Source of the DNA: Chromatiaceae bacterium
GTDB taxonomy: Bacteria; Pseudomonadota; Gammaproteobacteria; Chromatiales; Chromatiaceae
Length of the DNA: 56,425 nt
Assembly (NCBI GenBank): GCA_013426805.1
Contig: JACDZG010000039.1
Location: 1 to 56,425 of the forward strand
Direction: 5' to 3'
Notes under the pieces: model-generated
Seen by the model: the letters and a program-made list of their open reading frames with translations, nothing else
What the model was told of the DNA's origin: nothing
Databases searched by the model: none
Translations under genes and position numbers: made by a program
In this document: positions 1 through 56,425 of the stretch, piece by piece
How positions within the stretch are numbered: the first letter of the stretch is position 1
How the letters are laid out: each line of letters starts with the position of its first letter

Positions 1-87
1 TCGCAAGATGCTGAAATATAAGTATATCACAACCTACTGAGATCCCGAAGAGCCTTCACGCGTAAGAACGACCAGCGCGAAAACCTA

Positions 88-1575
88 TTACGCCCGGCGT
101 TGTTGGGGAGGAACACCGCCCCGGCGTAAAATGCCCGCGCGGACCCGGAAGATGTCGGGTACGTCGATCTTGCCGTTCTTGCGCACATCCATCACGCCGA
201 TGTCTTGCAGGAGTTTGAGGAGGGAGGCCATTTGACCATCATCCGTCTCAAACATATTCGCCAAAACGAGATCGATTGGCGCACGGGTACCGGTATATCG
301 GTCAAGAATCTCCTTCACTACACCGGCTGACCGCCAACGACTGTAGATCTCGTCTTTCAACGCGGGCACCGAGGCACCATGCAAGGGTTCCAATGCCTGG
401 GACACCCAGGGATAATCCTCTTGTAATTCCGCCAGACGATGATCGGAAGCGACGCGGACGCCGTTATTGATGTCGTTGAAGTCGATAGCCGACGCAGTGG
501 GGGCGTGCGCATGATCCGCGGCGGCCTTGAGTGCCTTCAGGAAGGTCCTCGGCGATACCTCGCCGCGCGCGTCGCTCAGGTGCAGAGGCATCGAGGTATA
601 GGGAACACCGCGGTTTTTTCCCCTCCCCATAAACGCCCCGGCAATCACTTCGAACACCCGCCGCTGCTGATCTTCGCTGGTAACCAAGTCCTGAGGTAAT
701 CTGGACGGATGGTTCGATCTGGGGACAATCCCGAAACCCCGACAAACCGCCCGCATCGCCTTGGTTGATACGGGGGATCGCAGCAATTCAAAGTACAACA
801 AGCCATATAAGTCGGTGGGATGCCACCGTAGACGCAGGGCCTCACCCCGGATCTTCGAGCCGTCAGGAAATTGGAAGAGTGAGGCATTCTCGAATTGGTC
901 AGGGCGCATGAAGATCTTGAGCCGGATCGCCTTGTAGCTCTTCATTGCCAATGCGGTCTGTAGCAACCCTTTGGTCAACTCGTTGATGCGACTCCAATCG
1001 TCAGCCATCTGCTCCAGTTGATCAAAGAGAATCAGCACGCGCTCTTTCTTTTCACTCAATACGCGGTCCGCGTTCCGAAACAGCGCCTGCTGATCGTCCG
1101 GGTTGTCCTTGATCCAGGCGATGAGGTCGTTGAATTTGGCAGGTATCGCATGATCGATAATCGGGGCCAGGCAGCGAACGACGGCGGCGCGCCACAGGAG
1201 TAGCGGCAGCGTTTTTGACTTCATACCCGTGATGTGAGCGCTGCTGATCAGTGCATTGCCGCCACCCTCCCCACCGGAGAAACCAAAACGAATCGTCAAA
1301 CCATCGAGTCGGCGCTGATCACGGTATTCGCGATAGCCCTCGGCGATGGCGGAACGCGCCTCGTCGACCGCCAGCGCACTGGCCCAAAAACTCTTGCCCA
1401 CGCCGCGATTGCCTACCACCAGGGCAACATCCGGATTGAGCGCGGCATCATGACCGTACGGAAAGAAGATCTGATCAGGCTCGACCGGGTCCCCGGCGAC
1501 ATGATGTGCGAGGTCAGGCAGTGCTGCCAGACCCGCCCGGATCGCGGTGAGGTCGCCTGACGAAGCGGCAGTCAC
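88..1575 (-). CDS. P-loop NTPase partner of a KGGVGR-type ATPase
   Basis: Predicted 495-aa soluble P-loop ATPase. Walker A is GNRGVGKS near residue 55 and a Walker B-like VLILFDQLEQ lies near residue 180, followed by a long C-terminal region with no repeats or membrane segments. It starts at a GTG that overlaps the stop of the upstream MinD/ParA-like gene by 4 nt (GTGA), so the two are translationally coupled and probably act together. The FDQLEQ Walker B resembles STAND/AAA-type NTPases that sense or remodel partners. I recognise no substrate-specific domain. Pairs of a KGGVGR-variant ATPase and a second ATP-binding protein are known from NTP-dependent conflict systems, but no effector gene is visible next to this pair. 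The function is unassigned. Confidence 0.75.
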   Translation of the reverse strand: MTAASSGDLTAIRAGLAALPDLAHHVAGDPVEPDQIFFPYGHDAALNPDVALVVGNRGVGKSFWASALAVDEARSAIAEGYREYRDQRRLDGLTIRFGFSGGEGGGNALISSAHITGMKSKTLPLLLWRAAVVRCLAPIIDHAIPAKFNDLIAWIKDNPDDQQALFRNADRVLSEKKERVLILFDQLEQMADDWSRINELTKGLLQTALAMKSYKAIRLKIFMRPDQFENASLFQFPDGSKIRGEALRLRWHPTDLYGLLYFELLRSPVSTKAMRAVCRGFGIVPRSNHPSRLPQDLVTSEDQQRRVFEVIAGAFMGRGKNRGVPYTSMPLHLSDARGEVSPRTFLKALKAAADHAHAPTASAIDFNDINNGVRVASDHRLAELQEDYPWVSQALEPLHGASVPALKDEIYSRWRSAGVVKEILDRYTGTRAPIDLVLANMFETDDGQMASLLKLLQDIGVMDVRKNGKIDVPDIFRVRAGILRRGGVPPQQRRA

Positions 1576-2921
1576 GTCCGGCCGTCCCGACTCAACCCGA
1601 GCAAGTCCCAGGCCCGATTCAGGAAATCACCGAATGGTCCGCGATACACGTCAGGGTCCAGGGGCGTGCTATCGGAGGGTGGATCGAACGCCATGTAATC
1701 CGGGTGAAAAGCGACGAACAAGGCGTCATGCGGAACGCCGCGCCCGGTATCAGCGACACCAAAATTGAAGTCAGCAACCTGGACCGATCCATCAGCAGCC
1801 AAGCTTTCCTTATCGTAGAGAAATTCGGCGCAGAGGTCATGCAACTGATCGCGGAAGTCAATCCGCTGCTGGGCCGATGAGGGCGCTTTTGCCTGGACGA
1901 ACGACAGGTGCCCGCGCCAATCCCGGTAGCCACCAGGGCCAGTTCCGAAGCAATGCAGGAGATGGGCGAACAGATAACGATAACTCTGGAAGGTTTGGGG
2001 TTGATCAGCGCCGAAGAACAGGATCTCCGCACCTAGCGCCAGCAATGCCGGCGCACTGGATTCCGCAAGTCCGGCCCGCGCATCGATCAGGATCACGTCA
2101 TATTCGGCACGTGCGGCAAACCGGTCGACCATGTCGCGGACTTGATGGGTAAACGAGATCGGCCCACGGCGGTCCGCATCCTCGACATGCGCTCGGGAGA
2201 GCTTCGCCAGCATGTGCTCCGGGTGCTGGTCGGTCACCCGTCCGACCACCGGTACCACATCAACCGAGCCATCAGTGAACGGGCTGACACCGACGAAATC
2301 GAAGAGGTCCTCGTCGGCCACACCGCCCAAGCCGTTCTCAACGAGATAGTCCAATACGCCATAGTTGGGGCGCCGATCCTGCGCCGGGTCCGCTGATGCA
2401 TCCAGCAGCATGAATCCGATGCCGGGGGCCTCCAAGTCCAGATCAATAGCGAGCGCCTTGAGTCCATGTCGCGCCAGATCCGCGGCCAACACTGCCAGGG
2501 CCGTCGAGCGTCCAACGCCGCCCTTGAGAGAACTGAACACCAACCTCGGGGGGCCAGCCTGCGGCACCGGTTCCGGAGGAACCATCCAGTCCGCACCGAC
2601 GAAACGGCGGTCCACCATACGGATGTTCCGCGGCCCCTCTGCCGGACGGCCAGGCAGCGCGACAGGAATCTCGCGGGCCGCTTGATCCTTGACCAAGGCG
2701 GCCGCCATCCGCCCATCAATAACCGGCCGCATGGACGCATAGGCACCCAAGGTCTTGCGCAAGCTGGCTGCGAGGGCCTGTGCATCGGGCAGCGACTCAC
2801 GGGCGACCATCAGGCGGCCTTCCCCATCGCGCAAGAAGACCGTCGCGTCGTCGAGCGGAACCCCTGCCGCCTCGACCTCAGCCACCAGGCGCCCCAGGCT
2901 TTCGTGAAATCGCAATGTCAC
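1572..2921 (-). CDS. MinD/ParA-like ATPase, KGGVGR variant
   Basis: A 449-aa protein with about 140 N-terminal residues of unknown fold, followed by a SIMIBI-class ATPase domain. The deviant Walker A SSLKGGVGRST has Arg where canonical MinD/ParA has Lys. It is followed by IDLDLEAPG (switch I region) and YDVILIDARAGL (Walker B). GTG start at 2921 with GAGGAT placed 6-7 nt upstream. The stop overlaps the next P-loop gene by 4 nt. The KGGVGR variant is an established subgroup distinct from chromosome-partition ParA, and no parB or centromere-like repeats are present, so a partition role is unlikely. A role in a multi-ATPase sensing or conflict system is inference. Confidence 0.8.
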   Translation of the reverse strand: MTLRFHESLGRLVAEVEAAGVPLDDATVFLRDGEGRLMVARESLPDAQALAASLRKTLGAYASMRPVIDGRMAAALVKDQAAREIPVALPGRPAEGPRNIRMVDRRFVGADWMVPPEPVPQAGPPRLVFSSLKGGVGRSTALAVLAADLARHGLKALAIDLDLEAPGIGFMLLDASADPAQDRRPNYGVLDYLVENGLGGVADEDLFDFVGVSPFTDGSVDVVPVVGRVTDQHPEHMLAKLSRAHVEDADRRGPISFTHQVRDMVDRFAARAEYDVILIDARAGLAESSAPALLALGAEILFFGADQPQTFQSYRYLFAHLLHCFGTGPGGYRDWRGHLSFVQAKAPSSAQQRIDFRDQLHDLCAEFLYDKESLAADGSVQVADFNFGVADTGRGVPHDALFVAFHPDYMAFDPPSDSTPLDPDVYRGPFGDFLNRAWDLLGLSRDGRT

Positions 2922-2931
2922 CAGGGTATCC

Positions 2932-3054
2932 TCAGACCATCAGCACGAGCCGCCGCAGGAACAGGTCGGCATCCTGCGCCCAGCGCGCGCAATCAGCGGG
3001 GTCCACCGGGGTGCATTGGTCATCGGCGTAGCGGATGCCGCTCGGCCGCGACAC
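2932..3054 (-). CDS. possible 40-aa ORF or remnant of an upstream operon gene
   Basis: A short open frame begins at a GTG and ends 10 nt before the start of the KGGVGR ATPase, whose Shine-Dalgarno overlaps its stop codon. That spacing is typical of a true upstream operon gene. The frame is closed by a TGA only six codons before the GTG, so it may be the truncated tail of a longer lost gene, perhaps the missing effector. The peptide (…CARWAQDADLFLRRLVL…) matches nothing I recognise. Low confidence. Confidence 0.25.
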   Translation of the reverse strand: MSRPSGIRYADDQCTPVDPADCARWAQDADLFLRRLVLMV

Positions 3055-3329
3055 TGTATCGCTCGGTCATGTGCTTTCCCCGAATGGCGGACACGAAACG
3101 CGCCCGCGGCAAAACATCGATACTCAGTGATCTCGGCGTAACCACGGCTTCAGGGGAAACCGCATCCGATACACCCGAGTCAGCTCGGAAGTATCCGGAC
3201 TGTCGATCGTCCGGTCAACTTTGCTGATTTCCGTGCGGACCGATCAAGATAACGAAGTTGCGGCAGATGGATCGCTTGCGCGAGCCGAATCTTGAGGTGC
3301 CGGCCAGCAGCTCTAGGCGGAAGCGGGTA
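3055..3329. other. spacer without a recognisable gene
   Basis: Lies between the ATPase pair and btaB. Open frames here are short and unconvincing. No terminator, repeat or promoter could be recognised. It may hold remains of the gene that preceded the KGGVGR ATPase. Confidence 0.4.
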
Positions 3330-4061
3330 CTAAGATGCAGACCCGCCAGGCAGACGCCCGACAAAGACATAGTAAGGAACGCGCAGCCCCGGCAAATAGG
3401 GCACCGCCGCACGGTGTTCCGACAACTGATGGTCGGGCAGCAACCCGCGCAGGGCGCGCAGGTGGTCCGGCGTGGGCCGCACCCCGTCGTGCGCGAACCA
3501 GCGCGGCCAGAACCAGCGGGTCAAGGCGCCGTGCCGCACCAGCCCCGGCGCGGGCGCGACATCCGAGCAGTAGAAGTCGACGACGCCCAGGGCGCCGCCC
3601 GGCTTGAGCATGGCAAGCGCGTTGCGCAGCGCGGCCGCCCAGTCCGGGATCATGGTCAGCGAATAGGAGAAGTAAACCAGATCGACCGGCGCCGCCGGGC
3701 GATAGGTGCAGGCATCGGCCTCCACCACCCGCACATTGGGCAGACCGCGGGTCCGCCGCCGCGCCTGCTCCAGCAGTGCCGGGCACAGGTCGACCAGCGT
3801 AACCGACCCCAGGGTCGCCAGGCGCTCGCCCAGAAATCCCAGATTGCGCCCGGTGCCGGCACCCAGTTCGACCACCGCCGCGCCGGGTTCGGGAGCCAAC
3901 CGCTCCATCAACTCCGCCCGGCCGTGCAGAAGCCGTTCACGAAACGCGTCATAGTGCGCGGCCTGGGGACCGTAGAAGCCTTGCAGCCGTTCAGCCAGGG
4001 TGCCGCGACGGGGCTGGCCGCGCACCAGCCGCCACAGGACCTGGGCATCGCTGACGCCCAT
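3330..4061 (-). CDS. btaB: BtaB, SAM-dependent N-methyltransferase of betaine-lipid synthesis
   Basis: A 243-aa class I methyltransferase. Motif I is VVELGAGTGRNLGFLG, and DACTYR and the post-motif stretch PVDLVYFSYSLTMIPDW are clear. BtaB methylates the amino group of diacylglyceryl-homoserine three times to give the phosphorus-free lipid DGTS. The ATG at 4061 is chosen because it lies 2 nt after the stop of btaA, as in a coupled operon; the open frame extends further into btaA but that is a shadow. The assignment rests on the methyltransferase motifs together with the adjacent, clearly recognisable btaA. Confidence 0.88.
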   Translation of the reverse strand: MGVSDAQVLWRLVRGQPRRGTLAERLQGFYGPQAAHYDAFRERLLHGRAELMERLAPEPGAAVVELGAGTGRNLGFLGERLATLGSVTLVDLCPALLEQARRRTRGLPNVRVVEADACTYRPAAPVDLVYFSYSLTMIPDWAAALRNALAMLKPGGALGVVDFYCSDVAPAPGLVRHGALTRWFWPRWFAHDGVRPTPDHLRALRGLLPDHQLSEHRAAVPYLPGLRVPYYVFVGRLPGGSAS

Positions 4062-4063
4062 GG

Positions 4064-5263
4064 TCAGGCCCCGGCCAGGTCGGCGACATGGAAACCGGCA
4101 TAGGTGTGCACCCGGTCCTGACGCTGCAGATCGCGGGCCATGGCGTCGTGGAAGACCAGGCGTTCGCGCAGTCGCGTGCGTTGTGCGCCAAGTTCGATCA
4201 GGTCCAGATAGGCCGGAGCCGCATGGGCGCTGCGGAAGATCACCCGCGCCCCCGGCGCGGCGCGGTCCAGGATGGCGGTCCACTCCTCCGCCAGCGCCTC
4301 CGGGTAATAGGAACTCATCCAGTCCATGTGATCGAGCAGCACGAACTTGGAAATGCGCTCAGGGGTCGACTGGAGAAAGGCGGTCACGGTACAGGTATGA
4401 GGCTCCACCCGAGCGGCGAGACCCGCTTTGAGGGCCTGGAAATTGTCGCGCTTCAGGTACTCCGGACAGCAGCTTTGCGTGTAATGCCCATTGATGTAGA
4501 CAGTCCAGAAATAGTTGGTCCAGACCGGCAACTCGCGGAACACATACTCGACCGCCTCGCGGATGAAACCCGCCACCCCGCGGTGATGCTGCGCCTGGAC
4601 CTGGCGACGCTGGGCATAGGGCACCCCCAGCATACTCATGGTCAGTTGACGCGACAGGGTCCAATTCATTCCCGGTCCCCACATCAGCGGCTGGACCCGG
4701 GTGTCATAGATGGTCCGCTGATCCTCCAGGCTGTCGGCCTGAAACAGCTCCCCGACGCTCGCGGCCAGGCGCGGGCGGACCTTGAGGTAGGTGTGAAAGG
4801 CGCGGGCCACGGTGCCGGCCAGCCCCTGGAAATAGAAGCTCCCCTGCCGGCGACTGAACCAATGCAGCCGATCGTCCCAAAACTGTTGGGCGAACGGCGA
4901 GAGATCGGCACGCAGGCTGTCATGATAGACCTCGCGGAAACCGTCGTGGACGCCGCTGCCGAACAAGGCAAAGAAGTCATCGAAGGCGAGGCGCCGGATA
5001 CCCGACAATTTGAGTTCCAGCAGCGCCGTCTGCCGCGGATTGGCGTCCACCGCGTGGATACGCCGCGGCCCAGCCAAAGCATAATCGAGCACGTTACACC
5101 CGGCGCTGGTGATCACCAACAGGGTATCATCCGGCCGCAGGTCCAGCGCGATGCGGTCCACCGCGGGATCCTCCCAGCAGGTGTTGTACACCAGTGACCT
5201 GGCATAGATGGCGTTGAAGACGGCCTGGTCGATACGATCACGAAGGGTAAGGGCTGCTTTCAC
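4064..5263 (-). CDS. btaA: BtaA, SAM:diacylglycerol 3-amino-3-carboxypropyltransferase
   Basis: A 399-aa member of the DUF3419/BtaA family. The N-terminal signature is SLVYNTCWEDPAVDR, followed by TSAGCNVLDYAL and VDANPRQTALLELK. BtaA transfers the homoserine moiety of SAM to diacylglycerol, the first step of DGTS betaine-lipid synthesis, which lets cells replace phospholipids when phosphate is scarce. The GTG at 5263 (VKAALTLRD) is preferred because it places the conserved region at the usual distance and clears the regulatory region. A TTG at 5268 is possible. The longer frame reaching 5821 runs into phoB and is spurious. Divergent from phoB, with a four-half-site Pho box upstream. Confidence 0.9.
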   Translation of the reverse strand: MKAALTLRDRIDQAVFNAIYARSLVYNTCWEDPAVDRIALDLRPDDTLLVITSAGCNVLDYALAGPRRIHAVDANPRQTALLELKLSGIRRLAFDDFFALFGSGVHDGFREVYHDSLRADLSPFAQQFWDDRLHWFSRRQGSFYFQGLAGTVARAFHTYLKVRPRLAASVGELFQADSLEDQRTIYDTRVQPLMWGPGMNWTLSRQLTMSMLGVPYAQRRQVQAQHHRGVAGFIREAVEYVFRELPVWTNYFWTVYINGHYTQSCCPEYLKRDNFQALKAGLAARVEPHTCTVTAFLQSTPERISKFVLLDHMDWMSSYYPEALAEEWTAILDRAAPGARVIFRSAHAAPAYLDLIELGAQRTRLRERLVFHDAMARDLQRQDRVHTYAGFHVADLAGA

Positions 5264-5330
5264 GGCAAGTCTCTGGATGAGGTCGTGGGGATCGGCTGGG
5301 GCGCAAGTCGGAAGAGTGTACCGACCGCAA

Positions 5331-5369
5331 GTGACCTGGCGATGACTCCCTGATGACCGTGATGTGACC
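5331..5369 (-). promoter_or_regulatory. tandem Pho boxes and promoter of btaAB
   Basis: On the minus strand GTCA occurs four times with an exact 11-bp period (plus-strand TGAC at 5332, 5343, 5354 and 5365). This is the architecture of PhoB sites, which are 7-bp half-sites plus 4-bp spacers. Half-sites read GGTCACA, GGTCATC, AGTCATC and GGTCACT against the consensus CTGTCAT. A TACACT hexamer (5315-5320) lies about 11 nt downstream, the usual place for the -10 of a PhoB-activated promoter. The orientation points at btaA. Confidence 0.8.
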
Positions 5370-5397
5370 CCGTTCCACTCTGGATGCCGGGGCACCG

Positions 5398-5431
5398 TGG
5401 TCATCGAACCGTAACCCGTTGTACATAGAAT
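5398..5431 (+). promoter_or_regulatory. candidate Pho box and -10 of phoBR
   Basis: Plus-strand GGTCAT (5399-5404) is followed 11 bp later by CGTAAC (5410-5415), one good and one poor PhoB half-site. A TAGAAT -10-like hexamer lies at 5426-5431. This suggests PhoB autoregulation with a leader of about 110 nt, but it is weaker than the btaA-facing array. Confidence 0.5.
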
Positions 5432-5546
5432 CCCGGCTTGCACCCGCCCCGGCGCACATCGGGGCGACCCCGTGTCGCCACGAACCAGGTGACGCCACCG
5501 AAACACCACTGAGACGACACCCCGACTATCGCAGGACCGCAGCACC

Positions 5547-6233
5547 ATGACCACCATCCTTGTCGTCGACGATGAACCGGACATCCGCGAGGTGATCCGC
5601 TTTACACTGGAAAACGCGGGCTTCGACGTGATCGAAGCCGGACACGCGGACGAGGCACGCAAACAACTGACGATCGAGAACCCGGATCTGATCCTGCTGG
5701 ACTGGATGCTCCCCGGCCGCTCCGGACTGGAGTTGGCCCAACAACTCAAACAAAGCCCCAAGACCCGCACGCTGCCGATCATTATGGTCAGCGCGCGCGG
5801 CGAGGAAGAGGACCGCGTCAAAGGGCTGGATACCGGCGCCGACGACTATATTTCAAAGCCTTTCTCGCCGCGCGAAATGGTCGCCCGCATCAACGCCGTG
5901 CTGCGCCGCGCCCGGCCGGATGAGTGCGCCGAGGAGATCGAGATCGGCGGACTGCGCATCGACAATGTGAGTCACCGGGTCAGTGCCGAAGGCACTCCGG
6001 TCGAAGTCGCACCCACCGAGTATCGGCTGCTGCACTTCCTGATGACCCACACCGACCGCGCCTTCAGCCGTTCCCAGTTACTCGATCAGGTCTGGGGCGA
6101 TCAGGTTTATGTGGAGGAACGGACGGTCGACGTGCATGTGCGGCGCCTGCGCAAGGCGCTGGAGCCGACCGGACATGACCGACTCCTGCAAACCGTGCGC
6201 GGCGTCGGCTACCGCCTGTCCGATAAGACCTGA
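5547..6233 (+). CDS. phoB: PhoB, phosphate regulon response regulator
   Basis: A 228-aa OmpR/PhoB-type regulator. The receiver domain (about 1-120) has acidic residues VDDE at 8-10, phosphoacceptor D52 in [10 protein letters not shown] in VSAR and K in YISKPF. The winged-helix DNA-binding domain (about 128-226) contains [32 protein letters not shown] and the ending [33 protein letters not shown] and VEERTVDVH are typical of PhoB itself rather than of OmpR paralogues. Two nt separate it from phoR. It probably binds the Pho boxes upstream and activates btaAB. Confidence 0.95.
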
Positions 6234-6235
6234 CC

Positions 6236-7588
6236 GTGAACTTCGAGCTGGGCCTCCTGGCGCTTGCCGCCGCACTGGGTGTAACGCTGCTCCTGTTCGG
6301 TGTCCCGCCGGACTGGGTCTGGCCGCTGGTGCTGCTGCCCTATGCCGCGCGCCATCTGTATCACCTGCTGCGGCTGGTCCGCTTGATCCGTCGCCAGCAC
6401 CGCCTGGTGCCGCCCTTCCCGCGCGGCCCCTGGGGCGACATCTATCGCGGCATCGCCCAGCATCAGCAGCGCGGGCGCAAGCGGCGCAAGCGCCAGATCC
6501 GCTCGAGCCGCCGTTTCCGCGAGGCCGCGGACGCGGTGCCCGACGCCCTGGTGACGCTGAACAAACTGCAGCAGATCGACTGGGCCAACCCGGCTGCCGC
6601 CGAACTGCTCGATATCCATTGGCCGCGCGACGACGGCCGCCGACTCGTCGATCGCATCGACCATCCGGAACTGGTGACCTTCATCGAAACCGGCGAGTAC
6701 ATGCGCCCGCTCGACATCACCCCCGCGCATAACCGCGCCCTGACCTTGTCGCTGCGGATCGCGCCTTTCGGCGAACGCAAACGCCAGCGGCTCGTGGTCG
6801 CCCGCGACATTACCAAGGTCTATCACCTCGATATGATCCGACGGGACTTCGTGGCCAACGCCTCCCATGAACTGCGTACCCCGCTGACGGTGATTACCGG
6901 GTTCCTGGAAAACCTGGCGGACGCCCCGGCCACCCCGCCCGCGCACCGTCGACCGCTCACCCTGATGCAGCACCAGGCCGAGCGCATGCGTTCCATCATC
7001 GACGACCTGCTGACGCTGTCGCGGCTCGAGATGGACGACCAGGACACCAAACAGGTGCCGGTCGACGTCGCCCTGGATCTAGCCCACATCGTCCATGAAT
7101 CCGAGACCCTGAGCGTTGGCCGACACCACTTCAGGGTCGCCGTGGACGCGAGCCTGCTGCTGATCGGCAATCCGGTCGAACTGCGCAGCGTTTTCGCCAA
7201 TCTGATTCACAACGCGGTGCGCCATACGCCCGACAGCACCACCATCGATATCCGCTGGACCGCGGAGGCGGACGGTCCGCTGTTCACGGTGACGGACGAC
7301 GGCGAGGGCATCCCGGCGGAGCACCTGCCGCGACTCACCGAGCGCTTCTACCGCGTGGACCGCGGTCGCTCGCGCGCCTCCGGCGGCACCGGGCTCGGGC
7401 TTGCGATCGTCAAGCACGTGCTCAAACGGCACGGCGGCCGGCTCCTGATCGCCAGCACCCTGGGCGTCGGCTCCCGGTTCGCCTGCCAGTTCCCCCCGGC
7501 GCGGGGAATGGTGCGGCAGCAAACCGAACAGGACCTGGAGTGTATTCGCCGCGTCACCACGCCTGAGGCGGAGCGCGACTGTTCTTGA
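6236..7588 (+). CDS. phoR: PhoR, phosphate regulon sensor histidine kinase
   Basis: A 450-aa membrane-bound kinase starting at GTG 6236, 2 nt after phoB. An N-terminal hydrophobic hairpin (about 5-45) is followed by an Arg/Lys-rich linker and a PAS domain (about 95-195, ARDITKVYHLD at its end). The HisKA domain carries H211 in VANASHELRTPLTVI, then HATPase_c with N box NLIHNAVRHT, G1 TDDGEGIP and GGTGLGLAIVKHV. The RRDFVANASHELRTPL H-box is the PhoR form. It senses phosphate status through PstSCAB-PhoU, which is not encoded here. Confidence 0.95.
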   Translation: MNFELGLLALAAALGVTLLLFGVPPDWVWPLVLLPYAARHLYHLLRLVRLIRRQHRLVPPFPRGPWGDIYRGIAQHQQRGRKRRKRQIRSSRRFREAADAVPDALVTLNKLQQIDWANPAAAELLDIHWPRDDGRRLVDRIDHPELVTFIETGEYMRPLDITPAHNRALTLSLRIAPFGERKRQRLVVARDITKVYHLDMIRRDFVANASHELRTPLTVITGFLENLADAPATPPAHRRPLTLMQHQAERMRSIIDDLLTLSRLEMDDQDTKQVPVDVALDLAHIVHESETLSVGRHHFRVAVDASLLLIGNPVELRSVFANLIHNAVRHTPDSTTIDIRWTAEADGPLFTVTDDGEGIPAEHLPRLTERFYRVDRGRSRASGGTGLGLAIVKHVLKRHGGRLLIASTLGVGSRFACQFPPARGMVRQQTEQDLECIRRVTTPEAERDCS

Positions 7589-7878
7589 GCCCGGACAGCC
7601 GCTCGCCCGGCGTTCACGGCGTCGACCTGGTACGCAACGCCACGGCTGAAGTCGTGGACTCCAGCGGTTATAGTCCCGGTTCCGGTTGTCTCGACCCGCC
7701 AGGACTGGCAGAATCAAGAAGGCTGAAGCCTTGGACTCCGGGCGTCTTGGGTCGCGTGCCGCCTGATTCATGGACCCCGTGTGGCTGCCGATACCAATCG
7801 ACTGACGACTCGACTGATCGCTTCCCTTAGGAACGCGCACCCCGACGCCCTGCCGCGCCTCACGGACCGTCGGCAGCC
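7589..7878. repeat. spacer with two copies of a GGCTGAAG...TGGACTCC element
   Basis: Two related stretches share GGCTGAAGnCnTGGACTCC, at about 7645-7664 and 7720-7740. The first sits inside a small palindrome (CCACGGCTgaagtCGTGG). These look like fragments of a dispersed repeat rather than genes. No clear promoter for the following kinase gene was recognised. Confidence 0.4.
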
Positions 7879-9459
7879 ATGCTTCCAGGTTCGGGTTCAT
7901 CCGCCGCGTCAGGCCAGCAGTGTCACCCGCCTGACCCACCATCTGGACCACACCCATTGCAACCGCTCAGCCCGTACCGTCTACTGCCGCTCTTCACCGA
8001 ACTGCCCGCCATTCGCCGTGTTCGGGCCTGGCTGGACCATTGGACGGTGCATACCACGACCTTCACCAAGATCGCCATCGGCTACTGTCTGATGGACTTC
8101 ACGACCTATGTCGCCTATTTACTGACCGGTCAGTTGCCGTCGTTGAGCGCCACCTACATCGAATGGCCCGCGGTCTTCTGGCTCTATGTCGCCGGGGTCG
8201 CGGTCGCCGCCATTTACGGGCGACGGGCGCATCACCGAATCGCGCGGGTCGGCAAATCATTCATTCCCGATACGCCGGGCGGCGACCGCCTGTCCGTTTT
8301 CTATCCGGCCCTGCGCGTCTTTTCCGACCCGATCCGCTATGCCAATCGCAACCCCCGCTATCTGAATCGGCTCGCCTACCTGATGATCGGGTTCGCGCTG
8401 CTGGTGCTGTTTCGCGTGCTGTTCTTTCTCGAAACGGTACCGGCCGACGGTGCCCATGCCATGGAGCTGATGACCTTACTCACGATCCCGATCTTCTGCC
8501 TGATCGTGCTGTTCGAGGAATATTATCGCGGCTACCTGTTCCAACTGCGTTATGTCCGTCGGCTCAATGCCCGGACCAAAGTGGCCGAGCAGGCCATTCA
8601 CGACGCCGACATGCTGCGGGTCAAGAATAAGGAACAGGAGGATGTCATGGCCCTGGTCGCGCACAAATTCCGCGGCTCGCTGGACCGCATCATCTATAAT
8701 ACAGACCATGAGAACAGCCCCTGGGTGCATCGCGAGGCGGTCAGCACCATGCGCGGTCTGCTCGATATTTTCGGCCTGATCTCGACCGATACCGAACTGC
8801 TGCGCCGCAAGCTGCAACAGGACCATACCGGCGACTCCAGCCTGGAGCAGGTCGCCATCCGCTCCCTGGGGCTCGCACTCGGACAACTGCTCTCCCGGCG
8901 CGGGAGCGAACGTATCCAGCAACATTTCCTGAGCTACGCGCGTGACAACGCGCTGGTCCCGGAGACCACCCGGCTGCGCGATTGGCATGAGCGGCACCTG
9001 CGCCTTGGCGAACAGTTGCGCGGCGAGTGGGAGCAGTCACTGATGGAACTACTCCCGCGGGCGGACCTGCCGCTGCTCTGCGAGTGGGTCGGTGCCCACT
9101 GTTTTCCGCTGCACGCCCACGGGTTCGCGGACGCACTCATCCGCTTCACCCCCTACGGCACCACGGAATCCTTCTTGACCATCCTGCTGACCGAGTCATT
9201 CACCAACCTCTTCAAATACTCGGCCTGCTCGGATCATGCGCCGGCGCGCGCCTGGTGCGACGTCGCCGCCGGCCACGTCGAACTGGGCTTCAGCAACCCG
9301 ACCACGCCGAGCGCCGCCGCGATGGTCAAGGGGAGCGGACGCGGCCATGATTTCTTACGCTTACTCACTGAGAAGCTGGACGGGACGGTCAACGCCGCCG
9401 CCGCCGGCCATCAATTCACCCTGGTCTTGCAGTTACCTGCAAACCTGTTCCTGGAGTAG
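7879..9459 (+). CDS. divergent membrane histidine kinase-like protein
   Basis: A 526-aa protein. About four membrane segments lie in the N-terminal half (IAIGYCLMDFTTYVAYLL, WPAVFWLYVAGVAVAAIYG, LMIGFALLVLFRVLFF, LLTIPIFCLIVLFEEYY). A short coiled stretch leads to a degenerate H-box MALVAHKFRGSLDRI (H262; canonical AHELRTPL). Near the C-terminus are an N-box-like ESFTNLFKYS (N443) and a G-box-like GSGRGHDFLRLL, so a HATPase_c fold is likely but divergent. The first 26 residues are Pro/Ser-rich and unlike protein; a TTG at 7957 (LQPLSPYRLL) may be the true start. Only 5 nt precede the receiver-like gene, so the two probably form a two-component pair. The signal sensed is unknown. Confidence 0.65.
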   Translation: MLPGSGSSAASGQQCHPPDPPSGPHPLQPLSPYRLLPLFTELPAIRRVRAWLDHWTVHTTTFTKIAIGYCLMDFTTYVAYLLTGQLPSLSATYIEWPAVFWLYVAGVAVAAIYGRRAHHRIARVGKSFIPDTPGGDRLSVFYPALRVFSDPIRYANRNPRYLNRLAYLMIGFALLVLFRVLFFLETVPADGAHAMELMTLLTIPIFCLIVLFEEYYRGYLFQLRYVRRLNARTKVAEQAIHDADMLRVKNKEQEDVMALVAHKFRGSLDRIIYNTDHENSPWVHREAVSTMRGLLDIFGLISTDTELLRRKLQQDHTGDSSLEQVAIRSLGLALGQLLSRRGSERIQQHFLSYARDNALVPETTRLRDWHERHLRLGEQLRGEWEQSLMELLPRADLPLLCEWVGAHCFPLHAHGFADALIRFTPYGTTESFLTILLTESFTNLFKYSACSDHAPARAWCDVAAGHVELGFSNPTTPSAAAMVKGSGRGHDFLRLLTEKLDGTVNAAAAGHQFTLVLQLPANLFLE

Positions 9460-9464
9460 GGCCA

Positions 9465-11024
9465 ATGAGCCATTTTCTGTGGATCGAAGACTTTGAAAGC
9501 GATATCCAGGCCACCGTCGATCAGGTCTTCGGCCTGGCCGACGCGCCGACTGCCGTGCAGGACCTCAAAGAATGGCTGGAGGACCGCGGCGTCACCCTCA
9601 AGACAACCTTCTTTGCCGCCTTGCGTTTCGTTCGTGATCCCATGCGCTTGAGCGAAATCGACTATGTGGTCATCGATATCGACCTGAAGCCCTATGAGGA
9701 TTACGACCTGGATGACCCGGCCTGTGTCGCCGAGATCGACAGCTTTCTGCGGGAGAAAGGCTATCTGCGGGAGCAGCGGGGCGATAGTCAACCCCTGGGA
9801 CCGGTATGGCGTGCCGCCGTCAATGAATTGAAGAAAGTGGCAGGCTATCACATCTTCACCGAACTGCTGATCGAAGCCGGGTTCCCGAAGCGGCACATCC
9901 TGTTCTGCTCGAATCACGGGGATCAGCTCACTTCCATTACGCAGGCGTTTGCCGCGGCGAAACTGCACCCCCCGGTCATCCATACCAAACGGGATGCCGA
10001 GGTCAATCGCTGGATCCTTGATAAGCGCGCGGACGAATATTCGGTCTTGCGCCGCGGGATACTGCGCGGTTGTGCCGCCGCGGAGGCGATGATGGACCAA
10101 GGTGACGGGGCCGCTTTGGTCTTCGCGCTCTTCTTCAAGCGGGAGGACGAACCGGAATGGCCGCCGGGACCGGCCTGTCCCGTCTATGTGCGCGACTATT
10201 TGGGCAGCCTGACCGCCCTGCTGCCCTTGACCGCACCGCGGCCGGCGGAACAGCGCAAGCAGCGTTATCGGATCTTCCTGCACGCCCTGAGCCGGGAATG
10301 GGACAATCGCGCCAAGGTCAATCACCTGCAGGACAAGGGCACCTACATGGCCGCCTACGGCACCATCTTGAAGGAAGTCCGTAATTGGACCTCGCATACC
10401 CAACTGCTCGATGATCTGAGCGAGGCCGATGTGGCCTTCATCTTCATGGCGAATCTGCGGGCCATGTTCGCCTTCCCGCCGGAATTGCAGCCGCATGAGC
10501 GGCTGCTGCTCGACCTGCTCGGCCGCGCCTATGGGGAGGTGAGTGAAGACCTGGCCCGTGAACTGATCGGCGAGGATGCGCCGGGACGCAAACTTCCGCT
10601 GGACCGCGTCTATTTCGAGACCAAGCGCATGCTCGGCGAGCGGCGCAGCGCCGACGACAACGATCCCTATTACGATCAACTGATTCGGGAACTGGAAAAG
10701 GACACCTCGAATCGCGTCGATGAACGTGACCGGCACTTCTTCCTGCAAAGCCTTTATCGCATGTTCTGGTTCTATCCCAGCCGCATGAAGCGCGTGAAAT
10801 ACGGCTGGGCTCCATCGAGTGATTCCGGGACCACGACCCTGTTCCGCTATTTCGATTATTCACGCAACCAGCAACACAGTTTTGCCTTCCACCTGGCACG
10901 GCATATCCTGATCCGCAGCTTCCCGGAGACATTTGCGCGGCTGCGCGACGAGGACCGTGATCAGCATGTCGGCCACAGCGATCATCCTGATTTATCCACA
11001 GATGCCACAGATGTTCACAGATGA
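9465..11024 (+). CDS. receiver-like protein with a large unknown effector region
   Basis: 519 aa. The N-terminus looks like a degenerate response-regulator receiver: FLWIEDFESD gives acidic residues E8/D9, and IDYVVIDIDLKPYEDYD gives a candidate phosphoacceptor D71 (D73 also possible), with an acidic insert where the usual LPG loop would be. HILFCSN near residue 147 could be the beta-4 strand. The remaining 350 residues have no domain I recognise, and no helix-turn-helix or enzyme motif. Preceded by GGAG and 5 nt after the divergent kinase. The last dozen residues (LSTDATDVHR) are encoded by an intergenic CACAGATG repeat, so the native C-terminus may have been altered by repeat insertion. Confidence 0.6.
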   Translation: MSHFLWIEDFESDIQATVDQVFGLADAPTAVQDLKEWLEDRGVTLKTTFFAALRFVRDPMRLSEIDYVVIDIDLKPYEDYDLDDPACVAEIDSFLREKGYLREQRGDSQPLGPVWRAAVNELKKVAGYHIFTELLIEAGFPKRHILFCSNHGDQLTSITQAFAAAKLHPPVIHTKRDAEVNRWILDKRADEYSVLRRGILRGCAAAEAMMDQGDGAALVFALFFKREDEPEWPPGPACPVYVRDYLGSLTALLPLTAPRPAEQRKQRYRIFLHALSREWDNRAKVNHLQDKGTYMAAYGTILKEVRNWTSHTQLLDDLSEADVAFIFMANLRAMFAFPPELQPHERLLLDLLGRAYGEVSEDLARELIGEDAPGRKLPLDRVYFETKRMLGERRSADDNDPYYDQLIRELEKDTSNRVDERDRHFFLQSLYRMFWFYPSRMKRVKYGWAPSSDSGTTTLFRYFDYSRNQQHSFAFHLARHILIRSFPETFARLRDEDRDQHVGHSDHPDLSTDATDVHR

Positions 11025-11050
11025 AGAAAGGCATCTGTATTCATCTGTGA
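10994..11050. repeat. CACAGATG direct and inverted repeats
   Basis: CACAGATG occurs three times in 30 bp on the plus strand (the first two are CCACAGATG), followed by CATCTGTAT and CATCTGTGA in inverted orientation. This is a common intergenic repeat type in proteobacteria. Here it overlaps the 3' end of the receiver-like gene. Confidence 0.6.
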
Positions 11051-11097
11051 ATCAGACTTCCGACCTGGTACCCCATGCCAACTTCAGTTGCTACGTC

Positions 11098-11118
11098 ATT
11101 CCGGCAGGATGCCGGAAT
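11098..11118. repeat. short palindrome ATTCCGGC...GCCGGAAT
   Basis: An 8-bp perfect inverted repeat with a 5-nt loop in the spacer before the L,D-transpeptidase gene. It has no U-tract, so it is more likely a dispersed palindromic element than an intrinsic terminator. Confidence 0.45.
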
Positions 11119-11239
11119 CCAGTGCCATGGATGGTACTTCGCAGCGAGCACGGACCTGCAAGATAAGATGGAACGCCCTACCAGGACCTCGGCCGGAGTT
11201 GGCCGGAGCGATCATCGATGCCGGAGCGAGAATGAAAAA

Positions 11240-11794
11240 ATGACGACTTCATCCCATATCGCTATCGCTATCGACAGCCAGACCCTGACCCTCTTTGCGG
11301 GAGAACGGGTGCACGCCCGCTATCCGGTCTCGACCGCCTTGAACGGCGTGGGAGAATTGAACGGGAGTGGCTGCACACCGCGCGGACTGCACCGGGTGCG
11401 GCTGCGCATCGGCGCCGGCTGTCCCGTCGGCACCGTGTTCCGTGCCCGCCGCCCGACCGGCGAGATCTATGGACCTGAACTGGCGGCGGCCTACCCGGAA
11501 CGTGACTGGATCTTGACCCGCATCCTGTGGCTGACCGGATGCGAATCAGGCATCAACCGCGGCGGCGGTGTCGACACGCTCCGCCGCTTCATTTATATCC
11601 ACGGCTGCCCGGACTGCGTGCCTTTGGGAGAACCCCGCTCCCATGGTTGCATCCGGATGCACAGCGCGGAGCTGGTGGACTTGTTCGATGCCACTCCGGT
11701 GGGGACGCCGGTACAGATCCGCACTCGCGATTACGATCTTACTCCCCATAGCCTCCACGCCCGGTCCCGCGAATATCACGGGCGAAATAGCTGA
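11240..11794 (+). CDS. L,D-transpeptidase (YkuD family)
   Basis: A 184-aa protein with a YkuD catalytic domain. The signature is HGCPDCVPLGEPRSHGCIRM, with catalytic C137 and H135 and the upstream H121. Such enzymes make 3-3 peptidoglycan crosslinks or attach lipoproteins to peptidoglycan. From the chosen ATG (MTTSSHIAIA) there is no signal peptide, which is odd for an enzyme acting in the periplasm; small YkuD proteins of this kind do occur. An upstream extension to 11075 is in frame but reads through repeat sequence and is unlikely. The 3' end overlaps glgC on the opposite strand by 56 bp. Confidence 0.85.
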   Translation: MTTSSHIAIAIDSQTLTLFAGERVHARYPVSTALNGVGELNGSGCTPRGLHRVRLRIGAGCPVGTVFRARRPTGEIYGPELAAAYPERDWILTRILWLTGCESGINRGGGVDTLRRFIYIHGCPDCVPLGEPRSHGCIRMHSAELVDLFDATPVGTPVQIRTRDYDLTPHSLHARSREYHGRNS

Positions 11795-12998
11795 CGCGGC
11801 CTGCGGGAATCACGGTCACACCGCCCGGCGTTACCGTATAACGCTGACGGTCCTTTTCCGCATCGAAACCGATTCGCTCGCCCGCTTCGATAAGGTTATG
11901 ACGGTCCACGATCACGTTGCGCAGATGCGCTCCGCGGGAGACCCGCACATAGTCCATGACGATACAGTTCTCCAGGACCACGTCATCCTCGATCACCGTC
12001 TCGCGCCGGATGATGGAGTTGGTGATACGCGTCCCCTCATGGATCACGGTGGCGGCACCGAGCAGACTGTTGCGGATTTCGCCACCCTGGATGCGCGCGA
12101 CCGGCCCCTGGTAACCGCTGGAGAATACGGGCCACTCGGGGTTGAACATATCGAACGTCGGCTGCGCGCCCAACACGTCTTTATGGGCATCGAAGTAGGC
12201 GTCGATGTTACCCACATCGCGCCAATAGACACGGTCCTCGTAATCCTTGATACCGGGAATGATGTTGGTGGCAAAATCATAGGCGAACAGCCGATGGGTT
12301 TGCAGCAGCCGCGGCAGCACATGGTGACCAAAATCGGTTTCGCCGGCCTCCTGGGTCTCGCGCAGCGCCTGGAGCAGCACATCGGTGTTGAAGACGTAGT
12401 TGCCCATGGAGGCATAGGCCTGGGTGGGGTCGGTGGCCAAAGGCGTGGGATGGGCCGGCTTCTCTTCGAACGCGCTGATCTGCCCCTGGGCATTGGCGGC
12501 AATGACACCGAACGAGGAGGCATCCCGCAGCGGCACCGGCAGGGCGGCAATGGTCACATCGGCCTGGCGCTCTTTGTGGAAGTCCACCATCTGCCGGATA
12601 TCCATCCGGTAGATATGATCCGCCCCGAACACCACCACCAGGTCGGGCCGATGCTCCTCGATCAGGTTGATGTTCTGGTGAACGGCATCCGCGGTCCCCT
12701 GGAACCAATGATCGCCGGCGCGCATCTGCGGCGGCACCACGGTGACGAACTGACTCTGCAGCAAGGGCGAGATGGTCCAGGCTTTGCGGACATGCTCGAT
12801 CAATGACTGTGACTTGTATTGCACCAGCAGATAGATGGTCTGGATCTGGGAATTGACCAGATTGCTGAGCACGAAATCGACGATACGGTAGCGGGAACCG
12901 AAGGGCACCGAAGGCTTGGAGCGGGCTGAGGTCAGCGGTTGGAGCCGGGCGCCTTGGCCGCCGGCCATGACGAAGGCAATGATTCGATCGTTATTCAT
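11739..12998 (-). CDS. glgC: glucose-1-phosphate adenylyltransferase (ADP-glucose pyrophosphorylase)
   Basis: 419 aa, full length for GlgC. It makes ADP-glucose from glucose-1-phosphate and ATP, the committed step of glycogen synthesis. The N-terminal nucleotidyltransferase motif is FVMAGGQGARLQPLTSARSKPSVPFG. VVFGADHIYRMD and FEEKPAHP mark the active site, and a C-terminal left-handed beta-helix carries hexapeptide-like repeats (ITNSIIRRETVIEDDVVLENCIV, split between strands). ATG start preceded by GGAGGA. Convergent with the L,D-transpeptidase and overlapping it by 56 bp. Confidence 0.95.
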   Translation of the reverse strand: MNNDRIIAFVMAGGQGARLQPLTSARSKPSVPFGSRYRIVDFVLSNLVNSQIQTIYLLVQYKSQSLIEHVRKAWTISPLLQSQFVTVVPPQMRAGDHWFQGTADAVHQNINLIEEHRPDLVVVFGADHIYRMDIRQMVDFHKERQADVTIAALPVPLRDASSFGVIAANAQGQISAFEEKPAHPTPLATDPTQAYASMGNYVFNTDVLLQALRETQEAGETDFGHHVLPRLLQTHRLFAYDFATNIIPGIKDYEDRVYWRDVGNIDAYFDAHKDVLGAQPTFDMFNPEWPVFSSGYQGPVARIQGGEIRNSLLGAATVIHEGTRITNSIIRRETVIEDDVVLENCIVMDYVRVSRGAHLRNVIVDRHNLIEAGERIGFDAEKDRQRYTVTPGGVTVIPAGRVSYFARDIRGTGRGGYGE

Positions 12999-13526
12999 GA
13001 TTCCTCCACGTGCCCGTGGTCTGGGCCATCAGTGATGTTGCCGCCCGCAACGAGGGCGGTGGCGCTCCCCGAGATGCGCGTCATCCCGGGCGGCGACCAT
13101 GGTGTACCCGCTTCGCCCGCCTCACGGCGGCGCGGGCGCCTGATCAACCCTCGTCCTGCCCTGGGCCGCCCGATGCCCGCCAACGGCTGCTGCGCCGCCG
13201 CGTCCACCCGGCTCCTTCGCCCGCGTCCTTGCCCGACCTTAAGAGTAGGCATGGTACGGCAGAAATGCCCAAGTTTCTTGCTCTACCGACCAAGGGCCCC
13301 GACCTTTTTCGTTGAGCGGTAGGGCGCGCGGCCTTGCTGATCGCTCCGGCCGACCGACCGTGCTCGGTTCGCGCCGCGGACCCGCCGGGCGGTCCGCGAT
13401 CCATAGGTCCGCTGCCAATCGCCTGAGTCTAGGTCGGATGGCTGATGAGATCGGCGGGCTAGGTAGACTGATTCTGGCGCGTCGACTTATGCTACGCTTT
13501 GTAGGCACACATATGCGAGCCATTCC
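12999..13526. other. intergenic region, no gene seen
   Basis: Very GC-rich spacer between divergent glgC and the antitoxin gene. Frames on both strands are short and lack ribosome-binding sites. It must contain the glgC promoter near 13000-13100, but no consensus hexamers were recognised. A TATGCT hexamer at about 13487 could be the -10 of the toxin-antitoxin promoter. Confidence 0.4.
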
Positions 13527-13859
13527 ATGGAAACACTTGATGTCTTCTCCGTCCGGGATCTCCGCACCCGCTCCGGCGACCTGCTGAAGGACGCCGAGCT
13601 CGGCCAGATATCACTCATCACGAAACACGGCCGTCCCGCCATCCTCGCCGTGCCGTTCGACCGACGACTGCTGGACCAAGGCGTCCACCGCGCCTTGGCA
13701 CTGAGTCTGTTCGAGCGCCGGCAACTGACCCTGGCGCAAGCGGCCAAGGTTGCCGGGCTGTCCTTGGGCGAATTTATCGACCTGCTCGGGTCGCTCGGCC
13801 TGGCTGCGGTGGATTATCCGGTGGAGGAATTAGCGGGCGAATTGGATGCCGCACTCTGA
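13527..13859 (+). CDS. antitoxin: Phd-like N-terminus fused to UPF0175-like C-terminus
   Basis: A 110-aa protein. Residues 1-50 (VFSVRDLRTRSGDLLKDAELGQISLITKHGRPAILAVPFD) are a Phd/YefM-type DNA-binding antitoxin domain. Residues 55-105 (ALSLFERRQLTLAQAAKVAG, then LSLGEFIDLLGSLG) match the UPF0175 domain, which usually stands alone beside PIN-like DUF3368 toxins. The stop overlaps the toxin start by 14 nt, so the two are translationally coupled. It probably neutralises the toxin and autorepresses the operon. Confidence 0.8.
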   Translation: METLDVFSVRDLRTRSGDLLKDAELGQISLITKHGRPAILAVPFDRRLLDQGVHRALALSLFERRQLTLAQAAKVAGLSLGEFIDLLGSLGLAAVDYPVEELAGELDAAL

Positions 13860-14385
13860 CCGTATCCTTGCGAACAAGGTCGTCGTCGCGGACGCGGGAC
13901 CATTGATCGGCCTGGGCCGCATCGACCGTCTGTCACTGCTGACCTCCCTTTGCGGGTCCGTGCTGGTTCCCGAAATCGTTCTGGCCGAGCTGTGCCTGGA
14001 TTCGGACCGACCGGGAACACGGGTGTTGTCGTCGGCCCATGCCGCGGGCGCAATACAACCGCGACCGCTTGCCCAAAGCGACGACCCGGAGCATGGCCGT
14101 CTGTGTCTGTCGCTGGACCGCGGGGAGGCATCGGCGATTCTGCTGGCCGAGCAAACCCGCTGTCGCTTCCTACTGATCGATGAGCACCGCGGCCGGGAGA
14201 TCGCCAGGCGCCGCAGGCTCCCGGTGGTGGGCCTGGCCGGGGTGCTGTTGGCCGCCAAACGGTCTGCTCTGCTTGACCGCGTCGCGCCGGTCTTGACGGA
14301 GCTATCGCGGCAAGGCTATCGGTTAGCGGACGGGCTGGTCACCGAGGTCTTGCGTCTGGCCGGCGAGGCGGGTCCTGGCCGCTGA
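13846..14385 (+). CDS. DUF3368-type PIN-like toxin
   Basis: A 179-aa PIN-fold protein. VVVADAGPLIGLGRI supplies the first acidic residue, VPEIVLAELC the second, LDRGEASAILLAEQ the third and FLLIDEHRGREIARR the fourth, in the order expected for a metal-dependent RNase. LPVVGLAGVLLAAK is the typical DUF3368 ending. Family knowledge makes it the ribonuclease toxin of a type II toxin-antitoxin pair with the preceding gene. Confidence 0.85.
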   Translation: MPHSDRILANKVVVADAGPLIGLGRIDRLSLLTSLCGSVLVPEIVLAELCLDSDRPGTRVLSSAHAAGAIQPRPLAQSDDPEHGRLCLSLDRGEASAILLAEQTRCRFLLIDEHRGREIARRRRLPVVGLAGVLLAAKRSALLDRVAPVLTELSRQGYRLADGLVTEVLRLAGEAGPGR

Positions 14386-14486
14386 CGAGCCAAGGACACA
14401 TCGGCCGGACGGAATGACCTCGTGCGTGCGGACCGACCACCGTGCAGATCGCGCGATAGCCGGGTTGATGACCAAGGCCCCAGGGT

Positions 14487-17400
14487 TTACAGGTCCCAGC
14501 GCCCCAGCACCGCCTTGGTCGCGGCATCCACGACCAGCACCCGCACGCGATTCGTGGGGGTGATGCCGAGCACGGCGACCGCGGGGCTGCCGTTGAGGTC
14601 AGGCAGCACCGCCAGGTCGTACGGCGTCAAGCGCTCCAGCCCGAGATTGTCGACCAGCGCACCGCTCAGCGGGTCGCGCAGCTCGAGCTTGGTCGCCCCG
14701 GCGGCGTCGCGGCTCAGCACCCCGACCTCGTCGACGCCGTTGCCGTCGAGGTCGGGCAGTGCCGCCACGCGCCGCGGCTGGAAGTCCGGGTGGTACCAGA
14801 CCTGCCCGAGCGGCGCGCCGCCGACCGCCGCGAGCGTGGTCACCCCCCCGCGCAGGTTGCGCTGCTCCAGCACCGCCGGTACCGGGGCGCCGGAGACGCT
14901 CACCTCGACCAGACCGAGCGGGCTCGCACCCGCCGCCAGCCGGACATCCGCGATCACGGCGCCGCCGCGGCTGTCGCGCCGCTCGAACCGGGTGCGCGGG
15001 GGCCGTGTCGCGGGATCGCCGCTGCCGAGCACCGCCAGCTCGGCGGCGCCGTTGCCGTCGGCGTCCGCCAACGCGGCGAAGTCGAGCGGCCGGTTGGCGG
15101 GGTCGAAGGCGACCGTGCCGAGCGCCGCACCGCTGCGCGCGTCGTACAGCGCCGCCGTGACCGCCTCCAGGCCGGAGCGTTCGGCGTTCTCGCGCGTGCT
15201 CAGTACCGCCAGCACCACCTCGGTGCCCGTCGGATCGGCCAGCACCGCGAGCCGCTCCGGGGTGTCGGCGGCATCGAGCGCGAGTGCCCGCAGCCGCGCC
15301 CCATCCAGACCGTCGAGGATCTCGAGCTGAACGGCGTCGGCGCGGCGCGTGCGACTCAGCAACGCCAACTCCGCGGCCCCGTTGCCGTTGAGATCCGGCA
15401 GCGCGGCCAGCGCGATCGACTCGTAGGCGGGAGCGAAGGCGAGGCTGCGCAGCACTGTCCCGGTGCCGTCCAGGATGCGGGCGGTCGGTGCCCCCGCCCC
15501 GTCCTCGGTCAGGACCGCCAGGCGCGCGGTGTCCGCCCCGTCGCCGACGGCGAGTGCCGCCAAGGCCACCGGTCGCATCCGTACATCAATGATTTTGGCG
15601 ATGAAGGCATCCCAGCCCCCCCCGGAGTCGGGCTGCAGCGCGTGGCGGGTCGGGAAATCGCTGCAATTCGTGTATCCCGTCACGTACGCCTGCCCGGCCG
15701 CGTCGACGGCGATGCCGTGGCCTACGTCCTCGGCGCCGCAGTCTTCGGTCGGGGTGCCGCCGAGGGTGGTCGAGTAGACCAGCGTGCTGCCGTCGGCGCT
15801 GAGCTTGGTGACGAAGGCATCGCCCTCGTAAAGTACGCCGTCGAGCTGCAACGCCTGGTGGGTCGGGAAGTCGTTGGAGTACGTGGTTCCCGTCACGTAC
15901 GCCTGCCCGCCCGCGTCGACGGCGATACCGGAGCCGCCGTCCCCGCCGCCGCCGCCAAGGTAGGTCGAATAGACCAGCGCCGAGCCGTCGGCGGCGAGCT
16001 TGGCGACGAAGGCATCGCTGTACCCGCGGTGCTTCGGCTGCAGCGCCAGACGGGTCGGGAAGTCGTTGGAGGACGTGGTTCCCGTCACGTACGCCTGCTC
16101 GGTCGCGTCGACGGCGATACCGGAACCGGCGTCCCGGCGGCTGCCGCCGAGGTAGGTCGAATAGACCAGCGTGCTGCCGTCGGCGCTGAGCTTGGCGATG
16201 AAGGCATCGTCATGCCTTCTGCCGAAGCTGCCGAAGTCGGGCTGCAGGGCGTTGCTGGTCGGGAAGTCCCTGGAGTTCGTGGATCCCGTCACGTACGCTT
16301 GCCCGGTCGCGTCGACAGCCATGCCTGCGCCGCTATCGGAGTCCCTGCCGCCGAGGTAGGTCGCGTAGACGAGCGTGCTGCCGTCGGCGGCGAGCTTGGC
16401 GACAAAGGCGTCTTCGTATCCTCCGCCGAAGTCGGGCTGCAGCGCTTGGTGGGTCGGGAAGTCGGTGGACTGGGTCACTCCCGTCACGTAGGCCTGCCCG
16501 GTCGCGTCGACGGCAATGCCGGAGCTGAAGAAGTGGCTGGATTCCCCGCCGGTACCGCCGAGGTAGGTCGAGTACACCAAGGTGCTGCCATTGGCGGCGA
16601 GCTTGGCGACGAAGGCGTCGTTTTCTCCTCCGCCGAAGTGGGGCTGTAGGGCGTGGCGGGTCGGGAAATTGCGGGAATTGGTCCGTCCCGTCACATACGC
16701 CTGCCCGGTCGCGTCGACGGCGATGCCGAAGCCGGAGTCCCAGCCGGTGCCGCCGAGGTAGGTCGCGTACACCAGCGTGCGGCCGTCGGCGGCGAGCTTG
16801 GCGACGAAGACATCAATGCCGTAGTCCGAACCAGAGATGTCGGGCTGCAGCCCGTGGCGGGTCGGGAAGTTGCGGGAATTGGTCAGCCCCGTCACATACG
16901 CCTGCCCGGCCGCGTCGACGGCGATGCCGTAGCCGGGGTCGGCGTCGTTGGAGTCGTTGTAGCCGCTGCCCCCCAGATAGGTCGAATACTCCAACACCGG
17001 ATCGATCACCAGCGGACGGGTCCGGTCGTAGTCCTCAAGCGCCAGCGTCACCTGCCGGTTGTCCGCCAGCACATAACGGGTCGCAATCGGCGTGCGCGTG
17101 CCGTCGGTCTCCTGATAGACCACCGGGCGGTGTTGGATCACCTGCTGCGCGCCGAGGCTCAGCACCAGATCGCCGGAGTCGTCCAGGGTCATGTGATCCG
17201 CGCCCTCGAAAGCGAGCCGGATCACCCCGGGGTCCGCCTCCGGGCGCAGCACCAGGTCGTACTCAAGCTGCCCGCCGCGGCCGTAGTAGACCAGGTCGAT
17301 GCCGGGGTAGACGCCGTGATAGCGCACCTTGGCGTAGGTCGCCACTCCGGTGCGCCAAGCCGCCGGATCGTCGCCGAGCAGATAGTTGACCGTGCCCGAC

Positions 17401-18008
17401 AGGGTCTCCTCGCCCTGGATGAGCGGGTCGGGATTGGCCCCGACCAGACTCAGACGCAGCACCGCCGGGGGCGTCGCCAGCGCGGCGTCGGCCGGCGGCT
17501 CGCCGGCGGCGGTTGCGGCCGGAGTCGGATCGCTCGATCGCGCATCCACGGCGGCGGTCCCGGCCGCGGCCGGGCCGCCCGCGGCGACCGCACCCGCAGC
17601 CGCATCGCCCGCCGTCGGCGCGGCAGCCGGATCGCGCGGGCGCCGCGCGGCAGCGGCCGGCGCGGGACCGGACTGCAGCGCCAGCACCGCCTCACCGGGG
17701 GTCAGGAACAGGGTGTAGCCGGGGCCGCGGGCAAGGAACTTGACCGCGGCATCGGCCTGGCCGCCGTTGGCCTCGAAGGTGTAGGGCAGCTTGCCGTAGT
17801 CTTTTTGAATCGGCGACTTAGCCTGGGCGGCTGGGGCGGCCATCGCGCTGGCCGGCGGTGCGGCTGGTTGGATCAGCGCCACCGCGAGCGCGGTGACGCC
17901 CGCCCCGCCGGTGGGCGGGATAGGGTCGGGTGCGGCGGCGGCCAGCAGGCCGCTGCCCAGCGCCAGCACGGCGGGTAACAAACGCAGGCGTGGCAGGATC
18001 TCAAACAT
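14487..18008 (-). CDS. secreted SBBP-repeat / FG-GAP-like double-propeller protein, copy 1
   Basis: 1173 aa. The signal peptide is MFEILPRLRLLPAVLALGSG followed by LLAAAA. The start at 18008 is fixed by AAGGAG 8 nt upstream; a longer frame to 18110 is unlikely. The N-terminal conserved region (about 70-360; LPYTFEANGGQADAAVKFLA, YHGVYPGIDLVYYG) is the domain that usually precedes SBBP repeats. Seven SBBP repeats (YSTYLGG...GIAVDAxGQAYVTG...FPT) follow, then seven FG-GAP-like repeats (ALPDLNGNGAAELALL type). Seven units each suggests two seven-bladed beta-propellers. A surface, binding or matrix role is inference. Tandem paralogue of the next gene on the same strand. Confidence 0.85.
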   Translation of the reverse strand: MFEILPRLRLLPAVLALGSGLLAAAAPDPIPPTGGAGVTALAVALIQPAAPPASAMAAPAAQAKSPIQKDYGKLPYTFEANGGQADAAVKFLARGPGYTLFLTPGEAVLALQSGPAPAAAARRPRDPAAAPTAGDAAAGAVAAGGPAAAGTAAVDARSSDPTPAATAAGEPPADAALATPPAVLRLSLVGANPDPLIQGEETLSGTVNYLLGDDPAAWRTGVATYAKVRYHGVYPGIDLVYYGRGGQLEYDLVLRPEADPGVIRLAFEGADHMTLDDSGDLVLSLGAQQVIQHRPVVYQETDGTRTPIATRYVLADNRQVTLALEDYDRTRPLVIDPVLEYSTYLGGSGYNDSNDADPGYGIAVDAAGQAYVTGLTNSRNFPTRHGLQPDISGSDYGIDVFVAKLAADGRTLVYATYLGGTGWDSGFGIAVDATGQAYVTGRTNSRNFPTRHALQPHFGGGENDAFVAKLAANGSTLVYSTYLGGTGGESSHFFSSGIAVDATGQAYVTGVTQSTDFPTHQALQPDFGGGYEDAFVAKLAADGSTLVYATYLGGRDSDSGAGMAVDATGQAYVTGSTNSRDFPTSNALQPDFGSFGRRHDDAFIAKLSADGSTLVYSTYLGGSRRDAGSGIAVDATEQAYVTGTTSSNDFPTRLALQPKHRGYSDAFVAKLAADGSALVYSTYLGGGGGDGGSGIAVDAGGQAYVTGTTYSNDFPTHQALQLDGVLYEGDAFVTKLSADGSTLVYSTTLGGTPTEDCGAEDVGHGIAVDAAGQAYVTGYTNCSDFPTRHALQPDSGGGWDAFIAKIIDVRMRPVALAALAVGDGADTARLAVLTEDGAGAPTARILDGTGTVLRSLAFAPAYESIALAALPDLNGNGAAELALLSRTRRADAVQLEILDGLDGARLRALALDAADTPERLAVLADPTGTEVVLAVLSTRENAERSGLEAVTAALYDARSGAALGTVAFDPANRPLDFAALADADGNGAAELAVLGSGDPATRPPRTRFERRDSRGGAVIADVRLAAGASPLGLVEVSVSGAPVPAVLEQRNLRGGVTTLAAVGGAPLGQVWYHPDFQPRRVAALPDLDGNGVDEVGVLSRDAAGATKLELRDPLSGALVDNLGLERLTPYDLAVLPDLNGSPAVAVLGITPTNRVRVLVVDAATKAVLGRWDL

Positions 18009-18167
18009 GACCAAGCTCCTTGGGTGAACAAACGGCATGACTTTACTGATGCGTGCAAAAGTTTGATCAGCTTCACACTTTGTGAAAGCAGATGATACGA
18101 TCCCGGTCAACGCCCGGCAAACCCCTGTTGGTCGCTCGTCAACCTGGTGGTGGATATCAAACGGATT

Positions 18168-18190
18168 CGCGCCGGCTGGAAGCCGGCGCG
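18168..18190. terminator. GC-rich hairpin downstream of SBBP copy 2
   Basis: A perfect 9-10 bp inverted repeat (CGCGCCGGCT / AGCCGGCGCG with a 2-3 nt loop) lies 9 nt after the stop of the minus-strand gene at 18199. It has no clear U-run, so termination is inferred from position alone. It could also be a dispersed palindrome. Confidence 0.4.
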
Positions 18191-18198
18191 ACCGCTGG

Positions 18199-21100
18199 CT
18201 AGAAGTCCAGCCGACTGACCTCCTCCTGGGTCGTGCTGTCCTTGATCAGGATCTGGACCCCACCCGCCGCCGGCAGACCGAGCACGGCCACTTCCGGACT
18301 GCCGTTGCCGTTCAGATCAGGCAGCACCGCCAGGTCCAGCGGGGCGAGCTGATCAAACCAGAGGTTACGCACCAGCGCACCGGTCACGGCATCACGCAGT
18401 TCGGTCTTGAGCTGACCAGCGGCGTCGCGGCACAGCACCGCCAGTTCGGCCACCCCATTGGCGTTGCGGTCAGGCAGCGCGGCCACCTGGTGCGGCGTGA
18501 AGTTCCGGTTGTAGTAGACGAACCCGAGTTGAACCGCCGTGCCCGCGTCCGCCGTCTTGACCAGAACCACTCCCCCGCGACTCTGCCCCAGCACCGCGAC
18601 CTCCGGGGTGGCGTTGCCGTTGGCGTCCGGCACCTCGGCCAGGTTCAGCGGGGTCGTCCAGTTCGGCGACCACAGGACCTTGACCAAGGCGGCGCTGCTG
18701 CTGTCACGCAGTTCGACCCGCGGTTGACCGGCGGCATTGACCCCGAGCACGGCGAGTTCCGCGGACCCGTTGCCGTTGGCGTCGGCCACCGCGGCGAAAT
18801 CCACGGGTTGGAAGGTCGTGGCGAAAAACACCTGCCCCAGCCCGGCGCCGGTAGCGGCATCCTTGATCGCGGCAGCGATCGCGCCGTTACTGGCGTTGAT
18901 GCCGAGCACCGCCAGTTCCGCCGCGCCGTTGCCGTTGCGATCGGGCAGCACCGCCAGCCGCTGGGGCGCGAAGGCGGGGTTGAAGGCGACCGCGGTCAAG
19001 CGCTCGCCGGTGCGGGTGTCGCGCACGTCGACCTGGACGCTGCCGTTCGCGGCATGGCGGCCCAGCAGGGCCAATTCTGGGGCGCCGTTGCCGTTCTGGT
19101 CGGAGACCACGGCGAGGTCCAGGGGCGCATACCCCTGATCAAAGACGAAGGTCTGGATTAGGGTCCCAGTGACGGCCTGCTTGATCTGGGCGGTTACCGT
19201 TCCCGCCGCGGTATCGGCGAATAGGACCGCGAGGTGTTGGGAACCGTCGCCCGTCAGGTCGCCGAGGGCGGCGAGCCAGGGCAAGGCTGCCGCGGGTGCG
19301 GTCGGCAGGTCCGCGATTTTTGCGACAAAGGCATCGGAGCCTTCACCGCCGAAATCAGGCTGCAGGGCGTTGACGGTCGGGAAGTCGGTGGACCCTGTCG
19401 ATCCCGTTACATAGACCTGCCCGGCCGCGTCGACGGCGATTCCGGAGCCTATCTCGTAGTCAATACCGCCGAGGTAGGTCGAGTAAAGCAGCGCGGAACC
19501 ATCGGCGGCGAGTTTCGCGACAAAGGCATCCTCGTTGGCCCCGCTGGGTCCGCTGTGGTCGAGCTGCAGGGCATTGCAGGTCGGGAAGTCGTCGGACGAA
19601 GTCGATCCCGTCACGGAGGCCTGCCCAGCCCCATCGACATCGATGCCGTAGCCTATCTCGGACGAGCTGCCGCCGAGGTAGGTCGAGTAGAGCAGCGCGC
19701 TGCCATCTGCGGCAATGTGGGCCACGAAGGCATCGGACACTCCGCCGTAGCCGAGCTGTAGCGCGTGACGGGTCGGGAAGTCGACGGAAGCCGTCACTCC
19801 CGTGAGATAGGCATCCCCGGCCGCGTCGATGGCGATGCCACGACCGACATCGGCCGAGACCCCGCCGAGGTAGGTGGCGTAGATCAGCGCAGCACCGTCG
19901 GCGGCGAGCTTGGCGACAAACGCATCGGAGTATCCGCCGCCGTAATCTGGCTGCAGGGCGTGTCGGGTTGGAAAATTGTTGGACCGAGTGTTTCCGGTCA
20001 CGGACGCCTGACCGGCCGCGTCGACGGCGATGCCGAAGCCTAACTCTCCCCTTCGGCCGCCGAGTAAGGTCGAGTATGTTAACGCGCTGCCATCGGCTGT
20101 GAACTTGGCGACGAAGGCATCGCGGTCCCCGCCGGAGTCGGGCTGCAGCGCTTGGCAGGTCGGGAAGTCCGTGGACTCGGTATATCCCGTCGCGTACGCC
20201 TGCCCGGCCGCGTCGGCGGCGATGCCGATGCCTTCCTCGTCGTCGCTACCGCCGAGGTAGGTCGAGTAAAGCAGCGCGGAGCCGTCGGCGGCGAGGCGAG
20301 CGACAAACGCATCGTATCGCCCCCCCCGGAAGTCGGGCTGTAGCGCGTTGAGGATAGGAAAGTCGGTGGACTCGGTGGACCCCGTCACATAGGCATATCC
20401 GGCCGCGTCGACGGCGATGCCAGTTCCATAATCGTCGCTACTGCCGCCGATGTAGGTTGCGTAGACCAGCGTGCCGCCATCTGCGCTGAGCTTGGCGACA
20501 AAAACATCGTAGGATCCGCCGATGTCAGACTGCAGGGCATCGCGTGTCGGGAAATCGATGGAGTAGGTCGATCCCGTCAGGTAGGCATTCCCGGCGCTGT
20601 CTGCGGCGATGGCGCCGCCGACTTCGGCGCTGCTGCCGCCGAGGTAAGTGGAATACACCAACACCGGATCGATCACCAGCGTCCGCCGGGCGTCATAGTC
20701 GCCAATGGCCAGACTCACCTGCCGGTTGTCCGCCAGCACATAGCGGGTCGGAACCGGCGTGCGCTCGCCGTTGCGCTCCTGATAGACCCGCGGGCTGTGC
20801 TGGATGACCTGCTGCTCGCCCAGTGTCAGCACCAGATTACCGGTGTCATCAAGCCGCATCCGATCCGCCCCCGCAAAGGCCAGCCGGATGACCGTGGGGT
20901 CCGCCCCCGGGGCCAGCACCAGGTCATATTCCAGTTGCCCCTGGGTGCCGTAATAGACCAGATCGACACCGGGATAGACACCTTCATAGCGGACCTTGGC
21001 ATAGGTGGACAACCCGGTGCGCCAGGCCGCGGGGTCCTTGCCGCGCAGGTAGTTGACCTTGCCCGGCAGAGCGGCTTCGCCGCGCATGACCGGCTCGGGA

Positions 21101-21579
21101 TTGGCGCCGACCAGGCTCAGACGCAGCGCCGCCGGGGGAGTCGCCGCGGCGGTCGGTTCGGACGCGGCGGCCGACGTCGGCGCGGGCACCGGCTCCGGCC
21201 GGGCACCGGGCCGGGGCCGCGCCGCCTTATTCGGTTGGCGGGTGTTCAGCGCGAGCACCGCCTCGCCGGGCGTCAGGAACAGGCTGTAGCCGGGACCGCG
21301 GGCGAGGAACTTCACCGCGGCATCGGCCTGGCCGCCGTTGGCCTCAAACGTATAGGGCAGCTTGCCGTAGTCGGCCTGAATCCGCGCCTGAGCCGGAGCG
21401 GCTGGGGTGGTCGCCGCACTGGCCGGCGGTGCGGCTGGTTGGATCAGCGGCACCGCCAGAGCGGTGACGCCCGCCCCGCTGGTGGGCACGATGGGGTCCG
21501 GTGCGGCGGCAGCCGGCAGGCCGCTGCCGAGCGCCAGCAGGGCGGGGAACAGGCGCAGTCGTGGGGGGATGCTGAACAT
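18199..21579 (-). CDS. secreted SBBP-repeat / FG-GAP-like double-propeller protein, copy 2
   Basis: 1126 aa with the same plan as copy 1: signal peptide MFSIPPRLRLFPALLALGSG followed by LPAAAA, the conserved pre-SBBP domain, seven SBBP repeats (YSTYLGGSSAEVG, YATYIGGSSDDYG and so on) and seven C-terminal FG-GAP-like repeats (VLPDLNGNGSPEVAVLGL). The leader CACCCAAGGAGC before the start is shared with copy 1, which supports duplication of the whole transcription unit. The two differ in the Ala/Pro-rich linker after the first domain, which is longer in copy 1. Exported across the inner membrane by the Sec signal; final location unknown. Confidence 0.85.
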   Translation of the reverse strand: MFSIPPRLRLFPALLALGSGLPAAAAPDPIVPTSGAGVTALAVPLIQPAAPPASAATTPAAPAQARIQADYGKLPYTFEANGGQADAAVKFLARGPGYSLFLTPGEAVLALNTRQPNKAARPRPGARPEPVPAPTSAAASEPTAAATPPAALRLSLVGANPEPVMRGEAALPGKVNYLRGKDPAAWRTGLSTYAKVRYEGVYPGVDLVYYGTQGQLEYDLVLAPGADPTVIRLAFAGADRMRLDDTGNLVLTLGEQQVIQHSPRVYQERNGERTPVPTRYVLADNRQVSLAIGDYDARRTLVIDPVLVYSTYLGGSSAEVGGAIAADSAGNAYLTGSTYSIDFPTRDALQSDIGGSYDVFVAKLSADGGTLVYATYIGGSSDDYGTGIAVDAAGYAYVTGSTESTDFPILNALQPDFRGGRYDAFVARLAADGSALLYSTYLGGSDDEEGIGIAADAAGQAYATGYTESTDFPTCQALQPDSGGDRDAFVAKFTADGSALTYSTLLGGRRGELGFGIAVDAAGQASVTGNTRSNNFPTRHALQPDYGGGYSDAFVAKLAADGAALIYATYLGGVSADVGRGIAIDAAGDAYLTGVTASVDFPTRHALQLGYGGVSDAFVAHIAADGSALLYSTYLGGSSSEIGYGIDVDGAGQASVTGSTSSDDFPTCNALQLDHSGPSGANEDAFVAKLAADGSALLYSTYLGGIDYEIGSGIAVDAAGQVYVTGSTGSTDFPTVNALQPDFGGEGSDAFVAKIADLPTAPAAALPWLAALGDLTGDGSQHLAVLFADTAAGTVTAQIKQAVTGTLIQTFVFDQGYAPLDLAVVSDQNGNGAPELALLGRHAANGSVQVDVRDTRTGERLTAVAFNPAFAPQRLAVLPDRNGNGAAELAVLGINASNGAIAAAIKDAATGAGLGQVFFATTFQPVDFAAVADANGNGSAELAVLGVNAAGQPRVELRDSSSAALVKVLWSPNWTTPLNLAEVPDANGNATPEVAVLGQSRGGVVLVKTADAGTAVQLGFVYYNRNFTPHQVAALPDRNANGVAELAVLCRDAAGQLKTELRDAVTGALVRNLWFDQLAPLDLAVLPDLNGNGSPEVAVLGLPAAGGVQILIKDSTTQEEVSRLDF

Positions 21580-21650
21580 ACAGAGGCTCCTTGGGTGAGA
21601 GGGACGAAGCTCAATCAGGCAATTGCGCGCTTAAAGAGACGAAGATTTGA

Positions 21651-21713
21651 AGGGGCGACTGAAGTCGCCCCTACAGTCGCCCCTACAGTCGCCCTGACAG
21701 GCGCCCCTACGGA
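21651..21713. repeat. GTCGCCCCTACA palindrome and short tandem array
   Basis: A 22-bp palindrome (AGGGGCGACTgaAGTCGCCCCT in two arms of 10 bp) runs directly into two 12-bp tandem units CTACAGTCGCCC and a degenerate third. It lies in the 400-bp divergent spacer between SBBP copy 2 and gpmI, and is related in sequence to the palindrome at 27353. The rest of the spacer (21580-21650, 21714-21981) shows no gene. Confidence 0.6.
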
Positions 21714-21981
21714 TGTCGCCGATGGCTGCCGACTCAGAAGGTTTCCCGAGACAACTGTGATGCGCGTCACAGTTTTCAAAATTGCACTGTAACGCCCCGA
21801 TCGTCGCGAGAATAGCCCCATTGATCACCCGTCAACCACCGTACGGCGGAAATGTTCAGGGAAAACTTTCCACCACCCCGGCGCTCCGACCCACTAAACT
21901 ACTAACCTTTGTGCCGGACCCGCCCGGACCGGCCGCGCCACCCGTCGACCGATCCACCCACCAAACACATCGAGCAAGACC

Positions 21982-23529
21982 ATGAGTGACCAGACGACAA
22001 TGGTCCCGCGCCGACCGGTGATCCTGATCATCCTGGACGGCTTCGGACTCAATCCGAGCAAGGCCAACAACGCCATCGCCATCGCCGATACACCGAAGTT
22101 CGACGATTATTTCGCCCACTATCCCCACTGTGCCCTGCAGGCATCGGGGCTGGCGGTCGGTCTGCCGGACGGGCAGATGGGCAACTCGGAGGTGGGGCAC
22201 ATGTCCCTGGGCTCCGGCTGTGTGGTCAAACAGGACCTGGTGCTGATCGACGCCGCCATCGCCGACGGCAGTTTCTACGAGAACCCGGTGCTGACCGCTG
22301 CCGCGCGCGCCGCCGCGGCCCAGGGCCGGCCGGTGCACCTGATGGGTCTGGTCTCTGACGGTGGGGTGCACAGCCATGTGACCCAGCTCGTCGCCCTCAT
22401 CGAGCTGTGTCGGCGCGAAGGCGCACGGCCCATGGTCCATGTGTTCACCGACGGGCGCGACACCCCGCCGCGCTCGGCCAAAGCCTTCCTCCCGCCGGTG
22501 GAAGAGGCCCTGGCGGCGGCCGGCGGGCAGATCGCCACCGTCATCGGGCGCTATTACGCCATGGATCGGGACCAGCGCTGGGAGCGCACCGAGATCGCCT
22601 GGCGCGGCCTGGTCGACGGCGAGGGTCGGCATGCCGCCACCGCCACCGCGGGCATCGACCTGGCCTATGCCGCGGGCGAGGATGACGAGTTCATCCGCCC
22701 CACCATCATCGCCGGCGCCGAATTGATCAAGGACGGCGATCATGTCATCCATTTCAACTTCCGCAAGGACCGCCCGCGGCAGATGGTCGAGGCTTTCTTC
22801 CAGCCGGACTTCAAGCCCTTCCATCGCCACGGCGTCACCGGCGTGCAGGTTACCTGCATCATGGAATACGACGACACCTACGGCCTGCCCTTCGCCTTCG
22901 ACCACGACATCCCGCACGTCACGCTGGGCCAAATCCTGAGTGACGCCGGAATCGCGCAGTTCCACTGTGCCGAGACCGAGAAATTCGCCCACGTCACCTT
23001 CTTCTTCAACGGCGGACGCGGCGACCCCTTCCCCGGCGAGGAGCGGGTGCTGATCCCCTCGCCCAAGGTCGCCACCTATGACCTGCAGCCCGAGATGAGC
23101 GCAAGCGCGGTAGCCGACGCCGTCATCACCGCACTCGACAGCCGCGCCTTCCCCTTCATCGTGGTCAACTTCGCCAACGGCGACATGGTCGGCCACACCG
23201 CCGTACGCGAGTCGGTCATCGAGGCGGTCCGCACGCTGGACCGCGAGGCCGGTCGCGTCATGGACGCCGCCAAGGCCCAGGGTTACTCGATCATCCTCAC
23301 CGCCGACCACGGCAATTGCGATGAGATGATCGACCCGGCCAGCGGCGAGCCGCACACCCAGCACACCGTCTACCCGGTGCCCTGTCTGGTCGCCGACGAA
23401 ATCCAGTGGCGGCTGTCCACCGGCGGCGGCCTCGCTGACATTGCGCCGACCGTCCTGCAGCTCATGGGGCTGCCGAAACCCAAGCAGATGCAGGGCCGCT
23501 CGCTGCTGCTGGGGCCGGCGACGGTGTAG
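21982..23529 (+). CDS. gpmI: 2,3-bisphosphoglycerate-independent phosphoglycerate mutase
   Basis: 515 aa, normal length. It interconverts 3- and 2-phosphoglycerate in glycolysis and gluconeogenesis and needs Mn2+. The N-terminal metal motif is LIILDGFGLN, the catalytic serine lies in MGNSEVGHMSLGSG, and further motifs are FTDGRDTPPRSA, GRYYAMDRDQRW, FNFRKDRPRQM, FFNGG and the C-terminal LTADHGNCDEM and HTxxPVP-like metal ligands. ATG at 21982 lies 14 codons before the first conserved strand. Confidence 0.95.
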   Translation: MSDQTTMVPRRPVILIILDGFGLNPSKANNAIAIADTPKFDDYFAHYPHCALQASGLAVGLPDGQMGNSEVGHMSLGSGCVVKQDLVLIDAAIADGSFYENPVLTAAARAAAAQGRPVHLMGLVSDGGVHSHVTQLVALIELCRREGARPMVHVFTDGRDTPPRSAKAFLPPVEEALAAAGGQIATVIGRYYAMDRDQRWERTEIAWRGLVDGEGRHAATATAGIDLAYAAGEDDEFIRPTIIAGAELIKDGDHVIHFNFRKDRPRQMVEAFFQPDFKPFHRHGVTGVQVTCIMEYDDTYGLPFAFDHDIPHVTLGQILSDAGIAQFHCAETEKFAHVTFFFNGGRGDPFPGEERVLIPSPKVATYDLQPEMSASAVADAVITALDSRAFPFIVVNFANGDMVGHTAVRESVIEAVRTLDREAGRVMDAAKAQGYSIILTADHGNCDEMIDPASGEPHTQHTVYPVPCLVADEIQWRLSTGGGLADIAPTVLQLMGLPKPKQMQGRSLLLGPATV

Positions 23530-23578
23530 GATGCGGTGAGGCACGAACCGCATCATTTGAGATGCAACACCTACTCTG

Positions 23579-23689
23579 GCTCCCACGCTCCAGCGCTCCA
23601 GCGTGGGAGCAGGTGCGGGCGCTCTGCGTCCAGTGCGCAGACCGGACGCGGAGCGCCCGCACGACACTCCCACGCTGAAGCGTGGGAGC
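23579..23689. repeat. nested inverted repeats of the GCTCCCACGCT type
   Basis: Three palindromes in 110 bp: GCTCCCACGCT...AGCGTGGGAGC at 23579-23610, a long stem with arms GTGCGGGCGCTC and GAGCGCCCGCAC spanning 23613-23662, and a second CTCCCACGCT...AGCGTGGGAG at 23667-23689. The outer elements are nearly the same, so the whole block can fold as one structure. It lies between the 3' ends of gpmI and the small minus-strand gene and could act as a bidirectional terminator or a REP-type element. Confidence 0.6.
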
Positions 23690-23709
23690 GAGCGAGGGCA
23701 GCACGAGTT

Positions 23710-23970
23710 TCAGCAGGTGCAAAGCACCGGATTGGGGCGCATGGGTTGGATCAAGACGGCGTGATTTCCAACACGGAAGGGCTTTTGTGACTGGATAACA
23801 TCGAGTACGGTGCCTCTCATTTTCTTCTTGTATTCGGCATCCGAAAGTTGAGATGCGTTAAATGGATCCGCAACCAGCCACGCTTGAACCGATGAGACAG
23901 CATTGTTTTCCTGACATGCGCAACCACAGATACCTGACAGCTCGGGATGTTGCGCGATAGCATCAAGCAT
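23710..23970 (-). CDS. small 86-aa protein coupled to the AAA ATPase
   Basis: Starts at an ATG that overlaps the ancestral stop of the ATPase by 8 nt (ATGCTTGA), so it was translationally coupled to it. The sequence (MLDAIAQHPELSGICGCA..., DAEYKKKMRGTVLDVIQSQ) is soluble, with three Cys near the N-terminus and two at the end, and has no domain I recognise. A small overlapping partner next to an OLD/SMC-like ATPase is a common layout in defence systems, but the function is unassigned. Confidence 0.55.
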   Translation of the reverse strand: MLDAIAQHPELSGICGCACQENNAVSSVQAWLVADPFNASQLSDAEYKKKMRGTVLDVIQSQKPFRVGNHAVLIQPMRPNPVLCTC

Positions 23971-25094
23971 GGCTGGTAACCAAGTCGGATTTTTCTATAA
24001 AAAGCGATTCTGATGTATCGACGAAATTCTCGTCGTCGATACCATAAGCGATAAGCGTCGATCGCGAGCCGCTTACCGACGCTGCCGTGAGTTTCCATGC
24101 GGAACAGCGTTGCAGCGACTTTAGCCGGGGAGAGCTTCCCTGCGATAACCAAATTACTCGCCTTGTTGAAAACAAAGTTACTGTGCGACGTAATAACCAC
24201 TTTTACGCCTAACTTCGTCAGCGCCGCAAATTGCTCAACGAGCTTGACTTGCACTTTCGGGTGAAGATGCGCTTCGGGCTCTTCGATAATGATGAGCGAT
24301 TGGAGGATCGTTTCTCGCTTGCGTGACGCCACCGATCGCCTGGTCGGCTCGGTAAGAATGTAGCGCAAATACGTAACGATCGGGGAAAGCTCGGATACCA
24401 TTGAGGAAGTAACCGATAAGTCCAGCCGCAAGGTGGTCTTTCCCGGTCGGAACATAATCCGCTTGGTCTTGGAATCGAATTCGACTTTACCCTCGAGGAT
24501 ATCGTCCTCGATTCCGCTGGCGATATCATCCAGTTTTGAATCAGCGAATCGTCGTGTTTGAACCATGATATTGGAGAGTTTCAGGAAATAATCACTCAGC
24601 GGCTCCGAGATGTTCGGCAGATCGATGCGCCGGGTGATGAATGCGCGACTCTTGGAAAGTTCAGCGACAATTTGACCGAACGCGCTCAGTGCCTGGTATA
24701 ACCCGGAACGAGACGCGGGCAAATAGTGAATCGTTGCACATCGCTCGAATACCTCATCGGCCACCTCGCTCAGCAGCCTGATGATTTCGTCGGCAAAGTT
24801 AAATCTGATAAAGTCCGGAGAATCAAGATTGTGGTAGATGGTTCGGCCGGCCCTCGTCGTCGTTGGAGACCGGTTTGTTCCTTCTGATAAGGAACCGGCT
24901 TTGACTGCCCCGTCAAAAAAAACGGAGGTGACATTGTGCGATTCAACGGACAAAAACCCTTTAACAATAAGATAAACCAGTGTGATGGCATAAGACTTAC
25001 CCACGCTGTTTTCACCGACGATCAGGTGAAAATCCTTATCCAGATCGAACTCGTAATGGTAGATAGGGCCAAAGCAATGAATGCAGATCTTCAT
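23963..25094 (-). pseudogene. AAA ATPase (OLD/RecF-like), broken by a 7-bp tandem duplication
   Basis: About 375 aa of an ABC-like AAA ATPase: FHLIVGENSVGKSYAITLVY (Walker A), LIIIEEPEAHLHPKVQVKLVEQFA (Walker B/signature region) and VVITSHSNFVFNKAS (switch His). At 24044-24057 the motif CGCTTAT is present twice in tandem on the coding strand. Removing one copy restores LAIDAYGIDDENFVDTSESLF and a stop at 23963 that overlaps the next gene. As it stands, the frame reads through to 23817 with an Arg-rich nonsense tail. Base composition is clearly lower in GC than in the neighbours, which suggests transfer. It may have been a defence ATPase paired with the small downstream protein. Confidence 0.75.
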
Positions 25095-25315
25095 GCGTGG
25101 GTACCTGTTCTACGGACACTGCGTGGGCGTCCGGATTGCATAACGGATGAGCGACCGACAGTACCAGTCGCCGATTGTAGCCATCGCTATTTTTTGTTTC
25201 GGCGCCTAGAATAGCATGGCGGGCCTGCGGTGCGTCCGTGTCATCGGCACCGAGAACCAGGGGCGCCACTTGCCCCCTGACCTATTCCGCCGAAAGAGAC
25301 TCGTTGAGCCAACCG

Positions 25316-26155
25316 ATGCGCCACTACCTGGACCTGCTGCAAGACGTGATCGACCACGGCAGCGACAAGCCTGACCGGACCGGGGTCGGCACGCGCTCGG
25401 TGTTCGGACGCCAGGTGCGGTTCGATCTCAGCCAGGGCTTCCCACTGGTCACGACCAAGCGCATCCATCTCAAGAGCGTCATTCACGAACTCTTGTGGTT
25501 CCTGTCCGGCTCCACCGACAACCGTGACCTCCAGGCCCGCGGGGTCAGTATCTGGGACGAGTGGGCGGCGCCCTCCGGTGACCTGGGGCCGATCTACGGC
25601 GCCCAGTGGCGCAGTTGGGCCTGCCCGGACGGGCGCACCATCGATCAACTCGGCGAACTCATCGCGACCATCCGCACCCGCCCGGACTCGCGCCGCCTGG
25701 TGGTCTCGGCCTGGAACCCCGCCGACCTGCCGGACGAGACGCAGCCCCCTCAGGCCAATGCGGCGGCCGGGCGCATGGCGCTCGCCCCTTGTCATTGTCT
25801 GTTTCAGTTCTATGTCGCGGATGGACGGTTATCCTGCCAACTCTATCAGCGCAGTGCCGATCTCTTTCTCGGCGTTCCCTTCAATATCGCGGCTTATGCG
25901 CTGCTGACTCACCTGGTGGCACAGCAGTGCGACCTGGAAGTCGGCGACTTCGTGCACAGCTTCGGTGATCTTCACCTCTACCGGAACCACCTGACCGATG
26001 ACATCGTGTTCGCCCAACTCGCCCGCGCACCCCGCGCGCTGCCGCGGCTGCAGCTCGCGCGGCGCCCGCCCAGTCTGTTCGACTACCAGTTCGAGGACAT
26101 CCGGATCCTGGACTATGACCCCCATCCGGCCATCCGCGCACCCATCGCGGTCTGA
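25316..26155 (+). CDS. thyA: thymidylate synthase
   Basis: 279 aa. It methylates dUMP to dTMP with methylene-tetrahydrofolate. Motifs: [12 protein letters not shown] near the N-terminus, [29 protein letters not shown], catalytic C159 in [27 protein letters not shown] and HSFGDLHLY. The ATG at 25316 ([11 protein letters not shown]) matches the usual N-terminus; the frame extends upstream to 25238 without a better start. Slightly longer than E. coli ThyA because of a short insert ([14 protein letters not shown]) just before the catalytic Cys. Confidence 0.95.
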
Positions 26156-26182
26156 ACGCGCCGCCGCCGCGGGAGGCGCGCG

Positions 26183-27193
26183 ATGACCGACGTGCTGCTC
26201 CAGTACGGCCTGTTCCTGGCCAAGACGCTGACGGTCGTGGTGGCCATTGCGCTGTTGATGATGGTCGCCGTGCGTGCCCGCCGGGGGATGGGCGGCAGCG
26301 ACGACGGTGATCGTCTGGAGATTCTGGACCTGAACGAGCGCTATAAGAGCCTGGAGCAGGCGCTCAAGGAATCCTGCCTGTCCAAGAAGGCGTACCGCGC
26401 CTATCTCAAGGCCGAGCGCAAACGGCGCAAGGCCCGCGACAAGGCTCAAACCGAGGAACGCCAACGGCTGTTCGTGATCGACTTCAACGGCGACCTGCGG
26501 GCCACCGAAGTCGCCGCACTGCGGGTGCTGGTCACCACCATCCTGCTCGATCGGCGCGATGGCGATCAGGTGCTGGTGCGGATCGAGAACGCCGGCGGAA
26601 CCGTCCACGAGCACGGACTGGCGGCCTCGCAGCTTGCCCGACTGCGTGCCAAAGGCATCCACCTGACGGTCGCGGTCGACAAGGTCGCGGCCAGCGGGGG
26701 CTATCTCATGGCCTGCGTGGCGGACCGCATCGTCGCCGCCCCCTTCGCGGTCATCGGCTCCATCGGTGTCCTGGCGGAACTGCCCAACTTCCACCGCCTA
26801 TTGGAGCGCCACGGGGTGGACTTCGAGTTGCATACCGCCGGTGAGTACAAACGCACCCTGACCCTGTTCGGTGAGAACACCGACGCGGCGCGGGAGAAGC
26901 TCAAAGGGCAGTTGGAAGACACCCACGGCCTGTTCAAGGATTTCATCCGCGAATACCGCCCGGCCCTGGACCTGGAGCAAGTCGCCACCGGCGAGTATTG
27001 GCACGGCAGCCAGGCGGTCGCCTTGGGTCTGATCGACGCCATCCAGACCAGTGACGACCTGCTGCTCACCGCGAGCGAGACCACCGACCTGCTGCAACTC
27101 AAATACAGCGCGCACAAGAAGCCGATCGAACGGCTGCTGGCGAGTCTGCACAGTGCGTTGGCGGGACGGCTGGCGGCCTGGGTGGGGCGCTGA
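26183..27193 (+). CDS. sohB: SohB-like inner-membrane serine protease (peptidase S49)
   Basis: 336 aa. One N-terminal membrane segment (LFLAKTLTVVVAIALLMMVAV), a charged coiled linker, then an S49 protease domain with nucleophile S171 in KVAASGGYLMACVADRIVAAP and general base K223 in TAGEYKRTLTLFG. SohB is the single-domain relative of SppA and faces the periplasm. Preceded by GGGAGG, 27 nt after thyA and on the same strand, so co-transcription is possible. Confidence 0.92.
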   Translation: MTDVLLQYGLFLAKTLTVVVAIALLMMVAVRARRGMGGSDDGDRLEILDLNERYKSLEQALKESCLSKKAYRAYLKAERKRRKARDKAQTEERQRLFVIDFNGDLRATEVAALRVLVTTILLDRRDGDQVLVRIENAGGTVHEHGLAASQLARLRAKGIHLTVAVDKVAASGGYLMACVADRIVAAPFAVIGSIGVLAELPNFHRLLERHGVDFELHTAGEYKRTLTLFGENTDAAREKLKGQLEDTHGLFKDFIREYRPALDLEQVATGEYWHGSQAVALGLIDAIQTSDDLLLTASETTDLLQLKYSAHKKPIERLLASLHSALAGRLAAWVGR

Positions 27194-27352
27194 GGCGCGG
27201 ACCATTGCCGCGGAGGACGTATTTGCCGAAGCCGGACGTCTTTGTGAGTGAGATCGGCCCGCTGTCGCTCATTTCCGCCGGAAGCCCGCTTATTGGCGCG
27301 GTCGCCAAGATAACGGTTAAGGTGATTTCCGACAATTTGGATACCGGTCAAT

Positions 27353-27410
27353 GTAGGTGCGACTTCAGTCGCACCCGCGTCCGAGTCGGTGCGACTGAAG
27401 TCGCACCTAC
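27353..27410. repeat. 23-bp perfect inverted repeat with GTAGG/CCTAC ends
   Basis: Arms 27353-27375 and 27388-27410 are perfect inverted copies, each itself containing a palindrome (GTGCGACTtcAGTCGCAC). The element begins GTAGG and ends CCTAC, like those at 32233 and 34349. It lies in the 306-bp spacer between convergent sohB and dnaE2; the rest of that spacer shows no gene. Confidence 0.7.
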
Positions 27411-27499
27411 ATCCGGTCCGATGGTGGGTGGTATCCCGTGTTCCGGAAATCGCCTAATTCCTCATCGATTGGTAGAGACAAGGATCGGCCTGAATACCG

Positions 27500-30400
27500 T
27501 CAAAAGTAATCCCTCGACCGGATCACCAGCCCGCCGAGCAGGGCTGAATGATCCACCAGCCGCCGGGCGATCAGGTGCGTGACCCCGGCCTCGCGCTGAA
27601 TCTCGCCATAGACCCCCAGCAGCCGTGCACCCAGAAGCACCGCGCGCTGACGCTCGGCGATCCGCTTCCAGACCACCAGATTGACCTGACCGGTCTCGTC
27701 TTCCAGGGTCACGAAGGTCACGTCATGGGCCGACCCCGGACGCTGGCGGTTGATCACCAGACCGGCGGTCGCGACCCGCGCGCCCGGCGGCACCACCGCC
27801 ACCGCGTCGGCGGTCAGCAGGTGCCGCTCGGCCAGCTGCGGACGCAGCAAGGCCAGGGGATGACGGCGCAGACTCAGCCCCAGGCTCCCGTAATCGGCGA
27901 CGATCTCCGCGCCCTCGGTGGGCGGGGCGAGCAAGGCCGGATCGACGGGATCCGCGGGCGGCGGCGGGAGGGCCAAGGCCGCCTGACCGGCACGCGGATC
28001 ACTACGCGGCGCGGCACTCAGACCGGAAACCGACCAGGCCGCCCGGTGGCGATGCCCCGCCAGCGGCTGCAGTGCATCCGCCTGGGCCAGCGCCTTCAGA
28101 TCCCCCCGATCGAGCGCGGCGCGCGCGATCAGGTCGGTGAGATCCAACCAGGGCGCGGCATCCCGCGCCTGGACCAGCCGCCCGGCGCCCGTCCGCGACA
28201 GCCCCTTGACCAACCGCAAACCCAAGCGCAGAGCCGGCTGTTCAGGTCCGACCCCGCCCCGCCCGCCATTGGCGGACACGGCGCCTTGGCCCGCTGGTCC
28301 GCCATCGGCAGGCTCCAGCGTACAGTCCCAGGCACTCGCGGTGACCGCGACCGGCCGCACCTCCACCCCCTGCCGACGCGCCTCCCGAATCAACTGGGCC
28401 GGCGCATAAAAGCCCATCGGCTGACTGTTGATCAGGGCGGCAAAGAAGGCGGCCGGCGCATGGTGCTTGAGCCAGGCGGAGACATAGACCAACAGCGCGA
28501 AACTGGCGGCGTGCGACTCGGGGAAGCCGTATTCGCCAAAACCCAGGATTTGATGATAGATCTGCTCGGCGAAGGCGCGCTCATAGCCGCGCTCCACCAT
28601 GCCGCCGATCAGCCGCCCCTTGAGCGACTCCAGCCCGCCGCGGCGGCGCCAGGCGGCCATGGAACGGCGCACCTGATCGGCCTCGCCGGGCGAGAAGCCC
28701 GCCGCCACCGTCGCGACCTTGATCACCTGCTCCTGAAAGATCGGCACCCCCAGGGTGCGTCCCAGCACCTCCTTGACCGCCGCCGACGGATAGCTCACCG
28801 GCTCCAGCCCCTGCCGACGGCGCAGATAGGGATGCACCATGTCACCCTGGATGGGACCCGGCCGGACGATGGCGACCTCGATCACCAGATCATAAAAACA
28901 GGCGGGCTTGAGCCGCGGCAGCATGGCCATCTGCGCCCGTGACTCGATCTGGAAGACCCCGGTGGTCTCGCCGCGCTGGATCATTTGGTAAACCGCCGGG
29001 TCTTCCGGCGGGATGTCGGCCAGCGTCAGCCGGCTGCCGCGACAGCCATTGATCAGCTCCAGGGCGCGGCGGATGGCGGAGAGCATCCCCAGCGCCAGGC
29101 AGTCCACTTTGAGCAGCCCCAGTGTATCGAGGTCATCCTTGTCCCACTGAATCACGGTGCGCCCGTCCATGGCCGCATTCTCCACCGGCACCAGCCGGGA
29201 CAGTTCACCGCGGGAGATGACGAAACCGCCGACATGCTGAGACAGATGGCGCGGACAGCCCAGGATCTCATGCACCAGGCGCATGACCTTCAATACCAGT
29301 GGGTTGTAGGGATCGAGCCCGACCTCCTGCAGGCGCTCCGGAAGCACCGCCTGCCCGTCCCACCAGTTGAGGTTGCGGGCCAGGCGGTCCACCTGATCCG
29401 GGTCCATCCCCAGCGCCTTGCCGACATCGCGCACCGCGCTCTTGGGCCGGTAGCTGATCACCGTCGCGGCCAGGGCGGCGCGCTCCCGGCCGTACTTGGC
29501 ATAAATGTACTGGATCACCTCTTCGCGGCGCTGGTGCTCGAAGTCCACGTCGATGTCCGGCGGTTCGCCGCGCTCCCGCGAGATGAAGCGCTCGAACAAC
29601 ATCTCCATGCGCGCCGGGTCCACTTCCGTGATCCCCAGACAAAAACAGACTGCCGAGTTGGCGGCTGAACCGCGGCCCTGACACAGAATGCCGCGGGAGC
29701 GGGCGAAACGCACGATATCGTGAACCGTGAGGAAATAGGGTTCGTACTTCAGTTCAGCGATCAGGGCCAGTTCGTGCTCGATCTGGCCGCGCACCCGCGG
29801 CGGCATCCCGTCCGGCCAGCGCACCACAGCGCCCGCCTCCGTCAGCCGGCGCAAATGAGCCGCCGCCGTGGTACCGGCCGGCACCAGTTCATCCGGGTAT
29901 TCGTAGCGCAGTTCATCCAACGAAAAGCGGCAGGCCGCGGCCAGCACCAGCGTCTGCGCCAACAGATCGGGCGGATAAAAGCGCGCCAATTCGGCCCGAT
30001 CGCGCAGATGGTGCTCCCGATTCTGCGCCAGCGCGGCACCCAGTTGATCGACCCGCACCCCGAGCCGGATCGCGGTGAGTGTATCCAGCAGCGGACGCCG
30101 ACTCCCGACATGCATGGCCGCCGCCCCGCAGGCGGTGAGCGGCAGCCCCAAATCCGCACCCAGCCCGCACAGCCGGGCCAGCCAGGCCAGATCGCCGCCG
30201 CGCCGGTGCGCCACCACACCGATCCACAGCCGTCCGGCACCCAACCGCCGCAGCCAGTCGCCCTGCTCCCGCAGCTCCGCCGCGCTGTCCTGCGCGCCCG
30301 GCAGCCAGATCAGCAGACAGCCCGGCAGCCCGTCGGCCACGTCCTCCGCCGTCACGCGCGCCTCCCCCTTGGGCGTGCGCCGCCGCGCCCGCGTGATCAG

Positions 30401-30700
30401 TTGCGCGAGATTGCCGTAACCCGCCCGATCCATCGCCAGGGCCGCCAGGCGCGGACCGGCCTCCACCGTCAATTCCGCGCCGATGATCAGGTGCAGCCCC
30501 AGGGTACGCGCCTCCCCGTGCGCCCGCACCACTCCGGCCAGCGAACAGAGGTCGGTCAGGGCGAGCGCCGCATAGCCCAGGTCATGGGCGCGCCGGACCA
30601 GTTCCTCCGGGTGCGAGGCCCCTTGGAGAAAGGTGAAGTTGGAACGGCACAGCAGTTCGGCATAGGCCGGAATCGAGGCATGGAGCACGGTTGTCGGCAC
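27500..30700 (-). CDS. dnaE2: DnaE2, error-prone DNA polymerase III alpha subunit
   Basis: About 1066 aa from the chosen GTG at 30700 (VPTTVLHASIPAYAELL). PHP domain at the N-terminus (YAELLCRSNFTFLQGASHPE), then palm residues in ERGEPPDIDVDFEHQRRE and FHQRVGG-type fingers (ILGCPRHLSQHVGGFVISRG), HhH region and C-terminal OB fold (TAGLVINRQRPGSAHDVTFV). The DnaE2 form is marked by SRGILCQGRGSAANSAVCF and ILGFGEYGFPESHAASFALLVY. In SOS mutagenesis DnaE2 works with ImuA/ImuB, which are not next to it here. The longer frame to 30841 reads through a LexA operator, so it is rejected as the start. Induced by DNA damage, judging from that operator. Confidence 0.93.
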   Translation of the reverse strand: MPTTVLHASIPAYAELLCRSNFTFLQGASHPEELVRRAHDLGYAALALTDLCSLAGVVRAHGEARTLGLHLIIGAELTVEAGPRLAALAMDRAGYGNLAQLITRARRRTPKGEARVTAEDVADGLPGCLLIWLPGAQDSAAELREQGDWLRRLGAGRLWIGVVAHRRGGDLAWLARLCGLGADLGLPLTACGAAAMHVGSRRPLLDTLTAIRLGVRVDQLGAALAQNREHHLRDRAELARFYPPDLLAQTLVLAAACRFSLDELRYEYPDELVPAGTTAAAHLRRLTEAGAVVRWPDGMPPRVRGQIEHELALIAELKYEPYFLTVHDIVRFARSRGILCQGRGSAANSAVCFCLGITEVDPARMEMLFERFISRERGEPPDIDVDFEHQRREEVIQYIYAKYGRERAALAATVISYRPKSAVRDVGKALGMDPDQVDRLARNLNWWDGQAVLPERLQEVGLDPYNPLVLKVMRLVHEILGCPRHLSQHVGGFVISRGELSRLVPVENAAMDGRTVIQWDKDDLDTLGLLKVDCLALGMLSAIRRALELINGCRGSRLTLADIPPEDPAVYQMIQRGETTGVFQIESRAQMAMLPRLKPACFYDLVIEVAIVRPGPIQGDMVHPYLRRRQGLEPVSYPSAAVKEVLGRTLGVPIFQEQVIKVATVAAGFSPGEADQVRRSMAAWRRRGGLESLKGRLIGGMVERGYERAFAEQIYHQILGFGEYGFPESHAASFALLVYVSAWLKHHAPAAFFAALINSQPMGFYAPAQLIREARRQGVEVRPVAVTASAWDCTLEPADGGPAGQGAVSANGGRGGVGPEQPALRLGLRLVKGLSRTGAGRLVQARDAAPWLDLTDLIARAALDRGDLKALAQADALQPLAGHRHRAAWSVSGLSAAPRSDPRAGQAALALPPPPADPVDPALLAPPTEGAEIVADYGSLGLSLRRHPLALLRPQLAERHLLTADAVAVVPPGARVATAGLVINRQRPGSAHDVTFVTLEDETGQVNLVVWKRIAERQRAVLLGARLLGVYGEIQREAGVTHLIARRLVDHSALLGGLVIRSRDYF

Positions 30701-30710
30701 CTGGCGGAAG

Positions 30711-30728
30711 ACTGTATAAATATACAGT
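30711..30728 (-). promoter_or_regulatory. LexA (SOS) box upstream of dnaE2
   Basis: CTGT-ATAAATAT-ACAG at 30712-30727 is a perfect match to the gammaproteobacterial LexA consensus CTGT-N8-ACAG with an AT-rich centre and flanking A/T. It ends about 12 nt before the proposed dnaE2 start on the minus strand, so LexA bound here would block initiation of a short-leader transcript. Confidence 0.88.
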
Positions 30729-30777
30729 ATCTGCCGGATCTCGGCTCGCTGCCTCACCGCAAAAAAGAAATTCTCCC

Positions 30778-30863
30778 GTGGGAGCGGCTTCCGGCCGCGA
30801 CGGGGTGCCGCGGTGCGTGCCGCTATCCCGCGAGGCCCCATCGCGGCCGGAGGCCGCTCCCAC
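30778..30863. repeat. large inverted repeat of the GTGGGAGCGGC type
   Basis: Arms of 28 nt at 30778-30805 and 30836-30863 (GTGGGAGCGGCTTCCGGCCG / CGGCCGGAGGCCGCTCCCAC with one or two mismatches) separated by 30 nt. It lies in the divergent spacer between dnaE2 and the CDF transporter, just upstream of the LexA box. It resembles dispersed palindromic elements common in GC-rich gammaproteobacteria. Confidence 0.65.
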
Positions 30864-31049
30864 CGGGTCGCCGGGTGACTTTCACGGTAACATCTGCGCC
30901 TTGCGAGGCTGACGGATGATCAGGACCCAAGGCCGCTCAAGACTCCACCGACACAGGCAATTCCACATGACGGCGAATCAAACAATAGCAGCGTCCATGG
31001 CCCGACCCCGGCAAACCCGGCTGGGGCCTGAGCGCGACGCGGGGCAACC

Positions 31050-32045
31050 ATGAGCGCCGCCACGGGCGACCGGGCCGACCACCCGCGGTCTCAGCCGAAA
31101 TCCCCGCCAAGCGGCGACACGCAGTGGTCGGTACCGCAAGCGAACGTCATCGAACAGCGGGTGTTGCGGCGCTCGATCTGGGGGGTGGTAGTGGTCGGGC
31201 TCGGGAGCGTCGCCTACGGTCTGTTTCTGGAATCCGAAGTCGTCATCCTCAACGGCATCTTCTCCGTGCTCAGCCTGGTCGCCGGGGGCTTGAGCCTGCT
31301 GGCCGCCAAGTTGATCGTCAAACCGGCGGACAAGCGCTTTCCCTATGGCTATTCCCATGTGGAACCGCTGGTTCAGTCGGTCAACGGATTCCTCGTCCTG
31401 GTGATCTGCATCTATTCGTTCATCAACGGCATCAATGGCATCCGCGAGGGCGGCACCGCGGTCGATGCGGCGGGTGTCATCTGGTTCAGCGTGGTCAGCG
31501 CCGCGATCTGTCTGGGCTTCTGGATCTACCTGTCGCTGCTGGCACGGCGCCTCGACTCCCAACTCGTCGCCACCGATGCCAAGGAATGGGGCATGGACTT
31601 TGCGTTCAGCATGGTGACTTTGATCGGTTTTGCGGTGCTGCCCGCGCTTGCGGAACCCTACCGCACCGCTTGGGCGAGCTATGCCGACCCGGCCCTGGTC
31701 GCGACCATGTCGCTGCTGCTGCTACCCGTACCGCTGGGGATCCTCAATCGCAATCTGCGCGAGGTTCTGCTGATGGTGGACGTAAACGATGCGCTGATCG
31801 GACGCCTCGATGCCATTATGAAAACGCTCAGTGCCGAGCATGCGATCGAGAAGTATGTCCATCACGTGGTCAAAACCGGCAGAACCTATTTCATCGAAAT
31901 CGACATCGTCGTCGGACCAGGATTCGCATTGCAAACCATCGCGCAGCAGGATCAATTGCGGGAACTGATCTGGACCGCCATGGATGTATCGGTCGACGAG
32001 GCCTGGCTGTCGATTTGCCTGACGGCTGATCCGCGGTGGGTCTAG
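31050..32045 (+). CDS. CDF-family cation transporter with altered metal site
   Basis: 331 aa with six predicted membrane segments and a C-terminal cytoplasmic domain, the plan of cation diffusion facilitators. The conserved FPYGYSHVEPLVQSVNG matches the family's FGHxRxExL motif. Aligned with YiiP-type exporters, however, the two TM2 aspartates appear as N and S (VILNGIFSVLSLV) and the TM5 HxxxD reads ExxxD (DAKEWGMDFAFS). Transport specificity is therefore unclear; loss of classical Zn2+ export is inference from my alignment by eye. Starts at ATG 31050 after a long Pro/Ser-rich cytoplasmic N-terminus. Confidence 0.8.
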   Translation: MSAATGDRADHPRSQPKSPPSGDTQWSVPQANVIEQRVLRRSIWGVVVVGLGSVAYGLFLESEVVILNGIFSVLSLVAGGLSLLAAKLIVKPADKRFPYGYSHVEPLVQSVNGFLVLVICIYSFINGINGIREGGTAVDAAGVIWFSVVSAAICLGFWIYLSLLARRLDSQLVATDAKEWGMDFAFSMVTLIGFAVLPALAEPYRTAWASYADPALVATMSLLLLPVPLGILNRNLREVLLMVDVNDALIGRLDAIMKTLSAEHAIEKYVHHVVKTGRTYFIEIDIVVGPGFALQTIAQQDQLRELIWTAMDVSVDEAWLSICLTADPRWV

Positions 32046-32077
32046 CCGACCGCGCTCGCCCGATGCGATAAGATGCG

Positions 32078-32174
32078 CTCACAAAGACACCAAGACACGA
32101 AGAAGAAGAAAGCGATAAGAAGCCATGAAAGGCTTCTCTATCTTTGTGTCTTTGTGTCTTTGTGAGAGGATTTC
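32078..32174. repeat. AAAGACAC direct and inverted repeats
   Basis: CACAAAGACACCAAGACAC is mirrored 50 nt downstream by CTTTGTGTCTTTGTGTCTTT. This is a low-complexity intergenic repeat often seen in environmental proteobacteria. Together with the element at 32233 it fills most of the 470-bp spacer before the RCC1 gene; no gene was seen there. Confidence 0.5.
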
Positions 32175-32232
32175 TTTTCTTTCTTCCGCGTCTTCGTGAA
32201 AAACCCTTGATCGGGCTCCCAGGCTCAAGCGC

Positions 32233-32316
32233 GTAGGATGGGCAGAGCGAGCGCGATGCCCATCCGGCCACCGCGACGCTTGAAGATGGGCATCGCTCTC
32301 GCTCTGCCCATCCTAC
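32233..32316. repeat. GTAGGATGGGCAGAGCGAG inverted repeat
   Basis: Arms of about 31 nt (starting GTAGGATGGGCAGAGCGAG, ending CGCTCTGCCCATCCTAC) separated by about 20 nt, nearly perfect. Terminal GTAGG/CCTAC are shared with other palindromes of this window. It could be a non-autonomous miniature element, but no target-site duplication was resolved. Confidence 0.65.
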
Positions 32317-32515
32317 CGGAAGGTCCGGCCCCATCACGTCTGATCACACCGGTCTAGCCGACAGCGCTTGCCACGTGCGGTACTTTGGTCGTTGTGCGGG
32401 CCTTGATCAGCGTTCCGGCTCGACCCGTCCGTCCGGCCGCGATGGAACACGAATGCGCAACCATGCTTGTGTCCGCCCGCACCGGCTCAACCATTCCCAC
32501 CAAAAGGAAATCCAC

Positions 32516-34218
32516 ATGATGCTTGAACTGCTCCGACGCCATCCGGAGCCGTGCGGACAACGCCCGGCGCTTATTCTCTTATGTTTGATACTGGTCCTGC
32601 GTCTGGCCCTGGGCCAGGCCGCGGCCGGGCTGACGGTACCCGGCGGCGTGGCGGCGAACGGCGCCGACGCGCTGCGCGCGCAGGTGGCCGCCGCTGGCTG
32701 GGTCACCGTGCGGGTGGAACTGCGCGCGCCCGCGGCGGTCGCGGCGGCGGATGACCTGGAGCGGACCGCGCAGGACCTGCTGTTCGCCTTGCCGGCCGGG
32801 TCCTATGACGGGGTCGAGCGGGCCGCTGGTTCAGCCAGCCTGAAGCTGCGGGTGGATGCGGCCGGGCTGGATGCGCTGCTGGGCTCGCCCTGGGCGGCGA
32901 GCGTTGCCGCGATTGGCAATCCGGAGATGCAACGGCTGGCCGCCGGCCAATATCACAGCCTGGCCCTCAAGCCCGATGGCAGCCTCTGGGCCTGGGGACA
33001 GAATGGACCCAGCTCGGCGACAGCACCAACACTGATCGATTGACGCCCGTCCAGGTTCTTACCGGGGTCGCGGCCGTCACGGCCGGCATGAATCACAGCT
33101 TGGCGATCAAGGCCGACGGTAGCCTCTGGGCTTGGGGATGGAACAGCGACGGCCAGCTCGGCGACGGCACCAGGACAGATTGCTGGACGCCGGTCCAAGT
33201 CCTTACCGGGGTGACGGCCGTATCGAGTGGGTGGGGTCACTCGCTGGCTCTCAAGACCGACAACAGCCTGTGGGCCTGGGGGTTCGCCTGGGGTGGCACA
33301 GGAGATCCCAGCGGCCAGAGTTCTAAGCCTATTCAAGTCCTGACCGAGGTCGCGGCCGTAGCGGCTGGCTGGGAATACAGCCTGGCCCGCAAGACCGACG
33401 GCAGCCTCTGGGCCTGGGGATATAACGCGTATGGCCAAGTCGGCGACGGCACCACCACGGGTCGCCTGAGTCCGGTGCCAGTAGTCGGGTTCGGGGCACC
33501 GCCCACCTCCACCGCCGACTTCACCGTCACCAACATCACCCTGAACCCAAGCGCCCCACTCGCCGGCGGCACCTTCAACGCCTCGATCACCGTCAAGAAT
33601 CGGGGCACCCAGGCCGGGAGCCCTGGGACCCTGCGCGTCTGGGCCAACCAACGCGCGACCCAAGACTGCGCGGCCCCAGGGGATGCCGACATCAGCCTGA
33701 CGAACCTGCCGGCGGGCGCCACCCAGACGGTGCGCATCACCCTGCCGGCCGGCACCGCCGGGTACCGGACCCTGCGGACCTTCGTCGACAGCCAGTGCCT
33801 GACCGCGGAACCCGATGAGACCAACAACCAGACCAGCAAGAGCTACCAGGTCGTTGCCCAGTCGATCGCGGACTTCGCGGTCACCAGCGTCGTGCTCAGA
33901 CCCAACCGCCCCACCGCCGGCGGGACCTTCAGCGCCGACGTGACGGTGAAGAACCGCGGCACCGCCCCCGGCGATGCCGACACCCTCGCCCTCTGGGTCG
34001 ATCAGCCGGGCGTCCCCGCCTGCGGCACCGCGGGCAACGCCGCGCTGCCCGTCGGCAACCTGGCCGCCGGTGCCAGCCGCACCCTGACCCTCGACGGCCT
34101 CCCCGCCGGGGCGGCCGCCGCCAAGTCTCTGCGCGCTTTCATCGACGCCGCCTGTCTCAGCGCGGAGGCCAACGACGGCAACAACCAATGGGTGAAGCCT
34201 TACACGGTCGTGCCCTGA
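32516..34218 (+). pseudogene. secreted RCC1-repeat and CARDB-domain protein, frameshifted
   Basis: Ancestral product about 567 aa. ATG at 32516 with AAAGGAAA 6 nt upstream. The signal peptide is ALILLCLILVLRLALGQAAA. A region rich in Ala follows, then four RCC1 repeats (AAGxxHSLALKxDGSLWAWG) and two CARDB-type Ig-like domains (ADFTVTNITLNPSAPLAGG; ADFAVTSVVLRPNRPTAGG). At 33006-33011 (GGACCC) the frame shifts inside the first RCC1 repeat: WAWGQN continues as GPSSATAPTLID-stop, while the correct continuation (QLGDSTNTDRLTPVQVL) is in another frame that runs to 34218. Two separate ORFs result. Cause is either a real indel or a sequencing error. Four RCC1 units are too few for a full seven-bladed propeller. 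Confidence 0.8.
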
Positions 34219-34348
34219 ACCGCCCTCCGGCGGTTGTCCGCGCAACAGGTCAGCGCGTCGGATGAACCGCCATCCATACCGAGGCGGTCGTGGACTATGC
34301 TTTGAGCAGCACTAGCCTTCGTGCCTGATATCCAGACAGACCTTTGGT

Positions 34349-34377
34349 GTAGGGGCGGGTTTGAAACCCGCCCCTAC
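34349..34377. repeat. perfect 14-bp palindrome GTAGGGGCGGGTTT
   Basis: Arms GTAGGGGCGGGTTT and AAACCCGCCCCTAC around a single G. It lies in the spacer upstream of the CPXCG gene and again has GTAGG/CCTAC ends. Confidence 0.65.
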
Positions 34378-34427
34378 GTCCGAATTATGCCCTTACGCCC
34401 TACGCGCATTGACAATAGGGGATACCG

Positions 34428-34616
34428 ATGCTTGAAGACATACGAGTTGAATGTCCCTACTGCGGTGAGGACTTCGATACGGTGGTGGACTGTTCCGCCG
34501 GCAGCCAGCGCTACATCGAGGACTGCGCCGTCTGCTGCCGGCCCATCGAATTCCAAGCCGAAGTCGACGACGCGGGGAATCTGTTCAGCGTGACAGCCCA
34601 CCGCGACGACGATTGA
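34428..34616 (+). CDS. CPXCG-motif cysteine-rich protein
   Basis: 62 aa. Two Cys pairs (ECPYCGEDFD and DCAVCCRPIEF) form a small zinc-ribbon-like fold, as in the CPXCG family of small conserved proteobacterial proteins. Start supported by AGGGG 6 nt upstream of ATG 34428. Function of the family is not established. Confidence 0.85.
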   Translation: MLEDIRVECPYCGEDFDTVVDCSAGSQRYIEDCAVCCRPIEFQAEVDDAGNLFSVTAHRDDD

Positions 34617-34740
34617 TCGTCAGCCAATCGACCGCATCAACGTCTGCGACATCCACGATCCAGAAACCAAACGCCTTGCCGGACGGATCTCGCCTTGACC
34701 GGCGAGCCCGTTCGGCGCAACCCTTATAATGGAGCACAAG

Positions 34741-35490
34741 ATGCTGTTCAGACAACTGTTCGAGCCCGTATCCAGCACCTACACCTACCTGCTGGGCTGC
34801 GAAGAGACCGGCGAGGCGATCCTGATCGACCCCGTTCTGCCTACCTGGCAGCGCGATCTGGCCGAGGTCGCGACGCTCGGACTGAAGCTCGTCGTGACAC
34901 TCGATACGCACGTCCACGCCGATCACATCACCGCGGCGCTCAGGCTCAAACAAGAGGCCGGCAGCCGGATCGCCCATCCCGCCGTCGACGGGCTCGCCTG
35001 CGTCGACCTGCCAATCGCCGAAGGCACGCCGCTGCTGGTCGGCAGTCTTCGCCTCGACCCGCTCTTCACACCGGGCCACACCGACGGTCATCACGCCTAC
35101 CGCATCGGCAACCAGGTCCTGACCGGCGATGCACTGCTGATCGACGCCTGCGGTCGCACCGATTTCCAAAGCGGCGACCCGACGGCTTTGTATCACAGCG
35201 TGGCCGGCAAACTCTTCGCGCTGCCCGACGAAACGCTGGTTTACCCAGGTCACGACTACGAGGGACGCTGGGTCTCGAGCATCGCGCAGGAGAAGACACG
35301 CAACCCGCGGCTCGGCGGCAACCGCTCGCTCGAATCATTCGTCGCGTTGATGAACGGGCTGAATCTCGCCTACCCGAAGTTCATCGATTATGCAGTGCCC
35401 GGCAACCGGGAGTGCGGCGTCTGTCCTGCCGGCGTTCCCGACAACCTCAGCCAATATTGCGACCAGATCGGGGAGAGCCGACAGGGTTGA
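34741..35490 (+). CDS. ETHE1-like persulfide dioxygenase (metallo-beta-lactamase fold)
   Basis: About 249 aa. MBL-fold hydrolase with THVHADHITAA (HxHxDH), TPGHTDGHHAY, GDALLIDACGRTDFQSGD and VYPGHDYEGR. The last two motifs, with Arg-Thr-Asp-Phe-Gln and the single mononuclear iron site, identify the ETHE1 group that oxidises glutathione persulfide to sulfite. This fits a sulfur-metabolising host. The ATG at 34741 (MLFRQLFEPVSSTYTYLLG) has GGAG at a proper distance and matches family N-termini; an ATG at 34729 is the alternative. Confidence 0.9.
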   Translation: MLFRQLFEPVSSTYTYLLGCEETGEAILIDPVLPTWQRDLAEVATLGLKLVVTLDTHVHADHITAALRLKQEAGSRIAHPAVDGLACVDLPIAEGTPLLVGSLRLDPLFTPGHTDGHHAYRIGNQVLTGDALLIDACGRTDFQSGDPTALYHSVAGKLFALPDETLVYPGHDYEGRWVSSIAQEKTRNPRLGGNRSLESFVALMNGLNLAYPKFIDYAVPGNRECGVCPAGVPDNLSQYCDQIGESRQG

Positions 35491-35584
35491 GAATCGCTCA
35501 GCGCTCCCTGGCCTGATCAATGAGTGCCAGGGTGTGATCAAGCCCGTGCGGCGCACCGCGCGTCGGTGGCGAACAGTCTTGAAC

Positions 35585-36442
35585 TCACCACTTGGGCATG
35601 CAGGCAAACGGCGATTCGAAGGGGACCGGCAGGGGCCAGCAAAAGTCGATGTCGGGTTCGACCTGACGCAGCATGTCGCGACCCACGAGGTAGTAGCTTT
35701 CCCGATAGCGGGACGGAAATCGAAAGGCTTCGCTCAATTCTGCCCCTTCAGCATCGTATTGCAGGCGTCGGGCGGCCGTTGTCAGGCGGATTCCCTCGGT
35801 CGCGCAGAGCTTGAACATCGCATCGGCTAAACCAGAAACATAAAAGGCGGAATGAAAAACCGCGAAGGTGTCGGTATTAACGTCATCGACGGTATAGCAG
35901 TAGGCGTAGCGCAGCCCCACGAAATTGTATTCCTCGCCACGCACCATGTAGGATTCGTCGTCGTCAATCAACAGCGTATCGTTGAGCGCCTCCTCGGGGA
36001 CGACCACACCCGCCAGTTTTTTCTTCAAATTGCCGAAAAAACACGGCTGATAGCGTTCTTTTTCCTCACGCTGCAGGCGACCCAATTGGTCGGTATCGAT
36101 GCAGTGCCGGCGGGAGAAGACGCGGTAAGGCGGGGGTTCGGTCTGATCGGAAAATGCCCGCCGCATGATTTGTTCCACGAGAGGCACATTGCGCTCTTCA
36201 ACGCCGGAACTGAAAAAGGCCAGGCTGACGCCATGTTCGTGCAACCAGCGTAACAGCGCGAAATAGCCTGGAAAGAGATAGTGGATATGGCCCAAGACCT
36301 CAAACCGATGCCGTTCCAGAAATGCCTCGCCAAATTTTTCGCGCACACGTTGTTCCGTCGTTTCCATGTCATAGCGAGCCACCACGATGACCATTGCCCC
36401 ATCGAGGTCGAAGACGAACGTATTCGTGGGATTTGCGTTCAT
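35585..36442 (-). CDS. HAD-superfamily (NIF-like) phosphatase domain protein
   Basis: 285 aa. Motif I is TFVFDLDGAMVIVVAR, motif II LAFFSSGVEERNVPLVEQ, a Lys-rich stretch LKKKLAGVVVP could supply motif III, and motif IV is DTLLIDDDESYMV. The layout resembles NLI-interacting-factor-like HAD phosphatases, with Ala replacing the usual Thr after DLDG. The C-terminal 100 residues are not recognised. The ATG at 36442 (MNANPTNTF) is chosen over a TTG at 36475. Substrate unknown. Same strand as the defence operon upstream but separated by 141 nt. Confidence 0.65.
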   Translation of the reverse strand: MNANPTNTFVFDLDGAMVIVVARYDMETTEQRVREKFGEAFLERHRFEVLGHIHYLFPGYFALLRWLHEHGVSLAFFSSGVEERNVPLVEQIMRRAFSDQTEPPPYRVFSRRHCIDTDQLGRLQREEKERYQPCFFGNLKKKLAGVVVPEEALNDTLLIDDDESYMVRGEEYNFVGLRYAYCYTVDDVNTDTFAVFHSAFYVSGLADAMFKLCATEGIRLTTAARRLQYDAEGAELSEAFRFPSRYRESYYLVGRDMLRQVEPDIDFCWPLPVPFESPFACMPKW

Positions 36443-36583
36443 TTTCAGAATCCTGCCCTTAATTGAGATGGTCAATGATCGCTATCGGGATGCAAGCGCC
36501 GCGCTGGGTCGACATTCGATCCCGGCCAGCAACCAATGTGATCCGGGCAGCAGCGCTGCCGCGAGCCAGGATTCAATCGATAT

Positions 36584-37765
36584 TCAGACATTGGGGATCG
36601 CACCCAGACGCCCCATGAGCCACAGCCGCGACAGGGGATAATCGGTTTGCAGGGCCAGCAGCTGCTTCGTCGGTCGTATGCGCCGACAGCAGGTGTGTCC
36701 ATTGCTGTCGCGATCCACGGCGAACAGACGCACCTCGTCGTCGGTCAGGTCCAGTCCGTCCAGAACGGCGGGGTTATGGGCCGTGAATAGCAGTTGACGG
36801 TCCGGCCCCCCGATCTGCAACCAGTGTGACAGTCGCTCGGCAAGCCGTGCGATCAGCCGCGGGTTGAGCGCCTGATCGAGATTATCGACCGCAATCAATC
36901 CGGGCGCCGCGGGGGAAAGGCAGAGAATGGCGCTGAAGAGCACGTAGAGCGCGCCTTCGCTGGCATCATAGGCGGAGAGGGTGTTGCGGCGCTGCGTCAT
37001 GAACCGATCGGTGAAACGCAACAGATACTTGCCGCGCGGCACCGCGGGCGACAGCAGGGGTCCGGCCGCATCCGTCACATCCACCTCGGCTACCCAATCC
37101 AGCAACTCCAACACGGTGTCGGCGAGATCTCCATCCCGATCCAGGACCGTCCGGCGCAGTCCCGCGAAGCCCTCCGCCAGCCGTCCACCCGCGAGTCCGA
37201 CCGGCGCGCGCGACTGGGGATCGGTGACTGTGCCCCGCAGCGCCGGGGTGTTGGGGCAGTAGATGGCGTAGCCCTGGAGGTGCCGCATCAGACGCGCAGC
37301 GGGGTTATCGGCGGGGATATCCACCAGTTTCAGTGCTGCGAGGCCCGCCGTCGCCGACAGATTCGCGGCAACCGTCCGCCCCCCGCGAGACACGAATTCC
37401 TGGTCCGCGTCGCACAGATATTCGGTCTTGTAAGACCAGGCAGGTTCTGGATTCTCCAGCGGGTTCAGCAGGGAGATCCGGTAAGTTGCACCGGAACCGC
37501 TGACGGCTCCGAGTGTGATGTGTGGTCGGATGGGGAGATCGGGGAAGGCTGTCTTGTACAGTCTGGGCGTCCCGGCCCGAACGCCGCGTCGTTGCAGTGA
37601 CTCGTCGTCCACCCGGCCGCTGGCCGCGGCGCCCAGCACACCGATGGCCTCCAGGATATTGCTCTTGCCAACCCCGTTGGCGCCAATGAAGCAGTTGACT
37701 CGGCCCGGATCGAAGGTCTGAGATGCTATGGACTTGAAGCCGTCGATCTGGATGGTGCGGATCAT
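36584..37765 (-). CDS. AAA ATPase (AAA_21/OLD-like) at the end of the defence operon
   Basis: 393 aa. Begins MIRTIQIDGFKSIASQTFDP, with Walker A CFIGANGVGKSNILEAIG. Walker B is unusual (GLIAVDNLDQALNPRLIARLAERL, with DN instead of DE) and is followed by QLLFTAHNPAVLDGLDL (switch His). Related ATPases with this IDNxDxALNPR form are known but of unclear role. Its ATG overlaps by 4 nt (ATGA) the stop of the alternative, probably ancestral, ptuB frame. It is therefore the fifth member of the hsdM-hsdS-ptuA-ptuB unit rather than an unrelated gene. No TOPRIM or DUF4276 partner follows. Confidence 0.8.
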   Translation of the reverse strand: MIRTIQIDGFKSIASQTFDPGRVNCFIGANGVGKSNILEAIGVLGAAASGRVDDESLQRRGVRAGTPRLYKTAFPDLPIRPHITLGAVSGSGATYRISLLNPLENPEPAWSYKTEYLCDADQEFVSRGGRTVAANLSATAGLAALKLVDIPADNPAARLMRHLQGYAIYCPNTPALRGTVTDPQSRAPVGLAGGRLAEGFAGLRRTVLDRDGDLADTVLELLDWVAEVDVTDAAGPLLSPAVPRGKYLLRFTDRFMTQRRNTLSAYDASEGALYVLFSAILCLSPAAPGLIAVDNLDQALNPRLIARLAERLSHWLQIGGPDRQLLFTAHNPAVLDGLDLTDDEVRLFAVDRDSNGHTCCRRIRPTKQLLALQTDYPLSRLWLMGRLGAIPNV

Positions 37766-37817
37766 GTATTCGTCTCGTGCGCGCCAGTCGACTCTGTGGT
37801 CCCGTCCTCCGGTCGCG

Positions 37818-38666
37818 CTAGCGTAAAGCGGGCGGCGTCAATCGACAAGGAGTCACACCGCGGGGTCTTGAGTTCGTCACGCGTTCGGTATCCGCCGTCG
37901 CGCGCGGCAGCAGGCGGGCGCTGAGCTGTCGATCCGGAGTCACCTGTATCTCCACGCAGACGCACCCGGCCGCGCTGCGCCAGCGGGGGTGGAACCAATT
38001 CGCCGCCTGATCTGCCGCGTCCCAGTCGAGCGGAACACCGATGCCTTTATGGCTGCCGCTGTTTGAGTCAGGGCAACTCGGGATCAGATTGTCTGGGTGA
38101 CATGACAGAAATGGAAACTCGTCCTTGGGCAGGAAATGATCAAGCTCCGTCTTTTGCAGGAAGTTATCGCAATAGGGACAGACCTTGCGGGCGGCGGGCG
38201 TGATCCCGGCCAGGTAATGAGACTTGGCCAGGGTCTCACTCCCGAGGCGGTAACCTTCGCCATCGTAGAGGAGGGGGGCATAGAAGGACTTCAACAGACT
38301 ATTGGCGGCGGAGAAGGTCTTGGATGTCTTCTGCGCCCAATCGACCTTATGCATGGTCACGCCGCCGCCTGACTGCCAAAGCACCTTGAACCGAAGCTCC
38401 TCCCGGCAGATGTCAGCAAGGCGCTGTTTGTCCAAGGGGCTCGCCGCGGCCAGCGTCTTGATCCATTCGGCGCGTTTGCCCTTGTCAAGGCTCCAGAATC
38501 GCTCGATCCATTCGGGCGGCAATTCGTGCCAAACCCCTTCGAGCCAGGATCGATCGACCGCCGCGCCCGCGGTCAGGCCGCATAGCCGCAGGATCAGCCG
38601 GCGCTGCAATGCGACCACGCGCAGCAGCCGGCGCCGCTTGGTCGAATCAGGAACCGGATGAAGCAT
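37818..38666 (-). CDS. ptuB: PtuB-like HNH endonuclease of a Septu system, probable C-terminal frameshift
   Basis: 282 aa from ATG 38666 (MLHPVPDSTKRRR), overlapping ptuA by 20 nt. The HNH/zinc site is VCPYCDNFLQKTELDHFLPK followed by HPDNLIPSCPDSN, as in the PtuB partner of PtuA ATPases. The last 30 or so residues (ERVTNSRPRGVTPCRLTPPALR) look like shadow sequence. A second frame (RTRDELKTPRCDSLSIDAARF to a stop at 37762) has better GC3 and ends in an ATGA overlap with the next gene, so a frameshift near 37880-37930 is likely. The HNH core is intact. Confidence 0.75.
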   Translation of the reverse strand: MLHPVPDSTKRRRLLRVVALQRRLILRLCGLTAGAAVDRSWLEGVWHELPPEWIERFWSLDKGKRAEWIKTLAAASPLDKQRLADICREELRFKVLWQSGGGVTMHKVDWAQKTSKTFSAANSLLKSFYAPLLYDGEGYRLGSETLAKSHYLAGITPAARKVCPYCDNFLQKTELDHFLPKDEFPFLSCHPDNLIPSCPDSNSGSHKGIGVPLDWDAADQAANWFHPRWRSAAGCVCVEIQVTPDRQLSARLLPRATADTERVTNSRPRGVTPCRLTPPALR

Positions 38667-40435
38667 CGAGCCGCGACAGAATCTCGGTGAGCTTGGCGCG
38701 CGGCCATCCGGCGCCGATCTCTTCCACCAGACGGGCAAGCTCGTCGCGATTGTCCGCGGTCCACTCCTGCTTGAGCTTTTCGCGCAGGAACTCCGCCGCG
38801 CGCCGTCCGATGATCTCGGGCGAGCCGAAGACATGCATCAGGATCCGCCCAGGGTCAGCACCGAAGGTCGGGAATGCGGGCGACTCCGCGATGATGCGAT
38901 CGTCGCGCCAGGACAAGCGGACGACCTCGGACGAGAAGACATCGGTCAGGGCGATGCTGGTATGGGTCGAGACCAGCCTGGGCAAAGGTCTCCTTCAGAA
39001 TCACGTCGTCGATCATGTCGATCAACTCGCGTTTCCAGACATCGTTGAAGTGGGTCTCGGGTTCGTCCAACAGCAGCAGGGCGCCGTCCTGGCCGCGGAC
39101 CAGATGCAGCAGGGCGACGCGGCCCAAGAGCATCTGCTCGCCGTCGCTGAGTTGGTCGAAGGTGATGATTGCATCGTCCGGTTCGCCGTCGGATGAGTTG
39201 ATCTGATGGAGGCGCTTAATGGTCAGGTTGACCTCTTCCAGCAGGCCCGCTGCCTGCCAGGCACGCAGGGTCTCGAAGACCTCGATCAGGGTCGGCTCCA
39301 GCGCAATGACCGCGCGGTAACGACCGAGGGGCTGAGCAACCACGGTGTCGGCCAGACCCAGTAGACAGCCCAATCGGTCGCGCTGAGTGTCATCGATCTG
39401 GTCGTCATCGGCCCGATAGACCAGACTCATGTGAGTCGGCAGGAACCAGTCCAGTTGGTTCAGCACGCGGCGGGCGGGATCGCCGCTACCGGCAGGTGCC
39501 GCGATACAATCCCGGCGCAGTGCCGCCTGATCCGACTCGGTGCGGCGACTGTGCAGTTCGCGAGCGGCTTGCCACACTGCCAGGGCGATGGCGGCATGGC
39601 GCAGATCGGATGCGCAAACGCGGGTTGCCTTGGCCGCGTCGGCGGCCACTTCGGGTCGGCGCGTCGCGGCCAGCTTCGCTTGCGTGTCGGCCGCGTAGCG
39701 CTTGGCTTCCAAGATCGGCTGGATCCATGCCGGCCCGCCGAGACTCAGCCGGCCGTCGCCAGGCCGCTCGACGGTGGCACCCGACGCGCCCTCGCTCAGG
39801 TGCAGCGGAACCTGTTCCGTCCACTCTTGCTCAATGGTCCAGCCGGGAGGCCGCTCCTCCGGGCTCGCCTGATCGGTTGGCGCGGTCCAGTCCGGACGAA
39901 AGCGATGCTGCTCCAATTCCGCCCACAGAAGCTCAGCTCCGGAGGTGTAGCCGATCAGCCGACGCGGCATATGGGCCTGGAGATAGGAGCCGGTGCAGGC
40001 ATCGCTGCCACGCTCCACCCGGGTCTCGTGGTAGTCACCCGAGCCGTCGGAAATACCGGCGATCATCGCCTGCCACTGGGCCTCATCCAGGGTGTCGGGC
40101 AGGCGCGCGAGTGCGGTGAAAAAGGTCCGCTCCAAGGCCTGGGCATCCTTGTGGAAGATGGCGGTGACCGCTTCAGTGCCGATCAGACGATCCCAAGCGA
40201 GCGTGATCGGAAGTGGCGGTGGGCTCCCGCTGCTCAAGGCGCGGAAGCTCCGGTAGATGGCCCGCAGCAGACTGGACTTGCCGGTGCCGTTGACACCAAC
40301 CACGAAATTGATGGCACCCTTGCGCTTGGCCGGGTCTAACTCCGACCAGCCGTACAACATCGCCTCCTGGCCGAACCGGACGGCCAGGTCCTGCAGCGGG
40401 CCACAGTGGGGCAGGTGCAGCCAGCGCAGCCTCAA
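38647..40435 (-). pseudogene. ptuA: PtuA-like ATPase of a Septu system, one-base frameshift near the C-terminus
   Basis: Ancestral product about 595 aa. Walker A is FVVGVNGTGKSSLLRAIY; DQLSDGEQMLLGRVALLHL is the signature and GALLLLDEPETHFNDVWKREL Walker B. At 38980-38982 a CCC on the coding strand shifts the frame. With one C removed, KETFARLVSTHTSIALTDVF follows, restoring the switch His (STHTS) and a C-terminal region that stops at 38647. As sequenced, the frame ends at 38855 in nonsense. Starts 4 nt inside the hsdS stop. PtuA and PtuB form an ATPase-nuclease complex that blocks phages. The frameshift would remove the switch region, so the protein may be inactive unless this is a sequencing error. 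Confidence 0.8.
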
Positions 40436-42189
40436 GGTACCGTCTCCTCACGCTTTCGATTGCCCAGCAGGCGCAGAATCTCTTGGTCCCGAGCGCCTTC
40501 AACACCAGCCATGGACTGTGCATCGTCATCCTCGTCCGCAACTGGGTCCGCTACCGGCAGCCGGTAGCAGTTCCCGTAAACAGTCTCGTCGGTGTCCGGA
40601 GTGCGTTGTTCCAGGCTTAGGGCAATGACCAGTCCGCGGGCTACCAGCACCGCCAGGTTCGATTCGACGGCCTGGACATTGCCGTGTAAAGAACCGGTGA
40701 GGGCATGCGCGACCTCGGCAGCGGTGAAAATCCTGCTCGTGTCGCGGTCTTGCGCCCCGTCGTCCGCCAACTTCCATTCGCTGCGTTCGAGCTGCCCCAG
40801 CACTCGGTACTGATCCCGCGCAAGCTCGAAGCGCGGCCCCTCGTCGCGCGGCACGTTCTCATATGCGGGCAGGTCATCAGCGGGATCGCGAGAGTCGGTA
40901 CTGCCAATAGCATTAAGTGCGTCGTCGCGGGCGCGCAGCTCGTCCATGTGATCATCCAATTGTGTTTCACGCCATCCGGCGGTCAATTGCCCGCTGAAGG
41001 CGTTCGTTTGCAATGATCCCGTCAAATTAACTTCAAGCTTGCGGCCCAATTCAGCAACGGCGGTGAGCGACCTGAACCCCATCACCCACTCGCTATAGGC
41101 TGCCCTTTCCTCTTTGCTTGGCAGAGGCAATCGCACGTCACTAACAACTCGGGTTGATATCGTGCTAAGTCCGCTCGTTGTGTTCCCTGAAACAAAAAAA
41201 TGACGCCGACCGAAAACACTGTTCAAGAACGCAGAAACAAAATATGGATCAATGCTTTCTCCGCACCTAACACGAATCAGGTGATTCTGATGCACGCATT
41301 GTTCTATTTCTCCATTCCAAACGGCTGCCCGGCCAAGCTCTTTAGGATTGCCGTGCCCTTCCACGACTAGAATATCTCCTGGTCTCAATGCGGTTCGCGT
41401 CAACTCTTGTTCAGTAACGCCTATTTCAAGTATTTCGTCGAGGGCAAGCTTGTCCCGTTGCACGTTCGCCACCCGCAGATACGGAACTCTTCGCGGGATA
41501 GCATCTCGCTTTCTTGAGACCTGAACGCCGCCTTGGACATCTGCAATATCTCCGAGCCTTACGGTAGCCACCCTAGCATGATTAGAAAAATGGGCTTCAA
41601 AATAGTAATTTAATGCTCCGCTAGAAATCACACTTGTCTTTTTATCTGAAATAACTCGTAACCCCCTAATCATGTCAGCCTCGTTCAAGACTGAAACGAT
41701 TTTCTGCTGCTCACTGATAATAGGAAGAGGAATCTTGAAACTTGCCAGAAAAGATTCAGGAACGCGCTGCTGACCGACCGCACCTTGAAAGGATGCGGCT
41801 GCCTGCCTTCGCACGGCATCGACGCGCAGAAGAAAAAACACCCACTCCGCCATCACGAGCGAACTGGGGCGTAAAACATGGAACTCGGTCGAGCCGTAAC
41901 CGACTCCGTTAACCAATCCCCGCGCAATCGCAGCCTTTCCGTTCTCCATGCAGGGCGTGATCTTAGCGAACAGCACATCCCCGTCGATGAAGGGGGTATA
42001 ACCTTTCATCACTTCCCGATAGTTCCTAGCAGAAGCCGCGACGATTCGTCCGAACCGCTCATTCACCGCGCTCATCGACACAAAAGACACCTTATCGTCA
42101 AGAGCTGGATCTGGTTTCGAGCGAGGGTTTATTTCGCAAATGTCGCCCAATCGCGGCACTGCCCAGGATGGGGGTAAATTCGCAATCAT
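40432..42189 (-). CDS. hsdS: HsdS, type I restriction-modification specificity subunit with C-terminal extension
   Basis: 585 aa. Two target-recognition domains are visible: WAVPRLGDICEINPRSKPDP with IPLPIISEQQKIVSVL, and VATVRLGDIADVQGGVQVSR with LPLPSKEERAAYSEWV. After the second conserved helix come about 170 extra residues (from LTAGWRETQLDDHMDELRAR) rich in charge, which is unusual for HsdS. The extension resembles no TRD and could contact the following Septu proteins, by inference. The TRD part (about 41000-42100) is markedly AT-richer than its flanks, as expected for exchanged recognition domains. It overlaps hsdM and ptuA by 4 nt each. Confidence 0.88.
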   Translation of the reverse strand: MIANLPPSWAVPRLGDICEINPRSKPDPALDDKVSFVSMSAVNERFGRIVAASARNYREVMKGYTPFIDGDVLFAKITPCMENGKAAIARGLVNGVGYGSTEFHVLRPSSLVMAEWVFFLLRVDAVRRQAAASFQGAVGQQRVPESFLASFKIPLPIISEQQKIVSVLNEADMIRGLRVISDKKTSVISSGALNYYFEAHFSNHARVATVRLGDIADVQGGVQVSRKRDAIPRRVPYLRVANVQRDKLALDEILEIGVTEQELTRTALRPGDILVVEGHGNPKELGRAAVWNGEIEQCVHQNHLIRVRCGESIDPYFVSAFLNSVFGRRHFFVSGNTTSGLSTISTRVVSDVRLPLPSKEERAAYSEWVMGFRSLTAVAELGRKLEVNLTGSLQTNAFSGQLTAGWRETQLDDHMDELRARDDALNAIGSTDSRDPADDLPAYENVPRDEGPRFELARDQYRVLGQLERSEWKLADDGAQDRDTSRIFTAAEVAHALTGSLHGNVQAVESNLAVLVARGLVIALSLEQRTPDTDETVYGNCYRLPVADPVADEDDDAQSMAGVEGARDQEILRLLGNRKREETVP

Positions 42190-44217
42190 TTCAGTTCCTC
42201 GATCATTGCCATCAGCCGACCCAGACGTTCCCGAATCTTCGCATAGATCGCATCCAACTCCTTGATAAGTTCAGCGGGCGGGCGGTGCACGCCTGCATCG
42301 AATACAAAAGGCTTGTGCCGTCCAGCCGAGAGATTGAAATCCAGTGCCTCCAGGCACTCGGGCTCCAGCCGATCCAGATGCTCCTTGAGGATGGTCGCGT
42401 CGTCGTCGAAGACCTGGGCGGTGTCCTTGAGCCAATCCAGATAGTCCAGGCGCACCAGACCGGCCGAATCGTGGGTGGACGAGACGATCTCATCGCCGGT
42501 CTCCGGATCGGCACCCCAAGTCTCGCGTCTCGCCCAGACGCGCACCGGGACGACCCAGCTTTGCGGGGCCGGCGCCCGTCCCGGCTCGCCAGCCTCGTCG
42601 ACCGTTCGCTTTCCATCGTAGCGGGTGGTCTCATTGCCGCGGCGCCAGACGTTATAGCCGTCGAGTTTGGCGAATTCGCTCACGATGGCGCGCAGTTCAG
42701 GAACGGCGGCTTCGATGTCCGGAACGGGCGCGCCCTCGGCGCCAGCGAGGTCAACCGCCTCGGCGGCCCCGGCTGCAGCTTGTTGCCTGGTCGCATCGAT
42801 CAGGGGCTTGAGTGCATTGAATCCGTACTGGTCGAACTCGCGGTCCAGCAGGCCCTCCTCGCGGATCAGCCGGGTGATCCGATTCCCAAGATCGCGGGCA
42901 GCGCGGTCGGTGTGCTCCCGGCGCTTGTCGGGGTCGGCCGCAATGGTTGACCGCATGGCCTTGCTCGCACCGGCATAGGCCGAACGCAGGGTGTTTGCGC
43001 AATGCTGTTCGAAGCACTGGGCCAAGCGCGGCCCCTGCTCGGCAACAACGGCGGCCTCGGCCTCCCGCGGGTCGCGCGGCAGTCCGGGCCATAACTCATG
43101 CAGGGCCCAGGGCTTGCCCTTGTCCGCGTCCTTGTCCGGGAAGACCTTGAGAAAGGCGTCGTCGACCACGCGCCAGCGTTCTTCCCAATAGTCCGGCTGC
43201 CAGTAATCGCCGCCGGTGGCGGCCTCGCGCCGCTCAGGAAGGCGGGAGTCCGCCCCTTCATCGGCTTGGCCATCCAGATAGGCCTTCCAAGCGCGGTATT
43301 TCTCCAGTGCATCGAACAGGTCGTTGTCCTGACCGGAGCGGGGCTTGCGCTTCTGATCCAAGCTGTAGGCTTCTTCCATGACTTCATAGAACCAGACCTC
43401 GCGGGTGCGCGGCTCGTCGCCCTTGGCGGGTTTGGTCTCCGGGGTCTGGGCCTTCTGAAAGACCAGGATCGAGGTCTTGACGCCCGAATAGGGCTGGAAG
43501 ACATTGGGCGGCAGCGAGACCACCGCCTCCAGGGTGTTCTCGAACAGCAGTTGCCGACGCAGCGCACGGTGGGCCTTGGTGTTGCCGAAGAGCACGCCGT
43601 CCGGGACGATGACGGCCGCGCGCCCGCCGATGCGCAGCAGGTCCAGGATCAGCCAGACGTAGAGCAGCTCGCTCTTGGTGGTGATGGGCTTGCCACGCTC
43701 ATAGGGGACGCGCTGGCGGTTTTCGCTGAGATCCGCCTCATCGACACTGCCGGTAAAGGGCGGGTTGGCGAGCACATGGTCATAGCCGCCGCTTTCCTCA
43801 TCCGTCATACGCTTGCTGAGGCTGTCGCGCTGCGCGATATTCGGGGCTTCCAGCCCGTGCAGGAGCAGGTTCATCCAGGCGATGCGGACCATGGTGCGGT
43901 CATTGTCATAGCCGTGAAGGCTCTGGTCCAAGTCCGGGGCCTGGCCTTGGGGCCAGACGGGGAGCAGGTTGTGGGGGGCGCCATCCCATTCGAGCTTGAG
44001 TGATTCGGCGTCCGTGTGGCTTGCCCGCCAGTGCAGCAGGGTGTTGATCAGAAAGCCGGCGGAGCCGCAGGCGGGGTCCATGACCCGGGCGCCGGGGGCC
44101 GGGTCCAGCAGTTCGACCATGAAACGGATGATCTGGCGCGGGGTGCGGAATTGGCCGTTCTTGCCGGATTCCTTCACCTCTTTGAGCAGGTGTTCGAAAA
44201 TGTGGCCTTGGTCATAA
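42186..44217 (-). CDS. hsdM: HsdM, type I N6-adenine methyltransferase, 5'-truncated
   Basis: Open frame enters from the group II intron junction; the first start inside it is a GTG at 44177, giving 663 aa. Motif I is RVMDPACGSAGFLINTLLHW and motif IV HVLANPPFTGSVDEAD. SGKNGQFRTPRQIIRFMVELL normally lies well inside HsdM, after an N-terminal helical domain of roughly 130-160 residues that is absent here. Upstream codons (VYDQGHIFEHLLKEVKESG) are clearly HsdM but stop at the insertion. The protein probably lacks the domain needed to bind HsdS/DNA properly. No hsdR gene lies in the window. Confidence 0.85.
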
Positions 44218-44377
44218 ACCCGGCCACCGCGCGATCTGCACGGTCGTCGGTCCGGGAGAGTAGACCGGCCCCTCCCCGCGCTTCAGGTCGAAGTTGGTGT
44301 TCTCTGTTTGCCGCCTGGTTTCCCGGCGGTGCCACAAGATCGCGACCATACGCGGGTACGGGTGCCGGCCCCTCGCA

Positions 44378-44410
44378 GAACCGGACGTGGTGCGTTACAC
44401 CATCCGGCTC
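44378..44410 (-). ncRNA. group II intron domain V
   Basis: A 33-nt hairpin: GAGCCGGATG pairs with CACGTCCGGTTC around the internal loop and distal stem GTGTAACGCAC. The AGC catalytic triad and asymmetrical bulge positions fit the domain V consensus. It is the strongest RNA-level evidence for the intron. Confidence 0.65.
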
Positions 44411-44997
44411 CCAGTTCGGGTCAGCCACACAGCGGGCGGCACGAAGAAATTATGCACGATACGCGCACGCGGAAGTTGCGGGGCGATCCGTTCCCAAAAG
44501 CACGCCCAGGTCAATCGGCGGCGCTGGCGGCGCCGGACGCGTGCCTGGTACAGCGCTTTTGCGCCCTGGTAGAGGTAGACCCTGACCGCGCGGAAATTGC
44601 CGCTCACACCGTAGTATTGGATGTGCCCGCACAGGTGGCGACCGGCATCGTCGATCATTGCCGTTCCGCCCGCCGTGCTCCGCTTGGCTAATTCGTCGCC
44701 GAGCTCGCGCAGTTTCTTGCATACGCGCTTGCCGATCGTGCGTCGTCCAACCGAACAGCCTCCGTGGCGGCCGAAGGTCACGTAGTGAGTAAAGCCGCGG
44801 AAGTCGAAGGGTCGCGGTTTGGCGAGTCGTCTTCGCGGCAGTGGTCGGCCGCCTCGCTGCCGAACCGCAGGAGCGCGACCTCTTCGGCGGCGCGCTCCAG
44901 GTCGAATGCCCGCAGGCGCTCGGCCAAGGCGTCGTGGAAGGCTTCGGCGTCCTCGCGCCGCGCACAGCAACCGATGAAGTCGTCGGCATAGCGTCCG
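44395..44997 (-). pseudogene. C-terminal half of a group II intron reverse transcriptase/maturase
   Basis: Begins at GRYADDFIGCCARREDAEAF, holding the catalytic YADD, and continues in one frame to about 44790. Then a different frame carries the rest: FDFRGFTHYVTFGRH, GHIQYYGVSGNF, LYQARVRRRQRRRLTWACF and ARIVHNF, the RT-7/thumb, X-domain and D-domain of intron maturases. The N-terminal RT motifs 0-4 are missing, and there is at least one frameshift. Confidence 0.75.
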
Positions 44998-44998
44998 T

Positions 44999-45107
44999 GT
45001 ATCGGCGCTCCGCCAACTGGACCTCATAATCGGCACGCTCCAGACGTAACTGCCACTGGCGGGTCAAGGCCGCATCCGAGAGCGCCGCGAGGCGCTCGTC
45101 CAGTCCT
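44999..45107 (-). pseudogene. fragment of a serine recombinase coiled-coil region
   Basis: The frame LDERLAALSDAALTRQWQLR followed by LERADYEVQLAERRY matches the coiled region that follows the zinc ribbon in large serine recombinases. It is joined within a few bases to the YADD part of the intron reverse transcriptase, so the two were fused by illegitimate recombination. Confidence 0.55.
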
Positions 45108-45445
45108 TCCGCAGACGGTTCTCCCCGGTTGCCGCGTACTCTTAATGTGCAACTCGATGCTGCCTGCGACCCCAGGTCGCCCTCGCGCGCTCGCCCTTGG
45201 TGCGCGCTCGGGTGTTGCCTGCCGGTGCTGCGATACCGTCGGCCGGTTCCAACTTGGGTATTTCGGGGCTTCAGCCTTCACGGTCAGCTCCACCTGTTAC
45301 CATTGCACCTCGTCTCCTTTCGTGCCTACGCATCGACGGGCCTGTTACCAGTTCCCGCCGCAAGGCTCGATACCAGACCGCGGCTAGCGGCTACCTGGGT
45401 GGGATTCTCACCCACTCGACTACGCGCTCTTGCCGGGACGCACCA

Positions 45446-45490
45446 CAGCGGACCCTACGGGTCACGGTGTTACCGTAGGGTCCACTGTGC
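45446..45490. repeat. GGACCCTACGG hairpin at the intron insertion point
   Basis: Arms CAGCGGACCCTACGG and CCGTAGGGTCCACTG flank an 11-nt loop, with one mismatch. It lies 2-3 nt outside the 5' end of the intron. It resembles a dispersed GTAGGGTCC palindrome and served as the insertion target. Confidence 0.65.
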
Positions 45491-45509
45491 GGACCGTCCG
45501 CGGCCTGCC

Positions 45510-45718
45510 GGAACGATGATCAAGGCCTGCGCGCGCACGGCATCAGCGAGCGCTGGTCGACCCTGCGCGATCGCCTCGCCGGCCAGTACCGGGTGACCGC
45601 CACCCTCCGCCGGACGGATGGGCGCATCCTGCATGTGCTCAAGGCGACCCGCGCCGAGCCGGCGCATCTGGCGATTATCCAGACGCTGGGCAGCGATCCC
45701 AGCCCGGGAGGGATATAA
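45510..45718 (+). pseudogene. C-terminal fragment of an IS1634-like transposase
   Basis: The plus-strand frame GLRAHGISERWSTLRDRLAG, QYRVTATLRRTDGRILHVLK, TRAEPAHLAIIQTLGSDPSP ending GGI-TAA matches the tail of IS1634/IS4-group transposases (…RVTxTLRxxDGRTLHxRxTxRPEP…PGG). No N-terminal part or terminal inverted repeats remain. Confidence 0.6.
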
Positions 45719-46237
45719 AAATGATTGCCTGAATCGTCCGGCTTCACAAAATTTCGCGAATGTAGTGCCACTGACCGATATTTTCCGCTGTAACCGGATG
45801 ATCTTAATAGAGAAATAACTTGAGGCGTTAAACTTGGGCTAAGGTATCTCCCATTCCCCCATTCCCCCATTCCCCCATTGACAACCGTTACCAGACATGA
45901 TTCTATCTATATTTCTTCACCTGCTGAAAGGTTTTGCCTTCACCACATACATCACCGCCTGACTGTTGAGACGCTTCTAGGGGCGTTCCAGAGGGCCGTG
46001 CGGAGTGCGGGGGCCTTTTCGAGTGGTTCGCCCAGTTCCGGCCGAACCCTGCAGTGGCTTGCGGCCTAACGTGCCTGACACTGGCGAGCATTCAGAACCC
46101 GGGGCCTTCAGTTAACTGACGATCTCCATTTTGCGGCGTTCACGATATCTGCCATCTCCCTCATTTTTAACTATAAATCGCTGCTTGTTAAACATATATG
46201 CTATTCCTTGGCGCATTCAGATCGCTGACTTAAGGTA
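45719..46237. other. AT-richer spacer before the exporter operon
   Basis: About 520 bp without a convincing gene. It contains a short tandem array of CCCCCATT units at 45850-45878 (about 3.5 copies) and, at 46170-46200, AT-rich sequence that may hold the exporter promoter. TAAGG lies just before the ATG at 46238. Confidence 0.4.
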
Positions 46238-47494
46238 ATGCTACTCAAATTGGCATTCAGAAATGTCTTCCGGCATCGGGGGCGTTTTATATTAGGCACG
46301 TTTATTGTTGGAATCGCCAGTTGGATGCTGGTCTTCGCCACCGGGCAAATTGGCGGTGTAAAGGAGGCGTTGGTGCGCGGCATGACCGATAGTCTGGTCG
46401 GACATATCCAGGTCAAGCCCCGGGAAGCGCCCCGGGACTTCTTCGATGTGCAGACCGGGCGACGCATTTCCCTTATCCCGGCTGATCAATTGGCATCGGT
46501 GTTGGCAAAAATTCGCACTTTGCCGGAAGTGGCTGCTGCGGCGCCGCGACTGCGTTTTGGCGCACTAGTCGGCAATGACGAAAAATCGACTCCGGCGATG
46601 GTTATGGCCATTGACCCAATGGACGAGTCCCGGGTCAGTCCGGACATGGCCGCCTCCTTGAGTCTGGTGTCGTCCGGTATTCAGGCATCCCTGGTTTCCA
46701 AGCACTTGGTCGATAAACTCAGCATTCCCGTGGGTCAGGAATTGTTCGTGGTCACCGAGACGCCCATTGAGGCTTACAACGGTCGGCCCTTCGACATCAA
46801 GGGTTATGCCAGTTCGCCGGTCCTGATCGACGAATATATGAACATGCTGGTGATCGCCAATCTCGATCGCTGTCGCAAGATGCTTTATGTGGAAGATGTG
46901 GCAACAGACATTGGGGTTCGTGTGAAGCCCGCGTATGTCGGCCGTCTTGATGATGTCATCGCTCATATCGAAACAGTGCTGAGTCCGCAGGAGCGGCAGT
47001 ACCTCGGCGCCTATTCCTATCGGGAGGTTGCGCAGTCGGTCAATAGTGTCGGAACAATCGCCAGCAGCATGGCCGCTATACAGGTAGGTGTGGTCATGTT
47101 TGTGATGCTGGTGATCGTTCTGATCCTGACCAAGATGGGGCTTCGGGAACGGCGTCAAGAGATTGGCAGCCTGATCGCTCTAGGCATGACAAGAGGCCGC
47201 TTGGTTCGCCTGTTCTCCTACGAAGTGGTGATCCGGGTTTTAATCGGGTACGGTATCGGTTTCGCGATTGCCGCCATACTGTTGCTAAGTATCCGCCATT
47301 CGGGTGGGATCGCTGCATCATCGCTGGTGGAGCAATTTATGAACGGCGGTAAGATCATGATTCCAGTGCTTGATGGCGCAACGATCTTTTTCGGGTTGCT
47401 GGTAGTATTGGGCGTATCCTTACTGACCACCTTTGCCAGTTGTTGGCGGGCTGCGAGCGAGGATGCCGTCGATTTGCTAAATTCAACTGAATGA
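46238..47494 (+). CDS. ABC transporter permease (LolC/MacB-like), first subunit
   Basis: 418 aa. FtsX-like permease with an N-terminal membrane anchor (NVFRHRGRFILGTFIVGIAS), a periplasmic MacB-PCD domain (about 45-265) and three C-terminal segments (VGVVMFVMLVIVLILTK, VVIRVLIGYGIGFAIAAILL, ATIFFGLLVVLGVSLLTTFA) with the family LRERRQEIGSLIALGMTRGR. Works with the next permease and ATPase to move a lipid-linked or hydrophobic substrate from the inner membrane. Seven nt before the second permease. In this setting it probably exports or places the product of the downstream cluster, by inference. Confidence 0.88.
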   Translation: MLLKLAFRNVFRHRGRFILGTFIVGIASWMLVFATGQIGGVKEALVRGMTDSLVGHIQVKPREAPRDFFDVQTGRRISLIPADQLASVLAKIRTLPEVAAAAPRLRFGALVGNDEKSTPAMVMAIDPMDESRVSPDMAASLSLVSSGIQASLVSKHLVDKLSIPVGQELFVVTETPIEAYNGRPFDIKGYASSPVLIDEYMNMLVIANLDRCRKMLYVEDVATDIGVRVKPAYVGRLDDVIAHIETVLSPQERQYLGAYSYREVAQSVNSVGTIASSMAAIQVGVVMFVMLVIVLILTKMGLRERRQEIGSLIALGMTRGRLVRLFSYEVVIRVLIGYGIGFAIAAILLLSIRHSGGIAASSLVEQFMNGGKIMIPVLDGATIFFGLLVVLGVSLLTTFASCWRAASEDAVDLLNSTE

Positions 47495-47501
47495 GTCCCC
47501 C

Positions 47502-48830
47502 ATGACCGAAATGGCTGCCAATCCACCCGGCACCGTGGGTCACATCAAGTCCCAAATGCAGGCATTCGTCTGGAGGCTTCTGGATAGCCGCTGGAAGCTG
47601 ATCATTCGCAATGTGCGGAAGCAAAAGTCGCGAAACATGTTGTTGGGCGCCCTGATCATGTTTTCCAGCTTTGTCATCATTTATTTTTCTCAGTTTCTGG
47701 CCGGGGTGCATCAGAATTTTTCCCAGAATCTGGTGGCGTTGGCTACCGGCGATGTGTTCATCTCTTCCAAGGTGACGCGGGAGATGGACAAAAACATATT
47801 TGAGCGGGATTATGAATATTTTCGGCTGACGCCGCCCTTCGCCGACGAGATCAAACACCTGCCCGGAGTGAATGCCATCGCTCCCCGCTTGGAATTCGAT
47901 GTTAAGGTGGCGACGGAAATCGACAGCATTCCCTTCCGCGCGATGGCATTCGATCGGGCCGTAGACGAGAATCTCTACGCAAATTTTACGCTCGTTGAAG
48001 GTCGGATGTTTAACAAGGGGGCGTATGAAATCATCGTTCCAGTGGATTTTGCGCGGCGTAATGTCATCAAGGTTGGCGACAGGATCAGGCTGATTGCCAC
48101 GACACTCAACAAGAAAGTCAATCTGATCGACTATGAGGTGACCGGCCTGTTCAACTCCATCAGTCTGTCGGCTTGGTTCGACAACTATGTCTATGTCGAT
48201 CTCGCAGTCGCGCGCGTGCTGGTCGATGACCCTGAGGCGGTGACGCGGCTCAATATCAGCACCCCACCTGATGTGTCGGTCAAGGGGGTGATGGAGGAAC
48301 TAAGGGCGAGGCTGAGTCGGGTACCGGTTCCCGCTAACCCGGTGCTTGAACCCATGGAGTGGCAGGACAGCGCCCAGATCTTTTCGGAATTGACCGGCGC
48401 CCTGCAATTGAGCTACGTGATGATCATTGTAATAATCACGATCATGGTCGCCGCGAGTCTCGCGTTTTCTACGATGCTTAATATTCTCGAGCGAACCAAG
48501 GAGTTCGCTACTTTGGCTGCCTTGGGTGCCGCACCCAAGGAAATCCGCTTCATCCTGGTCGGGGAAACGATGACCTTGGCGTTGTTTGCAGCGGCCAGCG
48601 GTGTGGCGCTTGCGGCGCAAACCTATCTGATTACCGCTGAGTGGGGTATTCCTATCGAGAACAAGGAATTAAGTGGGTTTCTTGGGTCATCCCACTTCTT
48701 CCCGGCGTTTAATCTGTCGGGCTACGTGCTGGGGATTATGCTTCCCTTGCTGGTCGCCTTTGTATCCAGCTATTTCTTCGCTCTGCGGGCATCGAAATTG
48801 CCGATTGCCGAGGCCCTAGCCGATCGCTAG
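47502..48830 (+). CDS. ABC transporter permease (LolE/MacB-like), second subunit
   Basis: 442 aa with the same plan as its partner: anchor segment MLLGALIMFSSFVIIYFS, periplasmic MacB-PCD domain, and C-terminal segments containing ILERTKEFATLAALGAAPKE, which is the FtsX coupling region. Two unlike permeases plus one ATPase match LolCDE. The stop codon lies inside an 11-bp tandem repeat (48816-48847), so slippage there could change the C-terminus. Confidence 0.88.
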   Translation: MTEMAANPPGTVGHIKSQMQAFVWRLLDSRWKLIIRNVRKQKSRNMLLGALIMFSSFVIIYFSQFLAGVHQNFSQNLVALATGDVFISSKVTREMDKNIFERDYEYFRLTPPFADEIKHLPGVNAIAPRLEFDVKVATEIDSIPFRAMAFDRAVDENLYANFTLVEGRMFNKGAYEIIVPVDFARRNVIKVGDRIRLIATTLNKKVNLIDYEVTGLFNSISLSAWFDNYVYVDLAVARVLVDDPEAVTRLNISTPPDVSVKGVMEELRARLSRVPVPANPVLEPMEWQDSAQIFSELTGALQLSYVMIIVIITIMVAASLAFSTMLNILERTKEFATLAALGAAPKEIRFILVGETMTLALFAAASGVALAAQTYLITAEWGIPIENKELSGFLGSSHFFPAFNLSGYVLGIMLPLLVAFVSSYFFALRASKLPIAEALADR

Positions 48831-48847
48831 CCGATCGCTAGCCGATC
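48816..48847. repeat. 11-bp tandem repeat across a stop codon
   Basis: CTAGCCGATCG occurs almost three times in direct tandem. The TAG of the second unit is the stop of the LolE-like gene. Unit length is not a multiple of three. Confidence 0.75.
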
Positions 48848-48872
48848 AGCATTTTTGCGGAAACCAATCTCG

Positions 48873-49547
48873 ATGGAAATTGCACTCAACAATGTCCGCA
48901 AGGATTACACCCTGGGCAAGACCCAGGTCGAAGCCCTGCGCGGTGTCAATTTAATCGTCAAAGATGGTGACTTCATCACCATCGCCGGCCCCTCGGGAAG
49001 CGGCAAGACCACACTGCTCAACATGCTTGGTTGCCTGGATACCTGCCAGAGCGGCGAGGTTTTGTTCGATGGCGTCAATGCCAACACCCTTAGTGCCACT
49101 GAGCGCGCCTATCTGCGCAATGAGAAGATCGGCTATGTCTTTCAGTCCTTCAATCTCATGCCGGTGCTCAACGTCTATGAAAATGTCGAGCTGCCGGCCC
49201 GCATCGGTCGCCGCCGAGAAGCCTCCGGCCCCCTCCGGGATTGGATCATGCACCTGATCGAGGAGGTGGGCTTGTCCGATCGGGTCGATCATCGCCCGGA
49301 TGAATTGTCCGGCGGCCAACGCCAGCGGGTCGCCATTGCCAGGGCCTTGGTCAATAAGCCCAAACTGGTGCTGGCCGACGAACCCACGGCGAATCTGGAT
49401 TCGGAAACCGCCGCAAGGATTCTCGACCTGATGCGTGCCATCAATCGGGATGAGCAGACTGCGCTGGTTTTTTCCACTCACGATCAAGATATCATCAAGC
49501 ACTGCGACTATGTTCTGCGCATGCGTGACGGCCTTCTGGCTTCGTAA
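48873..49547 (+). CDS. ABC transporter ATPase (LolD/MacB-type)
   Basis: 224 aa. Walker A ITIAGPSGSGKTTLLNMLG, Q-loop VFQSFNLMPVLNVYENVELP, signature DELSGGQRQRVAIARALVNK, Walker B PKLVLADEPTANLDSET and switch His in STHDQDIIKHCD. LolD/MacB subfamily by length and by the NLMPVLNVYENVELP stretch. The ATG at 48873 is preferred to a TTG at 48855 because it matches the family N-terminus (MEIALNNVRKDY). Energises the two permeases upstream. Confidence 0.93.
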   Translation: MEIALNNVRKDYTLGKTQVEALRGVNLIVKDGDFITIAGPSGSGKTTLLNMLGCLDTCQSGEVLFDGVNANTLSATERAYLRNEKIGYVFQSFNLMPVLNVYENVELPARIGRRREASGPLRDWIMHLIEEVGLSDRVDHRPDELSGGQRQRVAIARALVNKPKLVLADEPTANLDSETAARILDLMRAINRDEQTALVFSTHDQDIIKHCDYVLRMRDGLLAS

Positions 49548-49563
49548 TGAGAGAATATTCATC

Positions 49564-50328
49564 ATGAACTACAAGAGGTGGATGATCGGGCTGGGCATGT
49601 CCTGCGTAGCAGCCTTGACGCCTGCTCTGGCCGTGGCCAAGCTCAGCCTCGCCGATGTCCAGGCATTGGTTGCGCACATCGAGCAGACGGTCTATCCGGA
49701 CAGTTCCATCTCGAGCTATCGCCTGACCCACTTCAACAAGGACGCGGTGCTTAAGAGTTTCTCGTTTGAAATGACGATGAAGGACAACAACAGCCTGCTC
49801 GTCATGCAATGGCCCGCTACCTCCAAACACAAATATCTGCTCAAGGTTGGGAATAATCTGTGGATGTACTTCAGCGATGTGCGTCGCTCGATCCGGCTGT
49901 CGGCCAAGGATTCCTTCATGGGAACCGATGCCAACAACTATGACATCATGCAGATTAGCTTACTGAAGGACTACACCGTGGGCGGGTTCACCGAGACCAG
50001 TTTGGACGGTGATCCCGTGGTCAAAGTCGAACTGATTGCTAAGCCGGCCACTGAAGGTTACGCCAAGATCATTTCTTGGATGTCGCTTCGGCAACAGCGG
50101 ATGTTGCAGAACGAGTGCTACTCGATCTCCGGTCAACTGATCAAGACCATCCGTTACGGTGAGGCATCCGATGTCGGGCCCTACCGCATCGCCAATTCTG
50201 TGCGCATCACCAGCAACGTGAATAAGGATCGCAGTACGCTGATGGAGGTCTCCAAGGTCCAGCCCAAGCAGGCGGATGAAATCAAGAATTTGATTTTCAC
50301 TCTGGGTTATCTCGAAACCATGGATTGA
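49564..50328 (+). CDS. outer-membrane lipoprotein-sorting (LolA-like) protein
   Basis: 254 aa. Signal peptide MNYKRWMIGLGMSCVAALTP followed by ALAVAK. The body (SSISSYRLTHFNKDAVLKSF; NNLWMYFSDVRRSIRLSAKD; FMGTDANNYDIMQISLLKDY) matches the COG2834 family of LolA-related periplasmic carriers. It lies 16 nt after the ATPase gene, so the four genes form a complete export route: extractor ABC complex plus periplasmic carrier. The substrate is likely a lipid-like product of the cluster, by inference. Confidence 0.85.
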   Translation: MNYKRWMIGLGMSCVAALTPALAVAKLSLADVQALVAHIEQTVYPDSSISSYRLTHFNKDAVLKSFSFEMTMKDNNSLLVMQWPATSKHKYLLKVGNNLWMYFSDVRRSIRLSAKDSFMGTDANNYDIMQISLLKDYTVGGFTETSLDGDPVVKVELIAKPATEGYAKIISWMSLRQQRMLQNECYSISGQLIKTIRYGEASDVGPYRIANSVRITSNVNKDRSTLMEVSKVQPKQADEIKNLIFTLGYLETMD

Positions 50329-50352
50329 TCTCTTGAACCGGGAATCGCGGCT

Positions 50353-51234
50353 ATGGCATTTGTCATCGGAGTAGTTGGGGCGGGGGTGATGGGGGCTGAC
50401 GTGGCGCTGCAGTGCGCCGCTGCCGGTCATCGGGTGGTGTTGCATGACTGTGACGAGGTCGTCTTGTCGCGGTTTCTGTCTGACCTCCCCAGATCCCTGA
50501 GAGGCTATCGCTTGTTGGGCGCCAAACTCGGCACCGGCAAAGCTGACGAGCTTCTTACCCGGATACGCACCAGCACCGACCTGGCGGATCTGGGGCCGGT
50601 GGATTGGATCGTTGAGAACGTCACCGAGGATCTTGGTGTCAAGCAGCGGGTGTATTCTGCCTTGAGTGGTTATTGCCGTCCGGACACCCGCTACGGCGTC
50701 AATACGAGCTGCATACCCATTACCCGCATCGCTGCGCTCTTGCCGCACCCGGAGCGGGTGATCGGGATGCATTTCATGAACCCGGTGCCGGTCAAGCGGA
50801 TTGTCGAAGTCGTGCAGGGGTTTCACACCGACCAGCAAACCATTTTGGCCGCTAGGGGTTTTCTCGCATCCCTCGGAAAAGACGCCATCGTCGTCCAGGA
50901 TTCACCGGGCTTCGTCGCCAACCGCTTGTCGCACTTGTTCATGAACGAGGCCGCCTTCCTGGTGCATGACGGTGTGGCGGCTCCCGCCGAGATCGACGCT
51001 ATCTTCCGCGACGGCTACGGCCATAAGATGGGACCGCTGGAAACTGCCGATCTCATTGGCCTGGATACGGTGCTGCGTTCCTTGGAAGTGCTCTATCTGC
51101 ATTACCAGGATCCAAAGTTTCGCTGCTGTCCCCTGCTGCGTAAGATGGTGGATGCCGGGATTACCGGCAAGAAGTCGGGAAGGGGATTCTATGAATACGC
51201 AGAGTGGAGCGGAACGCGTGCGTCCGGTGAGTGA
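50353..51234 (+). CDS. 3-hydroxyacyl-CoA dehydrogenase-like (FkbK-type) enzyme
   Basis: 293 aa. Rossmann motif VIGVVGAGVMGADVALQCAA, catalytic H140 in ERVIGMHFMNPVPVKRIVEV, and C-terminal domain starting near DSPGFVANRLSHLFMNEA. In methoxymalonyl/hydroxymalonyl-ACP pathways this enzyme oxidises the C2 hydroxyl of glyceryl-ACP. Its neighbours (FkbH, ACP, acyl-CoA dehydrogenase) make that role much more likely than fatty acid oxidation. The 3' end overlaps fkbH by 44 bp. Confidence 0.85.
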   Translation: MAFVIGVVGAGVMGADVALQCAAAGHRVVLHDCDEVVLSRFLSDLPRSLRGYRLLGAKLGTGKADELLTRIRTSTDLADLGPVDWIVENVTEDLGVKQRVYSALSGYCRPDTRYGVNTSCIPITRIAALLPHPERVIGMHFMNPVPVKRIVEVVQGFHTDQQTILAARGFLASLGKDAIVVQDSPGFVANRLSHLFMNEAAFLVHDGVAAPAEIDAIFRDGYGHKMGPLETADLIGLDTVLRSLEVLYLHYQDPKFRCCPLLRKMVDAGITGKKSGRGFYEYAEWSGTRASGE

Positions 51235-52273
51235 AACATCCGCTATCAAACCGGTAAAGTGCGTCGTTTGGGACCTTGACCACACGCTATGGACCGGCGT
51301 CCTGGCGGAAGGTGACGACGTGGTGCTCAAACCAGGCTTAGGCGATGTCCTATACCAGCTCGATCGCCGGGGCATACTCAATTCCATCAGCAGCAGGAAC
51401 GACCACGCTGATGCTATGAGAAAGCTTGCCCAATTTGGCCTCGCCGAGTATTTTCTCTATCCTCAAATCGACTGGGGCGCCAAGTCGGTGGGGATCGCCA
51501 AAATTCAGTCCCAACTCGACGTGGGCATGGATACCCTGCTGTTCATTGACGACCAGCCGTTTGAGCGTGATGAGGTGCGGGCGATACACCCGAGCGTGGA
51601 ATGTGTCCCTGCCGAATCCTATGTGGATTTACTGGATCATCCCAGGCTGCGCGCGGCGATCATGACGGAAGACGCCGGTCGGCGTCGCCTCATGTATTTG
51701 CACGAGCAGGCACGGCGTCAGGACCAAGAGTGCTTTGTGGGCACACCGGAGGCATTTCTCGCTACCCTGGCGATGCGCTTCGTCATCAGCCGTGCCCAAG
51801 AGGCGGATTTGCTGCGAGCTGAGGAATTAACCATACGCACCAACCAACTCAACGCCACCGGCATTACCTACGACAGTGACGACCTGCGTCGGCTCATGGC
51901 GTCACCTATGCACAGCCTGCTCATTTGCGAGTTGAGTGACCGCTACGGTTCATATGGTAAGATTGGGTTGGCCCTGCTTGAACACCAGGCGCAATACGAC
52001 TATATCCGCCTGTTGTTGATGTCCTGTCGCACCGTCTCGCGCGGGGTCGGGAGCGTGCTCTTAACCCATCTGATGCAGCGGGCACGGGTCCGGGGCAAAG
52101 GCTTGCGCGCCGATTTCCGTCGCACCGATCGCAATCGACAAATGCTGGTCACCTATCAGTTTTCCGGTTTCCGCGAGATTGAACGGTGCGATGATCGGCG
52201 CACTGTTTTCGAGCACGATCTGGCCGTTGTCCAGGGCTTTCCGCCCTACATTGATGTGCTCATCGACTATTAG
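51191..52273 (+). CDS. fkbH: FkbH-like HAD protein, glyceryl-ACP synthase
   Basis: 360 aa. HAD motif I CVVWDLDHTLWTGVL (D28, D30), motif II SISSRND, motif IV DTLLFIDDQPFERDEV, then the FkbH C-terminal acyltransferase-like half (RAEELTIRTNQLNATGITYD, LSDRYGSYGKIGLALLE). FkbH dephosphorylates 1,3-bisphosphoglycerate and loads the glyceryl group on an ACP. The ATG at 51191 has AGGGGA 5 nt upstream and overlaps the preceding gene; the longer frame to 50966 is a shadow. Confidence 0.92.
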   Translation: MNTQSGAERVRPVSETSAIKPVKCVVWDLDHTLWTGVLAEGDDVVLKPGLGDVLYQLDRRGILNSISSRNDHADAMRKLAQFGLAEYFLYPQIDWGAKSVGIAKIQSQLDVGMDTLLFIDDQPFERDEVRAIHPSVECVPAESYVDLLDHPRLRAAIMTEDAGRRRLMYLHEQARRQDQECFVGTPEAFLATLAMRFVISRAQEADLLRAEELTIRTNQLNATGITYDSDDLRRLMASPMHSLLICELSDRYGSYGKIGLALLEHQAQYDYIRLLLMSCRTVSRGVGSVLLTHLMQRARVRGKGLRADFRRTDRNRQMLVTYQFSGFREIERCDDRRTVFEHDLAVVQGFPPYIDVLIDY

Positions 52274-52300
52274 ACTATTTTTCACATCTACGGCGTCATT

Positions 52301-52564
52301 ATGACAGACAGGGAGCAAGGCGTGCGCGAGAAGATTCGGGAATTCATTATGGCCAATGTGAACGTGGATGAAGATACCGCGGTCAAGGATGACGACAATA
52401 TTTTTCGTCTCGGCTATGTTTCGTCGCTGTTCGCCATGCGTCTTCTGAATTTCATCGAGGCGAGCTTCGCCATCACGGTAGATGACGAAGACATCGCATT
52501 GGTCAATTTCAGTACCATCGACGCTATGGCGAAACTGGTCGGGAAATATCGGACGTATAGTTGA
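52301..52564 (+). CDS. discrete acyl carrier protein (FkbJ-type)
   Basis: 87 aa. The phosphopantetheine site is RLGYVSSLFAMRLLNFIE (S42). The VSSLFAM form, instead of DSLxxxE, is typical of ACPs dedicated to glyceryl/methoxymalonyl units. Two nt before the next gene's start. Confidence 0.9.
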   Translation: MTDREQGVREKIREFIMANVNVDEDTAVKDDDNIFRLGYVSSLFAMRLLNFIEASFAITVDDEDIALVNFSTIDAMAKLVGKYRTYS

Positions 52565-52566
52565 AC

Positions 52567-53748
52567 ATGGCCAGCCGTTCTTTGCATCCGCTGGTAGCGC
52601 AGGCGCGGGCCTTCGCCAATCAGGTATTGCGCCCTCGTGCCGGGGAGTTCGATGCCGCCTACGCCGTGCCTGCGGATGTGATTTCCGCCATGGCGGAGCA
52701 GGGCTTCCTGGCCAGCATGCTCCCCGTGGAATACGGTGGCGCCGGCTTGGACGCCTTGTCCTACGGCCAACTGACGGCTGAAATCGGCAAGGGCTGCAAT
52801 TCCGCGCGAGCGCTGTTGACCGTGCATACCAGTCTGGTAGGAGAGACGCTGGCCCGGCTGGGCAGTCCGGATCAGAAACTGACTTGGCTTCCGCGGCTGG
52901 CCCGTGGTGAAAGCATTGCCTGTTTCGCCCTGACCGAGCCGGAGACTGGCTCCAATGCATCTGCCATAAAGACCACCTATCAACCGGTGACGGATGGCTA
53001 CCTGCTCCAGGGCCGGAAGAAGTGGATCACCTACGGTGCCATCGCCGATCTGTTCTTGGTCTTCGCCACCTGTGCTGGTGAAATGAGTGCTTTTCTGGTG
53101 GAGCGCGGTAACCCGGGGCTGAGCACGCATCGGATCACGGGCCTCTTAGCCAGTCGCGGCGCGCATTTGGCGGAAATTGAACTGGATAACGTGACGGTAC
53201 CGGCCGATGCCCTGGTGGGGCGACTCGGCGCCGGCTTCAGCTTTGTCGCCAATGCCGCCCTGTTTTACGGCCGCTACAGTATCGCCTGGGCCGGCGTCGC
53301 CGTGGCGGAGGCGGCCCTGGAGGAGATGGTGAGTTACGCCCGGCGCCGTGAACAGTTCGGCAAGAAGTTGCGCATGCACCAATTGGTGCAGGCATTGATC
53401 GCCGATGCGGTGGCGGGTGTCCATAGTGGCCGGGCGCTGTGTGAAAAGGTCGCTGCCTTGCGCGACGCCGGGGACGACGAGGCCATCAATGAGGCCAATA
53501 TCGCTAAATACGTCACCTCCCGGCTGGCGGTCAAGATCAGCGCCGATGCGGTCCAGGTGCTTGGGGCTAACGGTATTTCCGAGCGCTACCCGGTGGAGCG
53601 CCTGTACCGTGAATCCAAGGTGTTGGAAATCATTGAAGGCTCGACCCAGATTCAGCAAATGTTGATAGCGGAATTCGGCATCCGTCGCTATCGTGCGCCG
53701 GCAACGCTCCGACCGGCCGGAACCCCGCCGTCGAAGGAGTCTATCTGA
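52567..53748 (+). CDS. acyl-CoA dehydrogenase (FkbI-type)
   Basis: 393 aa. FAD-binding motifs IACFALTEPETGSNASAIKT and KKWITYGAIADLFLVFA, then RRREQFGKKLRMHQLVQALI and the catalytic Glu region YRESKVLEIIEGSTQIQQM. In the extender-unit pathway it oxidises the aldehyde stage of hydroxylated glyceryl-ACP. The ATG at 52567 begins 2 nt after the ACP stop; the frame extends to a TTG at 52561. Ending TGATG is followed by a short spacer to the megasynthase. Confidence 0.9.
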   Translation: MASRSLHPLVAQARAFANQVLRPRAGEFDAAYAVPADVISAMAEQGFLASMLPVEYGGAGLDALSYGQLTAEIGKGCNSARALLTVHTSLVGETLARLGSPDQKLTWLPRLARGESIACFALTEPETGSNASAIKTTYQPVTDGYLLQGRKKWITYGAIADLFLVFATCAGEMSAFLVERGNPGLSTHRITGLLASRGAHLAEIELDNVTVPADALVGRLGAGFSFVANAALFYGRYSIAWAGVAVAEAALEEMVSYARRREQFGKKLRMHQLVQALIADAVAGVHSGRALCEKVAALRDAGDDEAINEANIAKYVTSRLAVKISADAVQVLGANGISERYPVERLYRESKVLEIIEGSTQIQQMLIAEFGIRRYRAPATLRPAGTPPSKESI

Positions 53749-53789
53749 TGTTTCGCCTCAACATTGACTGTAACGTCTATTAGACTGCC

Positions 53790-56395
53790 ATGCATACTAC
53801 TCTGCTGGAAGCCTTGCAGGCGGCAGCACGCACCGAGCGTGGCATCTATCTGGTGGAGAGCAGCGATCGCCAGCAGTTTCTGTCTTACCGGGACCTGTTG
53901 CGCCAGTCTCTGGACATCCTGGCCGGTTTGCGTGGGGCCGGTCTGGAGACCGGTCAGGAAGTGGTGTTCCAGTTTACCGATCTGCGCGCCCTAATCCCGA
54001 CCTACTGGGCCTGCCTGATCGGCCGCTATATCCCCGTACCCCTGGAGTTCGGTGACCAGACTGCTACAACGGAAAAGGTCTTCGCTGTCTGGCAACACCT
54101 GGCGCAGCCCTGGTTGTTGACGGATAGTACGCAACTGACGGAAAAATTTCAACGTTTCGCCGAAAGCCGTGCCCTGCAAGACACCTGGCATGCCATGGCA
54201 CAGCGCCTGCTTCAGCCCTTGGCCTTGGCCCGTGACAGCGGCGGAGTCGGGGTGGTGCCGGTCGATCCGGAAGAGATCGCCTTCATCCAATTTTCTTCAG
54301 GCTCGACCGGTTCGCCGAAGGGTGTCATCCTGACACACAGCAACTTGTTGTCGAATATCGGTGACATGCTGGCCGCGATCGACTACACGAATAGTGATCG
54401 CTTCCTCAGTTGGAAACCCCTCACCCACGATTTCGGCATGATCGCCTTTCATCTGGCGCCGGTGGTGGCGGCGTGCGACCAAATTCGCATCAGCACCGAT
54501 GCCTTTATCTGGAACCCCATGCTTTGGTTCGCCATGGCCGACAAGTATCGGGCTACCATCCTGGGCTCGCCGAACTTCGGCTATCGCCACTTCCTGAAGA
54601 AGTTCCGCCGCAGCCGGCGCGCTCGGCCCGAGTGGGATTTGTCGTGCGTCAAGATCGTGATGAACGGCGCTGAGCCGATTTCCGCCGACTTGTGTGCCGA
54701 ATTCACCCAAGAAATGAGTGCCTACGGCTTGGCGCAAAACACCATGACGGCCGGCTACGGCTTAGCCGAAGGCTCCCTAATTGCCTCCATGTGCATGATC
54801 GGGGAGGACCAAATCCGGTCGGCTCGCTTCGACCGGCGTCATCTGGCCGTGGGCGAGCCGGTGCATCGGTTGGACCGGAGCGATCCCAATGGCGCGGACT
54901 TCGTGGATTGTGGTTGCCCTTATCCGAACACCCGGATTCGCATCGCGGACGCCGAGGAACGGCCGTTGCCGGAAGGCCACGTCGGTTATATCGAGATTCA
55001 AGGCGACTCAGTCACCCAGGGTTATTACCGCAACCAGGAGGCTACCGCCGCCGCCTTTTCCGCCGACGGATGGCTGAATACTCAGGATCTCGGGGTCCTG
55101 CAAGACGGCCGCCTGTTTGTCGTCGGCCGGGTCAAAGAGATCATTATCATCGGCGGGGTCAATTACTTTCCCCACGACATCGAGCAGGCGATCTTGCGCG
55201 CCAAGGGCGAGAGTCAGCTCAACAAATTCATCGCCGTCGGTGCCCAGGATGGCCAGTCGGGCAGCGAAGCCTTGTTGATTTTCGTCTATCACAAGGATGC
55301 TGACGGCGATTTCCTTACGCTGTCGACTGAGATTCGGCATATCGTCCAAACGACCTTCGGCCTCAACGTGGCCCATGTGCTCGCCACCCAGCGCATCCCT
55401 AAAACGAGTAGCGGCAAGGTTCAGCGTTTCCGCCTGCTCCAGGCTTTTCTGGCGGGAGATTACGACGCAGGCCTGGCACGGCTGGGAGAAACACGCACGA
55501 TCGGCGTGGTTGGCAACGCGATGCCACCGACGGGGACACCGGCGGGCCGCATCGAACTGGATGACGCCGGTGTGCTGGCCCGTACCCGGGCCATCGCCGC
55601 CCGCCTGCTGCAGCGGGATGATCTCGATCCGGATGGCGCTTTTTTCGATCTCGGCTTCACCTCCCTGCGTCTGCTGCAACTCAAGGATCACCTGGAACAG
55701 GCGTTTGGGCTGACCCTGGACAGTTCCAGTCCCCTGGATTTCCCCAGCGTCCGAAGCCTGGCTTGCCATATCGCCAAACGCCTGTCCGGGCTTGGCGCGG
55801 AGTCGGATCAGTTGGCCCTGGAACCTGCCAGGGCGCGTGCCGGGGCGGACCAAGACATCGCCGTCGTCGCCATGGCCTGCCGTTTCCCGGGTGCGGTTAC
55901 AAACCCCGCAACCTATTGGCAGTTATTGTCCGCAGGGCGGGACCCGGTGCGCGAAGTGCCAGCCGGGCGCTGGCATGAAACCCCGGCAGCCATGGACGGT
56001 CTGACGACGCGCCAGGGCGGATTTCTTGATGGCGTGGAGCGCTTCGACCCCTTGTTCTTCGGCATCACCCCAGCGGAAGCTGTGGCCATGGACCCCCAGC
56101 AGCGACTGCTGCTGGAAGTGAGTTTCGAGGCCTTCGAAAATGCCGGCTGGTCGATCCAGGAGGTGAGTGGCAGCCGTACCGGGGTCTATATCGGCATGTC
56201 CGCCTGCGAGTATGCCGAAGTGGGCCGGGAACTGGGTCACGGCACCGGCCCGTACACCTTCACCGGTACCATGTTCAATACGGCTGCCGGGCGCGTCTCC
56301 TACACCTTCGGTTTGCTGGGGCCGAGTCTGGTCATCGATACCGCTTGCTCCTCGTCACTGGTGGCGGTATTTAATTCTACTTCGTTAAATTTAAA
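53790..56395 (+). pseudogene. PKS/NRPS loading protein: acyl-AMP ligase, ACP, truncated ketosynthase
   Basis: Residues 1-580 are an adenylate-forming ligase of fatty-acyl-AMP-ligase type: IAFIQFSSGSTGSPKGVILT (168-181), VMNGAEPIS, TAGYGLAEGSLIA, GRVKEIIIIGGVNYFPHDIE and IPKTSSGKVQRF. An ACP follows at about 600-680 (GAFFDLGFTSLRLLQLKDHL). A ketosynthase starts near 693 (DIAVVAMACRFPGAVTNPAT), with MDPQQRLLLEVSFEAFENAG and active-site C853 in VIDTACSSSLVAV. Real homology ends at V860. FNSTSLNLKS-stop is foreign AT-rich sequence from about 56370, so the KS lacks its two His and the rest of the megasynthase. It likely started a polyketide chain from an activated acid. Confidence 0.88.
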
Positions 56396-56425
56396 GTCAT
56401 GAAAGATATACATAATTTGAGTAAA
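56370..56425 (+). mobile_element. edge of a probable insertion in the ketosynthase gene
   Basis: The last 56 nt are about 80 percent A+T, against over 60 percent GC in the gene they interrupt. They contain the start of an open frame at 56399 (ATG, MKDIHNLSK...) that leaves the window. The abrupt change in mid-codon run of a conserved motif suggests the end of an insertion sequence. The type cannot be named from this much. Confidence 0.5.

Follow-up and report, generated by a model that had tools for sequence, protein, structure and literature searches.

A type I restriction operon joined to Septu-like genes appears decayed in a Chromatiaceae genome

The window analysed here, a stretch of 56,425 nt that spans contig JACDZG010000039.1 of a Chromatiaceae bacterium, contains what looks like a decayed anti-virus operon truncated at both ends. 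Quite probably, its ancestor had the order hsdR-hsdM-hsdS-ptuA-ptuB followed by PDC-M31A-PDC-M31B, and restriction, Septu and PDC-M31 activity have all been lost. The locus is a fresh instance of an already known kind of arrangement.

As listed in Table 1, the operon reads on the minus strand through hsdM, hsdS, a PtuA-like ATPase gene, a gene for a PtuB-like HNH protein and an AAA_21 ATPase gene. Open reading frames and profile matches bore out the five-gene order and the overlaps of 4, 4, 20 and 4 nt given by the initial annotation. The hsdM and hsdS genes share positions 42186-42189, hsdS and ptuA 40432-40435, the second ptuA frame and ptuB 38647-38666, and ptuB and the AAA gene 37762-37765, the last overlap existing only with the second ptuB frame, which is unconfirmed by homology. 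The gene order goes beyond chance, because unrelated genomes and plasmids also show it. Three features had escaped the initial annotation, namely the 5' truncation of hsdM, the frame change in ptuA and the PDC-M31B fragment.

Table 1. Features of the operon and its upstream border, in window coordinates.
Feature	Position	Strand	Evidence
Decayed group II intron abutting the hsdM 5' end	44221..45430 (ends judged by eye)	-	Rfam RF02005
hsdM, 5'-truncated N6 adenine methyltransferase	42186..44216	-	Pfam N6_Mtase 2.5e-51; L016 HsdM alignment; DPACGS and NPPF motifs
hsdS, specificity subunit, 585 aa	40432..42189	-	Pfam Methylase_S 2.2e-13; PADLOC Specificity_I 1.3e-106; PDB HsdS chains
HsdS C-terminal extension, about 180 residues past the core	40435..40977	-	Weak similarity to L016/L045 extensions
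ptuA-like ABC ATPase gene, broken	38647..40435	-	PADLOC PtuA1 4.7e-27; TIGR04435 2.7e-14; Walker A, LSDGE and LLLLDE motifs
ptuB-like HNH protein gene	37762..38666	-	PADLOC PDC-M01B 3e-17, PtuB 1.2e-5; CPYC...ELDHFLPK...NLIPSC motif by eye
PDC-M31A, AAA_21/OLD-like ATPase, intact frame, 393 aa	36584..37765	-	PADLOC PDC-M31A 2.4e-178, 591 bits
PDC-M31B fragment, ~27 codons (about residues 150-178 of ~233)	36500..36580	-	tblastn E 4e-5 to L003 partner

The window HsdM aligned to residues 150-814 of the 817-aa HsdM of a Pantoea agglomerans relative (L016) at 39.6% identity. About 149 N-terminal codons are missing from the gene, and an alignment search upstream of it found no trace of them. The core of the adjoining group II intron lies at 45160-45408 (Rfam RF02005, E 1.1e-27); a hairpin near 44375-44407, recognised by eye, resembles domain V, and the 3 ORFs of the intron region had no Pfam match. 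Among the components of a type I restriction-modification system, HsdM with its N6 methyltransferase domain and HsdS are present and HsdR is absent, since tblastn of the window with 7 HsdR queries returned chance matches only (best E 0.18). The initial annotation was thus right that the window contains no hsdR. A reading of this absence as a design feature is not supported, because hsdM is cut at its 5' end and abuts the decayed intron, and the two closest PtuA relatives have hsdR directly upstream. Elsewhere in the same genome, 3 EcoEI_R_C genes were detected, two matching the HsdR of L016 and L045 at 25-29% and the third being 77% identical to the HsdR of L001; judged by these similarities, they look like parts of other systems.

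The ptuA gene switches frame: its initial ~485 codons, up to about 38981, are read in one and its final ~112 (38985-38647) in another, and the PtuA of L016 aligned across both. The best PtuA profile stretch spans just about 90 of the 527 positions. The ptuB frame with homology stops early at 37818 and a second frame extends to 37762, while the protein gave no Pfam match. Apart from the genome itself, 369 genomes of the class yielded 0 further direct relatives of the window PtuA, and none was confirmed in viral contigs. A two-row PtuA profile detected 2 further genomes among 398.

The HsdS extension had been put forward as a special feature, which comparison did not support, as the HsdS proteins of the nearest relatives L016 and L045 are equally long (635 and 643 aa). 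Similarity to these two within the extension was weak (about 22%) and not significant by BLAST, and a single-sequence fold of 114 extension residues was poor (pLDDT 57.5). Profile comparison of the window extension with other HsdS extensions gave no match, and it does not match the A6 domain family, the extension family of other Septu-linked HsdS. The A6 C-terminal domain is common to HsdS of another PtuA clade (11/12). It was not found in any of 10 HsdS without adjoining PtuA, including L100, whose sequence covers only 841 bases past hsdS, and L001, L003-L005 and L038, where other AAA genes further downstream match the PtuA profile weakly. Twelve such controls had been chosen; L002, with its own ATPase-HNH pair nearby (weak PtuA profile match, 1.4e-9), and L103, whose stretch stops at hsdS, were set aside.

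The second ATPase, previously regarded as a new component, turned out to be the PADLOC candidate PDC-M31A. It matches component A over its whole length and retains the Walker A, SEG, TAHN and DNLDQALNP motifs, while component B is absent except for the fragment directly past the AAA stop codon, where a profile also matched in a search of the own genome (36485-36580, E 0.004). In all 15 relatives (35-69% identical), PDC-M31B follows PDC-M31A. No hsdS or hsdR gene was found beside the module in 10 of the 15, and it also occurs standalone, e.g. on an Enterobacter plasmid. In L004 and L005 (the latter from Limnohabitans), PDC-M31A/B and some further genes sit between hsdS and a long hsdR. The clean insertion between these two genes, named in the initial annotation as the case against a composite, was therefore encountered, but for a module other than the Septu pair. 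With the window protein as query, no PDC-M31A relatives were found in viral contigs; another query did recover some. A PDC-M31B model (pLDDT 78) had 0 PDB matches at E <= 0.001, so its tentative designation as TOPRIM-like follows from motifs. As the frame of PDC-M31A is open and its motifs are kept, this ATPase could still act.

Linkage of hsdM-hsdS to a PtuA-PtuB pair, as initially proposed, proved recurrent. A PtuA-like gene lies directly or closely downstream of hsdS in 23 distinct hsdM-hsdS loci from plasmids, genomes and viral contigs. Thirteen of them have hsdR, one (L069) has an HsdR remnant, and in 9, among them L061 on a Pseudoalteromonas donghaensis plasmid, no hsdR was found in the stretch seen. 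Composites lacking hsdR thus probably occur, for the most part in a PtuA clade other than that of the window. As L069 keeps only a C-terminal part of HsdR just upstream of hsdM, loss of hsdR upstream of such operons is seen elsewhere as well. In the sets of 21 and 6 loci, L067 (a copy of L066) and L073 (on the same contig as L087) were left uncounted. L074-L085 and L089-L091, with no hsdS annotated beside the ATPase, were dropped, and the plasmid match H2 was left out. An additional gene separates hsdS from the ATPase in L060, L071 and L086; a PtuB-like gene was not recognised in L056, L060 and L071, and the stretch of L072 stops past the ATPase.

The nearest relatives, L016 and L045, have the order hsdR-hsdM-hsdS-ptuA-ptuB with the same 4-nt overlap of hsdM and hsdS. 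In a tree computed without L056 and L059, where PtuA is divided between two frames, the window PtuA grouped with these two at 100/98 support on long branches. The presence of hsdR on the tree was not more clustered than in shuffles (70/500 as low). Because the relatives are distant from the window (PtuA about 26-33%, in addition to the HsdM value above), we infer the former hsdR from two relatives and a long-branched tree. Of 8 genomes of the genus compared with the right flank (46201-48850), the own genome alone gave a match (1/8). The left flank (34500-36480) matched in 8/8, mostly as short pieces; longer matches were limited to G510 and G513, at 95-97% and only to about 35500. These flank searches yielded no reconstruction of an empty site.

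The closest known arrangement is the type I system with an EcoEI_R_C kind of HsdR and a downstream ATPase-HNH pair (TIGR04435, 'restriction system-associated AAA'; PADLOC PDC-M01A/B), which shares the order hsdM-hsdS-ATPase-HNH. The nearest relatives of the window likewise have hsdR upstream, and the window matches the TIGR04435 and PDC-M01B profiles, although its ATPase stays far under the TIGR04435 cut-off (53 vs 300 bits) and it lacks hsdR and the hsdM N-terminus. Septu (PtuA ATPase and PtuB HNH) is resembled in the PtuA profile match, the adjoining HNH protein and the ABC ATPase motifs, but the window pair is joined in an operon to hsdMS and both its genes are broken. OLD-like ATPases paired with HNH or TOPRIM proteins next to a modification system show the same pairing; the descriptions consulted do not cover this locus, and the modules of the window are broken. 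MADS also unites an adenine methylase, an HsdS-like subunit and an AAA ATPase; the window has an HNH pair instead. Matches to MAD2, MAD3 and MAD5 were far under the curated cut-offs (112.8/720, 47.1/400 and 30.7/420 bits), and MADS was rejected. The literature searched contained no mention of PDC-M31, of TIGR04435 or 'restriction system-associated AAA', or of Septu nested in type I restriction-modification. Among the entries listed, titles and the beginnings of abstracts revealed no paper on hsdMS-linked Septu, a linkage that may well be covered in the preprint by Payne et al. (2024) about embedded defences or in Krishnan et al. 2020.

In the ancestral operon, HsdM2S would have methylated and recognised a split DNA site, with HsdR cutting DNA that was unmodified. 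PtuA-PtuB, co-transcribed past hsdS, may have formed a second nuclease arm, coming into play once the restriction complex encounters phage DNA or proves ineffective against it. PDC-M31A/B, in which an OLD-like ATPase is paired with a putatively TOPRIM-like partner, would have been an independent backup module at the 3' end. The intron relic would then mark where hsdR and the N-terminus of hsdM were lost. Because these are gone, ptuA and ptuB are broken and most of PDC-M31B is deleted, all three activities have most likely been lost, and the window copy itself is most likely non-functional.

Errors of sequencing or assembly might instead account for the two breaks in frame, and the organism itself might carry intact ptuA and ptuB: in ptuA, homology is seen before and after the break, and only a single copy of the locus is available. 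We consider this unlikely and infer that the breaks are real, since the separate losses at both operon ends (hsdM/hsdR and PDC-M31B) fit decay. Far less probable still is a working composite without hsdR, in which HsdM2S recognises and marks DNA, PtuA-PtuB replaces HsdR as the nuclease and docks through the HsdS extension, and PDC-M31A serves as an extra regulator. The overlapping genes, the 9 loci in which no hsdR was seen and the HsdS domain shared within one PtuA clade would suit such a system. In the window, however, hsdM, ptuA and ptuB are damaged, the nearest relatives carry hsdR, and the extension does not belong to the shared family.

Type I operons might also be mere landing sites, neither the Septu pair nor PDC-M31 cooperating with HsdMS. 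PDC-M31A/B is found downstream of differing genes in various restriction loci and also outside them, PtuA-PtuB-like pairs occur without adjoining hsdS (L089-L091), and PMC12255303 describes how DarTG2 and an ATPase pair are embedded between hsdS and hsdR. Such passive stacking has an appreciable chance, though we lean against it, as a PtuA-like gene follows hsdS directly or closely in 23 distinct loci, with and without hsdR, and the shared HsdS domain tracks PtuA in one clade. A broader proposal, which we regard as rather doubtful, would have HsdM-HsdS repeatedly wired to PtuA-PtuB in bacteria and prophages, in one clade through a PtuA-docking C-terminal domain of HsdS. In some loci the pair would have taken over restriction and hsdR been lost, giving a methylation-gated, sequence-addressed Septu. 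The window would then carry a broken representative of a sister branch in which the closest relatives have kept hsdR.

Under the decayed-operon reading, the window copy itself matters little, being broken and having as its second ATPase a catalogued module minus its partner. To our knowledge, the trigger by which Septu-type ATPase-nucleases fire is not settled. The finding of Septu pairs locked into type I operons, some of them without an hsdR found, suggests that a methylation-recognition complex can supply this trigger, and the shared HsdS domain is a candidate contact with PtuA.

In the order proposed in the initial annotation, hsdM, hsdS, ptuA, ptuB and an AAA gene lie on the minus strand. 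The first three overlaps (4, 4 and 20 nt) were also confirmed, while the last one of 4 nt is present only in a second ptuB frame that homology did not confirm. Family search assigned hsdM to N6_Mtase, hsdS to Methylase_S and both ATPases to AAA_21. By PADLOC, the first ATPase matched PtuA (4.7e-27), the HNH protein PDC-M01B (3e-17) and the last gene PDC-M31A (2.4e-178, 395/395 positions aligned). The closest NCBIfam name for the first ATPase was TIGR04435 ('restriction system-associated AAA family ATPase'), with a score well under the cut-off. No mention of PDC-M31 or TIGR04435 was found in the literature searched.

PtuA-like genes were then sought in plasmids, genomes and viral contigs. At 23 distinct loci (L-numbers), a PtuA-like ATPase gene comes immediately or shortly after hsdS, with hsdM near, and the proposed linkage of hsdM-hsdS to a PtuA-like gene is thus real and recurrent. 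An hsdR gene is near in 13 of them (L016, L045, L046, L057, L060, L064, L066, L068, L070, L071, L086, L087 and L088), and the EcoEI_R_C domain was present in all six PtuA-linked HsdR scanned (L016, L057, L060, L064, L070 and L086). Tblastn with seven HsdR queries found no hsdR in nine others (L017, L056, L058, L059, L061, L062, L063, L065 and L072), an upper bound because stretches and contigs end; the stretches for L061 (a circular record) and L065 (a contig) both begin at base 1. At the remaining locus, L069, what is left of HsdR is a C-terminal piece just 5' of hsdM (residues 706-779 of L060 HsdR, 35%, E 6e-6). This hsdM-hsdS-PtuA-PtuB locus is otherwise without hsdR, as if hsdR loss were caught mid-way.

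The operon had been read as an hsdR-less composite, and the seven HsdR queries indeed gave no hsdR across the whole window. In the maximum-likelihood tree of 22 PtuA rows, the window groups with L016 and L045, both hsdR-plus (100/98), and these are joined by L086, also hsdR-plus (89/92). Seven of the eight rows labelled hsdR-minus (L069 included) fall in another PtuA clade of 11 rows (100/99), which also holds four hsdR-plus rows. Because the hsdR label over the whole tree was not more clustered than in shuffles (70/500 as low) and the program warned of long branches, the window's included, the former presence of hsdR in the window operon is rated only as likely. Elsewhere in the same genome there are three EcoEI_R_C genes; two show 25-29% identity to L016/L045 HsdR and the third is 77% identical to L001 HsdR, so none of them looks like the lost hsdR. 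A further type I locus is L038 (G000:C292, a 6.7-kb contig of this genome). Its hsdR is of the L001 type and was matched as two segments; it shares the contig with hsdS, a DUF1016-like gene, a short ORF resembling hsdM and an AAA gene.

The window operon is most likely a decayed member of the recurrent hsdMS-PtuA linkage. It is truncated at both ends. Its hsdM aligns with L016 HsdM (Pantoea agglomerans plasmid) from residue 150 to 814 of 817 at 39.6% identity, and a search with L016 HsdM found no N-terminus upstream. Just upstream of hsdM there is a group II intron core, which looks decayed like the operon, since none of three ORFs tested in its region had a Pfam match. Both ptuA and ptuB shift frame, the latter near its 3' end. 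Directly after the AAA stop codon, residues ~150-178 of PDC-M31B can be read, soon followed by a stop. The AAA gene itself retains an open reading frame and the ATPase motifs, and differs from six relatives at 18 of 213 columns invariant among them.

Coordinates of the features in the window and at related loci
Feature	Location	Remark
RCC1-repeat and CARDB-domain protein, window	33040-34218	near defence region
Left flank, window	34500-35506	shared at 95-97% identity with two other genomes in the genus, up to ~35500 only
AAA gene (PDC-M31A), window	36584..37765 (-)	
ptuA frame shift, window	near 38980	
HsdS extension, window	40435..40977	
Group II intron core, window	45160-45408	Rfam, E 1.1e-27
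AAA_15 ATPase and HNH pair	L002:7521-9520	ahead of PDC-M31A/B
PDC-M31A/B with neighbours	L018:9001-17008	Enterobacter hormaechei conjugative plasmid
HsdR remnant	L069:5948-6157	
PDC-M31A-like fragment, same genome	G000:C38:10668-10853 (L041:6669-6854)	62 codons, 60% identical

The limit of left-flank identity may mark the edge of a variable region.

The second ATPase had been put forward as a new component of the composite; it is instead PDC-M31A, which travels with a partner of its own. Fifteen relatives were collected (six from a genome-contig scan, seven besides the window from 210 genomes of the order, one plasmid and one viral contig; 35-69% identity), and a PDC-M31B-like gene lies 3' of PDC-M31A in 15/15. 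This partner is ~232 aa long, overlaps the AAA gene by 8 nt in several cases and was identified as PDC-M31B in L003 (PADLOC, 339 bits). Four remoter viral-contig relatives (31-35%) are each followed by a 241-267 aa gene, matching PDC-M31B by BLAST in three; the fourth (L079) shows an EGPSD motif by eye only. The pair follows hsdR-hsdS in L001 and L003, is flanked, together with other genes, by hsdS and hsdR in L004 and L005, and lies within the hsdM/hsdS locus in L002. In the other ten (L006, L018, L031-L037 and L074), neither hsdS nor hsdR turned up with 7 HsdR and 11 HsdM/HsdS queries, some stretches being short (L037, 4.4 kb); in L032, a 1259-aa neighbour contains a weak methylase-like match (E 9e-5).

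PDC-M31B relatives share invariant EG.TD and D.D motifs, which we take to be TOPRIM-like; for the predicted fold (pLDDT 78), the PDB gave no match at E <= 0.001. Beyond the window fragment, a PDC-M31B search gave only one weak match in the same genome (E 0.13). The PDC-M31A-like fragment there is near a DUF1016-like gene, with no PDC-M31B match below E 0.5. L002 stacks two different ATPase-nuclease pairs in one restriction locus. In L018, PDC-M31A/B is next to traI and has in its vicinity genes annotated as SAVED domain, ThiF adenylyltransferase and Mov34/PAD-1, a CBASS-like set.

HsdS measures 585 aa in the window, 635 aa in L016 and 643 aa in L045, and the window extension aligns with the other two at ~22% (BLAST not significant, best E 0.08). 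A recognisable family emerges from the C-terminal ~80 residues of HsdS in the other PtuA clade. A leave-one-out profile search on 12 aligned sequences recovered 11 at E <= 6e-10 (L056 failed), with some scores helped by close kinship (L061/L062 and L066/L068). The domain is present in 11 of 12 HsdS of that clade (11 tree rows plus L059), namely L061, L062, L058, L059, L063, L065, L066, L068, L017, L069 and L070, and not in L064. Profile search did not find it in the other 12 PtuA-linked HsdS (window, L016, L045, L046, L056, L057, L060, L071, L072 and L086-L088; best E 0.04, L071), nor in ten HsdS without adjoining PtuA (L001, L003, L004, L005, L038, L097, L098, L100, L101 and L104). Among 26 viral loci sampled by HsdS alone, three (two distinct) have the domain, all followed by PtuA, and 23 lack it; this sample adds little, because the profile derives in part from the three positives, which are the L066-L068 contigs, and at several of the 23 only part of an hsdS is visible. 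The domain is a lead as a possible PtuA-docking domain in that clade and is not evidence on the window.

Defence genes embedded in type I operons are described in passages of PMC12255303 (hsdS and hsdR flanking DarTG2 and an ATPase pair), and passages of PMC12255303 and PMC8565338 mention Septu in Hma. PrrC within a type IC locus appears as a classical second-tier effector in part of PMC12707154.

In the intact kind of operon, HsdMS would mark and recognise DNA, and the nucleases would come from HsdR, where present, and from PtuAB, which we infer to be triggered by HsdMS. PDC-M31 would then serve as a separate backup.
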